A DNA stretch of 64,000 nt, taken from positions 1 through 64,000 of the forward strand of contig CAJQON010000018.1 of assembly GCA_905479995.1 (NCBI GenBank). Direction: 5' to 3'. This DNA comes from an uncultured Flavobacteriales bacterium (GTDB lineage Bacteria > Bacteroidota > Bacteroidia > Flavobacteriales_E > Vicingaceae). Below, in pieces: positions 1 to 64,000 of this stretch. Below the pieces are notes generated by a model that saw only the letters and a list, made by a program, of their open reading frames with translations, was not told the DNA's origin and did not search any database. A program made the position numbers and the translations under genes. The first letter of the stretch is position 1; each line of letters begins with the position of its first letter.

Positions 1-1
1 A

Positions 2-334
2 GATATTAATGGTTGTGTAGGATCAACATCTAACAGTGTAATTGTAAAAGGAGAATATGGATTATTTGTTCCCAATGCATTTACACCAGATGCTGATGGA
101 GTAAACGATGGCTTTTTTCCATTAGGATTTGGTATTGGAGATCAGAATTACAACTTCTATATTTTTAACCGTTGGGGAGAACTCATCTTCGAATCTCATG
201 CTAAGTTTGAACCTTGGGATGGATCATACAAAGGAAAACTAGTACAAAATGGGGTGTATGTTTGGAGGCTAGAGTTTACTGATATTAACGGAAGCAACCA
301 CAATGAAGTAGGGCGAGTGAATGTGATTCGATAA
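2..334 (+). CDS. T9SS type-B cargo protein, C-terminal fragment (gliding-motility CHU_C domain), cut by window edge
   Basis: The reading frame is open from base 2 to a TAA stop; the start lies outside the window. The roughly 110 visible residues contain the gliding-motility-associated C-terminal domain: the motif FVPNAFTPDADGVNDGF, then FNRWGELIFES, WDGSYKGK and a final VGRVNVIR. In Bacteroidota this domain (type-B sorting domain) directs export through the type IX secretion system. The last residues (VNVIR) and the FTPD/NRWGE blocks closely match the end of the next gene, so the two are probably tandem paralogues. A strong terminator follows, so this gene ends its own transcript. Upstream domains cannot be seen. 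Confidence 0.93.
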   Translation, partial: DINGCVGSTSNSVIVKGEYGLFVPNAFTPDADGVNDGFFPLGFGIGDQNYNFYIFNRWGELIFESHAKFEPWDGSYKGKLVQNGVYVWRLEFTDINGSNHNEVGRVNVIR

Positions 335-369
335 AGATCGCAGCACACCTAAAAGATTTTACAAAACAA

Positions 370-401
370 GCCCCAACAAAAGTTGGGGCATGTTTTTTTT
401 T
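370..401 (+). terminator. Rho-independent terminator
   Basis: A perfect 8-bp stem GCCCCAAC/GTTGGGGC with an AAAA loop is followed by a run of nine T. It closes the partial cargo gene to its left. Confidence 0.93.
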
Positions 402-491
402 AACACGTGGCAACTATACGGTTAATTAACCGTCTTTAGAATAATTTATCAACCTAATCCTATTATATTCGTTGTAACTATCAAACCTATT

Positions 492-3400
492 ATGAAAAAA
501 TATTCTATCCTACTACTATTAAATATAGCCTTCTGTGCTATATCATTTTCACAATCCAATGTTCTTGTTGTAGACTATAACAATGGATTTTCTAGTGATC
601 AACAAAGCAACAACAGTATAATCTATAACAGATTATTAGCGACACAAACTTCTGCTGTTAGAGTCGCAGCAATTCCTGCCGTAATTACAAAAGCACAATA
701 CGACCAAGTTTGGGTGTTTGGTAACCCAGGAATTCCTGGTCCAGCAACATTAAATCCGCTAGTTAATTACATGAACACAGGTGGAGCTGTTTATATTCAG
801 TCTGAAATAGTGTGCTGTAACAACCCTGCAATGTTGGCTGATCAACTAATTGATGCTACAGTAATTGTTGGAGGATCTATAACACATACAACAACAAACA
901 ATGGATTCTACCAATACAATGCCTACAGACCATTAAGTTGTACCCCTATTATTGGTCATGGCGCAGCCGTTCGGCCATTTCAAGGTGCAACACAAAAACA
1001 CGTTCTTTATGAAGCCAACGCAGTATGTGGCGGGACTGTAGGTCCTGGAGTTGTTGTTGGTGTAAAATTCTCGGCATGTGACATGATTACTGGAGAAGGA
1101 GCACTTGCTGTAACTGGTGATTTCAACATTTTTCCAACAGCAGGGACATGTACAAGTCCAGGATTTTTAGGTACTCCAAATGATTTTGCAGTTATTGATT
1201 TAATTGCTGACTTACTTCCAGCATTAGCGTGTACTCCTCTTACTAACCCTGGAGGAGGGACAATAACCTTAACAGCAAACCCTCAATATTTTTGTGGGTC
1301 AACACAACTTGGATGGAATTTTACAGGAAATCCAGCATGTAATGTTATAGGCTGTAGTAATGACACTACTTATAAATGGTCAATGGTAAGTGGAGAACCT
1401 ATTAATGTAGGTGTCAACTTTAGTTGTGACACATGCCCTTACCCAATAGCTTCTCCAAGCATAACAACCACTTATACTTTATCGGTAATTATTGGAGATA
1501 CTGGACTTAACTGTATTAGTTACAATGTGATTCCAATTACTGTTTACCCTTCCCAACTTCAAACCAATTCTGGTAGAGATACTACTATTTGCTTAGGGAG
1601 CACAGTTACTTTAGGAGGAAATCCTACAGCAATAGGAACTGGGCCATTTACTTATAGCTGGACTCCAACAACTGGTTTAAGCAACCCTGCTATAGCAAAC
1701 CCTGTCTTTACTCCAACAGCTGCTGGAGTAACTCAATATATTGTTCAAGTTACATCTCCTCAATGTACCGGAGTAGATACAATTGATGTTACCACAATTA
1801 TTTGCTGCCCAGTTAGAATTACAGATACCAACATGGTTAATGCTACTTGTTTTGGTGCTTGTGATGGTTCCATCGAACTAATAGCAATTGGAGGCGCTAC
1901 TTCTTACAGTATTGATGGCATTAACTGGGTGCCAGGAAATATTTTTAACGGATTATGTCAAGGACAATACACCGTTTACGCTTCAGATGGCGCTTGTACC
2001 GATTCGGTAGTAGTTAACATAACCGAACCAGCAACCTTAAGTATTCCTGCAGTAATAACAGATGCTTCTTGTTCTGGAAACGGAGATGGAAAAGTTGTTG
2101 TTACTCCACAAGGAGGAACGCCACCATATAGCTATGCATGGACCGTAGGTTCAGCAGGAAACCTACCGGTTGACAGCAATTTATCAGCAGGCCCTGTAAC
2201 CGTTACTGTAACCGATGCAAATGGATGTTTCTTAGATTCAACATTTACCATAGGTATTTCAGGTTCGTTAAGTTTGGATACTATAGTAAGCAATGTAAAT
2301 TGTTTTGGTGCTTGTGATGGTTCCATCGAACTAATAGCAATTGGAGGCGCTACTTCTTACAGTATTGATGGAATAAACTGGGTGCCAGGAAACATTTTTA
2401 GCAATTTATGTATTGGACAATATCAGCTGTATGCTACCAATGGTGCTTGTACAGATTCTATAGTAGTAAATATTACTGAACCAATCTCCATGAGTATCCC
2501 TGGAGTAGTAACCGATGCAACCTGCTTTGGATATAATGATGGTCAAGTTGTTGTTGCTCCTCAAGGAGGGTTGCCACCATATAGCTATGCATGGTCTTCT
2601 GTTTTTGGAGGAAGTTCTGCTGTTTCCAATAATTTACCTGCAGGACCTGTTACTGTTACAGTAACAGATGCCAATGGATGTGTACTAGACTCTACATTTA
2701 TTGTTGGTGAACCTGCTTCGTTAAATTTGGTTTCGTTTACTGGCGATACTCTTGCAGGATGTTCTCCACTTCAGGTAAACTTTAGCAATACAACTAATCC
2801 TACATTATTTACTAGCATTCTTTGGGAGTTTGGAAACGGAGAAACATCTACTATAGATCCTGCAACTACGACTTTTACAGCTCCAGGAGACTATAATGTT
2901 AAATTGACTATTACCAATGCAATTGGATGTGTAGGTGTGCTAGAAGAAGTTGCTTTTGTAACAGTATATGAAGATCCTGTTGCTCACTTCAGTACAACAC
3001 AAGGAGATGTAACTGTATTTGACCCAACATTCGACTTCAATGATTTATCGTATTACAATATTGTTTCATGGAATTGGGACTTTAACAATTTGGGAACTAG
3101 TTCATTACAGCACCCTAGTTTTACTTTCCCTGACGACACAGCCTCCCATAACATTACCTTAACGGTTGTTGATAATCATGGATGTACAAACACAGTGAAC
3201 TATACTGTAAAAGTAAAAGGTGAACATGCTATTTTTGTTCCGAATGCCTTTACTCCAGATTTTGATGGTCAAAATGATGGGTTTAGACCTTATGGCTTTG
3301 GAATATTGCCAACGGGCTACTCTTTCTTAATCTTTAACCGATGGGGAGAACAAGTCTTTGAATCAAATAAAATTGAAACTGCTTGGTTTGGAGATTATAA

Positions 3401-3503
3401 AGGAAATCTTGTGCCTCTAGGAACTTATGTTTGGAGAATTGAGTTTATGGATACAAATGGACATCTTCATAAAGAAACTGGAAAGGTTAATGTAATTCGA
3501 TAA
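492..3503 (+). CDS. SprB-repeat and PKD-domain surface protein with T9SS type-B sorting domain
   Basis: 1003 residues. It begins with a Sec signal peptide (about residues 1-21, ending in FSQ). Residues 22-250 form an unrecognised domain, and 260-440 are Ig/PKD-like with Cys pairs. Residues about 442-740 hold two copies of a two-module block of SprB type (motifs CFGACDGSIEL, GGTPPYSYAW, VTVTDANGC). A PKD region follows (WEFGNGETS, WNWDFNN), and residues about 913-1003 are a CHU_C/type-B sorting domain (FVPNAFTPDFDGQNDGF, FNRWGEQVFES). The protein is predicted to be exported by the T9SS and to sit on the surface or be shed, as an adhesin-like molecule. The substrate is unknown. It resembles its left neighbour in the sorting domain and has its own terminator, so it appears monocistronic. 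Family assignment is firm; the biological role is inferred. Confidence 0.93.
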   Translation: MKKYSILLLLNIAFCAISFSQSNVLVVDYNNGFSSDQQSNNSIIYNRLLATQTSAVRVAAIPAVITKAQYDQVWVFGNPGIPGPATLNPLVNYMNTGGAVYIQSEIVCCNNPAMLADQLIDATVIVGGSITHTTTNNGFYQYNAYRPLSCTPIIGHGAAVRPFQGATQKHVLYEANAVCGGTVGPGVVVGVKFSACDMITGEGALAVTGDFNIFPTAGTCTSPGFLGTPNDFAVIDLIADLLPALACTPLTNPGGGTITLTANPQYFCGSTQLGWNFTGNPACNVIGCSNDTTYKWSMVSGEPINVGVNFSCDTCPYPIASPSITTTYTLSVIIGDTGLNCISYNVIPITVYPSQLQTNSGRDTTICLGSTVTLGGNPTAIGTGPFTYSWTPTTGLSNPAIANPVFTPTAAGVTQYIVQVTSPQCTGVDTIDVTTIICCPVRITDTNMVNATCFGACDGSIELIAIGGATSYSIDGINWVPGNIFNGLCQGQYTVYASDGACTDSVVVNITEPATLSIPAVITDASCSGNGDGKVVVTPQGGTPPYSYAWTVGSAGNLPVDSNLSAGPVTVTVTDANGCFLDSTFTIGISGSLSLDTIVSNVNCFGACDGSIELIAIGGATSYSIDGINWVPGNIFSNLCIGQYQLYATNGACTDSIVVNITEPISMSIPGVVTDATCFGYNDGQVVVAPQGGLPPYSYAWSSVFGGSSAVSNNLPAGPVTVTVTDANGCVLDSTFIVGEPASLNLVSFTGDTLAGCSPLQVNFSNTTNPTLFTSILWEFGNGETSTIDPATTTFTAPGDYNVKLTITNAIGCVGVLEEVAFVTVYEDPVAHFSTTQGDVTVFDPTFDFNDLSYYNIVSWNWDFNNLGTSSLQHPSFTFPDDTASHNITLTVVDNHGCTNTVNYTVKVKGEHAIFVPNAFTPDFDGQNDGFRPYGFGILPTGYSFLIFNRWGEQVFESNKIETAWFGDYKGNLVPLGTYVWRIEFMDTNGHLHKETGKVNVIR
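1848..1918 (+). repeat. 71-bp perfect direct repeat, copy 1 (second copy 2301-2371)
   Basis: The bases encoding CFGACDGSIELIAIGG and following residues are identical in the two copies, which lie 453 bp apart and in frame. The copies mark an internal duplication of a SprB module pair. Confidence 0.95.
2301..2371 (+). repeat. 71-bp perfect direct repeat, copy 2
   Basis: Identical to 1848-1918. Divergence increases on both sides, so the identity marks either recent duplication or gene conversion inside the SprB-repeat block. Confidence 0.95.
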
Positions 3504-3524
3504 CTTTTTCGATACAAAAATTGA

Positions 3525-3557
3525 AAGCCTTTGAGTTAAAACTCAAAGGCTTTTTTT
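3525..3557 (+). terminator. Rho-independent terminator
   Basis: A perfect 12-bp stem AAGCCTTTGAGT/ACTCAAAGGCTT with a TAAA loop runs into a T tract just after the stop of the SprB-repeat protein gene. Confidence 0.93.
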
Positions 3558-3693
3558 CATCTAGAAGTTTCAGTAAATACAACTTTTCGACTCAAATAGG
3601 AGTCTTAGTAACAGCAATGTAAATTTAATGCTCATCAACATACTATTGTTGATACTTAACTTTAATACTGAAAGCTGAAGGACTAATTAACCC

Positions 3694-3701
3694 TAGTTTT
3701 G
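3694..3701 (+). promoter_or_regulatory. -7 promoter box TAGTTTTG
   Basis: Matches the Bacteroidota consensus TAnnTTTG and ends 9 nt before the ATG of the small protein gene, implying a 5' leader of only a few bases. No convincing -33 TTG was found. Confidence 0.5.
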
Positions 3702-3710
3702 TAGTTATAT

Positions 3711-3983
3711 ATGAAGCCGCAACGATCAAATATAAGCGAACAAGCCCAACAAGATTCGATTAAAGGATTTGTATCCATTAACGATCTCCGTGAAAGAGAT
3801 TTTAAAGATGAAACCCTTAACCCAAATGAAAGGCTTGCATTAAAAAACTTTGATCGTTACAGACTAACTATTTTAACCAAAACATCTGATGATACTGCTT
3901 TTCATCAGAACTATACTAAAATTCAAGTAAAGGCTAACCTTTCTCCTTATACCGAATTCTTAAAAGAAGAGTACTACACATAA
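3711..3983 (+). CDS. Small hypothetical protein (90 aa)
   Basis: I do not recognise this family. The product is a highly charged, soluble-looking 90-residue protein without signal peptide, Cys residue or membrane segment, and with a polar N-terminus rich in Gln, Ser and Asn. The central part (LNPNERLALKNFDRYRLTIL) is predicted helical. It is preceded by a TAnnTTTG box 9 nt from the ATG, and codon use resembles that of its neighbours, which supports a real gene. It sits alone between two secreted-protein genes, 42 bp from the next one. Function unknown. Confidence 0.65.
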   Translation: MKPQRSNISEQAQQDSIKGFVSINDLRERDFKDETLNPNERLALKNFDRYRLTILTKTSDDTAFHQNYTKIQVKANLSPYTEFLKEEYYT

Positions 3984-4024
3984 GGTTGTATTTCGTATCT
4001 TTAAATTCTTATTAAAAAACTATC

Positions 4025-5113
4025 ATGAAAAAACTATCTACTTTTATTGTAGTAACACTTCTACTTTCTGTTATTGCTATTGCTCAACCAACATTAAACT
4101 CTACCAATTACACTTATGCTATTGGTGACAATCAGCTTTATTATATTGCAGATACTAACTCTGTAATTGACCCTACTGTTGGCGCTAATGTTATTTTTAA
4201 TTACAATGGATTACGCGGCTATGGTATGTCACAAAATCAGTTTATTATAGATCCTACTACTACAACTTATGGTCCTTCTGATTTTGCTTCAGCTAATTAT
4301 GCTGATACTAGCAATGCTCTGTCTACCAACACACGATATTCTGAAGTGATGGGTACAGATAGTCTGATTAACTTGGGCTTTGTCGCCAATATCCAAGGTT
4401 ATGGTGACCTTATTGCTCGATACAATACCAACCCAGAAATATTAATGAAATTTCCATTTGATTATGGTGACAGTTATGTAGATAATTATAGCGGAACTTT
4501 TACTTTACTGGCTCAAAACACTGTTGGAAATAGTAATGTTGCTGTTACTGCAGATGCTTGGGGACAACTACAATTGCCAAATGGAGTAGTTATTGATTCT
4601 GTTTTAAGAGTAAGATCAGTAGAAGCTGTTCTTACAGACACTATTTTTCTAACATCTCCTGTTCCACTTACAATTTTACCAGTTAGTATAAATGCGGAAT
4701 ACATTAATTACTTAAAACCTAGTTTGAGTAAATTCCCATTGTTGTCTTATTTGGCTGGATCTATTACTCAAAATGCTGCAGTATTAGATTCTAATAAAAC
4801 GTTTATTTCTCAATATCCGCTTACTACTGTTGGTGTAAAAGAATTACACAACAACTTAGTTGATATGAATTTATATCCAAATCCAACCAACAAAGAGCAA
4901 GTAACATTAAGCTTAGTGTTAAAAGAAAAATCAACTGTAAGAATTGAACTACGAAACAAATTAGGTCAATTTGTTAGAGCTGCATATTCTGGAGAAGGTA
5001 TAAACGGAACAAACAACATTAACATAAGTACTGCAGATTTATCTTCAGGTATTTATTTTGTAAATGTTTTTATGAATGGATCTTCTGTTGCAAAGAAGTT
5101 AGTTATTCAATAA
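4025..5113 (+). CDS. Secreted protein with T9SS type-A sorting domain
   Basis: 362 residues with a clear signal peptide (residues 1-21, MKKLSTFIVVTLLLSVIAIAQ minus its last residue as the hydrophobic core). Residues about 22-275 are a beta-rich region that I cannot assign. The last 80 residues form a type-A sorting domain: LYPNPTNKEQ, then ELRNKLGQFV, ISTADLSSGIYFVNV and a basic VAKKLVIQ tail. It should be exported across the outer membrane by the T9SS and anchored or released after removal of the C-terminal signal. A variant box TATCTTTA lies 21 nt upstream of the ATG. A bidirectional terminator separates it from the convergent dehydrogenase gene. The sorting domain is certain; the cargo function is unknown. 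Confidence 0.88.
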   Translation: MKKLSTFIVVTLLLSVIAIAQPTLNSTNYTYAIGDNQLYYIADTNSVIDPTVGANVIFNYNGLRGYGMSQNQFIIDPTTTTYGPSDFASANYADTSNALSTNTRYSEVMGTDSLINLGFVANIQGYGDLIARYNTNPEILMKFPFDYGDSYVDNYSGTFTLLAQNTVGNSNVAVTADAWGQLQLPNGVVIDSVLRVRSVEAVLTDTIFLTSPVPLTILPVSINAEYINYLKPSLSKFPLLSYLAGSITQNAAVLDSNKTFISQYPLTTVGVKELHNNLVDMNLYPNPTNKEQVTLSLVLKEKSTVRIELRNKLGQFVRAAYSGEGINGTNNINISTADLSSGIYFVNVFMNGSSVAKKLVIQ

Positions 5114-5150
5114 CTGCTATTCGTTTAATACATTTTAAAGACAATAAAAA

Positions 5151-5180
5151 AAGGAAGCTAAAATTTAGCTTCCTTTTTTT
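5151..5180. terminator. Bidirectional terminator between convergent genes
   Basis: An A-flanked and T-flanked hairpin with arms AAGGAAGCTAAA/TTTAGCTTCCTT and an eight-base T run. It can serve the cargo gene on the plus strand and the dehydrogenase gene on the minus strand. Confidence 0.88.
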
Positions 5181-5311
5181 ATAATATATCCTTCATAAAT
5201 TGCGTTATAGAGGAATGAAAACAATAACCATTAAAATAGAACAGTTTGAATTGTGGTTCAACAAGTATTTCGGTTGGTTTTTTATGAATGGCAGAAAACA
5301 AAGTGAGAAAC

Positions 5312-6754
5312 TTAAAGTTTAACACAAACATTTTTTGGCTCTGTAAAAAAGTCTAAGGCTTCAAAACCTCCTTCACGACCTATTCCTGAATTTTTAACTC
5401 CTCCAAATGGCGTTCTTAAATCGCGCAATAACCAGCAGTTTATCCAAACTATACCTGCATGAATTTTAGCCGCCATATTGTGCGCTTTTGTAATGTCTTG
5501 CGTCCATACTGTAGATGCTAAGCCATACACCGTAGAGTTAGCCATCATCAAAACCTCTTCTTCTGTGTCAAAAGGCATAATGGTAACCACAGGCCCAAAA
5601 ATTTCTTCTTGGTTAGTTCTACAATCGTGAGATAAGCCTTCAATTATAGTTGGCGCAATGTAATAGCCTTCAGCAAAATCGCCATCTAAGTTTACTTGAT
5701 GTCCGCCACATAAAACCGTCCCACCTTCTTCTTTAGCCAAATCTACATACGACAGTACTTTTTCCATGTGTGGCTTAGAAACAACTGCTCCCAAATTGCT
5801 ATCTTCTTCTAATGGATTGCCCACTTTTAATCGTTTTACCTTTTCTACAAAAGCATCTCTAAATTTATTGTAAATACCACGCTGCACAAAAATTCGAGAG
5901 CCACACAAACAAATTTGTCCTTGATTGGCAAAAGACGAATGCACCGTTGTTTTTAAGGCCTTATCAAAATCACAATCGTCAAAAATTATGTTTGGATTTT
6001 TACCTCCAAGCTCTAATGACAATTTCTTAAACATTGGCCCAGCCGTAGCAATAATTTGTTTTCCTGTTACAGTTCCTCCTGTAAATGATATTACTGGAAT
6101 ATCGATGTGTTCTGTAATTGCTGCACCAACCTTGTGCCCTAAACCATGTACAATATTTAAAACGCCTTTTGGCAAGCCTGCTTCTATACAAAGTTCAGAA
6201 AGCAAATAAGCTGTAAAAGGTGTTACTTCAGAGGGTTTTGCAACAACAGTATTTCCTGCTGCTAAAGCCGGAGCAATTTTCCAACTAAATAAATATAAAG
6301 GTAAGTTCCATGGTGAAATACATCCACAAACACCAATGGGTTCTCTTAAGGTATAATTAATAGCCGTTCCTTCCATAGAATGAGCTTGCGAAGCATAATG
6401 CAAAATTCCTGTTGCATAAAAATTAAAGTTACTAGCAGCTCTAGGAATATCAACTGTTTTAGCCAACTTTAATGGCTTCCCATTGTCTTTAGATTCAGCC
6501 AAAGCCAAACGGTCTAGATTTTCTTCAATTAAAGCAGCTAATTTTTGCAAGATTCTCGACCTCTTCTCTTTTGACGTAGAACTCCATTCAGGAAAAGCTG
6601 CTTTTGCCGCTAAAGTTGCCCTAACCACATCTTCTTTATCAGAATCGGGAATTAAGGAATATACTTGCCCTGTTGAAGGATTAACGTTGTCCATGTAGTT
6701 CCCTGAAGTAGGTGCCACCATCTCTCCGTTTATATAGTTTTGAATCTTTTCCAT
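5312..6754 (-). CDS. Aldehyde dehydrogenase, ALDH8 type; probable 2-aminomuconate-6-semialdehyde dehydrogenase
   Basis: 480 residues, the normal length for NAD(P)-dependent ALDH. Visible landmarks are ISPWN with Asn150, the LELGGKNPN block with general base Glu248, and the nucleophile Cys282 in NQGQICLCGSR, followed by EEIFGPV and PFGGVKNSGIGREGG. The C-L-C signature and its surroundings resemble ALDH8A1 and bacterial 2-aminomuconate/2-hydroxymuconate semialdehyde dehydrogenases, which oxidise the semialdehyde formed after ACMSD in kynurenine breakdown. The genes for HAAO and ACMSD are in the same window (34.3-35.9 kb), which favours this substrate. A variant box TACTTTTA lies 5 nt before the ATG on the minus strand. 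It stands alone, divergent from the sulfur operon. Another aldehyde substrate is possible. Confidence 0.85.
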   Translation of the reverse strand: MEKIQNYINGEMVAPTSGNYMDNVNPSTGQVYSLIPDSDKEDVVRATLAAKAAFPEWSSTSKEKRSRILQKLAALIEENLDRLALAESKDNGKPLKLAKTVDIPRAASNFNFYATGILHYASQAHSMEGTAINYTLREPIGVCGCISPWNLPLYLFSWKIAPALAAGNTVVAKPSEVTPFTAYLLSELCIEAGLPKGVLNIVHGLGHKVGAAITEHIDIPVISFTGGTVTGKQIIATAGPMFKKLSLELGGKNPNIIFDDCDFDKALKTTVHSSFANQGQICLCGSRIFVQRGIYNKFRDAFVEKVKRLKVGNPLEEDSNLGAVVSKPHMEKVLSYVDLAKEEGGTVLCGGHQVNLDGDFAEGYYIAPTIIEGLSHDCRTNQEEIFGPVVTIMPFDTEEEVLMMANSTVYGLASTVWTQDITKAHNMAAKIHAGIVWINCWLLRDLRTPFGGVKNSGIGREGGFEALDFFTEPKNVCVKL

Positions 6755-6819
6755 AGCAGTAAAAGTATAGTTTTTTAAATAAAAATGACAAAAAAGCAGA
6801 ACATATCTAATAAGTTACA

Positions 6820-6827
6820 TATATTTG
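6820..6827 (+). promoter_or_regulatory. -7 promoter box TATATTTG of the sulfur operon
   Basis: Matches TAnnTTTG, 25 nt upstream of the arsR start. No good -33 TTG is seen, as might be expected for a regulated promoter. The operator-like palindromes lie immediately downstream. Confidence 0.65.
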
Positions 6828-6828
6828 C

Positions 6829-6854
6829 ATCTAAATATATAGATATTTAAATAT
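6829..6854 (+). promoter_or_regulatory. Overlapping palindromes, candidate ArsR-family operator
   Basis: Two inverted repeats abut: ATCTA-6 nt-TAGAT at 6829-6844 (7 of 8 possible pairs) and the perfect palindrome ATATTTAAATAT at 6843-6854, which overlaps the ATG of arsR. AT-rich palindromes just downstream of the -7 box are the usual arrangement for autorepressing ArsR-type regulators. Binding by this regulator is an inference. Confidence 0.55.
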
Positions 6855-7149
6855 GAGTATAAATACAGCTGATTTAGAACATGCCTCTGACACGCTTAAA
6901 GCCATTGCTCACCCAATACGAATTTCTATTATTGAGCTTTTAGACAATGGCACAGAGCTCAATGTAACCGAAATACATCAAACCTTAAACATTGAACAAG
7001 CTGTTGCTTCTCATCACCTTAGTATACTTAAAAACAAAAATGTATTGATTTCCAACAGGATAGGAAAAAACTGTGTATATCGTTTAAAACATCCTCAACT
7101 TACTCAAGTATTAAACTGCATAAAAACCTGTCAAAACACTAAGAACTAA
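6853..7149 (+). CDS. ArsR-family winged-helix regulator of the sulfur operon
   Basis: 98 residues, typical for ArsR/SmtB repressors. The DNA-binding core runs from LKAIAHPIRISIIELL through NVTEIHQTLNIEQAVASHHLSILKNKNVL, with the wing at SNRIGKNCVYRL. The classical ELCVC metal site is absent; Cys occur at 74, 89 and 93, so sensing of a sulfane sulfur or another thiol-reactive ligand through these Cys is possible but unproven. The gene is first in a closely packed unit (2 nt before the TauE/SafE gene) and overlaps a palindromic operator candidate, so it probably represses its own operon. The divergent dehydrogenase gene could also be affected. Confidence 0.9.
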   Translation: MSINTADLEHASDTLKAIAHPIRISIIELLDNGTELNVTEIHQTLNIEQAVASHHLSILKNKNVLISNRIGKNCVYRLKHPQLTQVLNCIKTCQNTKN

Positions 7150-7151
7150 CA

Positions 7152-7946
7152 ATGGAAATTTTAGGTTATGTATCGGCAATATTAATTGGACTTTCTTTAG
7201 GCTTAATAGGTGGTGGTGGATCAATATTAACCGTGCCAATTTTGGTTTATTTGTTAGGTGTTGAAGCAGCAAATACTGCTCCAGCCTACTCTCTTTTTGT
7301 GGTTGGTACAGCTAGTTTAATTGGCGCAATTATTAAATATAAACAAGGTTTTGTAGACCTAAAAACGGCAACTATATTTGGGCTGCCTGCCATAGCGGCT
7401 GTTTACCTCACCCGAAGATTTTTAGTTCCCGCAATTCCTGAAGAGCTATTCTCTATTAATGATTTTATCCTTACCAAAAGAATTTTAGTAATGGGGCTTT
7501 TTTCAATTTTAATGATTTTAGCTTCTGTATCTATGATAAAAGGCAGGAAAAATAATGAGAAAACTGGTGAACAAAAATTTAATTATCCTTTAATTTTGAT
7601 TGAGGGATTGGTAGTAGGTGTTTTAACAGGGTTGGTTGGCGCTGGTGGAGGTTTTATTATAATTCCAGCGCTTGTAATGTTGAGTAACTTACCAATGAAA
7701 ATGGCTATTGGAACATCGCTAGCTATTATTGCTGCAAAATCCTTATTGGGTTTTTTAGGAGACCTCTCCGTAATTTCTATTGATTGGAAATTACTGTTAG
7801 GCTTTAGTGGTTTAGCAGTGTCAGGAATTTTTATAGGAAACAAATTATCTCATAAAATAGATGGAAGCAAACTAAAAAAAGGATTTGGTTGGTTCGTTTT
7901 AATCATGGGAATACTAATAATAGTTAAAGAAACAGTAATAAATTAA
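7152..7946 (+). CDS. TauE/SafE-family sulfur-anion permease
   Basis: 264 residues, almost entirely hydrophobic, with about eight predicted membrane segments in two homologous halves. The glycine-rich motifs GLSLGLIGGGGSILTVPIL (N-terminal half) and VGVLTGLVGAGGGFIIIP (C-terminal half) are diagnostic of the family. Members export sulfite, sulfoacetate or related anions, or take up sulfur compounds, at the inner membrane. It begins 2 nt after arsR and ends 4 nt before the persulfide dioxygenase gene. This arrangement suggests removal of sulfite made by that enzyme, which is an inference from context. Confidence 0.92.
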   Translation: MEILGYVSAILIGLSLGLIGGGGSILTVPILVYLLGVEAANTAPAYSLFVVGTASLIGAIIKYKQGFVDLKTATIFGLPAIAAVYLTRRFLVPAIPEELFSINDFILTKRILVMGLFSILMILASVSMIKGRKNNEKTGEQKFNYPLILIEGLVVGVLTGLVGAGGGFIIIPALVMLSNLPMKMAIGTSLAIIAAKSLLGFLGDLSVISIDWKLLLGFSGLAVSGIFIGNKLSHKIDGSKLKKGFGWFVLIMGILIIVKETVIN

Positions 7947-7950
7947 AGAT

Positions 7951-9354
7951 ATGTACGTAGAGCAATTATACACCAAATGTTTAGCCGAGGCGGCTTATTA
8001 CATAGAATCTGATGGAGAAGCAGCAATAATAGATCCTGTTAGAGAAACAAGTCCTTACACGGAATTAGCAACCTCTCGAGGAGCAAAAATAAAGTACATT
8101 TTTGAAACGCATTTCCATGCCGACTTTGTGTCTGGGCATGTAGATTTAGCCAATAAAACCAATGCAACAATTGTGTATGGTCCAACAGCAAACACTTCTT
8201 ATAAAGCGCACATAGGTGAAGATAATGAAACCTTTAAAATTGGGAGTGTTACTGTTAAATTGCTGCATACACCTGGGCACACTCCTGAATCTTCTACTTT
8301 TTTACTGATAGATGAAAATGGAAAAAATCATGCAATTTTTACTGGAGACACCTTGTTTTTAGGAGATGTTGGAAGACCTGATTTAGCCATAAAATCTGAT
8401 GTTACAGAAAAAGATTTGGCTGGAATGCTATTCGACTCGCTTAGAAATAAGATTATGCCATTGGAAAATGAGCTAACTGTTTATCCTGGTCATGGTGCTG
8501 GTTCGGCTTGTGGAAAAAACATGAGTAGCGAAACCGTTGGCACTTTAGGAGACCAAAAAGCAAACAATTATGCATTGAGAACGGACATGACCAAAGAAGA
8601 ATTTGTTAAAGAAGTATTAACGGGTATTGCACCTCCGCCTCAGTACTTCCCAAAAAATGCAATGCTAAATAAAACAGGTTATAAAAGTATAGATGACATT
8701 ATGACCAACAGTGTAAAAGGACTCAACCTAAATGAGTTTACATTAAACATGGAAGATGCGCTAATTCTTGATGCTCGAACACATACTGAGTTTATAAAAG
8801 GATTTATTCCTTCTTCTATTTCTATTGGTATTAATGGCTCATTTGCTGTTTGGGTTGGTGCTTTAATTACCGATTTACATCAAAAAATTATCCTATTAGC
8901 TGACGAAGGCAAAGAAGAGGAAACCATTTTAAGATTAGCACGAGTTGGTTATGACAATTGCCATGGGTATTTGGAGGGTGGAATAGCAACCTGGCAAAAT
9001 GCTGGAAATGCTGTTGATACCATTGAAACAATTCCTGCAACAGAGTTAAAATCAAGAAGTGAAAACGAAAAAACTCAAATTGTTGATGTTAGAAAACCAA
9101 GCGAATACGATGCAGAACATGTAGAGGGTGCATTAAATTATCCTTTAGATTATATAAACAATCATCTTTCTGATTTAGACAAAGAAACAGAAAAGTTTAT
9201 TCATTGTAAAAGCGGGTACCGGTCTATCATTGCAGCATCAATATTAAAAAAACAAGGGTACTCAAATGTTGTAGATGTAGCTGGAGGGTTTCAGTCTATT
9301 AGTACTGACGCTAATTTGCCAATCACCAAATTTGTATGCCCATCAACATTATAA
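7951..9354 (+). CDS. Persulfide dioxygenase-rhodanese fusion (CstB-like)
   Basis: 467 residues. Residues 1-240 are a metallo-beta-lactamase fold with the iron site THFHADFVSGH (His54, His56, Asp58), His110 in HTPGH, Asp133 in TGDTLF and the later YPGHGAGSACGK. Residues about 255-355 are a rhodanese-like domain without a catalytic Cys. Residues 360-467 are an active rhodanese with Cys419 in HCKSGYRS. This order matches CstB-type enzymes, which oxidise low-molecular-weight persulfides to sulfite and use the rhodanese to handle sulfane sulfur or thiosulfate. It is cytoplasmic and is the catalytic centre of the operon. Substrate is inferred from family and neighbours. Confidence 0.93.
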   Translation: MYVEQLYTKCLAEAAYYIESDGEAAIIDPVRETSPYTELATSRGAKIKYIFETHFHADFVSGHVDLANKTNATIVYGPTANTSYKAHIGEDNETFKIGSVTVKLLHTPGHTPESSTFLLIDENGKNHAIFTGDTLFLGDVGRPDLAIKSDVTEKDLAGMLFDSLRNKIMPLENELTVYPGHGAGSACGKNMSSETVGTLGDQKANNYALRTDMTKEEFVKEVLTGIAPPPQYFPKNAMLNKTGYKSIDDIMTNSVKGLNLNEFTLNMEDALILDARTHTEFIKGFIPSSISIGINGSFAVWVGALITDLHQKIILLADEGKEEETILRLARVGYDNCHGYLEGGIATWQNAGNAVDTIETIPATELKSRSENEKTQIVDVRKPSEYDAEHVEGALNYPLDYINNHLSDLDKETEKFIHCKSGYRSIIAASILKKQGYSNVVDVAGGFQSISTDANLPITKFVCPSTL

Positions 9355-9357
9355 AAT

Positions 9358-9912
9358 ATGGATTTAATAAATGAACCTTGGCCATGGTATATTGCCGGGC
9401 CATTGATTGGCCTTTTTATACCGCTGTTATTAGTTATTGGAAACAAATCTTTTGGAATATCTTCTAGTTTCAAACACATTTGTGCAGCCTGTTTGCCTGT
9501 TAAAAAGATTGAATTCTTTAACTACAATTGGAAAGATTATAGCTGGAATATCGTTTTGGTATTTGGCGTATTACTTGGAGCCTTAATTACTGGTTTTTTA
9601 GTAGACCTAAATTATGATATAGCAATTAGTGAAGAAACCAAAAATGCACTATCCACTATAGGCATCTCTAACTTCTCTGGCTTTATTCCTTCTGATATTT
9701 TCAGTTGGGATAACTTAACATTAAAATCATTCACCCTATTAATTGGTGGTGGCTTTTTAGTTGGTTTTGGAACAAGGTATGCCAATGGTTGTACTTCTGG
9801 CCATGCAATAATGGGATTATCATTATTAAGCATAGGTTCACTAATAGCAGTAATTGGATTCTTTATTGGAGGACTTTTAATGACCCATATCTTATTTCCT
9901 TATATATTTTAA
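9358..9912 (+). CDS. YeeE/YedE-family transporter subunit (first half)
   Basis: 184 residues with about four or five membrane segments and the signature ANGCTSGHAIMG near residue 145, which contains the conserved Cys used by YeeE/TsuA thiosulfate transporters. The first part includes a second Cys pair, KHICAACLPVKK. Family members import thiosulfate or other sulfur-containing ions. Full-length YeeE is about 330-350 residues; here the protein is split into this gene and the next. It starts 3 nt after the dioxygenase gene and ends 3 nt before its partner. Confidence 0.9.
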   Translation: MDLINEPWPWYIAGPLIGLFIPLLLVIGNKSFGISSSFKHICAACLPVKKIEFFNYNWKDYSWNIVLVFGVLLGALITGFLVDLNYDIAISEETKNALSTIGISNFSGFIPSDIFSWDNLTLKSFTLLIGGGFLVGFGTRYANGCTSGHAIMGLSLLSIGSLIAVIGFFIGGLLMTHILFPYIF

Positions 9913-9915
9913 CAC

Positions 9916-10326
9916 ATGAAAAACATTAAATTTTTAATACTCGGAGCCTTTTTTGGCATAATACTAGTTAAATCTGAAGTTGTTTCATGGTTTAGAATTC
10001 AAGAAATGTTCCGTTTTCAATCATTCCATATGTTTGGAATAATTGGCTCCGCAGTAGTCATTGGAGCTATAAGCATCCTAATTATCAAAAAATTAAATAT
10101 CAAATCCATTAAAGGAGAAACCATTAATCCAACCGCAAAACCTTTTCAAAAAAGTAATTTAATTGGCGGAATAATTTTTGGCTTAGGTTGGGCATTAATT
10201 GGGGCTTGTCCAGGGCCACTATATGCATTAATTGGTGCTGGAAATACCATTTATATTTTACCAATAATTGGAGCATTTTTGGGTGTTCTTATTTATGGCT
10301 TATTCAAAAATAAGTTGCCGCATTAA
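9916..10326 (+). CDS. YeeE/YedE-family transporter subunit (second half, DUF6691-like)
   Basis: 136 residues with four predicted membrane segments. The key motif is LIGACPGPLYALIGAG near residues 95-110, the counterpart of the Cys motif in the first half. Split pairs of this kind are common in Bacteroidota and Proteobacteria and are thought to make one pore together. The neighbours (persulfide dioxygenase, rhodaneses) support transport of thiosulfate or a similar sulfur species. Direction of transport cannot be told from the sequence. Confidence 0.9.
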   Translation: MKNIKFLILGAFFGIILVKSEVVSWFRIQEMFRFQSFHMFGIIGSAVVIGAISILIIKKLNIKSIKGETINPTAKPFQKSNLIGGIIFGLGWALIGACPGPLYALIGAGNTIYILPIIGAFLGVLIYGLFKNKLPH

Positions 10327-10338
10327 ACTTAAAAAAAC

Positions 10339-10605
10339 ATGGAAAACATAAACTTAAATGAAGCTACGATTGTAGATGTTAGAGAACCTCTAGAATTGCT
10401 TCTCGGTAAAATTGAAGGTGCAATAAATATCCCTTTAGGAAAAGTACCTGATAATTTAGAAAAATTTAAAACATTGAAAAAGCCTTTAGTTCTATGCTGT
10501 CAATCTGGTAACAGAAGCGGACAAGCCGTTGAATTTTTAGCAGCAAATGGAATCGAAAATATACACAACGGTGGTGGCTGGAAACAAGTAAAAAATCAAT
10601 TATGA
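10339..10605 (+). CDS. Single-domain cytoplasmic rhodanese
   Basis: 88 residues, one rhodanese domain without signal peptide. VDVREPLEL is the conserved N-terminal motif, and the active-site loop is CCQSGNRSG with Cys54 as the likely sulfur carrier. GWKQVKNQL closes the domain. It would transfer sulfane sulfur between thiosulfate, persulfides and acceptor thiols in the cytoplasm. Its last bases form an ATGA overlap with the next gene, indicating translational coupling with the exported rhodanese. Confidence 0.9.
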   Translation: MENINLNEATIVDVREPLELLLGKIEGAINIPLGKVPDNLEKFKTLKKPLVLCCQSGNRSGQAVEFLAANGIENIHNGGGWKQVKNQL

Positions 10606-11024
10606 AAAATATCTTTTTTAAAATCAGTTTAATTTGCGCTATACTATTTGCAGTTCCGCAATCAACAATTGCACAGTCTAACAATGCGCAAGTTGCTATA
10701 AAAGGCAAAATTTACAAAACCAATGTTCCTCAATTTAAAAAGCTTGTTGATTCAGGTAATGGGACTATACTAGATGTAAGAACACCAAAAGAATGGACCG
10801 AAGGAACAATTGGGGATGCCGTTAAAATAAATTATTATGCTGATGATTTTGCAAAAAAAGTAGATCAGCTCGATAAAAGTAAACCGGTGTTTGTTTATTG
10901 CAAAAAAGGAGGAAGAAGCGCTGGAGCCGCTGAAATATTATTGGACAAAGGCTTTCAAAAAATATTCGACTTATCAGGAGGAATTACAGCATGGAAAGAT
11001 GCAGGAAATGAAACAATAAAATAG
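10602..11024 (+). CDS. Exported rhodanese-domain protein
   Basis: 140 residues. Residues 1-25 are a signal peptide (core ICAILFAVPQSTIA, cleavage after IAQ likely). The rest is a rhodanese domain with LDVRTPKEW and the active-site loop VYCKKGGRSAGAA, Cys100 being the nucleophile. It therefore acts in the periplasm, possibly handing sulfur to the split YeeE transporter. It overlaps the cytoplasmic rhodanese gene by 4 nt and closes the operon; the following gene has its own promoter box. Confidence 0.9.
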   Translation: MKNIFFKISLICAILFAVPQSTIAQSNNAQVAIKGKIYKTNVPQFKKLVDSGNGTILDVRTPKEWTEGTIGDAVKINYYADDFAKKVDQLDKSKPVFVYCKKGGRSAGAAEILLDKGFQKIFDLSGGITAWKDAGNETIK

Positions 11025-11046
11025 TATCTAAACTATAAAAAAGAGC

Positions 11047-11054
11047 TACTTTTG
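11047..11054 (+). promoter_or_regulatory. -7 promoter box TACTTTTG
   Basis: Consensus TAnnTTTG box 25 nt before the ATG of the amidophosphoribosyltransferase-like gene. It separates that gene from the sulfur operon. No clear -33 element. Confidence 0.6.
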
Positions 11055-11079
11055 TGGCTCATTTCACGGCTATAAAATT

Positions 11080-12978
11080 ATGAGTGACGCTATTAAACAC
11101 GAATGCGGAATTGCTTTAGTAAGGTTATTAAAACCACTACAATATTATATCGATAAATACGGTACAGCTACCTACGGGCTAGATAAAATGTACTTGATGA
11201 TGGAAAAGCAACACAATCGTGGGCAAGATGGAGCTGGAATAGCCAACATAAAATTTGATGTTGATCCGGGAGAGCGATACATTAGCCGTTACCGTTCAAA
11301 TGACTCTCAACCTATAAAAGACATTTTTGGAAAGATCAACAACAAATTTCAACAAGTTTATGACCATGATCCAAAACTTTTAAAAAATGCCGACTGGCTA
11401 AAAAGCAATGTTGCCTTTACTGGCGAATTGTCTTTAGGGCATTTGCGTTATGGAACATTCGGAGGAAACAGCATAGAACATTGTCATCCTTTTTTAAGAC
11501 AAAACAATTGGATGACCAAAAATTTGGTTGTTGCTGGAAACTTTAATTTGACCAATGTTGATGAACTTTTCGATATTTTGGTTGAGATCGGTCAACATCC
11601 AAAACAAAAATCGGATACGGTTACTGTAATGGAAAAAATTGGGCATTATTTAGATGAAGAAAATCAAGAATTATTTGACAAATACAAAGCTCAGGGTCAC
11701 AGTCGTCAAGAAATTTCAAAGCTTATTGCTAAGGAATTAGACGTTCAAAGAATATTACAAAAATCTGCATTAGATTGGGATGGAGGTTATGCAATGGCAG
11801 GATTGGTTGGGCATGGAGATGCTTTTGTTTTAAGAGATCCATCAGGAATTAGACCAGCATTTTTTTACCAAGATGATGAAGTTGTTGTGGTAGCCTCCGA
11901 AAGACCAGTTATTCAAACAGCCTTTAATGTGCCTATTGAATCAGTTAACGAAATTAAGCCAGGTCATGCCCTCATCATGAAAAAAAATGGTGATGTAAGC
12001 GAGAAAATGGTAAGAGAACCGTTGGAAAAAACATCCTGCTCATTTGAACGAATTTATTTTTCAAGAGGAAGTGATAAGGACATCTATAAGGAAAGAAAAC
12101 AATTGGGTAGAAACGTTGTTCCTTTGGTACTAAAATCAATAGACAATGATTTAAAAAACTCAGTATTTTCCTTTATTCCAAATACGGCAGAAATTTCTTT
12201 TTACGGCTTAATGAAAGGCATGCAAGAAAAGCTGAATGAGGCTAAATTAAAGAAGATTAAAGCACTCGGAGAAAATCCTTCTGATGAAGACATGGCTAAA
12301 ATTTTAGGCCTTAGAAACAGAATAGAAAAAATTGCCATTAAAGATGCAAAACTCAGAACCTTTATTACACAAGATGATAGTAGAGATGATTTAGTGACAC
12401 ATGTTTACGACATAACTTACGGAAGTGTTTACCCAACCGACAATCTTGTAATTATAGATGATTCTATTGTTAGAGGGACCACCTTAAAGAAAAGTATTCT
12501 TCGAATTTTAGATCGACTAAAACCTAAAAAAATTGTGGTTGTTTCTTCGGCACCGCAAATTCGTTACTTAGATTGTTATGGAATTGATATGGCAAAAATG
12601 GGCGACTTTATTGCTTTTCAAGCAGCAATAGCATTACTAAAAGAGCAAGGTAAACAGCACATTATTGATGAGACCTATGAAAAATGTAAGGCTCAAGAAA
12701 ACTTGCCTAAAGAAGAGATCATTAACAATGTAAAAGCAATTTATGCGCCTTTTACTGCTGAAGAAATTTCTAAAAAAATATCTGAATTATTAACCCCAGA
12801 AAACATGAATGCAGAAGTTGACATTGTTTACCAAAGCATTGAAGGGTTGCATGAAGCTTGCCCAGACCATACCGGAGATTGGTATTTTACAGGTAACTAT
12901 CCAACACCAGGAGGAAACAAAGTAATTAATAAAGCGTTTATTTATTACATTGAAGGAATTGATAAAAGAGCTTATTAA
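11080..12978 (+). CDS. PurF-like amidophosphoribosyltransferase (long Bacteroidota form)
   Basis: 632 residues. The class II glutamine amidotransferase domain starts at Cys9 (HECGIALV), which would become the N-terminal nucleophile after removal of an eight-residue leader, as in Bacillus-type PurF. QHNRGQDGAGIA and LGHLRYGTFGG follow. The phosphoribosyltransferase domain carries the PRPP loop VIIDDSIVRGTTLKKS. The protein is about 130-160 residues longer than standard PurF (470-505), with extra helical segments around residues 390-430 and a long C-terminal extension. The canonical reaction is PRPP plus glutamine to phosphoribosylamine, the first step of purine synthesis. Bacteroidota often carry a second conventional PurF, so this form may be specialised. 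No other purine biosynthesis gene is adjacent. Confidence 0.85.
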   Translation: MSDAIKHECGIALVRLLKPLQYYIDKYGTATYGLDKMYLMMEKQHNRGQDGAGIANIKFDVDPGERYISRYRSNDSQPIKDIFGKINNKFQQVYDHDPKLLKNADWLKSNVAFTGELSLGHLRYGTFGGNSIEHCHPFLRQNNWMTKNLVVAGNFNLTNVDELFDILVEIGQHPKQKSDTVTVMEKIGHYLDEENQELFDKYKAQGHSRQEISKLIAKELDVQRILQKSALDWDGGYAMAGLVGHGDAFVLRDPSGIRPAFFYQDDEVVVVASERPVIQTAFNVPIESVNEIKPGHALIMKKNGDVSEKMVREPLEKTSCSFERIYFSRGSDKDIYKERKQLGRNVVPLVLKSIDNDLKNSVFSFIPNTAEISFYGLMKGMQEKLNEAKLKKIKALGENPSDEDMAKILGLRNRIEKIAIKDAKLRTFITQDDSRDDLVTHVYDITYGSVYPTDNLVIIDDSIVRGTTLKKSILRILDRLKPKKIVVVSSAPQIRYLDCYGIDMAKMGDFIAFQAAIALLKEQGKQHIIDETYEKCKAQENLPKEEIINNVKAIYAPFTAEEISKKISELLTPENMNAEVDIVYQSIEGLHEACPDHTGDWYFTGNYPTPGGNKVINKAFIYYIEGIDKRAY

Positions 12979-13041
12979 ATCACTCCAACAAGTACCTTGT
13001 GAAAAATAGCCTATATTTAAGCTCCATTAAATATTATTTGA

Positions 13042-13914
13042 ATGCTTAACAAACTATTTATTCTAGGCTGTTTAACCTTAATTAGCTTTTCATTTAAAGC
13101 TCAACAAGATGCGATATATTCTGTATTTTGGAACAATACAACCGTGTTTAATCCTGCCACTACTGGAGAACAAAGCAAATACTTTTTTTCAAACAACACT
13201 CGCGATCAATGGCAAGGAACTAACAACAACCCTTTCAATATTAACTCTACTCTAGAGTGGCGTGTTGACACAATTAACAGTGCTTTTGGATTATCTTATA
13301 CCTACGAGCAATTAGGATTAGAAACATCCAACTTTGTGGCACTCAACTATTCCTACCACATTGACTTACCCCAAAACCAACAAATTGGGTTCGGAATTGC
13401 GCCAACCTTCGCAACTAAGTCGTTTACTACACAAAATTTTGTTGCGATAGACAATCCTGCTAGCGATCCTTCAATCCCTAGCACCCAACAAACCTTTCAA
13501 TACTTCGATCTAAATGTTGGAATATCATACGTTTCCGAAAAATTAAAAGCCGGAGTTGGGACCACCAGGTTATTAGAAAGCAATGGATCTAGTCCATACA
13601 CCAACGCAAGACACACTTATGCAACAATTTCTTATGAACTTGAAATGGGAAATAAACTTAAGCTAATTCCTCAGGCATTAATTGCAACAGATTACGCATC
13701 AACTGCCTATAGCTTTCTTCTCTTAGCAAAATATAACGATATAGTTTGGCTAGGAAGTTCTTATAGAAAAGATGCTTTTTTTGGCTTTATGGGAGGTGTT
13801 GATTTTGCCAAAAAATTTAGAATAGGTTACAATTACGACTTCTATACTGACAGCTATATTAGAACTAATTTTGGGGCAACACATGAATTTGTTTTAGCAG
13901 TGATGCTCAATTAA
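13042..13914 (+). CDS. PorP/SprF-family outer-membrane protein
   Basis: 290 residues with a signal peptide (residues 1-20, ending in FKAQ). The N-terminal motif DAIYSVFWNNTTVFNPATTG corresponds to the QDPhFSQYMFNPLYxNPAxAG consensus of PorP/SprF, and the rest is alternating beta strands ending in an aromatic-rich strand, as in a beta-barrel. Family members help deliver or anchor specific T9SS cargo at the outer membrane. It has no cargo gene next to it, unlike the second PorP of this window; the M1 peptidase gene follows after 20 nt and may be its partner or just an operon member. A variant box TATATTTA lies about 21 nt upstream. Confidence 0.85.
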   Translation: MLNKLFILGCLTLISFSFKAQQDAIYSVFWNNTTVFNPATTGEQSKYFFSNNTRDQWQGTNNNPFNINSTLEWRVDTINSAFGLSYTYEQLGLETSNFVALNYSYHIDLPQNQQIGFGIAPTFATKSFTTQNFVAIDNPASDPSIPSTQQTFQYFDLNVGISYVSEKLKAGVGTTRLLESNGSSPYTNARHTYATISYELEMGNKLKLIPQALIATDYASTAYSFLLLAKYNDIVWLGSSYRKDAFFGFMGGVDFAKKFRIGYNYDFYTDSYIRTNFGATHEFVLAVMLN

Positions 13915-13934
13915 TTTAAGGCTCATTTTTCTAT

Positions 13935-15554
13935 ATGAAAACCCTCCTCTCTATAATTTTTACCCTATTAGTAACCCTTTCTTCTTATGGCCAAAAGTTT
14001 ACACACCAAGATACGTTGCGTGGAAATATTACACCAGAACGAAACTGGTGGGATGTTACCTATTATCATTTAAGTGTTGATTTAAATATTAAAAAGAAAA
14101 GCATTACGGGCACTAACCTCATTCAATATAAAGTGCTAAAAGCGAACAACACTTTGCAAATAGAGTTACAAGCTCCATTAAAAATTACCAAAATTATTCA
14201 AAACGATAAAAAGTTAAGCTTTAAAAAAGATGGTTACTCTTACTTTATTGAGCTACAAAAACCACAAGAAATTGGCGCCATAAATGAGTTAACTATTTAC
14301 TATGAAGGAAAGCCTCAAGAGAGCAAAAATCCGCCTTGGAGTGGTGGCTTAACGTGGAAAAAAGACAGAAACGGAAACGACTGGATTGTGACTACTTGCC
14401 AAGGAGATGGTGCAAGTTTATGGTGGCCAAATAAAGATCATGCTTATGATGAACCAGACAGCATGTTAATTAGTGTAACTATAGCTCAACACCTTACCAA
14501 TGTTTCTAACGGAAACCTTAGAAGTGTTATAAAAAATGGTAAAACGAAAACATTTAACTGGTTTGTTAGCAACCCCATTAATAATTATGGCGTAAATATG
14601 AACATCGGAGATTACGTTCATTTCTCAGAAAAATACAAAGGGTTAAATGGTGAATTAGATTGTGATTATTATGTATTAAAAGACAACTTAGAAATAGCCA
14701 AAAAACAATTTAAAGAAGCACCAAAAATGTTGGAAGCATTTGAACATTGGTTTGGTCCTTACCCGTTTTATGAAGACGGATACAAGCTAGTTGAAGTGCC
14801 TTATGCTGGAATGGAACACCAAAGCTCTGTTACCTATGGCAATGGTTTTAAAAACGGTTATTTAGGTAGAGATGTTAGTGGTACAGGCTGGGGAATGAAA
14901 TTCGATTTTATTTTGGTTCACGAATCTGGACACGAATGGTTTGCCAATAACATTACGCATAAAGATGTCGCAGATATGTGGATACATGAAGGCTTTACAT
15001 CTTATGCTGAAAATTTATTTTTAGATTATCATTTCGGTAAAAACGCATGTGAAGAATATGTTCAAGGTATTCGTAAAAACATACTAAATGATAGACCTAT
15101 TATTGGGACTTATAATGTACACCATGAAGGATCTGGTGACATGTATTATAAAGGGGCTAACATTTTACACACCCTCAGACAATTGGTAGAAAACGATAGT
15201 TTGTGGCGTTCAATTTTGATAGGATTAAACAAAGACTTTTACCACCAAACTGTTACTACTCAGCAAATAGAAAATTATTTAAGCGAAAAAACAGGCAAGG
15301 ATTTAAGTGCATTTTTTAATCAATACTTAAGAACTATAAAAATTCCTAAACTTGAAATTAAGAAAAGGAACGGTAAACATAGTTTTCGATACACCAACAT
15401 TATTAAAGGCTTTGACATGCCTATTAGGCTCTTCAGTAATGGAAAAGAAAAGTGGATTTTTCCTAAAGCCGAATGGACATTTGAATATTTAGATGATAAT
15501 ATTATAGTTGATCCAAACTTCTATATTGAACACCACATTATAAACGAAGATTAA
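13935..15554 (+). CDS. M1-family zinc metallopeptidase (aminopeptidase N-like)
   Basis: 539 residues with a signal peptide (residues 1-19, SSYGQ end). The zinc site is HESGH (His329, Glu330, His333) with the third ligand Glu352 in WIHEGF, the exact HExxH-18-E spacing of family M1. The exopeptidase motif appears as YAGMEHQSS, a variant of GAMEN. The N-terminal beta domain spans about residues 30-220. The protein is shorter than E. coli PepN and lacks the large C-terminal helical domain, which is common for Bacteroidota M1 enzymes. It is predicted to be exported to the periplasm and to cleave N-terminal residues from peptides. Twenty bases separate it from the genes on either side, suggesting co-transcription with PorP and the phosphatase. 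Confidence 0.92.
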   Translation: MKTLLSIIFTLLVTLSSYGQKFTHQDTLRGNITPERNWWDVTYYHLSVDLNIKKKSITGTNLIQYKVLKANNTLQIELQAPLKITKIIQNDKKLSFKKDGYSYFIELQKPQEIGAINELTIYYEGKPQESKNPPWSGGLTWKKDRNGNDWIVTTCQGDGASLWWPNKDHAYDEPDSMLISVTIAQHLTNVSNGNLRSVIKNGKTKTFNWFVSNPINNYGVNMNIGDYVHFSEKYKGLNGELDCDYYVLKDNLEIAKKQFKEAPKMLEAFEHWFGPYPFYEDGYKLVEVPYAGMEHQSSVTYGNGFKNGYLGRDVSGTGWGMKFDFILVHESGHEWFANNITHKDVADMWIHEGFTSYAENLFLDYHFGKNACEEYVQGIRKNILNDRPIIGTYNVHHEGSGDMYYKGANILHTLRQLVENDSLWRSILIGLNKDFYHQTVTTQQIENYLSEKTGKDLSAFFNQYLRTIKIPKLEIKKRNGKHSFRYTNIIKGFDMPIRLFSNGKEKWIFPKAEWTFEYLDDNIIVDPNFYIEHHIINED

Positions 15555-15573
15555 TTTTATATACCTTTAGCAA

Positions 15574-17637
15574 GTGTTGAATTCTATCAAATTATTATAT
15601 TCTATAGCCCTAGTTACTTTTCTAAGCAGCTCTTTCAGCGTAAATGCTCAAAAATATGCCGACCCAACACATTATTTAATTGAAGGTTTAGAAATTGACA
15701 AAGTATCCAATTCCGACAAACACCTTATTGACAGTTGCTTGGAAGTTTACCATAAAGCAGCTCACGATACAATAAAAATTCAAGCCATTACTGTTATTAT
15801 AGAAACAAGCTGGGACGACAATGTATGGCCTAAATACAATTTATGGCTTTATGAATTACTTAAAAAAAAGATTAAAAAACCACACAACGAAAAAGCAAAA
15901 AAGTATTTATTAAACTCTTATGCTGGTACCATAAATAACATTGGATTCAACTACAAAAACCAAGGAGACATTGAAAAAGCCTTAGAATATTACCACAAAA
16001 GCGTAAAAATAAAGGAACAAGTTGGCGACAAAAAAGGCATTGCTACAGGATTAAATAACATTGCTATTATTCTTGACGACCAAGGAGAAATAGAGGGAGC
16101 TTTAAAATATTATCACACCTGCTTAGACCTTCAAAGAGAGGTAAACGATTTACACGGAGTTGCACGAAGCTATAGCAATATAGGGTTAGTATATTTTAAC
16201 GAAAACGACCTCAACAAAGCTATTCTGTATAGCCATAAAGCAATTAAACTTCAAGAAGAAATTGGCGACAAAAAGGGTTTAGGTACGAGCTTAAACAACT
16301 TGGCCGCAATTTACAATAAACAAGGAAATACGCTAAGAGCCATCGAATACCATGAAAAAAGTTTTGCCCTAGAAGAAGAAATCGGAAATAAACAAGGCCA
16401 GGCATGGTCGGCAAACAACTTAGCTAGAGCATACCATCGCCTTAAACAATATGATAAGGCGCTTGATTATTGTGATTACAGTATGAATATTGCTAAAGAA
16501 ATAGAAATGCCTTTGCTCATCCAAAATTCAGCTTCAACGTTTATGCAAATTTATGAAGCTCAACATGACGGGATGAAAGCTTTAAAAATGCATAAACTCT
16601 ACATTTCTATGCGAGATACCATTAACAATACTGCTGCTCAAAAAGCCACCGCCAAACAACTGGCTCAATACGAATACGAAAAACAAAAAACCATTGACGA
16701 TGCCAATCATGATAAAATTTTATTGGTGAAGCAAGAAGAAAAGGAAAAACAACAAATAATTACCATTGCTATTGGTGTTGGTTTAGCCTTAGTAATTGTC
16801 TTTCTAATATTTGTCTTTAATCGCTTACAATTAGCCAAAAAACAAAAAATAGTAATTGAAACACAAAACCAAGAAATTGTTGACTCGATTACTTACGCCA
16901 AAAGAATACAAGAAGCTATTTTGCCAACAAGTGCATTTATAAAAGAACAACTCCCCGATAGTTTTGTATTGTATAAGCCTAAAGATATTATTGCTGGAGA
17001 TTTCTATTGGATGCACAGAATTGGCGATCACTTATTATTTGCAGTAGCAGATTGTACAGGACATGGAGTTCCAGGAGCAATGGTAAGCGTGGTTTGCGAT
17101 AATGCATTAAATAGTGTAATTAACGATGCTAAATTGCTCGATCCGGGTAAAATATTAGATGAAACTCGAAAAATGGTTGTTCAGCGTTTAAATCAATCAC
17201 GCTCAGGAAATTCTCCTTCCATGACCTCAATTAAAGACGGTATGGATATAGCCCTTTGTGTGTTAAATGTAAAAACCAATGAACTCCAATTTTCTGGAGC
17301 TTATAATTCATTGTACCATATTAAAGGAACAGAAATTAATGAACTAAAAGCTACTCGCCAGCCTATTGGGCAAATAGATAACCCTACCCCTTTTAAAACA
17401 CATCAAATATCAGTTGAAAAAGGTGATGCTCTTTACTTGTTTACAGATGGTTATGCTGATCAGTTTGGTGGACCAAAAGGAAAAAAGTTTATGTACAAAC
17501 CTTTTAAAAAGCTACTAACCTCATTGCAAAATGAACCCATGGAAAATCAAAAAACAACGCTAGATAAAGCTTTTGAAGATTGGAGAGGCAACATGGAACA
17601 AATTGATGATGTGTGCGTCATAGGCGTTAGAATATAA
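15574..17637 (+). CDS. TPR-membrane-SpoIIE-type serine phosphatase
   Basis: 687 residues, starting with GTG at 15574 or TTG three bases later; the signal peptide (to about residue 26, VNAQ) supports one of these. Residues about 120-330 are six or so tetratricopeptide repeats (for example GDIEKALEYYHKSVKIKEQVGDK). A coiled coil precedes one membrane segment (about 394-416), and the cytoplasmic C-terminus (about 450-687) is a SpoIIE/PP2C phosphatase with AGDFYWMHRIGDH, ADCTGHGVPGAM and DGMDIALCVL. The layout is a periplasmic TPR sensor driving a cytoplasmic phosphatase, presumably acting on an anti-anti-sigma-like partner. No such partner is encoded nearby. It ends before the repeat element at 17.67 kb. 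Confidence 0.9.
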   Translation: MLNSIKLLYSIALVTFLSSSFSVNAQKYADPTHYLIEGLEIDKVSNSDKHLIDSCLEVYHKAAHDTIKIQAITVIIETSWDDNVWPKYNLWLYELLKKKIKKPHNEKAKKYLLNSYAGTINNIGFNYKNQGDIEKALEYYHKSVKIKEQVGDKKGIATGLNNIAIILDDQGEIEGALKYYHTCLDLQREVNDLHGVARSYSNIGLVYFNENDLNKAILYSHKAIKLQEEIGDKKGLGTSLNNLAAIYNKQGNTLRAIEYHEKSFALEEEIGNKQGQAWSANNLARAYHRLKQYDKALDYCDYSMNIAKEIEMPLLIQNSASTFMQIYEAQHDGMKALKMHKLYISMRDTINNTAAQKATAKQLAQYEYEKQKTIDDANHDKILLVKQEEKEKQQIITIAIGVGLALVIVFLIFVFNRLQLAKKQKIVIETQNQEIVDSITYAKRIQEAILPTSAFIKEQLPDSFVLYKPKDIIAGDFYWMHRIGDHLLFAVADCTGHGVPGAMVSVVCDNALNSVINDAKLLDPGKILDETRKMVVQRLNQSRSGNSPSMTSIKDGMDIALCVLNVKTNELQFSGAYNSLYHIKGTEINELKATRQPIGQIDNPTPFKTHQISVEKGDALYLFTDGYADQFGGPKGKKFMYKPFKKLLTSLQNEPMENQKTTLDKAFEDWRGNMEQIDDVCVIGVRI

Positions 17638-17668
17638 AGCAAACGAGTCGCTTACTTTGAATATTATC

Positions 17669-17689
17669 ATCCTGAGCTTGTCGAAGGAT
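17669..17689. repeat. REP-like intergenic element (CCTGAGCTTGTCGAAGG type)
   Basis: Contains CCTGAGCTTGTCGAAGG flanked by ATCCT/AGGAT ends, followed by a partial copy TTGTCGAACGA at 17690-17699. The reverse complement CTTCGACAAGCTCAGG is a very common dispersed intergenic sequence in many bacterial genomes. It lies between two convergent genes, where it could act in transcript ending. Confidence 0.65.
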
Positions 17690-17719
17690 TGTCGAACGAA
17701 TGATTAAATCAGTAAAAAT

Positions 17720-18742
17720 CTAATCTATTTCCCAAGTCACACCACTATTCATTAACTCATCTACAGAGTTTACCTTAGGTGCTTTTTTCGATTCATCTAT
17801 TTGGTTCCAAATAGCATCATTAAAAGAAGGGGTTTCTACTTGTCTAATAATTCCGAATGCAACAGGAAATTCTGGTGCTGACATACAAATTAACAAGTTG
17901 TGTAATGTATTGTCTTGCTCATAAGCATCATGCACTAGAATATCTGCTTCGGTAATTCCATTTTCTCCAATGGTAACTACTTCTAATTTAAAACCGTTTA
18001 ACACTAAGCCTTTATTCTGATCAGCACCAAATATCATCGGTTTACCATGTTCTAACCAAACTTGTCTATCCAGTTTTACATCTTTAGCGGTAACATTGGC
18101 AAAAACCTTGTCATTAAAAATAATACAGTTTTGTAAAATTTCTATTAACGATGTTCCTTTAAATTTTTCTGCTTGAGCAAACACTTCAGTCATTTTTTTA
18201 GGCTCAATGTCTATTACTCTAGCAAAGAAGCTGGCTTCAGCTCCTAAAGCTAATTTCCCAGGATTAAAAGAGCGGTCAACGGTTCCTTGTGGAGAAGATT
18301 GTGTTTTAATTCCAGTTTTTGAGGTTGGTGAAAATTGCCCTTTAGTTAATCCATAGATTTCGTTGTTAAACAACAAAATATTAATGTCTATGTTTCGTCT
18401 TAAAGCATGTATGTAATGATTCCCTCCAATAGCCAATGCATCACCATCTCCAGTTACTTGCCAAACACTTAAATTAGGGTTCGCCAACTTAACGCCCGAA
18501 GCAACTGCTGGAGCTCTACCATGTATGGTATGAAAACCATAACTTTCAATATAATATGGAAACCTTGAAGAACAACCTATTCCAGAAATGAATACAATGT
18601 CTTCTTTCTTTTTTCCAATTTCGGGCAAGGTTTTTTGAACCGCTTTTAAAATAGCGTAATCTCCACAACCTGGACACCATCTTACATCTTGATCTGTTTC
18701 AAAATCTCTAAATGTCAACTCTTCTTTCACTAAATGTTCCAT
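17720..18742 (-). CDS. korB: 2-oxoglutarate:ferredoxin oxidoreductase, beta subunit
   Basis: 340 residues, typical for KorB. The cluster motif CPGCGDYAIL is near residue 24, and the thiamine diphosphate site is GDGDALAIGGNHYIHALRRN followed by NNEIYGLTKGQ. Together with KorA it converts 2-oxoglutarate and CoA to succinyl-CoA, CO2 and reduced ferredoxin in the cytoplasm. It begins 3 nt after korA on the same strand. No delta (ferredoxin-like) or separate gamma gene is present, as in the two-subunit type. 2-oxoglutarate rather than pyruvate is favoured by family resemblance and by the adjacent sucA, but other 2-oxoacids cannot be excluded. Confidence 0.88.
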   Translation of the reverse strand: MEHLVKEELTFRDFETDQDVRWCPGCGDYAILKAVQKTLPEIGKKKEDIVFISGIGCSSRFPYYIESYGFHTIHGRAPAVASGVKLANPNLSVWQVTGDGDALAIGGNHYIHALRRNIDINILLFNNEIYGLTKGQFSPTSKTGIKTQSSPQGTVDRSFNPGKLALGAEASFFARVIDIEPKKMTEVFAQAEKFKGTSLIEILQNCIIFNDKVFANVTAKDVKLDRQVWLEHGKPMIFGADQNKGLVLNGFKLEVVTIGENGITEADILVHDAYEQDNTLHNLLICMSAPEFPVAFGIIRQVETPSFNDAIWNQIDESKKAPKVNSVDELMNSGVTWEID

Positions 18743-18745
18743 GGT

Positions 18746-20584
18746 TTAAGCTTCAATTAATTGTTCAAACTTATTCATCAATTCTCCTTTTGAAAAAGGT
18801 AATCCTTGAACCTTGTTGTATTGTAAATAATTAAATTGAGGCAATTCGCTTCTCAATAATTTTATAAACTGACCGCTATTTAATTCACAAACAATAATTG
18901 TTTTAAAGTTTGCAAAAATTTCGGCTGTATTTTTCGGTAAGGGGTTAATAAAGTTAAAGTGAACTCTGGCAATTGATTTGCCTTGATCCGTTAGAGCACT
19001 CACTGCAGTATGTAAACCTCCATACGTTCCTCCCCAACCTACTACTAAAACATCAGCACTTTTATCTCCTTCTACTTCCAGTTCAGGAATGAAGTTGGCC
19101 ACACGTTTTACTTTCTCAGCTCTAACATTTACCATTTCTTCATGATTGTTAGGATCATAAGATACATTTCCAGTAATGGCTTCTTTTTCTAATCCGCCAA
19201 TTCTATGTTCAAAACCTTTCATTCCAGGAGTTGCCCATTTTCTGTTTAGCTTCTCTTCATTTCTTTTGTAAACATTCCAATCAGTATCGTTTTCATTCAC
19301 AAAAGCTGGTTCAACTGTAGGCATCTCTCCTACACTTTTTATTTTCCATGGTTCAGCACCATTAGCAATAAATCCATCCGACAATAATATAACTGGCGTC
19401 ATGTGTTCTACCGCTAATTTGGCTGCCATGTAAGCATAATCAAAACAATTTGATGGTGTGCTGGCTGCAATAACAATTACAGGACTTTCGCCATTTCTTC
19501 CGTAAACAGCTTGCAATAAATCCGATTGTTCAGTTTTGGTAGGCAACCCTGTAGATGGTCCTCCTCTTTGAACATCAATAATTACAATTGGTAACTCTGT
19601 CATCATCGCTAAACCTATCGCTTCTCCTTTTAAAGCCAAGCCAGGACCAGATGTTGAAGTTACTGCTAAACTTCCAGCAAAACTTGCTCCAATTGATGCA
19701 CAAATTCCCGCTATTTCATCTTCAGCTTGTAAAGTAACTATGTTAAAATTCTTATACTTTGATAGTTCGTGTAAGATGTCTGAAGCAGGTGTTATAGGAT
19801 ATGTTCCTAAAAATATATCCAAATCGGCTCTTTCTGAAGCAGCCATTAATCCCCACGCAGTTGCAGTATTCCCGGTAATGCTTCTGTATTTTCCTTTAGG
19901 TAAAGTTGCCGCTTTTACTTTATATGCTGACGGCAATAATTCTACAGTTAAGGCATAATTATAGCCAGCTTTTAAAGCTGCTTTATTAGCGTTTGCTATT
20001 TCTGGTTTGCTTTTAAACTTTGCATCTAAAAAATTCTCGGTAATTTCTAAAGGTCTACTAAACAACCAATACACAATTCCTAAAGCAAACATGTTTTTAC
20101 TTCGAGATCTACTCTTATTTTCAATGTCAAAATCTGCTACACTATCTTTAGTCAACTTTGTAATAGGCGCTTCAATAACATTAAACCCATCTAAAGTTCC
20201 ATCTTCTAATGGATTAGAGGTAAACTGTGCCTTTTCAAAATCCTTAACTTTAAAATTGTCGCTATCTATAATTATTGTTCCTCGCTCCTTAATCCAATCT
20301 AAATTTGCTTTTAAGGCAGCAGGGTTCATTGCAATTAAAATATCTGCTTCATCTCCTGGCGAAAAAATTTGTTTGTTACCAAACTGAATTTTAAATCCAC
20401 TCACACCTGCCACAGTTCCTTGCGGAGCTCTAATCTCGGCAGGAAAATCTGGAAAAGTTGCCAAGTCGTTACCAATAAACGCTGCGGTGTTACTAAACTG
20501 CGTTCCAGTAAGCTGCATTCCATCTCCAGAATCTCCAGCAAACTTAATAACTACCTCATCTAATTCTTCTATTGTTTTGGACAT
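18746..20584 (-). CDS. korA: 2-oxoglutarate:ferredoxin oxidoreductase, alpha subunit (gamma-alpha fusion)
   Basis: About 612 residues from the ATG at 20584. An in-frame codon further upstream (20629) can be excluded because a TAAATTTG promoter box at 20603-20610 and its TTTG -33 element (20627-20630) lie between the two. The N-terminal 190 residues form the gamma domain (IKFAGDSGDGMQLTG), and the remainder is the pyrimidine-binding alpha domain (GTYPITPASDILHEL, TSTSGPGLALKGEAIG, QRGGPSTGLPTK). It pairs with KorB immediately downstream. The product uses ferredoxin, in contrast to the NAD-linked complex encoded divergently. Confidence 0.9.
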   Translation of the reverse strand: MSKTIEELDEVVIKFAGDSGDGMQLTGTQFSNTAAFIGNDLATFPDFPAEIRAPQGTVAGVSGFKIQFGNKQIFSPGDEADILIAMNPAALKANLDWIKERGTIIIDSDNFKVKDFEKAQFTSNPLEDGTLDGFNVIEAPITKLTKDSVADFDIENKSRSRSKNMFALGIVYWLFSRPLEITENFLDAKFKSKPEIANANKAALKAGYNYALTVELLPSAYKVKAATLPKGKYRSITGNTATAWGLMAASERADLDIFLGTYPITPASDILHELSKYKNFNIVTLQAEDEIAGICASIGASFAGSLAVTSTSGPGLALKGEAIGLAMMTELPIVIIDVQRGGPSTGLPTKTEQSDLLQAVYGRNGESPVIVIAASTPSNCFDYAYMAAKLAVEHMTPVILLSDGFIANGAEPWKIKSVGEMPTVEPAFVNENDTDWNVYKRNEEKLNRKWATPGMKGFEHRIGGLEKEAITGNVSYDPNNHEEMVNVRAEKVKRVANFIPELEVEGDKSADVLVVGWGGTYGGLHTAVSALTDQGKSIARVHFNFINPLPKNTAEIFANFKTIIVCELNSGQFIKLLRSELPQFNYLQYNKVQGLPFSKGELMNKFEQLIEA

Positions 20585-20602
20585 TCCATTAAATTTTGAA
20601 CA

Positions 20603-20630
20603 CAAATTTACTACATCAAAAGTTAGCAAA
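20603..20630 (-). promoter_or_regulatory. korAB promoter (TTTG - 16 bp - TAAATTTG)
   Basis: On the minus strand a TTTG -33 element (20627-20630) and a consensus -7 box TAAATTTG (20603-20610) precede the korA ATG by 18 nt. The element fixes the start of korA. Confidence 0.7.
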
Positions 20631-20706
20631 TAAAATAATCGACTAAAATTATTCCTTATATCCCTATATATTTATTTACTTTGTGGTGTATTATCAAAAA
20701 TAAGGC

Positions 20707-23424
20707 ATGGACAAACATTCCTACTTGAGTAATGCTGATGGTTCTGTAATTGAAAATTACTACCAACAGTATCTAGAAAACCCTGATTCAGTAGAAGAAG
20801 GATGGAAAAAATTTTTCGAAGGTTTCGAGTTCGCTCGAAAGAACTATGACACAGATGTGCCAGAAGGTTTCGATAAAGAATTTAAAGTAATTGATTTAAT
20901 TAACGGCTACCGTTCTCGAGGACATTTGTTCACGAAAACTAACCCGGTTAGAGCTCGAAGGCAATATCAGCCATCTCTAGAATTAGAAAATTACGGCTTA
21001 GAAAAAGCAGATTTGGAAACAGTTTTTCAAGCAGGTACCGAAACTGGGATTGGACCAGCCAAGTTGAAAGACATCATTGCTCATTTAGAAGCAACTTATT
21101 GTCAATCTACAGGTATAGAATACACTTACATCAGAAAACCTGAAGAAGTTGAGTGGATTAAACATAAAATTGAGCTTAAAAACAGGTTGCAGTTAGAAAA
21201 TTCTGACAAAAAGCATGTTTTGCATAAATTAAATCAAGCAGTAGTTTTTGAGCAATTCTTACACAAAAAATTTGTTGGACAAAAACGTTTTTCTTTAGAA
21301 GGAAACGAAGCTCTAATTCCTGCATTAGATGCATTGGTTGAATTAGGTGCAAAAATTGGCGTAAAAGAATTTATTGTTGGAATGGCGCATAGAGGTAGAC
21401 TTAATGTGTTAGCCAACATCTTTAACAAAACCTACCAAGCCATATTTAGTGAGTTTGAAGGGAAAGAATACGAAGACAATATTTTTGATGGAGATGTAAA
21501 ATATCACTTAGGATACTCTTGTGATATTACTACAGACAATGGACATGATGTGCATATGACATTGGCACCAAACCCATCTCACCTTGAAACTGTTGATCCA
21601 GTTGTTGAAGGAATTACCCGATCAAAAATTGACACTTACCTAAAAGATGAGGACAAAATTGTTCCTATTTTAATACATGGAGATGCTGCAATTTCTGGTC
21701 AAGGATTAGTTTACGAAGTTATCCAAATGGCTCAGCTAGATGGTTACAGAACTGGTGGAACAATCCACATTGTTGTAAACAATCAAATAGGATTTACTAC
21801 CAATTATTTAGATGGAAGATCGAGTACTTATTGTACAGATGTTGCCAAGGTAACTTTATCGCCAGTATTACACGTTAATGGTGACGATGTTGAAGCAGTA
21901 ATTCAAGCAGTTCAATTTGCTATAGAATACCGTCAACGATTCCATAAAGATGTATTTATAGATATATTAGGATACCGAAAATATGGGCATAACGAAGGTG
22001 ATGAACCTCGTTTTACACAACCTTTGCTATATAAGTCTATTGGGAAACATTTAAACCCTAGAGACATTTACTTGAACCAATTAATTGGTGAAAAAGTAAT
22101 TACAAAAGCAGAAGCAAAAGCGGTAGAAAAAGATTTTGACAATGATTTACAAGGACATTTAAGTGATGCCAAGCAAATAGAAAAAGCAACGGTAACTTAT
22201 TTCTTAAAACGTACTTGGGAAGACTATTCTTATTGCAAGCCAGGTGGTTTTGATAAATCGCCAAATACGGGTTTTGACAAAAAGAAATTGTTAGCCATTG
22301 GTAAATCAATAGCAACATTGCCTGAAGATAAAACCTTTATTAGAAAAATTAATAGATTGTTCGATGATCGTTTAAAAATGATTACCGATGGAACCAAATT
22401 AGATTGGGCCACTGGAGAATTATTAGCTTACGGAACATTATTAGAAGAAGGTCATCCTATTCGTATTTCTGGTCAAGATGTAGAAAGAGGAACATTTTCT
22501 CACAGACATGCTGTGGTAAAAGTTGAAGACTCAGAAGAAGAGTATTTACCACTTCGAAACATCTCTAAAAAACAAGCTAACTTCGATATTTACAATTCTT
22601 TATTATCTGAATATGGGGTGCTTGGTTTTGAATATGGTTATGCCATGGCAACACCAAATACATTAACTATTTGGGAAGCACAATTTGGAGATTTCTTTAA
22701 TGGAGCTCAAATTATAGTAGATCAGTTTTTAACTGCTGCCGAAGAAAAATGGAAAACCCAAAATGGATTGGTAATGTTACTTCCTCACGGTTATGAAGGA
22801 CAAGGAGCAGAGCATTCAAGCGGAAGAATGGAGCGTTTTTTACAGCAATGTGCTGAAAACAACATCCAAGTAGCAAATGCAAGTACGCCTGCAAACTACT
22901 TCCATTTACTGAGAAGACAAATGCACAGAAAATTCAGAAAACCTTTAGTAGTATTTACACCAAAAAGTTTATTGCGTTTCCCGAAATGTGTTTCTACTAT
23001 TGATGAAATGGCAAAAGGTAGTTTTCAAGAAGTAATAGATGATCCAATTGCTAATCCAAAAGAAGTAGATACCGTTGTATTTTGTTCCGGTAAATTTTAC
23101 TATGATTTGTTAGCAAAACAAGAAGAAAGTGGTGCCGATAACATGGCAATAGTTAGAGTAGAACAACTTTATCCGCTGCCTCAAATACAATTAGACCAAA
23201 TTACAGCAAAATATAAAAACGCTAAGAACTTCATTTGGTCTCAAGAAGAGCCAGAAAACATGGGTGCTTGGAGTCATATGTTGCGTCATTACACATCAGT
23301 TAACTTAACGCCAATTACCTTGGCCGAAAGTGGTGCTCCAGCAACAGGATCATCAAAAGCACATGCAGTACGACACAATGATATATTAAACCGCGTTTTT
23401 AAATACGCATTAGTAACTAGTTAA
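20707..23424 (+). CDS. sucA: 2-oxoglutarate dehydrogenase E1 component
   Basis: 905 residues, the usual size. The N-terminus (MDKHSYLSNADGSVIENYYQQYL) is the E2-binding region. The thiamine diphosphate core contains MAHRGRLNVLANI, NPSHLETVDPVVEG, HGDAAISGQGLVYE and VVNNQIGFTT, with the transketolase-like part carrying SGQDVERGTFSHRHAV and LPHGYEGQGAEHSSGR. It decarboxylates 2-oxoglutarate and succinylates the lipoyl group of E2 in the TCA cycle. It is followed after 27 nt by the E2 gene and is divergent from korAB, which performs the same conversion with ferredoxin. Confidence 0.97.
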   Translation: MDKHSYLSNADGSVIENYYQQYLENPDSVEEGWKKFFEGFEFARKNYDTDVPEGFDKEFKVIDLINGYRSRGHLFTKTNPVRARRQYQPSLELENYGLEKADLETVFQAGTETGIGPAKLKDIIAHLEATYCQSTGIEYTYIRKPEEVEWIKHKIELKNRLQLENSDKKHVLHKLNQAVVFEQFLHKKFVGQKRFSLEGNEALIPALDALVELGAKIGVKEFIVGMAHRGRLNVLANIFNKTYQAIFSEFEGKEYEDNIFDGDVKYHLGYSCDITTDNGHDVHMTLAPNPSHLETVDPVVEGITRSKIDTYLKDEDKIVPILIHGDAAISGQGLVYEVIQMAQLDGYRTGGTIHIVVNNQIGFTTNYLDGRSSTYCTDVAKVTLSPVLHVNGDDVEAVIQAVQFAIEYRQRFHKDVFIDILGYRKYGHNEGDEPRFTQPLLYKSIGKHLNPRDIYLNQLIGEKVITKAEAKAVEKDFDNDLQGHLSDAKQIEKATVTYFLKRTWEDYSYCKPGGFDKSPNTGFDKKKLLAIGKSIATLPEDKTFIRKINRLFDDRLKMITDGTKLDWATGELLAYGTLLEEGHPIRISGQDVERGTFSHRHAVVKVEDSEEEYLPLRNISKKQANFDIYNSLLSEYGVLGFEYGYAMATPNTLTIWEAQFGDFFNGAQIIVDQFLTAAEEKWKTQNGLVMLLPHGYEGQGAEHSSGRMERFLQQCAENNIQVANASTPANYFHLLRRQMHRKFRKPLVVFTPKSLLRFPKCVSTIDEMAKGSFQEVIDDPIANPKEVDTVVFCSGKFYYDLLAKQEESGADNMAIVRVEQLYPLPQIQLDQITAKYKNAKNFIWSQEEPENMGAWSHMLRHYTSVNLTPITLAESGAPATGSSKAHAVRHNDILNRVFKYALVTS

Positions 23425-23451
23425 GAAATAGACATTATTAAAATAAAAGCT

Positions 23452-24696
23452 ATGGCTTTAGAAATGAAAGTTCCCTCACCGGGAGAATCGATTACAGAAG
23501 TAGAAATTGCACAATGGTTAGTTGAAGATGGAGACTATGTGGAAAAAGATCAGGCAATTGCAGAAGTAGATTCTGATAAAGCAACCTTAGAGTTACCTGC
23601 AGAAGAAGGTGGTATTATTACCCTAAAAGCAGAAGAAGGTGATCTTGTTCAAGTTGGTGCTGTTGTTTGTTTAATAGACACAAGCGCTGAACCTCCTGCT
23701 GACTTTGTTTCGGGAGAAGATGCCGAAATAGAAGCTCCTGTTGTGGAAGAAAAACCAGTAGAAGTTACACCTAACCCTATGCCAGCAAGTGCTCCTGCTG
23801 CCGATGTAAAAGCTACTCCGGTGGCCAAAGAAATGCTTTCTAAAAATAGCATTAACGCAGCAAAAGTAAACGGATCTGGAAGCAATGGTAAGATTACTAA
23901 AGCAGATATAGAAGACTACTTAACCAGTGGTGTAAATGCAGATTCTGCCGCAGGATGGGGAGGAACTAGAGACGAAGACTCCAAAAAAATGAGCATGCTA
24001 AGAAGAAAAATAGCATCTCGTTTAGTAGCCGTAAAAAACGAAACAGCCATGTTAACTACTTTTAATGAAGTAGACATGAAGCCTGTAATGGATTTACGTA
24101 AAAAATACAAAGAAAGCTTCAAAGAAAACCATGGTGTAAACTTAGGTTTCATGAGTTTCTTTACCAAAGCAGTTACAGAAGCATTAAGACAATATCCGGC
24201 TGTTAACTCTATGCTAGATGGCGATTATATGATTAGCCACGATTTTGCTGATATAGGTATTGCGGTAAGTTCTCCAAAAGGATTAATGGTGCCTGTAGTT
24301 AGAAATGCAGAGCAAATGAGTTTAGCTGAAATTGAAGCTGAAATTAAAAGATTGGCCATTAAAGCAAGAGATGGTAAAATTGACATTGCAGACATGGAAG
24401 GTGGTACTTTTACCATTACCAACGGTGGTGTTTTTGGATCTATGCTTAGTACTCCAATTATTAACCCTCCACAAAGCGCTATTTTAGGAATGCACAACAT
24501 TGTTGAGCGTCCAGTAGCCATTAATGGAGAAGTTCACATTCGTCCAATAATGTACGTAGCATTAAGTTACGACCACAGAATAATTGATGGAAAAGAATCT
24601 GTTGGCTTCTTAAAAGCCATTAAAGAGATGATAGAAAACCCTTCTAAAATTATATTTGGAGGGAAAGATCCAGAACAAGTTTTATTGAATTTATAA
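23452..24696 (+). CDS. sucB: Dihydrolipoyl succinyltransferase, E2 of 2-oxoglutarate dehydrogenase
   Basis: 414 residues. One lipoyl domain occupies residues 1-75 with the lipoylated Lys43 in [11 protein letters not shown]. An Ala/Pro/Glu-rich linker follows, then a peripheral-subunit-binding domain (about 122-160, ending [11 protein letters not shown]) and the catalytic domain with [14 protein letters not shown] near the end. It transfers the succinyl group to CoA. It is co-transcribed with sucA and ends at a strong terminator. The E3 gene (lipoamide dehydrogenase) is not in the window. Confidence 0.96.
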
Positions 24697-24700
24697 TTAA

Positions 24701-24729
24701 AAAGCCTCGTTAATTCGAGGCTTTTTTTT
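24701..24729 (+). terminator. Rho-independent terminator of sucAB
   Basis: Stem AAAGCCTCG/CGAGGCTTT with a 6-nt TTAATT loop followed by T residues. Confidence 0.92.
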
Positions 24730-24748
24730 AACCCCAGTAGTTGTACTG

Positions 24749-25882
24749 ATGAAAATAGGATATGACGCCAAACGACTCTACAGTAATTTTACCGGACTAG
24801 GTAATTATAGTAGAACATTGGTTAAAAATTTCCAAAACCAATTCCCTGAAAACGACTATTATTTGTATACCACCAAAGTGGTGAACGACCCAGAAACAGA
24901 ACAGTTTAGTAACAGTAAGAATTTCATTACACGCATTTCAACGGCTATTTTTAAATCGAGGTGGAGAAGTTATGCGATTAGCAAACAACTCCAAAAAGAC
25001 AATATTGATTTGTACCATGGATTAAGTCACGAAATTCCTTTTACGCTTAAAAAAATGGGCATAAAAAGCGTGGTGACCATTCACGATTTAATTTTTAAAA
25101 TTTACCCTGAAACCTACAAAACGGTAGACCGGAAAATTTACGAAAAGAAGTTTAAGTACAGTTGCGAAAATGCCGACAGAATTGTTGCCATTAGTGAAAG
25201 TACAAAGCAAGATATTATAAAGTATTACAACATTAATCCCAACAAAATAGATGTAGTTTACCAAAGCTGCGATCCCATTTACTTCACTCCTATTTCAGAA
25301 AAAGACACAACTGAGGTTGCCAATAAATACCAACTCCCTTCAAAATTCCTTTTATCGGTTGGAAGTATAATTGAACGAAAAAACATTAAGGTAATCATAG
25401 AATCTTATGCCCATTTAGCTCCAGAAAATAGAATTCCGGTGGTAATTGTAGGAAACGGAAAAGAATATAAAACCGAAATGAAAGCGTTAATTCAATCGCT
25501 AAAATTAGAGCCCCATTTTAATTGGATAGATAACGTAAAAAGCACCCAAGATTTAAAGGCAATGTATCACCTAGCATTTGCATTAATTTACCCTTCCATA
25601 TATGAAGGGTTTGGGTTACCTGTTGCCGAAGCATTGCTGTGTAAAACGCCTGTTATTACTTCAAATGTTTCTTCTTTACCAGAAGCTGGTGGACCAAGTA
25701 CACTTTATATTGATCCTACTAACCCTCAAGAATTAGCAGAAAAAATCACCCTTTTAGTCAATGATGATGATTTGAGGCAAAAAATGATCAATTCTGGGTA
25801 TGAATATGCCACAAATCACTTTTTGGGAGAACAATCGGCCAAAAAGCTAATGAATTCGTATATAAAAACCCACAGCGCCTAA
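24749..25882 (+). CDS. Glycosyltransferase family 4 (GT-B fold)
   Basis: 377 residues without signal peptide. The N-terminal domain starts MKIGYDAKRLYSNFTGLGNYSR with the glycine-rich acceptor loop; HGLSHEIPF and VVTIHDLIFKIYPETY are typical for bacterial mannosyl/glucosyl transferases. The C-terminal nucleotide-sugar domain has LLSVGSIIERKNIKVIIE and the EX7E motif IYEGFGLPVAEALL. It should transfer a hexose from a nucleotide sugar to a cell-surface or lipid-linked glycan on the cytoplasmic face. It is isolated from other polysaccharide genes, so the product cannot be inferred. It starts 20 nt after the sucAB terminator. Confidence 0.92.
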   Translation: MKIGYDAKRLYSNFTGLGNYSRTLVKNFQNQFPENDYYLYTTKVVNDPETEQFSNSKNFITRISTAIFKSRWRSYAISKQLQKDNIDLYHGLSHEIPFTLKKMGIKSVVTIHDLIFKIYPETYKTVDRKIYEKKFKYSCENADRIVAISESTKQDIIKYYNINPNKIDVVYQSCDPIYFTPISEKDTTEVANKYQLPSKFLLSVGSIIERKNIKVIIESYAHLAPENRIPVVIVGNGKEYKTEMKALIQSLKLEPHFNWIDNVKSTQDLKAMYHLAFALIYPSIYEGFGLPVAEALLCKTPVITSNVSSLPEAGGPSTLYIDPTNPQELAEKITLLVNDDDLRQKMINSGYEYATNHFLGEQSAKKLMNSYIKTHSA

Positions 25883-26000
25883 CTTTTTACAATTACTGAG
25901 CGTTAAGCTGCATCTAGCCTTCATCCATTTTCAACAGTTAAAATCTCAATGTTTTAAAGCTTTTTCGACCAAATGTCTTTAAAAAATGCCCTAATATCAC

Positions 26001-26008
26001 TAATTTTG
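26001..26008 (+). promoter_or_regulatory. -7 promoter box TAATTTTG
   Basis: Consensus box 26 nt before the ATG at 26035. It supports that start over an in-frame TTG at 26026. No -33 TTG is visible. Confidence 0.55.
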
Positions 26009-26034
26009 TGGATACTACTTAATATTTGTCTATC

Positions 26035-27881
26035 ATGAAAAACTCAATCTTTACTACAATTGGGCTATTATTTGCTTTAACTTCTTTTGCTCAAACAGGC
26101 CCTGGAGGTGTTGGTAATTCTACCACTAACAGAATGTGGCTAAAAGCAGATGCCAACGTTTATAACGATGCCGGAACAACATTGGCTACAAATGGAGATT
26201 TAGTTGAACAATGGAATGATCAATCAGGCAATAGCATTAACGCATCACAAGCCACATCTGGTAATCAACCAACATATGCAACTGGAATTGTAAATGGAAT
26301 GCCTGCCCTTCAATTTTCTGGAAACTCTTTTGTTGATGGATCTGCCCTAGGTATTGCTGGAACTGGAGGGTTCACTTTTATTTTTGCATTACAAGCAACT
26401 TCTTACACTGCAGGAACTACATTTAATGGTGATGGCCATTACATTATGGATAGAACTACTGGAACGAATGAATTAACTAGCTTAAAAGCTGCTAGTACTA
26501 ATAAATATGGTTTTCAAAAAAGAGCAGATAATGGCGGAGGTCTTGGAGGACCTGTTTCAACTAGTGCAATTAACACCTCTTCTTTTGAGATAATTAATTA
26601 CCGTAGAGACCGAGGAACAGCTTACGACCTTTTTGTAAATGGAACATTAGAAACAACTCTTGCAGATGGAGATGGAGATTTAACACCTCCTATTCCTCGA
26701 ATAGGACGACACGCCACAACCGCAAACAACGGATTGAATGGATACATTGCAGAGATGATGGCTTTTAGTTTCGATTTAAACAATGCCCAAATAAACATTG
26801 TAAACAGTTATTTAGCTGCTAAGTACGCATTAACCGTTGCAAATGACAAATATACCTACGATGCAACCCACAAAACAGACGTTGCGGGAATTGGACGTGA
26901 AAATGCTACCGAATTTCATACCGATGCACAAGGAAGTGGAATAGTTAGAATAAATAATCCATCTAGTTTAGACATAGGAGATTACCTCCTTTGGGGACAT
27001 GATGACGATACTATTACCAGAAGTAACAAGGTAGATGTTCCAACTGGTGAAGGAATTGTGCAACGAATGGAAAGAGACTGGAGAGCAACCCACACAGGCG
27101 ATGTTGGAACAGTTGACATTAGTTTTGATTTAACAGGAATTGGTACAGTAACAACTACAGACCTTCGTTTGCTTATTGATGAAACCAATAACGGTTTTGC
27201 TGATGAAACTGTTGCTGGCGGAACCATAATTTCTGGCGCAACTAGCCTTGGAGGGAATGTTTATCAATTTACAGGAATTACAATAGGCGATTCACATCGA
27301 TTTACACTGGGAACAATTAATCAATCTCAAACACCATTACCTATTGAGTTAATTAGTTTTGAAACAGAAGCCATTAATAACGATTATGTACAAATAGATT
27401 GGATAACTGCTTCAGAAATGAACAACGATTACTTTACCATAGAAAAATCGCAAGACGGAAAAATTTGGGAAATTCAAAGTGAAGTAGATGGTGCAAGAAA
27501 ATCTTTGGTTGCTAAAAGCTACCAAACATTTGACCTTAACCCATATACAGGAAGATCGTATTACCGTTTAAAACAAACCGATTTTAATGGTAATTTCTCA
27601 TACTCTAAAACAACAGTAGTTTCTATTAAAGAGGAAAACACTATTGCTACCGTAAACATTTTTCCTAACCCAACAAAAAATCAAATTACTATTAGTGGAG
27701 ACATTGAAGAGCTTAGAGACATAACTGTTTTGTTTACAACAGCATTGGGCAAGATGTTACCCGCATTACTAACATTATTTCCGACAATGGAAATTCTGTA
27801 GTGATTAGTTTACAGCAGCTTAGTGTTGGTGTTTATGCGGTAAAAACCAAAACAATAGCAAGCAAAGTATTTAAAAAGTAA
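26035..27881 (+). pseudogene. LamG-like T9SS cargo protein, frameshifted in its type-A sorting domain
   Basis: From the ATG at 26035 the frame encodes a signal peptide (about 18 residues, LTSFAQ end), a concanavalin/LamG-like domain of the kind found in Bacteroidota surface proteins (WLKADANVYNDAG, VEQWNDQSGNSINA), a beta-rich region with WGHDDD and TVDISFDLTGIG, and a fibronectin-like linker (PLPIELISFETEAIN). The sorting domain begins VNIFPNPTKNQITISG, but the frame is lost near 27731-27735: the encoded end is LFTTALGKMLPALL and a stop at 27801, whereas the +2 shifted frame continues YNSIGQDVTRI to VFKK and a stop at 27881. One extra T in TTTTGTTT would restore a complete domain. It is either a true one-base deletion abolishing secretion or a sequencing error. 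Confidence 0.85.
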
Positions 27882-27897
27882 GGCTTAGAAAAAAGAA

Positions 27898-28395
27898 TTA
27901 GTTTACTACAAACTCACTGGTTGTAATAGTATTACTTAACTGCAAGGCCCTATCTTGCATGGTAATTTCATAACGGAAAGTATCGGCATTAAAATCGTAA
28001 AACAAACTCACTTGAGTTTCGCCCTCTAGTGCTTGTTTTGCTTCGTTTTCTACAAAAGGAACCCTTAAATGCAGCTCTGTAGTATCATACTTAGCTTCAG
28101 TAGTATTGTAGGTTATTACAGGCGATTTTAATTTCCATTCGCCATTTACTTTTTCGTAATAATCTACATATAAATTAAACTCTTGCTCACCAGTATTTTC
28201 ATCTTGTGTTAACCCCAAATCACCATCACCATCGTAAAACTCAAAATTTACAACGGTATAAGAATTGTCCTGAGCAAAACCTCCATTTAAAAAAGAAATA
28301 ACAGGAGCAACTGGTGTTGGGTCTTTTTTCTTACAAGCAAATAAACCCCCAAAAACGATAAATATAATAGCTATTTTTACACTTAATTGCATCAC
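27898..28395 (-). CDS. Hypothetical lipoprotein
   Basis: 165 residues (start at Met1 or Met2). The N-terminus is a type II signal peptide with lipobox FGGLFACKKKD, Cys near residue 21 being lipidated. The remainder is a single beta-rich domain with an acidic DGDGDLGLTQDENTG stretch and the ending TTSEFVVN. Similar small lipoproteins with a DGDGDLG motif are widespread in Bacteroidota, but I know no function. It is divergent from and nearly touches the LuxE-like gene, so the two promoters must lie within or over each other's coding starts. Confidence 0.8.
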   Translation of the reverse strand: MMQLSVKIAIIFIVFGGLFACKKKDPTPVAPVISFLNGGFAQDNSYTVVNFEFYDGDGDLGLTQDENTGEQEFNLYVDYYEKVNGEWKLKSPVITYNTTEAKYDTTELHLRVPFVENEAKQALEGETQVSLFYDFNADTFRYEITMQDRALQLSNTITTSEFVVN

Positions 28396-28416
28396 CTAAA
28401 ATTACTAATAATTAAA

Positions 28417-29397
28417 TTGAATCTTTTCGAATCCATATTCAGCATTAAATCCCAACAAGAGTTTAACACTATCGCGTTAGAAATATTTAAGTATCAATAT
28501 GCCAATAATCCGCTTTACCACTCCTTTTGTAAGCATCTAAAAGTAGTGCCCGAAGCAATTACAAGCATAAAAAAAATACCCTTTTTACCCATTTCATTTT
28601 TTAAATCTGACGCCATTAAAACAGGTACTTTTATACCTCAACAAACTTTTTTGAGCAGCGGTACAACTGGCCAAACAACCAGCAAACATCATGTAAAGGA
28701 CTTAAATATTTATGAAAAAAGCTTTTTACAAGGGTTTAAAACATTTTACGGCAACATTGAAGATTATTGCATTTTAGCATTATTGCCCTCATATATGGAA
28801 AGAGAAGGGTCTTCGCTTATTTACATGACCGAAGTTTTAATTGCCAAAAGTAAAAATGAAAATAGTGGGTTTTTTCTCAGAAACGAAGCAGTTTTGGTCG
28901 AAAAACTGCAAAAATTGATCAAAAACAAGCAAAAAACAATATTAATTGGTGTTTCTTTCGCATTATTAGATTTGGCCGAACAGCATAAAATTGACTTAAG
29001 TGAAGTTATTATTATGGAAACTGGTGGAATGAAAGGTCGAAGAGCTGAATTAACTAGATCGGAACTGCATGCCATATACAACTATCACTTTAATACTAAA
29101 AATATTCATTCGGAATATGGCATGACCGAACTCCTCTCTCAAGCATACAGCAAAGGCAACGGAGTTTTTAATTGCCCGCCTTGGATGAAGGTTTTGATTA
29201 GAGATGTAAATGATCCTTTAAGCTTAATTGAAGAACCAAAAACTGGTGGAATTAATGTAATAGACTTGGCCAACATCCATTCCTGCAGCTTTATTGCAAC
29301 ACAAGATTTAGGAAAACAAAATAAAACTGGAGCATTTGAAGTATTGGGTCGATTTGACAATAGTGATCTACGAGGTTGTAACTTGCTGATTAGTTAA
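28417..29397 (+). CDS. LuxE/acyl-protein synthetase-like protein
   Basis: About 326 residues from a TTG at 28417; no ATG is available, and an alternative in-frame TTG at 28387 would overlap the divergent lipoprotein gene. The adenylate-forming signature LSSGTTGQTTSKHH is present near residue 90, followed by METGGMKGRRAELTR and HSEYGMTELLSQAY. This matches the LuxE/PaaK-like branch of the ANL superfamily, which activates fatty acids or carries acyl groups on an enzyme Cys. Bacteroidota homologues occur without luciferase genes, so bioluminescence is not implied. The physiological acyl acceptor is unknown. It ends 10 nt before the box of the next lipoprotein gene. Confidence 0.83.
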   Translation: MNLFESIFSIKSQQEFNTIALEIFKYQYANNPLYHSFCKHLKVVPEAITSIKKIPFLPISFFKSDAIKTGTFIPQQTFLSSGTTGQTTSKHHVKDLNIYEKSFLQGFKTFYGNIEDYCILALLPSYMEREGSSLIYMTEVLIAKSKNENSGFFLRNEAVLVEKLQKLIKNKQKTILIGVSFALLDLAEQHKIDLSEVIIMETGGMKGRRAELTRSELHAIYNYHFNTKNIHSEYGMTELLSQAYSKGNGVFNCPPWMKVLIRDVNDPLSLIEEPKTGGINVIDLANIHSCSFIATQDLGKQNKTGAFEVLGRFDNSDLRGCNLLIS

Positions 29398-29415
29398 AAA
29401 AAATGAATAATTTTG
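29383..29415 (+). promoter_or_regulatory. Promoter TTG - 22 bp - TAATTTTG
   Basis: A TTG at 29383-29385 and the -7 box TAATTTTG at 29408-29415 lie at the end of the LuxE-like gene and drive the lipoprotein gene whose ATG is at 29456. Confidence 0.55.
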
Positions 29416-29455
29416 TTTGGAACAATAATTGCTACAAGAGTTTAAAAAAAACACT

Positions 29456-30010
29456 ATGATTTCAAAAAACATAAACAAAGCACTATTTATTCTGTCAATA
29501 GGTGTATTAACTTTAATGACAGCCTGCCAAAGTACAACGCCATTTACCAATTCCGTTAGAACCAAATACAATTTGGATGAAGCGAAATTGAAAAAAATGC
29601 AATTTTATATTTCTAGCGATATTTCTTTACAACGTGGAGAAAGAAGTGCTGAAGGTCAAGAATTGGATGAAGATGGTAAATTAATTGTATCTTCTACAGC
29701 AAGTTTAGATAACATTTCGGTAGATGGAAAAACACCTGGTGTTTGCGTTAAAGTAATTGATGGAAACAAAATTGCTGTTAGCTTTTTTGAAACAGACGAC
29801 CAATATTTAGTATTTGGAGATCCTAACAATAGAGGGCGATATAACCTAATGGGTGCTGAATGGACCAACGGAAAAGGTAAGATTACTTTTGGAGGTAAAA
29901 CCTACTATATTATGCCTGGTGGAGCAAGTGCTTACCTTAAGTTTGAAATGAAAAAAATTAAAGATTACAAGTCTACTAACACTAAAGCTAAAGGTAGAAA
30001 AGTAAACTAG
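29456..30010 (+). CDS. Hypothetical lipoprotein
   Basis: 184 residues from the ATG at 29456, chosen because the lipobox LTLMTACQST then lies at a normal distance (Cys near residue 24); an in-frame TTG at 29429 would lengthen the N-region unnaturally. The mature protein has an acidic linker (EGQELDEDGKL) and a beta-rich body with FFETDDQYLVFGDPNNRGRY and KITFGGKTYYIMPGG, ending in a Lys-rich tail. I do not recognise the family, though the shape suggests a small periplasmic or surface lipoprotein. A perfect hairpin follows the stop. Confidence 0.78.
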   Translation: MISKNINKALFILSIGVLTLMTACQSTTPFTNSVRTKYNLDEAKLKKMQFYISSDISLQRGERSAEGQELDEDGKLIVSSTASLDNISVDGKTPGVCVKVIDGNKIAVSFFETDDQYLVFGDPNNRGRYNLMGAEWTNGKGKITFGGKTYYIMPGGASAYLKFEMKKIKDYKSTNTKAKGRKVN

Positions 30011-30044
30011 TCGCTTAAATCTTTATAAAATAACTTATACCTTT

Positions 30045-30079
30045 ATCCCGTCCTGACATTTCAGGACGGGATATTTTTT
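30045..30079 (+). terminator. Terminator hairpin in the lipoprotein-punA interval
   Basis: A perfect 12-bp stem ATCCCGTCCTGA/TCAGGACGGGAT with a 4-nt loop and a following ATTTTTTAT. It ends 9 nt before the punA ATG, so read-through transcripts would carry it as a 5' leader. Confidence 0.8.
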
Positions 30080-30087
30080 ATACAACT

Positions 30088-30900
30088 ATGATGGATCAAT
30101 TTAACGAAACGGTAAATTTTTTAAAAGCAGAAGGAATAGATGCCCCTGCAATTGGAATAGTATTAGGAACAGGTCTTGGCGGACTGGTTTCTGAAATAGA
30201 CATTATTAAGGAAATTGACTACGATAAAATACCGCACTTCCCTGTTTCTACAGTAGAATCGCACCACGGAAAATTAATATATGGAACCATTGCCAATAAA
30301 AAGGTGTTAGTAATGCAGGGAAGGTTTCATTATTATGAAGGATATAACATGCAAGAAATTACCTTTCCAATTCGAGTAATGAAATTACTTGGCGTACAAA
30401 ACCTATTAATTTCTAATGCGGCTGGAGCTGTTAATTTAGCTTTTCAAAAAAGCTCATTAATGCTCATTACCGACCACATTAACTTGTACCCTGCTAATCC
30501 GTTAATTGGAAAAAACTTAGACAACTTTGGACCTCGTTTTCCTGATATGAGCGAACCTTACTCCAATGTATTAAACGACAAGTTAAGAGCCATTGCCAAA
30601 GAAAAGGACATACAGCTACATGAGGGTGTTTATGTACCTGTAACTGGCCCAAACCTAGAAACCAGAGCAGAGTATAGAATGATAAGAATGCTAGGAGGAG
30701 ATGCCGTAGGAATGAGCACTGTGCCAGAAGTAATTGTTGCCAACCACATGAGCTTACCGTGTTGTGCCATTTCGGTTTTAACAGATGAGTGTGATCCTGA
30801 CAATTTAAAACCAGTTGGCTTAGATGAAATTTTAGCAGCAGCAGCCATTGCAGAACCTCAATTAACAGCAATGTACACAGCATTGATTGGTCAACTTTAA
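30088..30900 (+). CDS. punA: Purine-nucleoside phosphorylase
   Basis: 270 residues, typical for the trimeric PNP class. Motifs in order: IGIVLGTGLGGLV (phosphate loop), VESHHGKLIYG, MQGRFHYYEGY, ISNAAGAVN, PVTGPNLETRAEYRM and GGDAVGMSTVPEV with the substrate-binding Glu/Met region. It cleaves inosine and guanosine with phosphate to the base and ribose-1-phosphate in the cytoplasm for purine salvage. Start Met1 or Met2 are both possible. It stands alone; the upstream hairpin sits so close to the start that it may affect expression. Confidence 0.94.
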   Translation: MMDQFNETVNFLKAEGIDAPAIGIVLGTGLGGLVSEIDIIKEIDYDKIPHFPVSTVESHHGKLIYGTIANKKVLVMQGRFHYYEGYNMQEITFPIRVMKLLGVQNLLISNAAGAVNLAFQKSSLMLITDHINLYPANPLIGKNLDNFGPRFPDMSEPYSNVLNDKLRAIAKEKDIQLHEGVYVPVTGPNLETRAEYRMIRMLGGDAVGMSTVPEVIVANHMSLPCCAISVLTDECDPDNLKPVGLDEILAAAAIAEPQLTAMYTALIGQL

Positions 30901-31110
30901 ATTTATAAGGTAAAAGCTAAGGCGAAACCATGCAACTGTATATTCCCAGCTAGAGTATTACAAATGGAAGGATTCCAACTCATGTTATATTATACGAGGC
31001 CACAACTAAACCTCCAACATAAGGTTGCTTCAATTGTGCCGCCTAACCCCAATAAAACAATAAATTCGAACTCGATCCGTTTTTTCATCAACCTCTTTTA
31101 GCAGAAAACC

Positions 31111-32064
31111 ATGAAACACTCCATTTTAATTCTCATAATTCTTATTTCAATATCTGTATTCGGACAATCTACCATAAAAAGCTTTGAAGGCGATGATTTT
31201 GAATGTACTTACCACATAAATGAGGGCAGATTTAACGGTACTTATACCTCTTACTATAAAGATGGGAAAAAAAAGGCTGAAGGGAAATTTGAAAATAACC
31301 TTAGAGTTGGGGCATGGACAATGTGGGATGCAGAAGGGGAAATTTGTGTAGAACGAACATACACCAGCCCATTTTCTTTTAAAGGAGTAGTACCAAAAGT
31401 TAGCAATCTGGAAACAACCCAATATAAACTCACCTACAATAAGGATGGCTACATTAAAAATTTTAAAGTAGAAGAAAGCATGGTGGTGTGGCACAAGAGA
31501 ATTTGGAGGTATAGTGCAGTAAATGAGAATCCTTTATTATTTAAAAATGAACGATTGTTTACCTGTCTCGAAAAAAATATTGGCGCCAAAAACATTAGAA
31601 AATATACCTCAGATAATGACGAATTCCAACAAGAAGACAGTACTGTTATCCCTTTAAATCACCTCGAAATAATTGGATACAAAACTAAAGAAGATTGCTT
31701 TTTTGACAATAAAAGGTTTGTTTCCGAAACCAGAATTATTGGAATTTGTCCTGTTGGCATAAATACACAAACTAACGATACTGTTGATCTATATTGGGTC
31801 TATTTTCCCGAAGTAAGAAAGTATTTAGCACAAGAAAAAATTAACGCAAAAGAACCCTCAGAAAAAGTAAAAACACTAGACGATTTGTTCTTTTTCCGTA
31901 ATTATACTGGAACTATATACAAAGAATCTAATCTTTACGATGAGAATCTTTTAAAAGATAAAGATCCTCAAACTATAGCAAAAGCATCAAAAAGAATTGA
32001 TTTAAATGCTATAGAACACGAACACAATTTATGGCAGTATTACGCTAAAGAAAAAAGTGAATAG
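31111..32064 (+). CDS. MORN-repeat protein with GldN/PorN-like C-terminal domain
   Basis: 317 residues with a signal peptide (residues 1-19, VFGQ). Residues about 25-90 hold MORN-type repeats (GRFNGTYTSYYKDGKKKAEG, NNLRVGAWTMWDAEG). Residues about 130-317 resemble the T9SS ring protein GldN/PorN: RIIGICPVGINT, LYWVYFPEVRKYLAQEKI, TLDDLFFFRNYTGTIYKESN and a final EHEHNLWQYY. In T9SS, GldN pairs with GldK in the periplasmic ring of the machine. Here no gldKLM genes are adjacent and the protein has extra MORN repeats, so it is likely a paralogue with an accessory or regulatory role. The GldN resemblance is from memory of family motifs and should be confirmed by a profile search. Confidence 0.75.
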   Translation: MKHSILILIILISISVFGQSTIKSFEGDDFECTYHINEGRFNGTYTSYYKDGKKKAEGKFENNLRVGAWTMWDAEGEICVERTYTSPFSFKGVVPKVSNLETTQYKLTYNKDGYIKNFKVEESMVVWHKRIWRYSAVNENPLLFKNERLFTCLEKNIGAKNIRKYTSDNDEFQQEDSTVIPLNHLEIIGYKTKEDCFFDNKRFVSETRIIGICPVGINTQTNDTVDLYWVYFPEVRKYLAQEKINAKEPSEKVKTLDDLFFFRNYTGTIYKESNLYDENLLKDKDPQTIAKASKRIDLNAIEHEHNLWQYYAKEKSE

Positions 32065-32088
32065 CACAGTGGTGAATTCGACAACACT

Positions 32089-33246
32089 CTACTTTCGATT
32101 CAGTACGCTTTCCAAATAATGTTGCTCTACCCCAAATTCTTTTTTGATCTCGGCAATTTTTAAATCGAGTGTTTCTTTATTTGGTTTTTTGTTGGATTTT
32201 GTACCTACCAACATTACATTTTTGCGGGTATGCTCGTTACTTATAAACTCAAAAATATTGGTGCTGTATTGGTGCTGCTCCATAATTAAGGCTCTAATGG
32301 TATCGGTTATCATTTCAAACTGACGTTCTTTAAAAATGCCATACTTTAACATAGGGCTTTGTTGTTCCACTCCTTTAACTTGCTGTCGTATTTGTTTGTG
32401 ACAACATGGTGCAGTAATAATTAACGCTGCCTTAGCACTTAAACCCTTAAAAATAGCATCATCTGTTGCGGTATCGCATGCATGTAAAGCAATTAGCACG
32501 TCTAATTTTTTGTTGTATTGCTCAATAGGCTTTTCTTCAAACTTTAGGTTTTCAAAACCACAAGTCTTGGCGGTTTCATTGCAAAAGTCTACCAACTCTT
32601 TCCGTACTTCTATTCCAGTAATTTTTACTTCAATTTTTCGTTGGTTCACCAAGTAATCATACAAAGCAAAGGTTAAATAACCCTTACCAGAACCCATATC
32701 TACAATATGTGCTTCATGTGGCAACTTGGTATTTTTAATGAGTCCTTCAATAATTTCCAAGTACTTGTTAATCTGTCTAAACTTATCGGCCATTTTAGGA
32801 ATAACCAATCCATCGGCATCACAAACCCCTAAAAGAGTGAGGTATTTACCTAAAGCAGCACGCTTTGTTTTAGGTTTGTCGTGATCTTGTGGTGGCTTAT
32901 TTTTAAAACTCGGAAAGGTACTTCGGGTAGATACTTTCCCTTTTTTAGACAGCTGCACCGTAAAATCTTCTTCCAATGTAAACAAGATCCCTACTCTAAA
33001 TTTTCCGCTCAACTGCTCGGTTATCTCTACTTTGGCTTCTTCTAAAGTGTAGTTTTTTACCTGATCATTGGTTTGGTAGTGGTAGGTAAACGAAAATTGT
33101 GGTTCTCCCTTAATTTCTACCAAGCGCACATATACATTTAACAAGCCATCGCTTTTATAAGCAGGTTTACTTAAGGTTATTTTTACAAAAGTTTCATTGC
33201 TAAAACTTGAGCTTAATTTATCAAAAAAAGGAGCCAATTCATTCAT
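32089..33246 (-). CDS. SAM-dependent methyltransferase (Methyltransf_32-like)
   Basis: 385 residues. A variable N-terminal region (about 1-150, with basic stretch SKKGKVSTRSTFPSF) precedes a class I Rossmann methyltransferase domain: motif I VDMGSGKGYLTFAL, acidic GIEVRKELVDFC, and ALHACDTATDDAI with APCCHKQIRQQ, where Cys-Cys-His is characteristic of the family to which eukaryotic METTL25/RRNAD1 relatives belong. The substrate is unknown; RNA or protein are plausible. The C-terminus ends in a charged tail. Its -7 box ends only 4 nt before the ATG and is paired with that of the divergent acetyltransferase gene. Confidence 0.85.
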   Translation of the reverse strand: MNELAPFFDKLSSSFSNETFVKITLSKPAYKSDGLLNVYVRLVEIKGEPQFSFTYHYQTNDQVKNYTLEEAKVEITEQLSGKFRVGILFTLEEDFTVQLSKKGKVSTRSTFPSFKNKPPQDHDKPKTKRAALGKYLTLLGVCDADGLVIPKMADKFRQINKYLEIIEGLIKNTKLPHEAHIVDMGSGKGYLTFALYDYLVNQRKIEVKITGIEVRKELVDFCNETAKTCGFENLKFEEKPIEQYNKKLDVLIALHACDTATDDAIFKGLSAKAALIITAPCCHKQIRQQVKGVEQQSPMLKYGIFKERQFEMITDTIRALIMEQHQYSTNIFEFISNEHTRKNVMLVGTKSNKKPNKETLDLKIAEIKKEFGVEQHYLESVLNRK

Positions 33247-33250
33247 GGTG

Positions 33251-33258
33251 CAAAGGTA
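33251..33258 (-). promoter_or_regulatory. -7 promoter box TACCTTTG, leaderless
   Basis: On the minus strand TACCTTTG ends 4 nt before the methyltransferase ATG (33246). Transcription starting a few bases past the box would begin at or next to the start codon. Confidence 0.65.
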
Positions 33259-33265
33259 GAAAAAG

Positions 33266-33273
33266 TATCTTTG
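33266..33273 (+). promoter_or_regulatory. -7 promoter box TATCTTTG, leaderless
   Basis: TATCTTTG ends 4 nt before the acetyltransferase ATG (33278) and is separated by 7 bp from the oppositely oriented box at 33251-33258. Confidence 0.65.
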
Positions 33274-33277
33274 GTTT

Positions 33278-33769
33278 ATGGAAATAACTTTTCATCCTAT
33301 TGCCTCAAATACATTAACCGAAGTAACGGCCATTTACAATTATTATGTAGAGCATACTACGGTAACTTTTCATTTAGCACAAGTTACTGAAGCTGAAATG
33401 GCGCAAAGTTTATCCTTAGGTAATGTCCGCTATCCTTCTTTTTTAATTAAGGCGGGTGCAGAAATTATTGGTTTTTGCTACCTCAGCAAATTTAGACCCA
33501 AACAAGCCTATGATATTACTGCCGAGGTAACGCTTTACATTAAACATACGGCCACCCAAAAAGGAATTGGAACTACTGTGCTTAATTTTATGGAGGCCGA
33601 GGCTAAAAAACTAGCCGTTAAAAATTTGATTGGTGTAATTACCGCAAACAATACCAACAGCATTAAGTTGTTTGAACGAAATGGATATTTTAAAGCTGCT
33701 CTTTTAAAAAATGTAGGCATTAAGTTTGGAAAAGCTTTAGATGTGTCATGGTATCAAAAAGAAATTTAA
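33278..33769 (+). CDS. GNAT-family N-acetyltransferase (phosphinothricin-acetyltransferase-like)
   Basis: 163 residues, one GNAT domain. N-terminal helices contain IYNYYVEHTTVTFH, similar to the Pat/bar branch. Strand 4 (ITAEVTLYIKH) leads into the acetyl-CoA loop QKGIGTTVLNFMEAEAKK, and NTNSIKLFERNGYFKAALLKNVGIKFGK closes the fold. It transfers acetyl from acetyl-CoA to an amine; the natural substrate is unknown, and resistance cannot be claimed. It is divergent from the methyltransferase gene and 30 nt upstream of the glutathione peroxidase gene. Confidence 0.88.
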   Translation: MEITFHPIASNTLTEVTAIYNYYVEHTTVTFHLAQVTEAEMAQSLSLGNVRYPSFLIKAGAEIIGFCYLSKFRPKQAYDITAEVTLYIKHTATQKGIGTTVLNFMEAEAKKLAVKNLIGVITANNTNSIKLFERNGYFKAALLKNVGIKFGKALDVSWYQKEI

Positions 33770-33799
33770 ATTTTATCTTTACCTCAAAACCAAGTTTTT

Positions 33800-34342
33800 A
33801 TGAAATCCATCCTTATTCTCTTTATCGTTACATCAACTTTTTTAACTGCTCAAACCATGGAAAAACAAAGCATACATCAATTTAAGGTAACCGATTTATA
33901 CGGAGAGGCGTTTGATTTTAGTTCGCTTAAAGGGAAAAAAGTAATGGTGGTAAATACGGCTAGCGAATGTGGCTTAACTCCACAATACGAGCAATTACAA
34001 GAAGTTTATGAGAAATACAAAGACAGCGATTTTACTATTGTTGGTTTTCCTGCCAATAATTTTGGTGCTCAAGAACCAGGGTCGGATAAAGAAATTGCCG
34101 CATTTTGCACCAAAAATTATGGGGTATCTTTTTCTATGATGAGCAAAATTTCTGTTAAAGGAGATGACATGCACGAGTTGTACCAGTTCTTAACTCAAAA
34201 AAATAAAAATGGCCTTGAGGATTCTGAGGTAAAATGGAATTTTCAAAAATACTTAATCGATGAAGATGGGCACTTGGCCAAAGTTATTGGCCCACAAGTT
34301 TTGCCTAATGATGCAGCCATTATAAAATGGATAAAAGAATAA
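33800..34342 (+). CDS. Exported glutathione peroxidase-like thiol peroxidase
   Basis: 180 residues with a signal peptide (residues 1-18, TFLTAQ). The peroxidatic Cys57 sits in NTASECGLTPQY in place of selenocysteine, and VKWNFQKYLID holds the conserved Trp and Asn. The second motif reads FPANNFGAQEPG, so the usual CNQF Cys and Gln are replaced by Ala and Asn; this variant appears typical of Bacteroidota. It would reduce peroxides in the periplasm, probably with thioredoxin-like donors. A variant box TATCTTTA lies 18 nt upstream. It ends 2 nt from the convergent ACMSD gene. Confidence 0.9.
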   Translation: MKSILILFIVTSTFLTAQTMEKQSIHQFKVTDLYGEAFDFSSLKGKKVMVVNTASECGLTPQYEQLQEVYEKYKDSDFTIVGFPANNFGAQEPGSDKEIAAFCTKNYGVSFSMMSKISVKGDDMHELYQFLTQKNKNGLEDSEVKWNFQKYLIDEDGHLAKVIGPQVLPNDAAIIKWIKE

Positions 34343-34344
34343 GT

Positions 34345-35379
34345 TTAACCCAACCATCTTAACACATTGTCTCTCCAAATTTCGTCAGCTTCGCGTTGGG
34401 TTAAAATATCTACCTCAACCGCAAAATCAATTACTCTACCCGGAAAAGAACTTCCTACCCCTTCCATTTCTCCTAAAGGATAGGGATCATCTAATCCTGC
34501 CACAATTTGAGAAACACCTACTCTTCTTTTCAATAACTCCAAGGTATAAGAATCGTGTACTAAGGTGTCAAAAAATAAGTTTTTATGCCCTAAAGATGCT
34601 CTAGGGTTTTCTGTTCCTTCAAACAAGTCTGGTCTTCCATCAAAACCTTGTAAACGTCTTCCGTAATTGGCAATGCCCAACATACAACCGTGCGCAAAAC
34701 AAGTTCTTACATTCGGAAATTTATTGGGAATATCGTTTAAGGTAAACAGGTGTAAGGTATCGGCACATTGTGCCATCATCCATACCAAATGAAAACGCCA
34801 ATATTGGTCTTTTAGGTTCACCATTTTTTCACCATCGTAAGGATGAATTTCTATGGCTAACCCATATTTATTGGCCAATTCAAAAATGGGAAATACTTCT
34901 ATGCTTGCAATAGAAGTCCACTCATTGTTTTTATTTAAAAAGTGAGTAGGCAAACACAACAGCTTTAATTTGTGCTCTGTAACACATCGTTCAATTTCTT
35001 CTAAAGCATCATCTAAATACAACGCCTGTACTACAAATCCGCATGTAAACTTGTCTGGGTTTTCGTGCTGAACAGAAGCATTAAAATCATTCTGCCACTT
35101 TATGGTATCCTTAGCATCTTGCCTGTCCCAACCGTTGCAATAAATTTGAGATAGATTTAACATTACGCCATGGTCAATGTTGTACTTGTCCATCCACTCC
35201 AGCTTTTCCTTTAAGAAAAAACTAGGGTCGGTAATAGGTCGAGCCCAATCTCCTTGGCGCATAAATTTCTTGTCATCATCTATCCAAAAAAGCTTTTTAT
35301 CTTTTAAAAACTTAGGAATTTGATTTGGCTCTGGCAAAATGTGCCCGTGTCCATTTATTCTTTTTCTATGCGCGCTCAT
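34345..35379 (-). CDS. 2-amino-3-carboxymuconate-6-semialdehyde decarboxylase (ACMSD-type amidohydrolase)
   Basis: 344 residues. The N-terminal metal motif is NGHGHILP (His11, His13), and later ligands are expected at IEIHPYDG, FAHGCM and the catalytic Asp of AGLDDPYPLG. This is the amidohydrolase-2/ACMSD fold, which decarboxylates 2-amino-3-carboxymuconate semialdehyde to 2-aminomuconate semialdehyde. The gene starts directly after the HAAO stop codon with no spacing, so the enzyme making its substrate is translated first from the same mRNA. Compared with pseudomonad ACMSD (about 335 residues) the length is normal. A close relative acting on another carboxylate is less likely given the partner. 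Confidence 0.87.
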   Translation of the reverse strand: MSAHRKRINGHGHILPEPNQIPKFLKDKKLFWIDDDKKFMRQGDWARPITDPSFFLKEKLEWMDKYNIDHGVMLNLSQIYCNGWDRQDAKDTIKWQNDFNASVQHENPDKFTCGFVVQALYLDDALEEIERCVTEHKLKLLCLPTHFLNKNNEWTSIASIEVFPIFELANKYGLAIEIHPYDGEKMVNLKDQYWRFHLVWMMAQCADTLHLFTLNDIPNKFPNVRTCFAHGCMLGIANYGRRLQGFDGRPDLFEGTENPRASLGHKNLFFDTLVHDSYTLELLKRRVGVSQIVAGLDDPYPLGEMEGVGSSFPGRVIDFAVEVDILTQREADEIWRDNVLRWLG

Positions 35380-35916
35380 TTAATCTTGCGTAAATTTTGG
35401 ATCAGTTTCCATTACATGGCTACAATTGTCGCAAGTTCTATTTTCTTCAGAACCATAATATCGTTTAAATACTTTTTGAAAATCGTTTTCGATGTCTACC
35501 AGTTGAAATCGCTCTTCGTATAGTTTGTGGTTACATTCATCACAAAACCACATTAGGCCATCTTGCATGTCGGTACCTTGTCTCACTCTTTCAATCACTA
35601 ATCCAATAGACCCTTCTGATCGCCATGGCGAGTGCGGAATGCTTTTAGGCAACAAAAACATTTCACCTTCTTTTATGGGTACATCAACCGCTTTTCCATC
35701 TAGTTGAACACGTACATTAATGTCTCCTTTAACTTGGTAAAACAACTCTTCACTTTCGTTAAAATGATAATCTTTTCGTGCATTTGGCCCACCAACAACC
35801 ATTACAATAAAATCTTTACCCAGTGGGTACATACTTTTGTTTGCAACAGGTGGTTTCAACTTATCTTTATTGTCTTCAATCCATTGGTTGAAGTTAAAAG
35901 GCATGGTTAAATTCAT
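35380..35916 (-). CDS. 3-hydroxyanthranilate 3,4-dioxygenase
   Basis: 178 residues, a cupin. The iron ligands His51, Glu57 and His95 occupy the family positions (DYHFNESEELFYQ, IPHSPWR), with substrate-binding Arg47 and Arg99. Two CxxC pairs near the C-terminus (Cys125/128 and Cys162/165) form the rubredoxin-like iron site of bacterial HAAO. It opens the ring of 3-hydroxyanthranilate to 2-amino-3-carboxymuconate semialdehyde in the kynurenine pathway, giving either NAD precursor (quinolinate) or, with the downstream ACMSD, catabolism. A start at Met5 (35904) is possible. A variant box TACCTTTA lies 16 nt upstream on the minus strand. Confidence 0.95.
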   Translation of the reverse strand: MNLTMPFNFNQWIEDNKDKLKPPVANKSMYPLGKDFIVMVVGGPNARKDYHFNESEELFYQVKGDINVRVQLDGKAVDVPIKEGEMFLLPKSIPHSPWRSEGSIGLVIERVRQGTDMQDGLMWFCDECNHKLYEERFQLVDIENDFQKVFKRYYGSEENRTCDNCSHVMETDPKFTQD

Positions 35917-35959
35917 AGCATTAAATTTTTTTTAAAGGTAGGGAAGTTGAGCCATTTTA

Positions 35960-35996
35960 AAAAGAAAAAACCCCCGCAAATAAATTTGCAGGGGTT
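35960..35996 (-). terminator. Terminator of the acidic secreted protein gene
   Basis: Hairpin AACCCCTGCAAA/TTTGCGGGGGTT read on the minus strand (one mismatch), followed by a T-rich tract. It separates the minus-strand gene at 36.0-37.1 kb from the HAAO-ACMSD pair. Confidence 0.82.
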
Positions 35997-36026
35997 CTTT
36001 TTATGTTGACTATTTTGCTAACTAAA

Positions 36027-37133
36027 CTATTTGATCAACACTTTGCTCGATTTAGATTTGTTTCCTTGTACAATTTGAAGGAGGTAAGTTCCTTTACCAA
36101 ATTCAGAAATATCAATATGGTTAGAGTATTTTCCTGAAAACTTATTTACTTTTTCAGTATAAATTTCTTTTCCTTGTAGGTCAAATATTTTTACTGTTAC
36201 AGGCTTTTTTGTGTTGGCCGAACTAAAATTTAAGTTAAATCTACCATCGTTAGGGTTAGGACTAAAAGTTAACTCATCTAACTCTAATTTATTTTTGTTT
36301 ATTCCTGTAGCTGTTTGTGGTAAGTCTTTTTCTAAGGCTTCAACCTCTTTAACATTAAAGCTAGATATAATTACAATGTGTTTTTCTTCTTTGCCATCAA
36401 CTTTTACATCTATAGTCATATTATGATCTTCAGTCATGGTTCCTCCATTACCAATAAACATCATTTTATGTTTTTTGTGCATGTTCTCCATGTCTCCTTC
36501 CTCCAGTTCAGTTTCAACACCATTCACAATTTTCTTTACCGTAACATTTCCATCATCATCAATCGATTTTATAATTTTTACCGAGTGCGCTTCTTTTCCA
36601 TCTTCATCGCTATCAATACTTATTTCAATGTTTCCAGTATTTTCATGAATAAATTCCATGTCTTTACCCATAGCGCCCATGTGCTTATGAAGATCTTCCA
36701 TGTTAATTTCTATCTCTTTCCCATTCACTACCATCTTCATTACGCCACCTTCACCTTTTAACATTTTCACGTCAAAATCCATTTCCACTTCTTCTCCATC
36801 ATCACTCTTAAATTTCATCACCTTAACGCCATCTTCACCATGTGTATCAAAGTCAAAATCAAAGTCCATTTCACTTGAGTCGCCATCAATCACCATTACT
36901 TTCATCATGTGTTTTAAAGGACCTGCCATATCTTCCAAAGAAGAAATCCAGTTCATGTCTTCAGAACAATCAAATGTTGAGTCTGTTACGGTTTCAACTC
37001 CGTTAACGATTTTCACAATTTTTATAGTGCATTTTTTATCATCTTCCCCATCATTCATGTTGGTAAAAGAAACTATTCCTGCGGCAAATGCAATTAACCC
37101 TATTGGAAGTAATACTGCTTTTAAATTTTTCAT
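36027..37133 (-). CDS. Acidic repeat-containing protein with T9SS type-A sorting domain
   Basis: 368 residues. A hydrophobic N-terminal export signal (about residues 4-23) is followed by a very acidic body (about 27-280) rich in Asp, Glu, Met and Lys, with recurring short strands such as KIVNGVET (twice), GEEVEMDF and VNGKEIEINMEDL. The last 80 residues are a type-A sorting domain (FSPNPNDGRFNLNF, IFDLQGKEIYTE, FGKGTYLLQIVQ, SKSSKVLIK). The VNGxExEI motif recurs in the periplasmic sensor domain of the divergent histidine kinase (residues 120-142 there), so the two probably share a fold or interact. The family is unknown to me; the surface location is inferred from the sorting domain. A TAGATTTG box lies 31 nt upstream. 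Confidence 0.85.
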   Translation of the reverse strand: MKNLKAVLLPIGLIAFAAGIVSFTNMNDGEDDKKCTIKIVKIVNGVETVTDSTFDCSEDMNWISSLEDMAGPLKHMMKVMVIDGDSSEMDFDFDFDTHGEDGVKVMKFKSDDGEEVEMDFDVKMLKGEGGVMKMVVNGKEIEINMEDLHKHMGAMGKDMEFIHENTGNIEISIDSDEDGKEAHSVKIIKSIDDDGNVTVKKIVNGVETELEEGDMENMHKKHKMMFIGNGGTMTEDHNMTIDVKVDGKEEKHIVIISSFNVKEVEALEKDLPQTATGINKNKLELDELTFSPNPNDGRFNLNFSSANTKKPVTVKIFDLQGKEIYTEKVNKFSGKYSNHIDISEFGKGTYLLQIVQGNKSKSSKVLIK

Positions 37134-37164
37134 ATTATTGTTTTTAGTTAAACTTTCTATACTG

Positions 37165-37172
37165 CAAATCTA
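37165..37172 (-). promoter_or_regulatory. -7 promoter box TAGATTTG of the acidic secreted protein gene
   Basis: Minus-strand TAGATTTG, 31 nt upstream of the ATG at 37133. The leader includes AAAGTTTAA (37148-37156), a near match to the AAAGTTAA repeats further upstream. Confidence 0.55.
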
Positions 37173-37212
37173 TTTCAACCAACGCTGTATTCATGTTAAC
37201 ACCTTCCTAAAG

Positions 37213-37261
37213 AAAGTTAAGGAAAAGTTAAAGTTTCAGTTTGAAGCGCTTTAAAAGTTAA
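37213..37261 (+). promoter_or_regulatory. Three AAAGTTAA direct repeats, candidate response-regulator sites
   Basis: AAAGTTAA occurs at 37213-37220, 37224-37231 and 37254-37261. The first two starts are 11 bp apart, one helical turn, as in PhoB/OmpR-type direct-repeat operators; the third overlaps the -7 box of the kinase gene. The site lies between the divergent secreted-protein and kinase genes. Confidence 0.45.
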
Positions 37262-37266
37262 ATTTG
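37240..37266 (+). promoter_or_regulatory. Promoter TTTG - 15 bp - TAAATTTG of the two-component operon
   Basis: -33-like TTTG at 37240-37243 and -7 box TAAATTTG at 37259-37266, 12 nt before the ATG at 37279. The spacing is shorter than usual. Confidence 0.6.
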
Positions 37267-37278
37267 TTCCAAGTAACC

Positions 37279-38859
37279 ATGAAAAAGAACAAGTTATATA
37301 GCCTAATCGCCTTAATGAGTATTTCATTAATAGGAATTATTTGGGTACAAGTATATTGGATAAACAATGGCTTAAAGGTAAAAGAAGCCCAGTTTGATCA
37401 ATTGGTTACTGATGCATTAAATAATGTGGTAATAGACATTGCCGAAAGCGAATCCATCGATTTTTTGCACGACCAATTGGCTGGAGTTACTTCTGAGTTT
37501 GTTATAGAAACTGATAGTTTGGATGTCGATTCACAAAAAATTAATACCTGGATTAATCATTTTACTGAAAGTGATTCTTCGGCCGAAATCAGTAGTACAT
37601 TCGATTATGAAGTGAGTTCTGACTTTGGTGAGAGCAAAATGAAAATGAAGATTAGCGTGAATGGGGAGGAACGAGAAATCGATGTTGAGGACAAGTTAAA
37701 AAAGCTGGAAGAGCTATTTGATAATGATTCTTTGGTTGTTTTAGGAAATAAAAAAATGGTGCTAACTAACAGGTTTAGCAATGTAATGGTTAAAATGGCC
37801 AAAGAGTTTAAATCTATTAAACAACCCGTGCACCATTTGCTAAAAGAGATAGACATTGAGCCTATTATTGAGGCGAGTTTAAATGAAAATGGAATAACTA
37901 CCCCGTTTTCTTTTGCGATTTTAGACGATGATAAAATAATCAAAGAATTTTCTTCTAAAAACTTTACATCCTCTAACAATACTTATGATGTGAGTTTATT
38001 TAAACACGATATTTTAGATAAGTCTGCTTTATTGTCTATTAGCTTTAGTGGTACAAAACATTACCTTCTAAAAACAATGTGGCTAATGGTGTTGTGCTCT
38101 ATTTTATTTACACTCATTATTATATTAACCTTTGCTTCTACTGTTCATTATATGTACAAGCAAAAAAAATTAGCCGAAATTAAAAATGACTTTATTAATA
38201 ACATGACCCACGAGTTTAAAACGCCCATTTCTACCATTTCTTTAGCAATAGACTCCATTACTCATCCTAAAATTATAGGCGACAAAATTCAAATTAATTA
38301 CTACGCTGATATTATTCGAAAAGAAAATAAACGAATGAATACTCAAGTGGAAAGTGTTTTAAATACTTCTTTGGCAGAAAAGGATGAATTGGAGCTAAAC
38401 AAAACTGCTGTTTCTTTAACAGCCTTTTTAACAAAAATTGAATCTCGCTTAAAACTACCAGTTCAGGCAGTAAATGCAAAATTTGTAATTCAAAACCATG
38501 CTAAAGATGTTACATTAACCGTAGATGAATCTCATTTACAAAATGCCATTTGTAACTTAATTGATAATGCATTAAAATATTCGGATGAGCCTGCTCAAGT
38601 AGAATTAAAAACTAACATAGAAGGAAATTTAATTCATTTTACCATTGCCGATAAAGGAATTGGAATGAACAGCGAAACACAGAAAAAGGTGTTTGATAAG
38701 TTTTACCGCGTACAGTCTGGAAACATCCATAAAGTAAAAGGTTTTGGAATTGGGTTAAGCTATGTAAAAGCAATCGTTAACGCCCATCATGGCAAAATAT
38801 ACCTGTCTTCAAAATTGAATGTTGGAACAAAAGTGACCATTAGCTTACCGCTCAAATGA
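37279..38859 (+). CDS. Sensor histidine kinase (RprX-like)
   Basis: 526 residues from the ATG at 37279; an in-frame TTG at 37264 lies inside the -7 box and is unlikely. TM1 spans about residues 9-27, a periplasmic sensor domain about 28-262, TM2 about 265-290. The HisKA motif NNMTHEFKTPIST has the phospho-acceptor His311, and the ATPase domain has NLIDNALKYS, DKGIGM and GFGIGLSYVKAIV. There is no evident HAMP or PAS domain. The sensor domain contains KMKISVNGEEREIDVEDK (residues about 123-140), similar to motifs in the secreted protein encoded divergently. It overlaps the regulator gene by 4 nt (ATGA). The signal is unknown; the shared motif hints at envelope or secretion state. Confidence 0.92.
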   Translation: MKKNKLYSLIALMSISLIGIIWVQVYWINNGLKVKEAQFDQLVTDALNNVVIDIAESESIDFLHDQLAGVTSEFVIETDSLDVDSQKINTWINHFTESDSSAEISSTFDYEVSSDFGESKMKMKISVNGEEREIDVEDKLKKLEELFDNDSLVVLGNKKMVLTNRFSNVMVKMAKEFKSIKQPVHHLLKEIDIEPIIEASLNENGITTPFSFAILDDDKIIKEFSSKNFTSSNNTYDVSLFKHDILDKSALLSISFSGTKHYLLKTMWLMVLCSILFTLIIILTFASTVHYMYKQKKLAEIKNDFINNMTHEFKTPISTISLAIDSITHPKIIGDKIQINYYADIIRKENKRMNTQVESVLNTSLAEKDELELNKTAVSLTAFLTKIESRLKLPVQAVNAKFVIQNHAKDVTLTVDESHLQNAICNLIDNALKYSDEPAQVELKTNIEGNLIHFTIADKGIGMNSETQKKVFDKFYRVQSGNIHKVKGFGIGLSYVKAIVNAHHGKIYLSSKLNVGTKVTISLPLK

Positions 38860-39542
38860 TTCAAAAAAAGCACATATTATTAGTTGAAGACGAGGAAAAC
38901 TTTGGAACGGTTTTAAAAAACTACTTAGAGCTAAGTAATTATGCGGTAACACATGCTATTAATGGAAAATTAGGATTAACCGCTTTCCGACAAGCAAGCT
39001 ACGACCTCTGTATTTTTGATGTAATGATGCCTGAGATGGACGGTTTTACATTGGCCAGAGAGATTAGGAAATTTAACACTGATGTCCCTATTTTATTTTT
39101 AACGGCAAAAACACAGAAGCACGATATGATAGAAGGTTATCAAATAGGTGGAGACGATTACATTACCAAACCGTTTGATACTGAAGTCCTATTGCTTAAA
39201 ATTAACGCGGTACTTTCAAGAAAAAGCAGTTTGGTAGAACAGCCTTGCAAACATACTATTGGCTTATTTAATTTTAATGCTGACACCCGAGAATTGAGTT
39301 TAGAAAATGTCATACAAAAGCTCTCTCCTAAAGAAGCCAAACTCCTTCAGTTGCTTTGTGAAAATAGGAATGAGGTAGTTTCTAGAGATCTTGCACTCAA
39401 CAACATCTGGGGCGACAATAATTATTTTACTACTAGAAGTATGGATGTTTTTATTACCAAATTGCGTAAGCATTTAAAAGCAGATACTTCCATAGAAATA
39501 ATTAATGTACACGGGAATGGGTTTAGATTGTTGGCAAAATAA
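38856..39542 (+). CDS. OmpR/PhoB-family response regulator (RprY-like)
   Basis: 228 residues. Receiver domain 1-120 with acidic pair Glu11/Asp12, phospho-acceptor Asp55 (FDVMMPEMDG), switch Thr in LFLTAKT and Lys in YITKPF. The C-terminal winged helix (about 130-228) includes LSPKEAKLLQLLCENRNEVVSR and the recognition helix region RSMDVFITKLRKHLK. It is coupled to the kinase by ATGA overlap. Candidate binding sites are the AAAGTTAA repeats upstream of the operon, two of them 11 bp apart, suggesting autoregulation and control of the divergent secreted protein. Confidence 0.94.
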   Translation: MIQKKHILLVEDEENFGTVLKNYLELSNYAVTHAINGKLGLTAFRQASYDLCIFDVMMPEMDGFTLAREIRKFNTDVPILFLTAKTQKHDMIEGYQIGGDDYITKPFDTEVLLLKINAVLSRKSSLVEQPCKHTIGLFNFNADTRELSLENVIQKLSPKEAKLLQLLCENRNEVVSRDLALNNIWGDNNYFTTRSMDVFITKLRKHLKADTSIEIINVHGNGFRLLAK

Positions 39543-39544
39543 AT

Positions 39545-39552
39545 TACATTTG
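39545..39552 (+). promoter_or_regulatory. -7 promoter box TACATTTG
   Basis: Consensus box 20 nt before the SDR gene start and just after the response-regulator stop. TTG trinucleotides occur at 39528 and 39531, a short spacing for -33. Confidence 0.55.
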
Positions 39553-39572
39553 TTGTTCAAAAAATCCAAAAC

Positions 39573-40364
39573 ATGAACTTAGATTTAACAGGAAAGAATG
39601 CCATTGTTTGTGGAAGTACACAGGGAATAGGAAAAGCAATTGCAACTGAATTGGCGCAATTGGGTGCTAACATTATATTGGTAGCGCGAAACGAAGCAAA
39701 GTTGGTTGAAACTAGAAATAGTTTAGACACTTCTAAAGGACAAAAACACAATTTTATTAAAGCAGATTTTTCTATTCCTTCACACTTAAAATTAGTAGTG
39801 GAAGAGTTTATTGAATTGAACGAGATTGCCATTAATATTTTGATTAACAATACTGGTGGACCTGCAGGTGGACCAATTGAAAACGCAAAACCAGAAGAGT
39901 TTGTTTCTACTTTTTCTAACCATTTAATTTGTAACCATATTTTAGTGCAAGCAGTTAAAGAAGGCATGAAAACAAGTGGATATGGTAGAATCATCAACAT
40001 TATATCTACATCGGTTAAACAGCCTTTAAATGGATTGGGTGTATCTAATACAATTAGAGGCGCTGTTGCCAATTGGGCAAAAACTTTAGCCAATGAATTG
40101 GGTGAGTTTGGCATTACGGTAAACAACGTATTACCAGGGGCAACAGATACGGTTAGATTAAAATCGATTATAGAAAATAAAGCTGCAAAAACTGGAGGGT
40201 CTATAGAAAATATTCAACAAGATATGGCCAACCAAGTGCCAATGAAAAGAATTGCTCAACCAGAAGAAGTAGCCAATGCTGTAGCATTTTTAGCTTCTCC
40301 TGCTGCAGGATACATTAACGGAATTAATGTTCCAGTTGATGGCGGTAGAACAAAGAGTTTATAA
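39573..40364 (+). CDS. SDR-family oxidoreductase with incomplete catalytic motif
   Basis: 263 residues, FabG-like fold. The cofactor loop CGSTQGIGKAIA, the INNTGGPAGG segment and LPGATDTVR are clear. The active-site Ser is in INIISTSVKQ (about residue 145), but the expected Tyr-x3-Lys 13 residues later reads SNTIRGAV (Ser158, Arg162). This places it in the FabG-like subgroup with an incomplete SDR triad, which may use different chemistry or bind without classic reductase activity. It should not be named fabG. It is monocistronic, with its own box and a strong terminator after it. Confidence 0.88.
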   Translation: MNLDLTGKNAIVCGSTQGIGKAIATELAQLGANIILVARNEAKLVETRNSLDTSKGQKHNFIKADFSIPSHLKLVVEEFIELNEIAINILINNTGGPAGGPIENAKPEEFVSTFSNHLICNHILVQAVKEGMKTSGYGRIINIISTSVKQPLNGLGVSNTIRGAVANWAKTLANELGEFGITVNNVLPGATDTVRLKSIIENKAAKTGGSIENIQQDMANQVPMKRIAQPEEVANAVAFLASPAAGYINGINVPVDGGRTKSL

Positions 40365-40370
40365 TAATAA

Positions 40371-40397
40371 AATCCCGAGTTATTTGCTCGGGATTTT
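40371..40397. terminator. Bidirectional terminator
   Basis: Stem AATCCCGAG/CTCGGGATT flanked by an A-rich stretch and a T run; serves the SDR gene and the convergent TonB gene. Confidence 0.9.
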
Positions 40398-40398
40398 T

Positions 40399-41139
40399 TT
40401 AGTTGACTGTAAATTTTATGGGTACCGTATATTTTACCGCTACAACTCTTCCATTGTGTTTGGCCGGATTTAATTGAGGCAAACTTTGTACAGCATTAAA
40501 CGCTTGTCGTTCTAATTCTCTAGGAATTTTGTTTTTGTCTTGCCCTTGCAATTTAACGTTTACAATTTCCCCTTTTTTGTTCACTTCAAAATAAACATAC
40601 GCTTTGTAAACCGCTTTTCCTTTCATTTTGATTGTAGCCGGAACTTTTATTTTTTTAGCAAAGTGCTTAAACATTTTTTGTTGGGTACATTTTGTTCGTT
40701 CAAATTCATCCATCGCAGCGCACTCATCATAATGCGGCATTCTTCCTGCATCTCCCCTTGGAGCTTCCTCTTCTTTTACTTCCTCTTTTGGCTCTTTCCA
40801 TTCATTAGGGTCGTAATAAGGTTCTTTTTCCTTATCTTCTTTCTCTTCAGGAATAACCTCATTATTTTCTACTGGTTTAAACTCGTGGGTTTTAACTACG
40901 GGTTTTTCTACCTTTTTTTTTACTTTCTCAGGTTCATCCTCAATAATTTTAAATGGATCAATCGGATCAATGTCCCATTCTATTTCGTCAACCACTTCGC
41001 CATATAATACTGGCATGTAATTGGGCGAAGTCCACTCAAAAGCAACCAATGTTAGCCCTCCAGCCACAATTAATCCTATCTGAAAAAAGATTCCTCTTAG
41101 TTTGTTTAATTTCTTGTTTTCTTTTTTAAACTGGTTCAT
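40399..41139 (-). CDS. TonB-like energy transducer (paralogue 2)
   Basis: 246 residues. A cytoplasmic basic start (MNQFKKENKKLNKLRG) leads into one membrane anchor (FFQIGLIVAGGLTLVAFEW). A long, highly charged Lys/Glu/Pro spacer follows (about 45-140), then a TonB C-terminal domain (about 155-246, YVYFEVNKKGEIVNVKLQG, ending VKYTVPIKFTVN). Two Cys (CAAMDEFERTKC) precede the domain. It would couple the proton motive force to TonB-dependent receptors. It lies 27 nt after a paralogue whose first 40 residues are nearly the same. No ExbBD or receptor gene is nearby. Confidence 0.87.
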   Translation of the reverse strand: MNQFKKENKKLNKLRGIFFQIGLIVAGGLTLVAFEWTSPNYMPVLYGEVVDEIEWDIDPIDPFKIIEDEPEKVKKKVEKPVVKTHEFKPVENNEVIPEEKEDKEKEPYYDPNEWKEPKEEVKEEEAPRGDAGRMPHYDECAAMDEFERTKCTQQKMFKHFAKKIKVPATIKMKGKAVYKAYVYFEVNKKGEIVNVKLQGQDKNKIPRELERQAFNAVQSLPQLNPAKHNGRVVAVKYTVPIKFTVN

Positions 41140-41166
41140 GTTTTGGTGTTTTTAGTGAGTTGGTTA

Positions 41167-41844
41167 TTAATGTGATTCAAATTTTATTCTAAAATTGAAG
41201 CTTACATCTACTGCTTTACCACGTTGCTTTCCTGGTTTCCAATTCGGCATGGCCTGCACTACGCGCACAGCTTCTTTATCTATTCTTGGACTTACTCCTC
41301 TCATCACTTCAACATCTTTAATTTCTCCTTTTTTATTGACCAAAAACTTTAAATAAACTGTTCCACCAATACCAGCTTGTAATTCTGGTTTAGGGTAATG
41401 CAATTCTTCATTCAAGTATTTAATGCGTGCTTTATTTCCTCCAACAAACGTTGGCATTTTTTCAACTATTGTAAATATCTCTGGCGGAGCAGGTGTTGTA
41501 ATTGGTTCTGTATATTCAGGCACAAACTCAGGCTCAACAACTGGTGCTGGGTTAACAACTGGGGCAGGTTCTGGAAGATTTTTTACAATTACAAAATGAT
41601 CGGGATCAAATTTTGGTTGCACTATTTTAACTTTTGGTTTTACCGGATTTGGTTGATACGTAATAGGTGGTAACTCAATTGGTGCTTCTTCTGGACCATC
41701 TGAACCAACAGGAACATCTAATTTGTAAGAACTTTGCCATTCAAAAGCAAGTAAGGTTAATCCACCGGCTACAATTAATCCGATTTGAAAAAATATTCCT
41801 CGTAATTTTTCGAGCTTCTTGTTGCTCTTTTTAAAGTGGTTCAT
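41167..41844 (-). CDS. TonB-like energy transducer (paralogue 1)
   Basis: 225 residues with the same architecture as the next gene: MNHFKKSNKKLEKLRG, membrane anchor FFQIGLIVAGGLTLLAFEW, a Pro-rich spacer (repeated PAPVV/PEF elements) and a C-terminal TonB domain beginning IVEKMPTFVGG and containing YPKPELQAGIGGTVYLKFLV and VMRGVSPRIDKEAVRVVQAM. This domain is closer to the Bacteroidota consensus (MPxFPGG) than that of the neighbour. The tandem suggests duplication followed by divergence of spacer and receptor-contact regions. Confidence 0.9.
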   Translation of the reverse strand: MNHFKKSNKKLEKLRGIFFQIGLIVAGGLTLLAFEWQSSYKLDVPVGSDGPEEAPIELPPITYQPNPVKPKVKIVQPKFDPDHFVIVKNLPEPAPVVNPAPVVEPEFVPEYTEPITTPAPPEIFTIVEKMPTFVGGNKARIKYLNEELHYPKPELQAGIGGTVYLKFLVNKKGEIKDVEVMRGVSPRIDKEAVRVVQAMPNWKPGKQRGKAVDVSFNFRIKFESH

Positions 41845-41933
41845 AGCAGTTAAAGTTTAAGTGAGTACATTATTATAACTTAGGTTTATCCCCTTTTAGT
41901 ATATTGATGCAGCTTTTATCTTAATTTCACAAA

Positions 41934-42368
41934 ATGAAACTACTTTTTTACACCTCCATTTTTTTGATGCTTGCCAGCTGTGTCTCTTCAGAAAATTTAA
42001 CTACTGAAAATAATAATGAAAAACGGTATGCTTTTGGTAAAGGTGGCGGTTTTACTGGCGATTACACCGAGTATATTTTAAATGAAAATGGGAAGGTTTA
42101 TAAGTACGATTATAAATACGATAGAGAGGTTTATTACAAAGATTTAGAAAAAGTGGACCTCTATTATTTTTTAGAGAAAATTGAAGAATTAGGTTTAGAG
42201 GGTATCGATATTAATTCTCCAGGAAACATGTCATCCTATATTGATGTAAGAATTGGTCAAAACTCCATTAATAAAATTACATGGGGTGGTCGACAATATT
42301 ATCCTCCAAAAGAGTTGGTAGATTTTCATAACGAAGTTTTTAAAAAGCTCTCAGAATTTGATCTATAA
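41934..42368 (+). CDS. Hypothetical lipoprotein
   Basis: 144 residues with a type II signal peptide, lipobox LMLASCVSSEN (Cys16). The mature domain is small and mixed alpha/beta with GKGGGFTGDYTEYILNENGKVYKYD and a KITWGGRQYYPP segment. I know similar Bacteroidota proteins only as hypothetical lipoproteins, and the fold might be a membrane-anchored inhibitor type, though this is speculation. It is monocistronic; a hairpin terminator separates it from the convergent peptidase gene. Confidence 0.78.
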   Translation: MKLLFYTSIFLMLASCVSSENLTTENNNEKRYAFGKGGGFTGDYTEYILNENGKVYKYDYKYDREVYYKDLEKVDLYYFLEKIEELGLEGIDINSPGNMSSYIDVRIGQNSINKITWGGRQYYPPKELVDFHNEVFKKLSEFDL

Positions 42369-42370
42369 AA

Positions 42371-42403
42371 ATGGCCAACCTCAATTTTCAAGGCTGGCCA
42401 TTT
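42371..42403. terminator. Terminator hairpin between convergent genes
   Basis: Arms AATGGCCA/TGGCCATT with an inner 3-bp extension; T-tracts are weak on both strands. Confidence 0.65.
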
Positions 42404-42419
42404 CTATTATATTCAATGC

Positions 42420-45400
42420 TTATTTTTTAATTACTCGAGCAACATAACTTCCTTTTTCCGAAACCAATTTTGCAATGTAAATTCCATTGGGTTGGTTCGT
42501 AATGTCAATCGTTAAATTATTGTATCCAACAACTACAGGAATGTTTTTGTTTTGAATTGTGTTTCCTAAAACATCATATAATTCTAGTCTTGCTCCTTGA
42601 GTATCGTTAGCAGTAAACCTCATGTTAAATACACCGTTAGTTGGATTAGGATAAACAGCAATATTTTCAATTTGCTCTTGTTCTTCAACACTTAAAGGAA
42701 TTTGAGTAAACAAGATATTGTCAATGTAAGCGTTATCTCCTTCACTGTTAAAAGGAAATCCTGAAAGTGGATCTGCAGTTTCACTGAAACCCATTCTCGA
42801 TTCAAATACGACTTCAAATTGTGTACCTGCATAAGCACTTAAATCTGCAAATTGAGCTGTAAACGGATCTGATACTTCAGAAGCTGGATTATATGTTCCT
42901 CCTATTTGGCTTCCATTAACCACAACTCTTAAACTACTCGATTGCAGAACAGGCTGACCTAATTGTAATGCATACGCTTTAGAACTAGTTTGTCTTAAAT
43001 CAAACTGCATCCAAACTCCAGTCCAACCAGTAGCATCAACACAAAACTTTGCAGTAGTTGCAAACTCTATGTTATTGTTCCAAAAGTTTGCGGTATCCAA
43101 ATCGGGTGTTGTAGCAGCATTTAATGGGTCTCCTCCAGTTAAACGCAATGCATAAGTTCCGCTTGCAGCAGATGCATTTGAAACACTCGCATTAGATTCA
43201 ATGTTATCCCATAAAATGGTAGAATCTAACACAGCAACATTGTCTTCAAATGTTACGGTATCGGTATCAAATAATGGGTAAGGGTGTTTTATAGAAAGAC
43301 CTGTAATGGTATCATTGGTATTAAATAAATCAGTAGTATGTGCCGACCAAGCATCTAGCGTGTGCGTTCCATTTGCACTTAAATCTGCGGTAGCAGTAAA
43401 AGTGTAATACAAAGTGTCTTCAGCATAAATAGTATTGGCTAAGGTAATGGTTTCATTTACTACCGGTGCAGCATTTACTTTATATTCAACATCAATAGTT
43501 GTTCCTGCAATTAAGGAATCACACCCTAAAAACTGAATGGCAATTGCTACGTTTTCCGCATTGGATAAATGACACCCTGAAGTTGGAGAAAGAACGTCTA
43601 CCATAGCTAAATCATAATTTTGTTGCAATTTATGCTCAACAGCAACACTTAATAAACTGTCATTTAAAGCTTGTGCATCTACTCCATATTTTACCCAGCT
43701 ACTTACGGTGTGCGCTCCAACTAACGATAAATCTGCCGTAGCAGTAAATGTATAGGTTAAGGTATCTCCAGCCGCAAATGTAGCACCTAAAGTAATCGTT
43801 TCATTTACTACTGGCCCAGCATCTACTTGAAAAGCAACTGGAATAGTATTTCCAGCAATCAAGTCAACCAAACAACCGTTGTTTCTAATTTTAATAGTTA
43901 CTGGTTCGGTATTGGATAATCCACAAGCTGTAGTTGGGTTTTCTAAAGAAAGTAGGGATAAATCATTGTCTTCAATTGCAAAGCCAACACCAACTGCTGC
44001 CCATGCTTTAGAGGTTTCTATCACTGCCATTGAACATGCGCCATATAAATCTGCTGCAGATTGAATGGCTCCATCTCTTGCATCATAAAAGTTAGAAGAT
44101 TGCGTTAAGTAAACCGTTAAATTTCTATATGCAATTGCCGCAGCGGTATCAATTCCTAATCCGGTAACGTTATATGCATCATTGTTATCATTTGTACCTG
44201 AGCCTCCAACAGTCAATAAATAAAACCAATAGTTTTGCACACTACTGTTGGTATGAACACCACCATTGTCTGCAGGACCAAATTCCCAATTGGCTCCTAA
44301 GTAAGTATCAGGATCACCTACTGAATTTGGATCTGACATAGATCTAAAGCCATTTCCTCCAATGTCAAAATCTTCACCAATAAACCAATCAAAATTGGCA
44401 AAATCTGCATAGAATTCAATTGATGCCCCAAAAATATCAGAGAATGATTCGTTTAATGCTCCCGATTCGTTTTGGTAAATTAAGTTGGCAGAGTATTCTG
44501 TAACTCCATGGGCAATTTCGTGTCCACCAACATCTAAAGAAGTTAACGCTGAGTATTGTGTTCCATCACCATCACCATAACTCATTCTTGTTCCATCCCA
44601 AAAGGCATTAGAGTAGCTCGCATCATAATGCACATAGCTCAACAATATTGTTCCTGCATCATCATAGCTGTCTCTACCATGTTTACTTAAAAAATAATCA
44701 TAGGTCATTTCTGCTGCCCAATGTGCATCTGTTGCAGCTTCATCTTGTTGTGTATTAACATTATTCCAAACATTATCAGCATCTGTAAAATCTACAGCCA
44801 AAGTATAATCTGTTCCTTCCTGCATATTATAGGTTTCAATCCCGCCACCTCTTGCATATTCTCTTAATCGGAAAGAACTCGGTGAAAGTGAATCTGTTTG
44901 AATGGCTTGAGTTCCTGCATATTTTGTAGAAGCCGAACCGGTTACTTCTGCAGTATGTAGCTTATTAAAGGCATGCAATACTTTTCCGGTTTGGGCATCA
45001 ATAAATACCTCTTGTTTTGATACTGGTGCTTTAGCATAAACCTCAACTTTATAAGCAGTAACATAATTTGATCCTACTTCAGTAAAATATTTGTCAAAGT
45101 AAATTGGTTCTGCTTTTGGAAAATAAGTAGCAGTAACATCGTTTTTTATTTTTTGTAGTAATGCTTCTTCTTGCTCATTCTCCCACATGTATTTTTTTGC
45201 ATTTACATAATTAATTGCAGCTTGAACGGCTTCGCTTTTAGAAAGACTAAAAGTATTGTTAGCACTAATGGCTTTTACTAATTTCCCGTTAGAAGAAACC
45301 AATGCTCCTTGCTTTTCATGAACCATATATTGTGTGCCATAAACTTCAATTCCTTTGTGAAATTGCTGAAAACGAAAATGTGTAAAGCCCAATTGATCTT

Positions 45401-45617
45401 CTTCTGATTTCATTAGGTTCAACTCATCTGAAGTTCCTAAACCCAAATCGGTTTTATGAGAAGTTACTAAACTATTGGCAGTAAGCGGATTATTTGATTT
45501 GAAAGTAAATTGGTTCGTTGCTTTATTCGTTTGTACAAATTCCGACAATGTCTTTTGTTGTGAAAAAAGCGATCCTGCAGCTATTATTGCAGTAAGTAGT
45601 AGTGTGTTTTTTAGCAT
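42420..45617 (-). CDS. M4-family (thermolysin-like) metallopeptidase with T9SS type-A sorting domain
   Basis: 1065 residues. Signal peptide 1-20 (GSLFSQ), FTP/PepSY propeptide about 45-215, then the catalytic domain about 240-560 with zinc site HEIAH (His366, Glu367, His370) and third ligand Glu390 in GALNESFSDIFG. Two related beta-rich modules (about 557-665 and 666-775; each with CxLSN, PVVNETITL and TFTATADLS) follow, then a MAM/jelly-roll-like domain (about 790-985, DNILF end) and a type-A sorting domain (VYPNPTNGVFNMRF, QPNGIYIAKL). It is a secreted zymogen that digests extracellular protein, exported by the T9SS. It is the largest enzyme of the cargo set here. Confidence 0.95.
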   Translation of the reverse strand: MLKNTLLLTAIIAAGSLFSQQKTLSEFVQTNKATNQFTFKSNNPLTANSLVTSHKTDLGLGTSDELNLMKSEEDQLGFTHFRFQQFHKGIEVYGTQYMVHEKQGALVSSNGKLVKAISANNTFSLSKSEAVQAAINYVNAKKYMWENEQEEALLQKIKNDVTATYFPKAEPIYFDKYFTEVGSNYVTAYKVEVYAKAPVSKQEVFIDAQTGKVLHAFNKLHTAEVTGSASTKYAGTQAIQTDSLSPSSFRLREYARGGGIETYNMQEGTDYTLAVDFTDADNVWNNVNTQQDEAATDAHWAAEMTYDYFLSKHGRDSYDDAGTILLSYVHYDASYSNAFWDGTRMSYGDGDGTQYSALTSLDVGGHEIAHGVTEYSANLIYQNESGALNESFSDIFGASIEFYADFANFDWFIGEDFDIGGNGFRSMSDPNSVGDPDTYLGANWEFGPADNGGVHTNSSVQNYWFYLLTVGGSGTNDNNDAYNVTGLGIDTAAAIAYRNLTVYLTQSSNFYDARDGAIQSAADLYGACSMAVIETSKAWAAVGVGFAIEDNDLSLLSLENPTTACGLSNTEPVTIKIRNNGCLVDLIAGNTIPVAFQVDAGPVVNETITLGATFAAGDTLTYTFTATADLSLVGAHTVSSWVKYGVDAQALNDSLLSVAVEHKLQQNYDLAMVDVLSPTSGCHLSNAENVAIAIQFLGCDSLIAGTTIDVEYKVNAAPVVNETITLANTIYAEDTLYYTFTATADLSANGTHTLDAWSAHTTDLFNTNDTITGLSIKHPYPLFDTDTVTFEDNVAVLDSTILWDNIESNASVSNASAASGTYALRLTGGDPLNAATTPDLDTANFWNNNIEFATTAKFCVDATGWTGVWMQFDLRQTSSKAYALQLGQPVLQSSSLRVVVNGSQIGGTYNPASEVSDPFTAQFADLSAYAGTQFEVVFESRMGFSETADPLSGFPFNSEGDNAYIDNILFTQIPLSVEEQEQIENIAVYPNPTNGVFNMRFTANDTQGARLELYDVLGNTIQNKNIPVVVGYNNLTIDITNQPNGIYIAKLVSEKGSYVARVIKK

Positions 45618-45877
45618 AGTAGGTTATTTTAGATTAGCAGTTTTAAAAGTATCGAAAATTTAGATTCCATGTTGGAATAACCCCTCTTAAAATTGAACTT
45701 TAAAGCTTAAAAATAGTTGCGATAAAATGTCTATCCTAGCTCTTAAATAGGGAGTTATACCTAGGTTATGTCAAAATATACTGATTTAGATTGCTAATTT
45801 TACTTACTAATAATGCTTAAACTACGTTAATAAAAGAGTGATACATTTCTTAGAAGGCCTCGTTTCACACTATAATT

Positions 45878-48031
45878 ATGACTACTTTTAGTGAACAAAT
45901 GAACAGAAAAAAGAAAAAAAGCGGATCGTTTAAACACGACTTACTCCATCAAATAATTGCAATTTTTGACAAAAACCCTGATCGAGGATATACTTATAAG
46001 CAAGTTAGTAAAGCCTTTGGTTTTAAAGACATCTCCAACAAAAAGTTGGTAGTAATTATTTTAGATGAGTTGGTTGACCAAAACAAATTGTACGAAACAC
46101 AACGAGGAAGTTATAAATTAAAAGCTGGAGGAAGTTTTATTGAAGGCCGGGTAGACATGACTTCTCGTGGAACAGCCTATATTATAGTTGAAGATAGCGA
46201 TTCGGATATTTTTATTTCTCCCCGAAATACCAATACGGCTTTACATGGAGATACGGTTAAAGTAAATGTATTTTCTTCCAAAAGATCTCAAAAAATTGAA
46301 GGTGAAATTGTAGAAATTTTAGAGCGTGCCAATACTCAATTTGTTGGTGTTCTTCAAAAATCAGCTAAATTCTCTTTTGTTATTCCTGATAGTAATCGGA
46401 TGTCGGTAGATATTTTTATATCGAACGAGAATTTAAAAAATGCACAAGATGGCGATAAGGTTATTGCAAAAATGACCGACTGGCCTCAACATAAAAAAAA
46501 TCCTTACGGGAAAATAGTTCAAGTTTTAGGGAAGCCAGGCGAACACAACACCGAAATGCACGCCATTTTAGCTGAATACGGATTGCCTTTTGAGTTTCCG
46601 CCAAATGTGGAGCGAGATGCTAGCAAATTGGCCATAGAAGTAAGTGCTGAAGAAATTAAAAAAAGACGAGATTTTAGGACTGTAACTACTTTAACCATTG
46701 ATCCGGAAGATGCTAAAGATTTTGATGATGCGTTATCCTTAAAAAAACTAAAAAATGGCAACTGGGAAGTTGGAGTTCACATTGCCGATGTATCACATTA
46801 CGTTCAACCAGGAACTATTTTAGATAAGGAAGCTTTTAAACGAGCAACCTCTGTTTATTTGGTCGATAGAGTTGTGCCTATGTTACCCGAAGTTCTTTCT
46901 AACCAAGCATGTTCTTTGCGCCCGCACGAAACAAAATTATGTTTTTCTGCTGTTTTTGAGCTAGACGACAATGCTAATTTAGTGAGCGAATGGTTTGGTA
47001 GAACAGTCATTTTCTCTGATAGAAGATTTAGTTATGAGGAAGCGCAAGAAAGAATAGAAACAAAGGAAGGAGATTTTGCTGAAGAGATTGTAACACTCGA
47101 TACTTTAGCGAAGAAACTACGAAAAGAACGCTTTAAAAAAGGATCGATTGCCTTTGACAGAATTGAAGTAAAATTCAATTTAGATGATAAAGGAAATCCT
47201 ATTGGAGTTTATTTTAAAGAGAGTAAAGACGCTAATAAACTAATTGAAGAGTTTATGCTGTTGGCCAATAAAAAAGTGGCTGAATTTATAGGGAAACCTA
47301 CCAAAACTAAAAAACCAAAAACATTTGTTTATAGAATTCACGATGAGCCCAACCAAGAAAAACTGTTGACACTCTCTAATTTTGTAAAGAAGTTTGGTTA
47401 CGAATTTAACGTTAACAATGGAGACATGTCCACTTCCATCAACTCGTTAATTTCTGAAGTTCAGGGAAAAAATGAAGAGAATTTAATTGAGCAATTGGCC
47501 ATAAGAACAATGGCTAAAGCAGAATACTCAAGCAAAAACATAGGTCATTACGGCTTAGGGTTTTCCTACTATTCTCACTTTACTTCGCCAATTAGACGAT
47601 ATCCTGATGTAATGGTGCACCGTTTATTGCAACATTATTTAGATGGTGGTTCGGATGTTAATCCGCAAGAAGTTGAAATGCAATGTAAGCACTCTTCAAA
47701 AAGAGAAGTATTAGCCACTGAAGCTGAAAGAGCTTCTATAAAGTACAAACAAGTAGAGTTTTTACAAGACAAAATTGGTGATGAGTTTGAAGGTGTAATT
47801 TCGGGCGTTAGCGAATGGGGATTGTATGTAGAAATTATGAATGGCCTTTGTGAAGGAATGGCTCGACTGAGAGATATGGAAGATGATTACTACACTTTTG
47901 ATGAGAAAAATTTTGCTGCAGTTGGTAAAAAATACGGCAAAGAATATAGAATGGGCGATAAGGTGAACATTAAAGTTATGCGAGCTGATTTACTTAAAAA
48001 ACAACTCGATTTTAAAGTAGTCGATATTTAG
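45878..48031 (+). CDS. rnr: Ribonuclease R
   Basis: 717 residues. N-terminal winged-helix and cold-shock-like RNA-binding regions (about 20-230, with GSFIEGRVDMTSRGTAYI) lead to the RNB catalytic domain, with TIDPEDAKDFDDALS holding the metal-binding Asp residues and SPIRRYPDVMVHRLL near its end. A C-terminal S1 domain (about 635-717, FEGVISGVSEWGLYVEI) completes the family layout. It degrades structured RNA 3' to 5' in the cytoplasm. The 260-bp upstream region shows no consensus box close to the start; a variant TAATTTTA lies about 80 nt away. Confidence 0.96.
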   Translation: MTTFSEQMNRKKKKSGSFKHDLLHQIIAIFDKNPDRGYTYKQVSKAFGFKDISNKKLVVIILDELVDQNKLYETQRGSYKLKAGGSFIEGRVDMTSRGTAYIIVEDSDSDIFISPRNTNTALHGDTVKVNVFSSKRSQKIEGEIVEILERANTQFVGVLQKSAKFSFVIPDSNRMSVDIFISNENLKNAQDGDKVIAKMTDWPQHKKNPYGKIVQVLGKPGEHNTEMHAILAEYGLPFEFPPNVERDASKLAIEVSAEEIKKRRDFRTVTTLTIDPEDAKDFDDALSLKKLKNGNWEVGVHIADVSHYVQPGTILDKEAFKRATSVYLVDRVVPMLPEVLSNQACSLRPHETKLCFSAVFELDDNANLVSEWFGRTVIFSDRRFSYEEAQERIETKEGDFAEEIVTLDTLAKKLRKERFKKGSIAFDRIEVKFNLDDKGNPIGVYFKESKDANKLIEEFMLLANKKVAEFIGKPTKTKKPKTFVYRIHDEPNQEKLLTLSNFVKKFGYEFNVNNGDMSTSINSLISEVQGKNEENLIEQLAIRTMAKAEYSSKNIGHYGLGFSYYSHFTSPIRRYPDVMVHRLLQHYLDGGSDVNPQEVEMQCKHSSKREVLATEAERASIKYKQVEFLQDKIGDEFEGVISGVSEWGLYVEIMNGLCEGMARLRDMEDDYYTFDEKNFAAVGKKYGKEYRMGDKVNIKVMRADLLKKQLDFKVVDI

Positions 48032-48077
48032 TCAGAATCTATCTTACCTTACACAATATCTAAAGCAATCATATGGT

Positions 48078-48085
48078 TATATTTG
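48078..48085 (+). promoter_or_regulatory. -7 promoter box TATATTTG of ispG
   Basis: Consensus box 15 nt before the ispG ATG. No -33 TTG at standard spacing. Confidence 0.6.
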
Positions 48086-48100
48086 CTAAAATTTTAAGAT

Positions 48101-50020
48101 ATGTACTGCAATAGTCTTACCGAATACCAGCGTTTTAATACCAGAGAAGTAATGGTTGGAACCATTGGTATTGGAGGAAACAATCCCATTCGAGTGCAGT
48201 CTATGACTACCACCGACACAATGGATACCATTGCAACGGTAGAACAATCCATTAGAATGATTGATGCCGGATGTGAGATTGTTAGAATTACGGCTCCGAG
48301 TAAAAAAGAGGCCGAAAATTTAGCCAACATTAAAGCCGAAATGATAAAAAGAGGCTACAATACTCCTTTAGTTGCTGACATACATTTTACTCCCAATGCT
48401 GCCGAAATTGCTGCTACTATAGTAGAAAAAGTTAGGGTAAACCCCGGCAACTATGCCGATAAAAAGAAGTTTGAAGAAATAGAGTATACCGATGCATCTT
48501 ATCAAGCAGAATTGGAAAGAATTAGGGAGCGGTTTATCCCGTTGGTAAAGATTTGTAAGGAACACGGAACAGCCCTAAGAATTGGTACCAACCACGGTTC
48601 TTTATCCGATAGAATTATGAGCCGTTATGGCGATTCTCCTTTGGGAATGGTAGAATCGGCCATGGAGTTTTTACGTATTTGTAGAGAGTTTGATTACCAT
48701 AACATTGTTTTATCGATGAAAGCAAGTAATACTTTGGTGGTGGTTCAGGCATACCGTTTGTTGGTAAATCATATGATGGCTGAAGGGATGAATTATCCTT
48801 TACATTTAGGTGTAACCGAAGCTGGTGAAGCGGAAGATGGTCGGATAAAATCGGCTGTTGGAATAGGAACTTTACTAGAAGATGGTTTAGGTGATACCGT
48901 AAGAGTTTCATTAACCGAAGAACCTGAATTTGAAATTCCAGTAGCGCAAGAATTAATAAAACGTTACGAAAATAGAAGTGAACACGATGCTATTCCAGCA
49001 ATAACAAATTGTCCTGTTACTCCTTTCGAATACCAAAAAAGAGCAAGCAATAAAGTGTTAAATATTGGAGGTAAAAACGTGCCTGTTGTCGTTCATGATT
49101 TTTGTGCAAAAGAAAAAATTTCACCGGCCTCATTTTTTGCTTTAGGATACAACTATTCTGTTCCATTGGATAAATGGAACATTACCGATATGGCTTGCGA
49201 TTATATTTTTACAGGAAACAAAGTCATTGACTTTGAAATTCCCGGAACTTTAGGCCTTATTTACAATTATAAAACATGGTTGACTCAAAAAAATAAGGAT
49301 AGGGTTTATCCTTTTTTATCTGTTAAAGAGTATTTGAGTGATGTTGAGTTGTCGGATAAAATGAACATGGTTTATGTAACTTTACCTGAATTAAATGAAG
49401 CATTAGTAAGCAAACTAAAAGGCGATGTAACAGCTACTATTATGATTGATACGTACAACAATCATGGAATGGCAGAGCAACGAAAATTGTTGGTAGAATT
49501 AATAAAGAACGGTTGTAAAACTCCGGTTATTATTGGTCGTGCTTATGGTAATTTAACGGAAGAACAATTGCAGTTACATGCTTCAACAGATATAGGTGCA
49601 TTGCTAGTTGATGGCCTCGGAGATGGTATTTTTATTGCAGCAGAAAACTGTGGAAGTGACCAAATGATTAACGAGACTGCTTTTGGAATTTTACAAGCGA
49701 CTAGAACACGTATTTCTAAAACGGAATATATTTCGTGTCCAAGTTGTGGAAGAACCTTATTTGATTTACAAGAAACTACCGCAAAAATAAGAGCTGTAAC
49801 TTCTCACCTTAAAGGTTTAAAAATTGGAATTATGGGTTGTATTGTAAATGGTCCTGGCGAAATGGCTGATGCCGATTACGGTTATGTTGGTACAGGCTTG
49901 GGTAAAATTACTCTTTACAAAGAAAAAGAAGTGGTACAACGAAACATCCCTGAAGCTGAAGCTGTAGACGCTTTAATAGGTTTAATAACCGAACATGGTG
50001 ATTGGATTGATGCTGACTAA
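48101..50020 (+). CDS. ispG: 4-hydroxy-3-methylbut-2-en-1-yl diphosphate synthase (long form)
   Basis: 639 residues, about 260 longer than E. coli IspG because of the inserted central domain typical of Bacteroidota, Chlamydia and plants. The TIM barrel begins PIRVQSMTTTDTMD and continues RITAPSKKEAENL and VADIHFTPNAAEIA. The C-terminal 4Fe-4S domain has CPSCGRTLFDLQ and GCIVNGPGEMADADYGYVG. It reduces methylerythritol cyclodiphosphate to HMBPP in the non-mevalonate isoprenoid pathway. Its last 4 bases overlap the tail of the convergent pheS. Confidence 0.96.
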   Translation: MYCNSLTEYQRFNTREVMVGTIGIGGNNPIRVQSMTTTDTMDTIATVEQSIRMIDAGCEIVRITAPSKKEAENLANIKAEMIKRGYNTPLVADIHFTPNAAEIAATIVEKVRVNPGNYADKKKFEEIEYTDASYQAELERIRERFIPLVKICKEHGTALRIGTNHGSLSDRIMSRYGDSPLGMVESAMEFLRICREFDYHNIVLSMKASNTLVVVQAYRLLVNHMMAEGMNYPLHLGVTEAGEAEDGRIKSAVGIGTLLEDGLGDTVRVSLTEEPEFEIPVAQELIKRYENRSEHDAIPAITNCPVTPFEYQKRASNKVLNIGGKNVPVVVHDFCAKEKISPASFFALGYNYSVPLDKWNITDMACDYIFTGNKVIDFEIPGTLGLIYNYKTWLTQKNKDRVYPFLSVKEYLSDVELSDKMNMVYVTLPELNEALVSKLKGDVTATIMIDTYNNHGMAEQRKLLVELIKNGCKTPVIIGRAYGNLTEEQLQLHASTDIGALLVDGLGDGIFIAAENCGSDQMINETAFGILQATRTRISKTEYISCPSCGRTLFDLQETTAKIRAVTSHLKGLKIGIMGCIVNGPGEMADADYGYVGTGLGKITLYKEKEVVQRNIPEAEAVDALIGLITEHGDWIDAD

Positions 50021-51042
50021 AAAGCAGACTTAAACTGATCTAAGAATCTTACATCACCTTCTGAGTACAACCTTAAATCGTTTACTTTATATTTTAACAT
50101 TGCTATACGTTCTACTCCCATTCCAAAAGCAAAACCAGTGTATTTTTTACTGTCAATACCACAGTTTTCTAAAACATTAGGATCTACCATTCCGCAACCC
50201 ATAATTTCTAAGTAACCTGTATATTTACATACATTACAGCCTTCGCTGTTACATACAGAACAACTTACATCCATTTCGGCACTTGGCTCTGTAAATGGAA
50301 AATAAGATGGCCTTAAACGAATCTTTGTTTTCTCGCCAAACATTTCTTTTGCGAAATACATTAAGGTTTGTTTTAAATCGGCAAAGGATACATTTTCTGC
50401 AATGTACAATCCTTCCACTTGGTGGAAAAAACAGTGTGCTCGTGCAGAGATGGCTTCATTCCGGTAAACTCGTCCTGGAGAAAGAGTTCTAATTGGTGGT
50501 TTCGCATTTTCCATAATACGCACCTGAACCGAAGAAGTGTGAGTTCTTAATGCCATTTCACCCTCTTCACTTTCCACAAAAAAAGTGTCTTGCATGTCTC
50601 TTGCAGGATGCTCTGGAGGGAAATTTAATGCCGAAAAGTTATGCCAATCATCTTCTACTTCTGGTCCTTCTGAAACGGTAAAACCTATTCTAGAAAAGAT
50701 GTCAATAATTTCATTTCTAACAATAGAAATAGGGTGTCTGCTTCCAACTTTATAAGGAACCCCTGTTCTAGATAAATCAATGGCTTCTTCTTTACTTTCA
50801 GTATTTCCTTCTAACGAAATTTTAAAGGCATCGAATTTTTCTTGAGCCTTAGTTCTTAGTTCATTTATGGCTTGACCAACAACCTTTTTATCCTCATTAG
50901 GCACGGTTTTAAACTCAGCAAAAAGGTCTTTAATTTGTCCTTTGCTCCCTAATAATTTAATACGAAAATCCTCCAGCTGCTCTTTGCTTTCAGCTTTAAA
51001 CCCTTCTACTTCGCTTAATAATTCTTTAATTTTATCTTTCAT
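50017..51042 (-). CDS. pheS: Phenylalanine-tRNA ligase alpha subunit
   Basis: 341 residues. N-terminal coiled coil about 1-85, then the class II catalytic domain: HPISIVRNEIIDIF, TVSEGPEVEDDWHNF, RNEAISARAHCFFHQVEGLYI (motif 2) and GFAFGMGVERIAMLKY (motif 3). A Cys cluster (CSVCNSEGCNVCKYTG) sits before the LEIMGCGMVDP strand, as in many bacterial PheS proteins. It charges tRNA-Phe together with PheT, which is not in this window. It begins 2 nt after the cyclophilin gene on the same strand, so the pair is co-transcribed. Confidence 0.97.
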   Translation of the reverse strand: MKDKIKELLSEVEGFKAESKEQLEDFRIKLLGSKGQIKDLFAEFKTVPNEDKKVVGQAINELRTKAQEKFDAFKISLEGNTESKEEAIDLSRTGVPYKVGSRHPISIVRNEIIDIFSRIGFTVSEGPEVEDDWHNFSALNFPPEHPARDMQDTFFVESEEGEMALRTHTSSVQVRIMENAKPPIRTLSPGRVYRNEAISARAHCFFHQVEGLYIAENVSFADLKQTLMYFAKEMFGEKTKIRLRPSYFPFTEPSAEMDVSCSVCNSEGCNVCKYTGYLEIMGCGMVDPNVLENCGIDSKKYTGFAFGMGVERIAMLKYKVNDLRLYSEGDVRFLDQFKSAF

Positions 51043-51044
51043 CG

Positions 51045-51722
51045 CTATTTCTTAACAATTTTCATTGTCATTTGTACATCTTCCGTTGGCCTGTCTCTTT
51101 TGTCTTTTTCTACTGCTGCAATTTTGTTAATGACCTCTATTCCTTCTATTACTTCACCAAAAACAGTATAACCCATGTCCAATTGAGGAGTTCCTCCAAT
51201 CTCTTCATAAGCTTTATATTGCTCTTCACTGTATTTCATTCCACTTCTCTTAGCCATTTTATCCAAGGCTTTTCTTTCATATTTTTTTCCTTGTACAATA
51301 TAAAACTGACAACCTGAAGATTCCTTTTTAGGATTAACATTGTCTCCCATTCTTGCTGCGGCTAAAGCTCCTTTTTTATGAATAAGTGTAGAGTCAAATT
51401 CTGCAGGCACTGTATAACCTGGTCCACCTTCTCCTAAGCCAACGCCTTCGGCAGCTCCCTTAGAGTCTGGGTCGCCACCTTGAATCATAAATCCTTCTAT
51501 TACTCTATGGAAAAGTGTGCTATCATAAAACCCTTCCTTCACAAGCTTTATAAAATTATCTCGGTGTTGTGGTGTTTCGTTATAAAGCGCAATTTTAATG
51601 TCTCCATGTATGGTTGAGATTAAAACTTTAGTTTGCTTTTTATGTTTCTTTTTTTGGGCTAAACAATTGATGTTTGTTAGCGTTAGCATTGCCAAGAAGA
51701 TATAAAATATTTTCTTTGTCAT
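51045..51722 (-). CDS. Exported cyclophilin-type peptidyl-prolyl isomerase
   Basis: 225 residues. Residues 1-23 are a signal peptide (FLAMLTLTNINCLAQ; the Cys could make it a lipoprotein, but the context favours signal peptidase I). A Lys-rich stretch (KKKHKKQTK) follows, then the cyclophilin domain with FHRVIEGFMIQGGDP, containing the catalytic Arg, and YTVFGEVIEGIEVINKI. A charged insertion around KRSGMKYSEEQYKAYEE is usual in Bacteroidota members. It assists folding of exported proteins in the periplasm. Confidence 0.94.
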   Translation of the reverse strand: MTKKIFYIFLAMLTLTNINCLAQKKKHKKQTKVLISTIHGDIKIALYNETPQHRDNFIKLVKEGFYDSTLFHRVIEGFMIQGGDPDSKGAAEGVGLGEGGPGYTVPAEFDSTLIHKKGALAAARMGDNVNPKKESSGCQFYIVQGKKYERKALDKMAKRSGMKYSEEQYKAYEEIGGTPQLDMGYTVFGEVIEGIEVINKIAAVEKDKRDRPTEDVQMTMKIVKK

Positions 51723-51732
51723 GTTTATTTGT

Positions 51733-51740
51733 TATATTTG
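51733..51740 (+). promoter_or_regulatory. -7 promoter box TATATTTG
   Basis: Consensus box with a TTTG at 51715-51718 upstream; 63 nt before the lipoprotein ATG. Confidence 0.5.
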
Positions 51741-51803
51741 TTAATTGCAATATTAAGAATTTATGCCTTAAGTAGCGGCTGAATCACTTAAAATTAGAAG
51801 ATC

Positions 51804-52226
51804 ATGAAACATAAATTTATATATACGTTAGCCCTTATTTTAATTGGAACAAGTCTATTTACTTCTTGTAAAAAGGATAGAGGACCAAGACTTATTGTAC
51901 ATGTTCAAGAGGAGGATGGGTCTGTTGGTGCAGGTGCTGTTGTTCATGCTTGGTATGGAGATAATGCTGGTCGCCCTGGAAGCTTATTAAATGAAGTATT
52001 AATGGATCAAACTGTTAATGCTGATGATGCTGGTGACGCAACTTTTGATTTTAAATTCTCTGCGGTTTTAGACGTTGATGTAATTTATTATAAGCAAGTT
52101 CAAGATTCTTTAATTCCTACTATTTATCATACCGACACTATGTTTGGTCATCAGGTAGTAAAAATTGAACAAGTAAGACAAAAATCAAAAGAAAACAATT
52201 ACAACATTACTGTTGATGTGAAGTAA
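51804..52226 (+). CDS. Hypothetical lipoprotein
   Basis: 140 residues with lipobox TSLFTSCKKDRG (Cys22). The mature part is a short beta-sandwich-like domain (RLIVHVQEEDGSVGAGAVVHAW, ATFDFKFSAVLDVDVIYY, KIEQVRQKSKENNYNITVDV), the kind of carboxypeptidase-regulatory/transthyretin-like fold often seen on small Bacteroidota lipoproteins. Function unknown. Its stop codon touches that of the next, convergent gene, and its terminator appears to lie inside that gene. Confidence 0.78.
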   Translation: MKHKFIYTLALILIGTSLFTSCKKDRGPRLIVHVQEEDGSVGAGAVVHAWYGDNAGRPGSLLNEVLMDQTVNADDAGDATFDFKFSAVLDVDVIYYKQVQDSLIPTIYHTDTMFGHQVVKIEQVRQKSKENNYNITVDVK

Positions 52227-52559
52227 TTAAAGTTTAAAGTAACTAATAATGGCTTCTTTTAAGAGGTTTATTTGAGACTCCCCTTGTATATCATTGGGGA
52301 GTTTTTTTATAATTTTAAAATGTGGCCAACCGTCATCATCATTCCCAATGAGCTTATAATAACCATAAGGTGATAAAACGGTACAAACTCCAATATGGAT
52401 AATGTCTAGTTTCTCTTCCTTTTTATACACCTTCATTCCCATCCCTAATTCTTGCAAGCCAATTACGAAAAGTATTGTTTGGGCATCTAGCTTTTCGTTG
52501 AACCTTTCTTCAACCATTTTTTCAACTTGCGCCCACTTTTCTGTTAATTCTTCCGTCAT
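52227..52559 (-). CDS. Conserved hypothetical small protein
   Basis: 110 residues from the ATG at 52559. The in-frame ATG at 52574 would lie across the -7 box TATTTTTG (52564-52571), so the shorter start is preferred; the transcript would then be leaderless. The product is a soluble alpha/beta protein with an N-terminal helix (TEKWAQVEKMVEERF), LFVIGLQELGMG, HIGVCTVLSPYGYYKL and DGWPHFKIIKKLP. It looks like a conserved Bacteroidota family of unknown role; I cannot name it. Codons 85-94 or so also encode a terminator hairpin for the convergent gene. Confidence 0.8.
   Translation of the reverse strand: MTEELTEKWAQVEKMVEERFNEKLDAQTILFVIGLQELGMGMKVYKKEEKLDIIHIGVCTVLSPYGYYKLIGNDDDGWPHFKIIKKLPNDIQGESQINLLKEAIISYFKL
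52277..52309 (+). terminator. Rho-independent terminator embedded in a convergent coding sequence
   Basis: ACTCCCC (52277-52283) pairs with GGGGAGT (52296-52302), followed by an eight-base T run on the plus strand. It lies inside the 3' part of the minus-strand small-protein gene and about 50 nt after the stop of the plus-strand lipoprotein gene. Confidence 0.75.
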
Positions 52560-52563
52560 GTTG

Positions 52564-52571
52564 CAAAAATA
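52564..52571 (-). promoter_or_regulatory. -7 promoter box TATTTTTG, leaderless
   Basis: Minus-strand box ending 4 nt before the ATG at 52559. It decides the start of the small-protein gene. Confidence 0.6.
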
Positions 52572-52628
52572 CACAACTTATACCTGCTGAATAAACAATT
52601 CGTTTTTAATAAATTGGAAAAAGATGCG

Positions 52629-52659
52629 TTTACAGCAACGCTAGATTGAAGTAGTTTTG
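52629..52659 (+). promoter_or_regulatory. Promoter TTTA - 19 bp - TAGTTTTG, leaderless
   Basis: The -7 box TAGTTTTG (52652-52659) ends 4 nt before the CvpA ATG (52664); TTTA at 52629-52632 sits at standard -33 spacing. Confidence 0.6.
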
Positions 52660-52663
52660 GTGC

Positions 52664-53230
52664 ATGAATTATTTCGATATTATTATAATTATTCCGCTTT
52701 TGTGGGGAGGTTATAAGGGATTTAAAAAAGGACTAATTATTGAGGTTGCATCTATTGTTGCCTTGTTATTAGGCGTTTGGGGAGGAATTAAGTTTTCTTC
52801 TATTTCTGCCAACTACTTGGGAGACATGTTTAGCATATCTGAAAAACTAATGCCTCTCATTTCTTTTGCCCTTACATTTATATTAATTGTAATTGCTGTT
52901 TTTGCTGTTGCCAAATTAATACAAAAGGTGGTTAAAGTGGTAGCATTGAGTACCGTAAATAAAGTCGCTGGTGCTGCCTTTGGAATCTTAAAATTTACAT
53001 TAATTATTAGTATTGTTGTAAACATTGTTTCTAATATTAACGCCACAATTGGATTTATTGAACCCGAAATGGAAAATTCTTCTTTTCTTTACGACCCAGT
53101 TAAAACGGTTGGTTTAACGCTTATTCCGGGCTTGTCTGACATAAGTATTAATAATGTGGTAGAAAATGCTGTAGAAGAGGTTGTCGTCAATAAAGCAACA
53201 GAAAAATTAGAAGACCTTTCCGAGGAATAA
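52664..53230 (+). CDS. CvpA-family membrane protein
   Basis: 188 residues with four predicted membrane segments. It begins MNYFDIIIIIPLLWGGYKGFKKGLI, the family signature, and continues LLLGVWGGIKFS, ISFALTFILIVIAVFAVAKLI and AGAAFGILKFTLIISIVVNIV, with a charged C-terminal tail. CvpA proteins affect colicin V export in E. coli and envelope physiology elsewhere, with no known enzymatic role. The gene is monocistronic, between a leaderless promoter and a long perfect terminator. Confidence 0.92.
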   Translation: MNYFDIIIIIPLLWGGYKGFKKGLIIEVASIVALLLGVWGGIKFSSISANYLGDMFSISEKLMPLISFALTFILIVIAVFAVAKLIQKVVKVVALSTVNKVAGAAFGILKFTLIISIVVNIVSNINATIGFIEPEMENSSFLYDPVKTVGLTLIPGLSDISINNVVENAVEEVVVNKATEKLEDLSEE

Positions 53231-53251
53231 ACTCTACTAATTATACTCATA

Positions 53252-53285
53252 AAAAAATGCGGATTCAATTGAATCCGCATTTTTT
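53252..53285. terminator. Bidirectional terminator, perfect 34-nt palindrome
   Basis: A-tract, ATGCGGATTC, AATT, GAATCCGCAT, T-tract: a perfect palindrome with 17-base halves between convergent cvpA-like and OmpA genes. Confidence 0.95.
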
Positions 53286-53303
53286 ATATAAGCTTAAGCT
53301 CGT

Positions 53304-55418
53304 TTATTTAAAAACATCTTTTAAGTCTTCACTTAATGTTTTAAATGCTGTTCTTCTATTCTTTTGATGACATTCACATTCATCATATCTTGTGTCTCCA
53401 CATAATGGGTCGGTAGAACAATCTGCTATTGGTTCTGTTTCTCCCATTCCAAGAGAGTTTAAACGCTCTTTTGAAATTCCATGAGCAACAAGATATTTAA
53501 CAACTGATGCCGCTCTTTTATCAGATAGCTTTAAGTTGTAATCATCATTACCCCTTGCATCTGTATGAGATCTAATTTCAATCACTAAGTTGTTGTTCAA
53601 TTCTAAGAAAGACACTAATTCATCCAATATTTCTTTTGATTTTGGACGAAGTGTTGCTGCATCGAAATCGTATTCAATTCCAGGAATTTCAATTTCACCC
53701 ATCGGAATTGGAGTTAAGAAAAAGTCTTGAACGAAGTGTTTAGATTCAGTTAATCCATCTGTAGATAAGCTTGCTGCATCACCAAAGTATTTCGCTTTCT
53801 GCGCTTTCATAAATAATTCCCAACCTACTTCTAATTTACGCTCATAATTACCTTGTTCATCAGTTGTAATAAACACAGGGTCCATTTTACCTCTTACATC
53901 TTTAAACGTAATTAAAGCGTTTGGAATAATTTCGTCTGTTTCTGCATTAAAAGCAGTACCACTTAAGGTGTAAACCATTTCTGGTTGGCCAAATTCAAAT
54001 ATTTTGTAACAATAAACCGATCCTTCATATTCCTCTCCACAATCACAAGTTGTTCTGTCAGAAGATAAGAATCCTTGCTTTTGAGCTCTATCAATAATAT
54101 AATAAGCATCATCTTTTGAAGAGTTAAAAGGTTGGCCAATGTTTTTTGGATTACTCCAAACATCTTCATCTTCATTGTGCGTTATTTTATATATGTCTAA
54201 GCCTCCTAAACCTCCTAAAGCATCTGATGAAAAATAGAGTGTTTTAGTAAAGTAATGAAAATATGGTGTTACTTCATCTCCAGCAGTATTAACATAAGGA
54301 CCCATGTTTATAGGATCGCTTAAGCCTCCATATTCATCAATGTTACAAAACCAAATATCCATTCCACCTTGACCTCCAGGTCTATCAGAAGAGAAATACA
54401 ATACATCTCCTTCCATAGACAATGCTGGATGCATAGACTTATAGCCATCAGCATTTACTTTAGCATCTAATTTTAAAGGCTCTAACCATTGTGTATTAAA
54501 GTTTTTACTTACCCATATAGCAACCTCTTTATTGTTAACTCCAGATTTTCTGGTAAAGTAAAAGGTAGATCGATCTATAGATAAAACTCCTGCTCCTTCA
54601 TTATTGGCAGAATTAATAGGCATTCCAAAGTTGGTTGCTCCGCTATACCCTTCATCCATTATTTTTTGCGATAAGTAAAAGTCACTTAAGAAATTGCTGT
54701 TCTGATTTTTTTCATCATCAATAATTCCATCAGGACCTGCAGCAGAAAATATTACACTCGTTTCATCGCCATAAAAGTTTACACCATAACTAGAGGTTCC
54801 AAAGTTCATTGTTGAATCTGACAATTTAACCTCTACTTCATTATTTTGTGAGCTTGGATCTTGAGCGAAATAACACCCAACAATGTCTTTATCTGCTCTT
54901 TTAGACAAGTCCATGTTAGCTGTTTCTTGCTTAAACTTTTCCAATTCAACCACTGCAGAATCGTATTTCCCATTTTTCATTAAAGCTTCACCATACCACA
55001 ATCTTGTATTGTGAAGTTCTTCATCTATATCATCAATAGGATAAGTAACCGCAATCGCATACCATTTTTCTGCTTCTAAATAATCGTGATTATTGCGGTA
55101 AGAATTTGCTAATTTATGCAACACCACTTCGTCTCCTTTGTACTTATTGGTATCCGCTTTATCATTACTCGAAATAGAATCTCTTTCGGCCTTACTCTTC
55201 TTAGGAGGAGCTACCCAGCTTCTTGCTTCATAAGGATGCACCAGTCCACTAGCCACACCTTTTTTATCTATAATCTTTTTATAGAAATAAGCTGCAGAAG
55301 CATAATTTTCATTTTTATACGCATTATCGCCTTGTTCGATAATTTCCGCTTTACTTTGCGAAAACCCCAACTGCCCAATAAGCACCAATAGTATTATAAC
55401 ACTTAACCTTAACTTCAT
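53304..55418 (-). CDS. OmpA-family protein with TPR and PD40 propeller (PorE-like)
   Basis: 704 residues from the ATG at 55418, which forms an ATGA overlap with the PorP stop; a TTG 12 nt earlier is in frame but less likely. Signal peptide ends at about GQLGFSQ. TPR-like helices occupy about 25-190, a PD40-type beta-propeller about 195-470 (ALSMEGDVLYFSSDRPGGQGG, TLYFSSDALGGLGG), a carboxypeptidase-regulatory-like domain about 480-570, and an OmpA peptidoglycan-binding domain about 585-700 (RSHTDARGNDDYNLKLSDKR). Proteins of this layout tether T9SS or surface structures to the peptidoglycan. Third gene of a cargo-PorP-OmpA operon. Confidence 0.93.
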   Translation of the reverse strand: MKLRLSVIILLVLIGQLGFSQSKAEIIEQGDNAYKNENYASAAYFYKKIIDKKGVASGLVHPYEARSWVAPPKKSKAERDSISSNDKADTNKYKGDEVVLHKLANSYRNNHDYLEAEKWYAIAVTYPIDDIDEELHNTRLWYGEALMKNGKYDSAVVELEKFKQETANMDLSKRADKDIVGCYFAQDPSSQNNEVEVKLSDSTMNFGTSSYGVNFYGDETSVIFSAAGPDGIIDDEKNQNSNFLSDFYLSQKIMDEGYSGATNFGMPINSANNEGAGVLSIDRSTFYFTRKSGVNNKEVAIWVSKNFNTQWLEPLKLDAKVNADGYKSMHPALSMEGDVLYFSSDRPGGQGGMDIWFCNIDEYGGLSDPINMGPYVNTAGDEVTPYFHYFTKTLYFSSDALGGLGGLDIYKITHNEDEDVWSNPKNIGQPFNSSKDDAYYIIDRAQKQGFLSSDRTTCDCGEEYEGSVYCYKIFEFGQPEMVYTLSGTAFNAETDEIIPNALITFKDVRGKMDPVFITTDEQGNYERKLEVGWELFMKAQKAKYFGDAASLSTDGLTESKHFVQDFFLTPIPMGEIEIPGIEYDFDAATLRPKSKEILDELVSFLELNNNLVIEIRSHTDARGNDDYNLKLSDKRAASVVKYLVAHGISKERLNSLGMGETEPIADCSTDPLCGDTRYDECECHQKNRRTAFKTLSEDLKDVFK

Positions 55419-56419
55419 ATTCTTGGACAATTTTTTATTGGGTTAGGTTTAAATATTCTAGGAATGTAGGTTAATGATATTTCAAATCCACCTTTCCCAT
55501 CTGAAAAATCATTTAGTGAAGATGTATTATAATCGTAACTCAATTTGGCTTCATAGTTTCCAAATTTTGCTCCACCTTCCAATATAAAAGCATCTGCATT
55601 TCTATAAGTTGGTCCAAACAATATAATAACTCCTGTTGCTCCTAAATGATAATGTGCCATTAACCCATAATTCATTTCTTGCGCATTGCCTTGTTTCATA
55701 AACAATACCTTAGGCATTAATTGTATTTTTTCTGAGAGGTTAACCTTGGCTCCACCATGCGCTTTATATCGCATTGGCAACTTATTGTCGCTGTTGTAAA
55801 ACGTTTCTTTAGGCTGAGTTAGGTGAAAAACCGATGCTCCAACAAAAGGGTTAATTCTAATTTGATCTTTACCATAATAGTAAACAAATCCTGCATTTAC
55901 ATCTGGAATCCAAAAATTAGATGCTCCAAAGTTTTCGCCTGTTGCTATACCTCTATCAAACGATCCTCCACCAGCAGTGGTATATTGACTTTCAAAATAA
56001 AGGTTATCAAAATCAACACTTTTTTGAACAACACCTGCCTGAAGACCAACAGAAAACTTATGTTTTTCATTTTTGTCTACCGTAAAGCTATAAGCTCCAG
56101 TTAGCAAAATTCCCAAATCATTGTAATTTCCAGATCCTGCTTTTCTATTTAATACTTGAGCTCCAAAAGCAAATTTCTTAACTGGAATATCAAAAGAAAT
56201 TGCTGCAGTTTTATATGATTCTCTAGAAACAGCTCCCCATTGGGTTCTGTAATGCCCGTGAACTCTATATTTCCCATCAAATTGGCCAGCTAAAGCAGGG
56301 TTTAAATAAAGTGGAGCAGCATCGTACTGTGATAAATGAAAGTCTTGAGCAAAAGAACTCCCGCTCAATAAAATCAAACCTCCTACTAAAATTAAGTAAT
56401 ATTTTTTCATCATATTCAT
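55415..56419 (-). CDS. PorP/SprF-family outer-membrane protein
   Basis: 334 residues, signal peptide ending SGSSFAQ; start at Met1, with Met4 also possible. The family motif is DFHLSQYDAAPLYLNPALAGQ near residue 26, and the following sequence is a barrel of alternating strands with aromatic ends. The ATG shares one base with the cargo-gene stop (TAATG), and the stop overlaps the OmpA start (ATGA), so the three are translationally coupled. The partner cargo is probably the PKD/CHU_C protein just upstream, by analogy with the SprB-SprF pair. Confidence 0.94.
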   Translation of the reverse strand: MNMMKKYYLILVGGLILLSGSSFAQDFHLSQYDAAPLYLNPALAGQFDGKYRVHGHYRTQWGAVSRESYKTAAISFDIPVKKFAFGAQVLNRKAGSGNYNDLGILLTGAYSFTVDKNEKHKFSVGLQAGVVQKSVDFDNLYFESQYTTAGGGSFDRGIATGENFGASNFWIPDVNAGFVYYYGKDQIRINPFVGASVFHLTQPKETFYNSDNKLPMRYKAHGGAKVNLSEKIQLMPKVLFMKQGNAQEMNYGLMAHYHLGATGVIILFGPTYRNADAFILEGGAKFGNYEAKLSYDYNTSSLNDFSDGKGGFEISLTYIPRIFKPNPIKNCPRI

Positions 56420-59400
56420 TATCTCAATAGTGTAACGTCTCCTTTAATAACATGCTGCTCGTCATCTAAGGTAACAGCTTTTACGGTATAAACATAAACT
56501 CCTACAGGTTGTTCAACGCCATCTTTTGTTCCATCCCAACCATTACTTTGTAGTTCAGATTCAAAGATTAATTCTCCCCAGGTGTTGTAAATATTAAATT
56601 CTAGTTCTTTGTAAGGTCCTCCTAACACTGAAAAAATGTTGTTCGATCCATCTCCATTTGGAGAGAATGCATTTGGTACTTGTGGTGGCATAAATACAAT
56701 TACATCTTCACAAATAGAATCTTCACATCCAAATCCATCTATAACGGTTAAACAAACTCTATAATTTCCAGCAGCTGTATAGCTATAAGTTGGATGTTGC
56801 ATTACAGAGCTTCCTGAAGCATCTCCAAAATCCCAAGACCAGCTTGCAATATTTGAGGCAGAAAAATCGATAAAGTTAAAATATTCATTCACTTTGGCTG
56901 AAGGTGGTGTACTTGAATATCCTGCCGTTGGTGGAGGAACAATGTTAATTGGCGTTGCAATAGTATCCCAACAACCTTGAGCAGACTGAACGATTAAATT
57001 AACCGTATAAACACCGCTACTATTATAAGTATATGTTGGATTAGCAACCGTATCTGTTCCTGAAGCATCTCCAAAGTCCCAGAACCAACTACTAATGTTA
57101 GATCCATTAACAATTGATGAGTCTGTAAAAAGACTTCCGCCACCTACACACACTCCATTCACATTAAATAACGCTTCTGGTTCTTCATAAATTAATACTG
57201 GCTTTAAAACCGTATCTATACATCCATTGGTAGATTCTACAGTTAACAATACATTGTATGTTCCTGCTGTAGCAAATACAGAAGATGAATTTTGATTATT
57301 GTCTATAAAAGTATTGTCAAAATCCCAATCCCAAGAAACAATTGGGTCAATAAACGTTGAGTTATCGGTAAACATAATTGTGTCTCCTGGACATCCCGAT
57401 ACAAAATTGAACTCTGCAGTTGGAGCAGGAATTAAATAAATATCTACTGTATCTTTTTGAGCCTTACAACCTCCATTATTAATAGATGTAAAAATAAGAG
57501 ACACTATTCCATTAAAGTTATCCAACGAATCGGTAAGATAATTAGTAACGATTAAACTATCATTGGGTGTAAATGTACCAGAACCTAAGCTTTCCCAATA
57601 TCCGCTACCCGTTGTACTACTCGCTGTTAAAGGCACCAAAACACTTCCTGCACAAGCCGTGTCGTTAGACAGGATAGCTACATCAGGCGTATTGGTAAAA
57701 GTAATTAGTAAAGAATCTACGTCTGGCAAACAGTTTCCGTTTCCAGTAGAGTTTAAGTAAATAGTAACAAATCCAGCAGCCGTATCTGCAGTACTAGGAT
57801 GGTAAGTTGCATTTAGTGCAAATCGATTAGGTAAAAATGTTCCTGTCATTCCACTTGATGTCCATTGTCCTCCCGAAGCAGTTACAATAGTTCCAAACAA
57901 CGGAATCCCTGTGCTGTCTTTACAAACAGAAATATCATTTCCAGCAGTTGCTAAAATTCCAGTAGAAAAAGTTAACGTCATTGTATCCGAACCAGCAGGA
58001 CAAAATCCATTGTCGGTAGTAGATAAAATTAAAGTAGAAAAACCTGCCGCTAATTCAGTAGCTGTTGGTGTATAGGCAGCATTTAAATCTCCCGTATTTG
58101 GAGCAAATCCTCCTGCACCAAACCAAAGCCCCATTGTAGCTCCACTCACCGCTCCATTAAGAGCTGTAACCGGATTACTCACACAAGCAAAAGTATCTGT
58201 TGCAATAGCAATAGGCAGCGATTGTATATGAATGTCTTTTCGAATAGAGTCGATACAACCAGCAGTTGTTCCAACAGTAAGTTTAACCGAATAATCTCCA
58301 GGTGTTAAGTAAGTATGTGTTGGAGTAGGAATTATCGCTGTTCCTGCATCTCCAAATTCCCATGCCCAACTATTAACAGTTGCATTGGCTGTAGGAACCG
58401 ATAAATCATTAAAATTAACGGGATCATTAACACAGGTAGAATCTGGCATAGAAAAATCTGGAACTACTCCAGAAACAACTATTGTATCATAAATAGTATC
58501 GGCACATGGCGTACCTGCTTGTGCAACAAGCATTACTATATAACTTCCAATGTTAGGATAAAGATAGCTCGGGTTTGTCGCTGTTGAATTATCCGTTATA
58601 GATGCCAAATCACCAAAATCCCAATAAAAAGAATTTCCTGCAATAGGGGTACTAGTGTTTGTAAAGGTAATATTAAACCCTGAACACCCTGTTATAGGGG
58701 CTATTCCTGGACTAGGAATTGGAGGGCAATTAATAATGTTAAATTGAAAATCTCGATATACTGTGTTTATTATGTTTCCATTTCTATATTCATCAACCTT
58801 AACGCCTATTACGAATTGACCTAAAGCTGGTGGAATACCAGTTATAACACCAGTAGTTGGATCAACGGTTAAACTTGCTCCTCCTAAAGGATCATTTGCA
58901 TTGTAACCTCCATTATAACCTACAGGAGTAAACGTACAAACATTTCCAGGAAAGGTTGGGTTGTTATCATCAAAAGGATTGTAGAAAGAATAAACCAATG
59001 AATCACCATCCTTATCTGTAGCTCCATGATCGAAAGCCAAAGGATTACCTTGACAAACAAATACTGGCGGGAAATTTTTCCATTGAGCACTTGAGTTTGT
59101 TAATACAACACTATTGTCAGGAATATAGGTATAATAAGAAGCTCCACTTCCCCCAGGATTCAAAACATTAGTAATACTAAAATTTCTACAACAATAATCA
59201 AAATATAAGTGATATCCACCAGGGTTAGGAGGCAAATTATTAACGATGGTCGTGTAAATAGCTTCTTCTACACAAATTCCAGGATCAAAAGCACAAGTGT
59301 CTATAGGTGGATCCAGTTGACCTACCTGAGTTCTTGGTAAAGTAAAATTTCTACTTGGAGAAAAAGCCGTTCCGTTAGGCTGTCTAACTTGAATAGGTAT

Positions 59401-59580
59401 ATTGGGTGGTAAAGTAGCATTACCTGCAGCGCAATCACGATACATTTTAAAAGTAACCCGATAAGTAGCTCCTCCTAAATGTTCGTAAGTTAAAGACCCA
59501 CCAACTACGTGTGTAGCGTTGGCAAGGAATGGACTCACAACAATAGCGAAAATCGCTATTAACCCTTTAATATGTTTCAT
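56419..59580 (-). CDS. Multi-PKD surface protein with T9SS type-B sorting domain
   Basis: 1053 residues. Signal peptide 1-22 (FLANA), then a Cys-containing N-terminal region (about 23-285, THVVGGSLTYEHLGGATYRV, a common start of large Bacteroidota adhesins). PKD domains recur (YWDFGDLASITDN, WAWEFGDAGTAI, WDWDFDNTF, WFWDFGDASGTD, WSWDFGDASGSS), interrupted at about 455-725 by three related non-PKD modules. The end is a CHU_C domain (VPNAFSPNGDGSNNIF, YNTWGELIFESE, NGWDGTKDG, VTLLR). It should be a long, rigid exported adhesin. It leads the operon; its box TAGCTTTG (59612-59619, minus strand) is 31 nt before the ATG. Confidence 0.95.
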   Translation of the reverse strand: MKHIKGLIAIFAIVVSPFLANATHVVGGSLTYEHLGGATYRVTFKMYRDCAAGNATLPPNIPIQVRQPNGTAFSPSRNFTLPRTQVGQLDPPIDTCAFDPGICVEEAIYTTIVNNLPPNPGGYHLYFDYCCRNFSITNVLNPGGSGASYYTYIPDNSVVLTNSSAQWKNFPPVFVCQGNPLAFDHGATDKDGDSLVYSFYNPFDDNNPTFPGNVCTFTPVGYNGGYNANDPLGGASLTVDPTTGVITGIPPALGQFVIGVKVDEYRNGNIINTVYRDFQFNIINCPPIPSPGIAPITGCSGFNITFTNTSTPIAGNSFYWDFGDLASITDNSTATNPSYLYPNIGSYIVMLVAQAGTPCADTIYDTIVVSGVVPDFSMPDSTCVNDPVNFNDLSVPTANATVNSWAWEFGDAGTAIIPTPTHTYLTPGDYSVKLTVGTTAGCIDSIRKDIHIQSLPIAIATDTFACVSNPVTALNGAVSGATMGLWFGAGGFAPNTGDLNAAYTPTATELAAGFSTLILSTTDNGFCPAGSDTMTLTFSTGILATAGNDISVCKDSTGIPLFGTIVTASGGQWTSSGMTGTFLPNRFALNATYHPSTADTAAGFVTIYLNSTGNGNCLPDVDSLLITFTNTPDVAILSNDTACAGSVLVPLTASSTTGSGYWESLGSGTFTPNDSLIVTNYLTDSLDNFNGIVSLIFTSINNGGCKAQKDTVDIYLIPAPTAEFNFVSGCPGDTIMFTDNSTFIDPIVSWDWDFDNTFIDNNQNSSSVFATAGTYNVLLTVESTNGCIDTVLKPVLIYEEPEALFNVNGVCVGGGSLFTDSSIVNGSNISSWFWDFGDASGTDTVANPTYTYNSSGVYTVNLIVQSAQGCWDTIATPINIVPPPTAGYSSTPPSAKVNEYFNFIDFSASNIASWSWDFGDASGSSVMQHPTYSYTAAGNYRVCLTVIDGFGCEDSICEDVIVFMPPQVPNAFSPNGDGSNNIFSVLGGPYKELEFNIYNTWGELIFESELQSNGWDGTKDGVEQPVGVYVYTVKAVTLDDEQHVIKGDVTLLR

Positions 59581-59611
59581 TGTTAGATAGTGTTAGTAGT
59601 CTTGGTATTTG

Positions 59612-59619
59612 CAAAGCTA
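59612..59619 (-). promoter_or_regulatory. -7 promoter box TAGCTTTG of the PKD-PorP-OmpA operon
   Basis: Consensus TAnnTTTG on the minus strand, 31 nt before the ATG at 59580. No TTG at -33. Confidence 0.6.
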
Positions 59620-59690
59620 TAAAAATTTAGAGAATTATACTAATTATCGACAAATTCAAAGGCTTTATCTACATCAACTCATCATTAAAC

Positions 59691-59720
59691 TTGATTCCAC
59701 TAATAATTTATTTATCTTTG
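59691..59720 (+). promoter_or_regulatory. Canonical Bacteroidota promoter TTG - 19 bp - TATCTTTG
   Basis: -33 TTG at 59691-59693 and -7 TATCTTTG at 59713-59720, 30 nt before the ATG of the SBBP-repeat protein. Best promoter match of the window. Confidence 0.8.
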
Positions 59721-59750
59721 TTTATTATTTAATTTTTTCCTATCACGATC

Positions 59751-62324
59751 ATGAAAATTTTCCTATCTAAAATTTATCTGCTCAATATTTTAATTATTGC
59801 TACGCTTTCTTTTACGGTTACAACCGTTAAATCACAAGTTAACGTCCTTTGGGAGTCTCGTTATACTAGTGCTGGTTCTCAAGAAGATGCTGGTAAAGAA
59901 ATAGCTATTGATTCTGCTGGTAATGTTTACGTTACTGGAACATCTTATACTAATGCAACCAATGGATATGACATTGTTACTATAAAATATAATGCTTCTG
60001 GAGCACAACAATGGCTAGCAACTTATAATGGTTCGGGAAACACTTTAGATGAGGGAAGAGATATTGCTGTAGATCTAAATGGAAATGTTTATGTTACTGG
60101 GTACGCTGCTTCTACTGGTCCAAACTACGACTACATTACCATTATGTACAACAGTAGTGGTGCTCAACAATGGGCTACCTTGTACGATGGAACTGCTAGT
60201 GGTTATGATGAAGCTTATGGAATTGCTGTTGATATTACCGGGAATTGTTACGTTACAGGATCTAGTGATGCTACAGGAGCAAGCTCTAATTTTGTAACAA
60301 TTAAATACGATAATACCGGAAGTCCTGTTTGGACAAGTTCTTACAACGGTCCAGGAAATTTAGTTGATGCTGCTACACAAATTAAACTAGATGCTTCATT
60401 TGATGTTTATGTTAGTGGTCATAGCTATGGTGTTGCTTCCGATTTAGATATAGCAACTGTAAAGTATGACAACGCATTAGGAACTCAATCTTGGGTTTCT
60501 AGATATGATGGTGGACTAAACTTATTGGATTTGCCACAAGCTCTTTATGTTGATAACTCAAATAACGTTTATGTTGCTGGAGCAAGATTTGGTGGATTAG
60601 CTACTCAAGATGATTTTGTAACAATAAAAATTGACAATACTGGAACACAAGACTGGGCTCAAACCTATGACGGACCTGCCAATTTAGAAGATCAAGCTTT
60701 TGATATAGTTGCCGATCAAAACCAAGATGTATATGTAACTGGACGAAGCATGGGTTTAGGTGGAACTGCTGAAAATATGGTTACCATTAAATATAATTCT
60801 TCTGGAGCCGTGCTCTGGCAAGATACTTATAATGGGCCAAACAGTGGCTACGATGATGCGCAGCAAATGAGAATTGGAAAATCAGGAAGTCTTTACGTTA
60901 CTGGTTATAGCTCAGGAACTGGAACCAACAATGATTACTTAACCCTTAAATACGATACTGCTAATGCTGCTATTTTGTGGGAGGCAAGATTTGATGGGCC
61001 TTCAAGCAATAGTGATCAAGCTTTTGCTATGGAAATTGATACAGCCGAAAGCATTTATGTAACCGGAACAAGTACCGATGGTTCTAGCTTTAAAGATTAC
61101 TCTACTATTAAATGGTGCCAGTTATCTACCGATGCCGGAAATGATGTAGAAATTTGTGATAATGCAAGTATTCAATTATCTGCCAGCTCAGTTGGAGGAT
61201 CTAATTTTGTTTGGAGTCCTACTTCAGGCTTAAGCGATCCAAATATAGCAAACCCTATAGCAAGCCCTAATGCAACTACAACTTATACGGTTTCTTCATC
61301 AAATGCATTAGGTTGTATAGATTACGATACTATAGTTGTAACTGTTAATCCACTACCATCTAATGGTATTTCTGCAAACGGCCCTATTGTATTTTGTGCT
61401 AGCGATTCGGTATTGTTAACTGCCGATTCTACACAAACTTATTTATGGACACCTGGTAACTTAAATACGCGATCTATAATGGCATACAGTGCTGGAACAT
61501 ATACCGTTTTATTAACCGATTCTAACAATTGTACAAACACTGAGCAAGTAACCATAACCGTTGATACTATTCCAACAGTTTCTGCTGGATCTGATGCCAA
61601 CATTTGTGCAGGAGCTTCATTAATGTTAAATGCTACAGGGGCAACAACCTATACATGGAATACACAAATTGATTTAAGCGATTCTACTATTGCTAACCCT
61701 ATTGTTAACCCAACAACACCTACAACTTTTTGGGTGGTTGGGTCAAATGCTAGTGGATGTCAAGGGTCAGATTCTGTTATCATTGCCATAAGTGTTACAC
61801 CTACGGCAGTTATTAGCACTCCTGTTCCTAACGATTCGCTTTACCTACTTCAACCTAACGGTGGAGATATTCAATTCTTTGGAAACACGAGTACAAACGT
61901 TTTGGTTTACGATTGGGACTTTGGCGATGGAGGAACAGACAACATTGACAATCCTACATATACTTATTTAGCTGCTGGAACTTGGCCTGTTGAGTTAATT
62001 ACATCCAATGGAAATTGTCATGACACTTCTTCTGTAACTATTTGGGTTTTTAATTCTACTGATGTTGAAGAGTTAGGGCAAGAAATTGCATTTAACCTTT
62101 TACCCAATCCAGCTTCAAACCAAATTAAAATAAAATCAACTAAAGTATATGAAGAAAATCTTACGCTCAACATATTTAATTATGCTGGGCAAAAAGTAAA
62201 ATCATTCAATTTTAATGGCTCTGAAATGACTATTAACATTCAAGATTTACCGAATGGTTTATATTTTATTCCTTTTAAAACAGATGGCAAATTAATAACG
62301 AAAAAGTTTACAGTATCTAGGTAA
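59751..62324 (+). CDS. SBBP beta-propeller repeat protein with PKD domain and T9SS type-A sorting domain
   Basis: 857 residues, signal peptide about 1-28. Residues about 30-460 hold seven or so SBBP-type repeats of about 57 residues (AIDSAGNVYVTGTSY, AVDLNGNVYVTGYAAS, IKYNASGAQQW). Ig-like modules follow (about 460-690, WSPTSGLSDPNIANPIASPN), then a PKD domain (YDWDFGDGGTDN) and a type-A sorting domain (LLPNPASNQIKIKS, DLPNGLYFIPFKTDG, KKFTVSR). It is an exported cargo protein; SBBP propellers are frequent in Bacteroidota but without firm function. The gene is monocistronic. Confidence 0.93.
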   Translation: MKIFLSKIYLLNILIIATLSFTVTTVKSQVNVLWESRYTSAGSQEDAGKEIAIDSAGNVYVTGTSYTNATNGYDIVTIKYNASGAQQWLATYNGSGNTLDEGRDIAVDLNGNVYVTGYAASTGPNYDYITIMYNSSGAQQWATLYDGTASGYDEAYGIAVDITGNCYVTGSSDATGASSNFVTIKYDNTGSPVWTSSYNGPGNLVDAATQIKLDASFDVYVSGHSYGVASDLDIATVKYDNALGTQSWVSRYDGGLNLLDLPQALYVDNSNNVYVAGARFGGLATQDDFVTIKIDNTGTQDWAQTYDGPANLEDQAFDIVADQNQDVYVTGRSMGLGGTAENMVTIKYNSSGAVLWQDTYNGPNSGYDDAQQMRIGKSGSLYVTGYSSGTGTNNDYLTLKYDTANAAILWEARFDGPSSNSDQAFAMEIDTAESIYVTGTSTDGSSFKDYSTIKWCQLSTDAGNDVEICDNASIQLSASSVGGSNFVWSPTSGLSDPNIANPIASPNATTTYTVSSSNALGCIDYDTIVVTVNPLPSNGISANGPIVFCASDSVLLTADSTQTYLWTPGNLNTRSIMAYSAGTYTVLLTDSNNCTNTEQVTITVDTIPTVSAGSDANICAGASLMLNATGATTYTWNTQIDLSDSTIANPIVNPTTPTTFWVVGSNASGCQGSDSVIIAISVTPTAVISTPVPNDSLYLLQPNGGDIQFFGNTSTNVLVYDWDFGDGGTDNIDNPTYTYLAAGTWPVELITSNGNCHDTSSVTIWVFNSTDVEELGQEIAFNLLPNPASNQIKIKSTKVYEENLTLNIFNYAGQKVKSFNFNGSEMTINIQDLPNGLYFIPFKTDGKLITKKFTVSR

Positions 62325-62361
62325 CGCAGGATTATCTGTGCATTTTTCATTGTCCAAATAA

Positions 62362-62703
62362 ATGCATATCACTAATATTAAAAAAAACATAGTCCCCCTT
62401 ATTTTTGCCCTAAGCATATTTAGCTGTGCGAGCAAAGGCCCCAAAACATATTCTTCTCATTATGTAGGCAAAACAGCAGCGCAATTAGTCGGTGCTAAAG
62501 GCAGTCCCGATGCCATTAGAAACTTTGAAAATAGCAAAGCTTTTATTTACATAACCCACGAGGCCTATTTTGGCAAAAACGAAAAAAAAGTTACCGAAAA
62601 CACAAAGCCAAAGAGAACTATTCAAACAGAATATATCTTTTACATTAACACCACTACAAAAAAGGTTTATAAATTCCAGGTTTGGAATAAAAAAATGAAA
62701 TAA
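62362..62703 (+). CDS. Small hypothetical lipoprotein
   Basis: 113 residues with lipobox LSIFSCASKGP (Cys22). The mature part (YVGKTAAQLVGAKGSPDAIRNF, AFIYITHE, TEYIFYINTTTKKVYKFQVWN) resembles the BamE/SmpA type of small outer-membrane lipoprotein, in which two strands pack on two helices; the resemblance is weak and not a firm assignment. It sits 37 nt after the SBBP protein stop and ahead of the YceI gene's own promoter. Confidence 0.72.
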   Translation: MHITNIKKNIVPLIFALSIFSCASKGPKTYSSHYVGKTAAQLVGAKGSPDAIRNFENSKAFIYITHEAYFGKNEKKVTENTKPKRTIQTEYIFYINTTTKKVYKFQVWNKKMK

Positions 62704-62726
62704 CATTTTATTTTTTTACTTTAATG

Positions 62727-62757
62727 TTGTGACATTAAATGTATATACATATATTTG
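62727..62757 (+). promoter_or_regulatory. Promoter TTG - 20 bp - TATATTTG of the YceI gene
   Basis: -33 TTG at 62727-62729 and -7 TATATTTG at 62750-62757; the in-frame TTG at 62755 is part of the box, so translation starts at the ATG at 62782. Confidence 0.75.
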
Positions 62758-62781
62758 TATTCTAATTTAAAAATTAATATT

Positions 62782-63378
62782 ATGAAAAAAACAATTTTAT
62801 TTGCCAGCATAGCTGGTTTTATAGCACTCTCTTCATTTACTAATATTTTTCACAACGAAAAAGATTTAGCATTACAAGCAGACATTAGTTCTGTAGAATG
62901 GGTAGGAGAAAAAATTGCCGGAAAACACACTGGTACAATTAAGGTTAAAGAAGGATCTATTCACCTACACAACGGTACCTTTACAAATGGAAGTATTACA
63001 ATAGACATGACTACTATTGCTTGTACTGACCTAAAAAAAGATGAAGGAGGATCAAAGCTAGAAGGTCACTTAAACTCTCCCGACTTTTTTGATGTAGCCA
63101 ATCACAAAACGGCAGTTCTTAACATAACATCTGTTGTACTAATTGAAGGAAACAAGCATACTATTTCTGGCGATTTAACCATTAAAGGAATTACAAAACC
63201 TATTTCTTTTCCAGCTACGGTTGAATTTAAAGATGATAAACTGGCTGCTTATGCCACATTAAATGTAGACCGAACTTTATATGATATTAAGTATGGATCT
63301 GGTCAATTTTTTGAAGGCTTAGGAGACAAAATGATTAAAGACAATTTTATCATTAACTTTAAAATAGCAGCAAAATAA
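62782..63378 (+). CDS. YceI-family periplasmic lipid-binding protein
   Basis: 198 residues from the ATG at 62782. Signal peptide about 1-19 (FASIAGFIALSSF). The lipocalin-like YceI domain covers about 35-198: VEWVGEKIAGKHTGTIKVKEG, LEGHLNSPDFFDVANHKT, ISGDLTIKGITKPISFPA and DRTLYDIKYGSG. YceI proteins bind isoprenoid quinones or other lipids in the periplasm. It has a canonical promoter and a strong terminator of its own. Confidence 0.94.
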   Translation: MKKTILFASIAGFIALSSFTNIFHNEKDLALQADISSVEWVGEKIAGKHTGTIKVKEGSIHLHNGTFTNGSITIDMTTIACTDLKKDEGGSKLEGHLNSPDFFDVANHKTAVLNITSVVLIEGNKHTISGDLTIKGITKPISFPATVEFKDDKLAAYATLNVDRTLYDIKYGSGQFFEGLGDKMIKDNFIINFKIAAK

Positions 63379-63394
63379 TATTTTTTGCACTTAT

Positions 63395-63426
63395 AAAAAA
63401 AGCCCCGACTTATCGGGGCTTTTTTT
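63395..63426. terminator. Bidirectional terminator
   Basis: A-tract, stem AGCCCCGA/TCGGGGCT, loop CTTA, T-tract; between convergent YceI and AraC genes. Confidence 0.94.
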
Positions 63427-63441
63427 ATGTCTAAAAGGAAA

Positions 63442-63999
63442 TTAACGTTTATTTTTCAAGAAAGCCGAAGGCGTTTTATTCGTAAACTTTTTAAATGCAG
63501 CATTAAAAGCCGACTTTGACTTAAAGCCAGATTCATAACCTATCGCTTCAATCGTTAAATTGTTTGAACTTCCATCCAACAACAATTGTTTCGCATTTTC
63601 TATTCTATACTCATTAATAAATACCACAAAACTTTTATTGTACTCCGTATTAATTAGTTGAGACAAGTACTTACTATTCGTTCCTAACTTTGTAGCCAAT
63701 GAATGTATCGTTAACGCTTCATCTAAAAACAATTTATCGGTTCTCATCGCATTCATTAACTGATCATTCAATTCTTTAAAAAAGTCACTTTTAGCATTTT
63801 CCAAATCTTCTTTTTCATCTGCAGGAAAATCATAAACTACAGGTTCGAACTTAAAAGCATTATATCCCGAATAAACAATGTAACTGAACAATATCACGTG
63901 AAACAAAATATCCGACCAAATATCATCTAATAAATTTGAAAAAATTAAACACACAACAAATCCTAAGTAACCAAACACCAATAGTTTTAACCATTTTAA
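63442..63999 (-). CDS. Membrane-anchored AraC-family regulator (C-terminal part), cut by window edge
   Basis: The frame is open to the right edge (no stop before 63999), so the real start lies outside; the visible 186 residues are the end of the protein. Two hydrophobic segments (about the first 40 residues, LVFGYLGFVVCLIF and LFHVILFSYIVYSGYNAF) point to the membrane-domain AraC type of Bacteroidota. The C-terminus is a double helix-turn-helix (LSQLINTEYNKSFVVFINEYR, LTIEAIGYESGFKSKSAFNAAFKK) ending KTPSAFLKNKR. It is predicted to sense a membrane signal and regulate unknown genes. Confidence 0.9.
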   Translation of the reverse strand, partial: LKWLKLLVFGYLGFVVCLIFSNLLDDIWSDILFHVILFSYIVYSGYNAFKFEPVVYDFPADEKEDLENAKSDFFKELNDQLMNAMRTDKLFLDEALTIHSLATKLGTNSKYLSQLINTEYNKSFVVFINEYRIENAKQLLLDGSSNNLTIEAIGYESGFKSKSAFNAAFKKFTNKTPSAFLKNKR

Positions 64000-64000
64000 A

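Follow-up and report, generated by a model that had tools for sequence, protein, structure and literature searches.

A sensor histidine kinase, an OmpR-family response regulator and a divergently encoded secreted protein, hereafter called the partner, form with very little doubt a conserved three-gene module. They were found in a window of 64,000 nt, the whole stretch of DNA analysed, from a contig of an uncultured Flavobacteriales bacterium. The best explanation that we can offer, at about even probability, is a CpxP/PorA-like feedback module, in which an RprXY-like pair would use the divergently encoded T9SS cargo as its accessory protein. No description of the module was found in the open-access literature searched. 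The first-pass annotation knew of no described system of this kind; this is nearly right, but there are precedents in PorA-PorXY (PMC7712824), where a T9SS-tail protein acts on a kinase pathway, and in CpxP-CpxAR, where the kinase is acted on by an accessory protein of the periplasm. The features of the locus are the following.

35964..36004, no strand assigned: hairpin with a U-run in the interval between the partner gene and a 3-hydroxyanthranilate dioxygenase gene (-27 kcal/mol, z -4.2)
36027..37133, minus strand: partner gene (368 aa), from the ORF call
36033..36260, minus strand: T9SS C-terminal sorting domain of the partner, residues 292-367, from its Por_Secre_tail match
36477..36587, minus strand: further strand-NG-strand-helix unit of the partner, residues 183-219 (VKIIKSIDDDGNVTVKKIVNGVETELEEGDM...), from alignment and model
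36663..36743, minus strand: shared unit in the partner, residues 131-157 (strand, NG turn, strand, helix)
36969..37028, minus strand: N-terminal family signature of the partner, residues 36-55 (KIVKIVNGVETVTDSTF), recognisable class-wide
37165..37172, minus strand: -7 box of the partner gene, at 22 nt from the operator: CAAATCTA, or TAGATTTG when read on the strand of the partner
37195..37231, plus strand: putative operator of GTTAA repeats (one degenerate) with 10/11-nt spacing, from the promoter alignment
37259..37266, plus strand: -7 box of the kinase-regulator operon, TAAATTTG, 27 nt from the operator
37279..38859, plus strand: sensor histidine kinase (526 aa), from the ORF, Pfam and model
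37465..37815, plus strand: variable insert within the sensor of the kinase (residues 63-179), from alignment and model
37639..37719, plus strand: kinase-sensor copy of the shared unit, MKMKISVNGEEREIDVEDKLKKLEELF (residues 121-147), from alignment and profile comparison
38856..39542, plus strand: OmpR-family response regulator, with Response_reg and Trans_reg_C domains

The partner is an acidic, Met- and His-rich protein with an N-terminal signal-like segment, and it is built of repeated strand-NG-strand-helix (beta-hairpin) units. Its sorting domain matches Por_Secre_tail with an E value of 1.4e-13 and exceeds the curated cut-offs of both PF18962 (51.3 bits, cut-off 27) and TIGR04183 (47.8 bits, cut-off 23), which identifies the partner as a predicted T9SS type A cargo. 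Pfam searches of the partner detected only this tail, with no FimH-like or other domain ahead of it, and no CpxP-type Pfam domain was found up to E = 1. The signature of the partner family near the N-terminus reads V-K-I-x-K-x-x-x-G-x-x-T-x-I-D-T-T. The AlphaFold model of the protein has a pLDDT of 33, too low for folds to be compared. Downstream of the gene, the hairpin with its U-run is likely to be the terminator of the partner transcript. This strong hairpin separates the partner gene from the genes for a 3-hydroxyanthranilate dioxygenase-like cupin and an amidohydrolase (window positions 34345-35916), which adjoin the module and are syntenic in the genus.

The kinase has two transmembrane helices, a periplasmic sensor, a HisKA domain (residues 302-364) and a HATPase domain (residues 416-525). 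Its sensor consists of a conserved membrane-near part, which is perhaps PAS-like judging from the model, and of the variable insert; the membrane-near core is modelled with fair confidence and the insert has pLDDT values below 50. Attempts to name the fold of the sensor by structure comparison (VIA-align) gave mixed matches with Z below 7, including a kinase PAS domain (3cwf, Z 5.3), all too weak to identify it. The kinase and regulator genes overlap by 4 nt (38856-38859) and make up one operon. The regulator is nearest to RprY (NF051850, 281 bits), without reaching the equivalog level, for which the cut-off is 370 bits. In one related genome (G002, locus L050, 5073-6693), the kinase orthologue is split between two frames, by a sequencing error or because the gene is broken.

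The partner was found in nine of the 120 relatives searched, and a kinase orthologue adjoins it each time, although contig breaks fall within the kinase in two of these nine genomes. The relatives devoid of the partner have no such kinase orthologue, just distant RprX-like kinases. Judging from named relatives, the window belongs to the Flavobacteriales and probably to the Vicingaceae. The first-pass annotation had proposed conserved gene adjacency as a check, and the pair is indeed adjacent in 10 of the 10 related genomes that have it, and far beyond the genus. Within the genus, adjacency is weak evidence because the flanks are syntenic there; the argument rests on distant lineages, on a genome of a different genus (G040) whose cassette lies in other surroundings, and on sites where the cassette is absent. 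At these sites, in genus-mates that lack it, the two flanking genes face each other directly, and exactly the three genes of the cassette are cleanly gone. The three genes are gained or lost together.

The adjacency extends across the class. In a first round of profile search, six of six distant matches were T9SS-tail proteins divergent from an RprX-like kinase. With a broader search, 26 of the 31 distant non-PDZ members adjoin an RprX-like kinase, a count that includes the first six and leaves out one member that ends its contig and one that was found via its kinase. Five partners have no T9SS domain (L080, L081, L097, L102 and L116). Four genes of the partner family have no neighbouring kinase and keep a TTAAC array ahead of a -7 box (L136 in G130, L138 in G192, L137 in G261 and L103 in G104), and are likely regulated in trans; in G104, an RprX-like kinase is encoded approximately 3 kb from the partner-family gene. 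We also observed a second family of T9SS-tail proteins, ~500-560 residues long, that begin with this IDTT signature, continue with PDZ repeats and are not encoded beside a kinase (e.g. L086, L089, L091, L093, L101 and L111-L113). Many of the PDZ-type relatives examined have TTAAC repeats ahead of a -7 box.

Alignment of the divergent promoters of ten orthologues revealed a near-invariant block, AAAGAAAGTTAAGGAAAAGTTAAAGTT, and -7 boxes that follow the Bacteroidota pattern TAnnTTTG (CAAAnnTA on the opposite strand). At least three GTTAA in 10/11-nt register are present in 31 of 34 intergenic regions, with none expected from dinucleotide shuffles. Most often, a distance of exactly 22 nt separates the array from the partner -7 box, and one of 26-28 nt separates it from the kinase -7 box. 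OmpR-type regulators bind direct repeats of 10/11 nt. Given the fixed spacing of the array to both -7 boxes, the regulator almost certainly drives both sides, and we hold it to be highly probable that it controls the partner gene in particular; the position of the operator points to activation. In the window genome, the operator is the sole perfect site of its spacing. Its core, AAAGAAAGTTAAGGAAAAGTTAA, is present in 10 of 10 genomes with the cassette, seven of which have a single copy, and is absent from five genus-mates that lack the cassette.

Second copies of the operator lie ahead of GLPGLI / OMP_b-brl_3 genes in two genomes (L144 in G009, 3501-3537; L145 in G005, 3401-3437), and this GLPGLI/outer-membrane beta-barrel operon is a possible further target of the regulator. 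A second site in G006 (L146) adjoins unrelated genes and is probably there by chance. A phylum-wide pattern made of a -7 box and two GTTAA has matches in 98 of 395 genomes, and hence the box is a general RprY/PhoP one rather than private to the module. In Riemerella anatipestifer, PhoP has the DAP-seq motif TTTAACA with sites that include its own promoter (PMC9603813).

The partner and the sensor insert of the kinase of the window share a hairpin-helix unit. The two stretches that had drawn attention to it do occur where they had been reported: the secreted protein contains VMKMVVNGKEIEINMEDL and the kinase contains KMKISVNGEEREIDVEDK. The DNA similarity claimed along with them is confirmed as well: an inverted repeat (36706-36741 / 37644-37679) has 75% identity over 36 nt and is the longest inverted pair within the 6.5 kb examined. 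The consensus common to both proteins, M-K-x-x-[VI]-N-G...I, is kept in the orthologues of each. In the partner, K133, M134, N137, G138, E140 and E142 are invariant across 10 species, based on the alignment of 10 secreted orthologues. In the eight kinase orthologues aligned, M-K-I-x-[VI]-N-G-x4-I is constant. The predicted order of secondary structures is the same, with strands at 131-136 and 139-144 and a helix at 145-153 in the partner, and strands at 121-127 and 130-135 and a helix at 137-147 in the kinase, with pLDDT values below 50 in both.

The similarity between the two units exceeds chance. BLASTP of the partner versus the kinase gave an E value of 0.002 on the shared segment, for one single comparison. 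Profile-profile alignment selected exactly this segment, with a score of 33.7, where 200 column-shuffled controls averaged 14.3 and reached 25.0 at most. When approximately 650 real ORFs were scored, the kinase of the window came out on top of the ~610 ORFs outside of the secreted-protein family, and one kinase orthologue was also among the best non-family ORFs, in the same register. That register is kept in most kinase orthologues. A search with an HMM of the motif alone picked up the window kinase at no better than E 0.026, and its orthologues had E values of 1.5 or worse, which is noise. The similarity is thus strongest in the species of the window, and the orthologous kinases retain just M-K-I-x-[VI]-N-G-x4-I.

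The first interpretation is supported in part. The link between the two genes has strong support, for which conserved adjacency, the common operator, gain or loss of the module as one and the covariation described below are firmer grounds than the motif, the lesser part of the finding. A duplicated domain had been claimed; the similarity beyond chance stands, but a unit of ~25 residues could be convergent, and as the motif HMM misses the orthologous kinases as partner-like, we lowered the domain-duplication claim. The data are compatible with either a common origin of the two units or their convergence on an NG beta-hairpin with a helix after it. The further copy reported in the partner, GEEVEMDFDVKM, is a repeat, but a weaker one than those at residues 37-54 (KIVKIVNGVETVTDSTF) and 198-214 (VTVKKIVNGVETELEEG). 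Conserved in the two genes across 8-10 species at ~40-63% protein identity, the shared unit is old and under constraint.

The amino-acid composition of the partner covaries with that of the sensor insert in the cognate kinase (mean r 0.41, z 5.6), a value that none of 10,000 permutations reached, and it still does after regression on GC content (r 0.37, z 5.1). The correlation with the sensor core is far below (r 0.18, or 0.11 after GC regression), and no covariation was detected between the partner and the core of the kinase (r 0.08, p 0.11). Part of the partner-insert covariation could come from loose constraint on both extracytoplasmic sequences. Sequence similarity is also higher between cognate than between non-cognate partners and kinases (p 0.012), a modest effect supported by few lineages. 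In two genomes of one genus (L097 in G424 and L102 in G110), the partner has only ~113 residues, carries a long proline-rich tail and is devoid of a T9SS domain, and the kinases paired with these two partners also have a proline-rich stretch at the sensor insert. As some partners are devoid of the T9SS tail, the compartment shared by the two proteins would be the periplasm. That the partner acts on its own kinase seems to us close to an even chance, on the low side.

The first-pass annotation had suggested that the exported protein may be a ligand, competitor or reporter for the kinase, which is a sensible proposal; among such roles, we now favour that of an accessory protein in a feedback loop. 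The mechanism that we favour is the following. The phosphorylated regulator would bind the GTTAA array between the genes and switch on both of them; we infer both the binding and its sign. The partner would then cross the periplasm and, in most lineages, exit through the T9SS. While in the periplasm, it would contact the kinase at the variable sensor insert, where a similar unit is present in the lineage of the window, and this contact would adjust kinase activity, most likely by damping it, as CpxP does on CpxA. Export would set the amount of partner left in the periplasm and would thereby couple the switch to secretion. The partner would thus feed back on the kinase. Regulators of the FlgM or ExsE type follow the same idea, in that their export gives a readout of secretion, and differ from the partner in acting on cytoplasmic factors and in their link to type III secretion; we know of no T9SS example of such an export-coupled regulator. 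The full version of the idea, in which the kinase would read secretion flux via its own T9SS cargo, is in our view rather unlikely; it would have the partner and the sensor insert coevolve in each lineage of the class.

An accessory role similar to that of CpxP fits the data better than a pure surface relay, and a simple output protein is nearly as likely. If the partner were an output only, the two-component system would sense an outside signal (cationic agents or ions, for instance) and have the acidic surface protein as its main product; the partner would never touch the kinase, and the resemblance of the hairpins would be generic or convergent. We consider this a serious possibility, if somewhat under even. 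Most of the data fit it, as the operator and the adjacency are equally well explained, the motif similarity is weak in the orthologous kinases, and the partners without neighbouring kinases keep the operator as members of a regulon would. Moreover, most cassette genomes have a single copy of the operator, which makes the partner the apparent main target of the regulator. Nevertheless, simple output does not readily explain why the covariation in composition is specific to the sensor insert, why the motif register is preserved in most orthologues, why cognate pairs are more similar than non-cognate ones, or why a Pro-rich stretch is common to both members of the L097 and L102 pairs.

An improbable alternative is that the exported partner, held at the surface, senses the outside and activates the kinase after export, as a positive regulator in the manner of PorA. 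A T9SS-tail protein, PorA, acts upstream of PorXY-SigP in Porphyromonas gingivalis (PMC7712824), and most partners do have the tail. However, tail-less partners are found beside the same type of kinase and operator, an inner-membrane sensor is out of reach for a surface protein without a carrier, and Pfam searches found no FimH-like or other domain ahead of the tail of the partner. It is very improbable that the resemblance merely reflects a recent, functionally meaningless copying of a DNA segment between close genes, as the inverted 75% DNA identity over 36 nt between divergent genes might suggest, because 8-10 species have the unit in the two genes, with K, M, N and G at invariant positions, and because the module and its operator would be left unexplained.

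The feedback reading can be compared with several known systems, of which CpxP-CpxAR of Escherichia coli is the closest in logic. The cpxP gene is divergent from those of its two-component system and driven by CpxR. CpxP is an inhibitor of the sensor CpxA, to which it binds (PMC4160245). As in that system, the module pairs a two-component system with a putative accessory protein that would reach the periplasm by export and whose gene is divergent, with a putative operator in between. Unlike the all-helical CpxP, the partner is acidic and hairpin-rich, usually has a T9SS tail, resembles part of the sensor and gives no CpxP-type Pfam match, and its contact with the sensor is putative.

For the T9SS-tail protein, the closest system is PorA-PorX-PorY-SigP of P. 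gingivalis, in which PorA acts upstream of the sensor kinase and is thus also linked to a kinase pathway, as described in the available text of PMC7712824. In that same text, PorA has a FimH-like domain and reportedly reaches the surface without the T9SS translocon, and the system controls T9SS genes through a sigma factor, with no shared divergent operator described; in the module, the putative site of an OmpR-type regulator sits between the two genes. The module belongs to neither of these systems.

RprX-RprY of Bacteroidota has a kinase and a regulator of the same families, and a GTTAA-type box is found upstream of canonical RprX genes. However, the canonical copy examined (L151) adjoins comF with no secreted partner, and the regulator of the module scores below the RprY cut-off. 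PhoPR of R. anatipestifer resembles the module by its TTTAACA motif and the binding of its own promoter, and its direct targets include GLPGLI and outer-membrane proteins, like the genes behind the second operators; the accessible part of PMC9603813 reports no divergent T9SS partner.

Kinases of the RprX type are common in Bacteroidota, and little is known of the signals that they perceive. The combination of a conserved, gene-linked secreted partner and a nearly invariant promoter design offers direct access to what these kinases sense, and allows a regulon of T9SS proteins to be predicted across the class on the basis of sequence alone. Feedback of the partner on the kinase, if it occurs, would represent a control loop coupled to T9SS secretion, unlike the PorXY-SigP route. 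Lastly, outside of the module, the window contains two tandem, similar genes for TonB-like membrane-anchored proteins that differ in their linkers (40399-41844), a local duplication.
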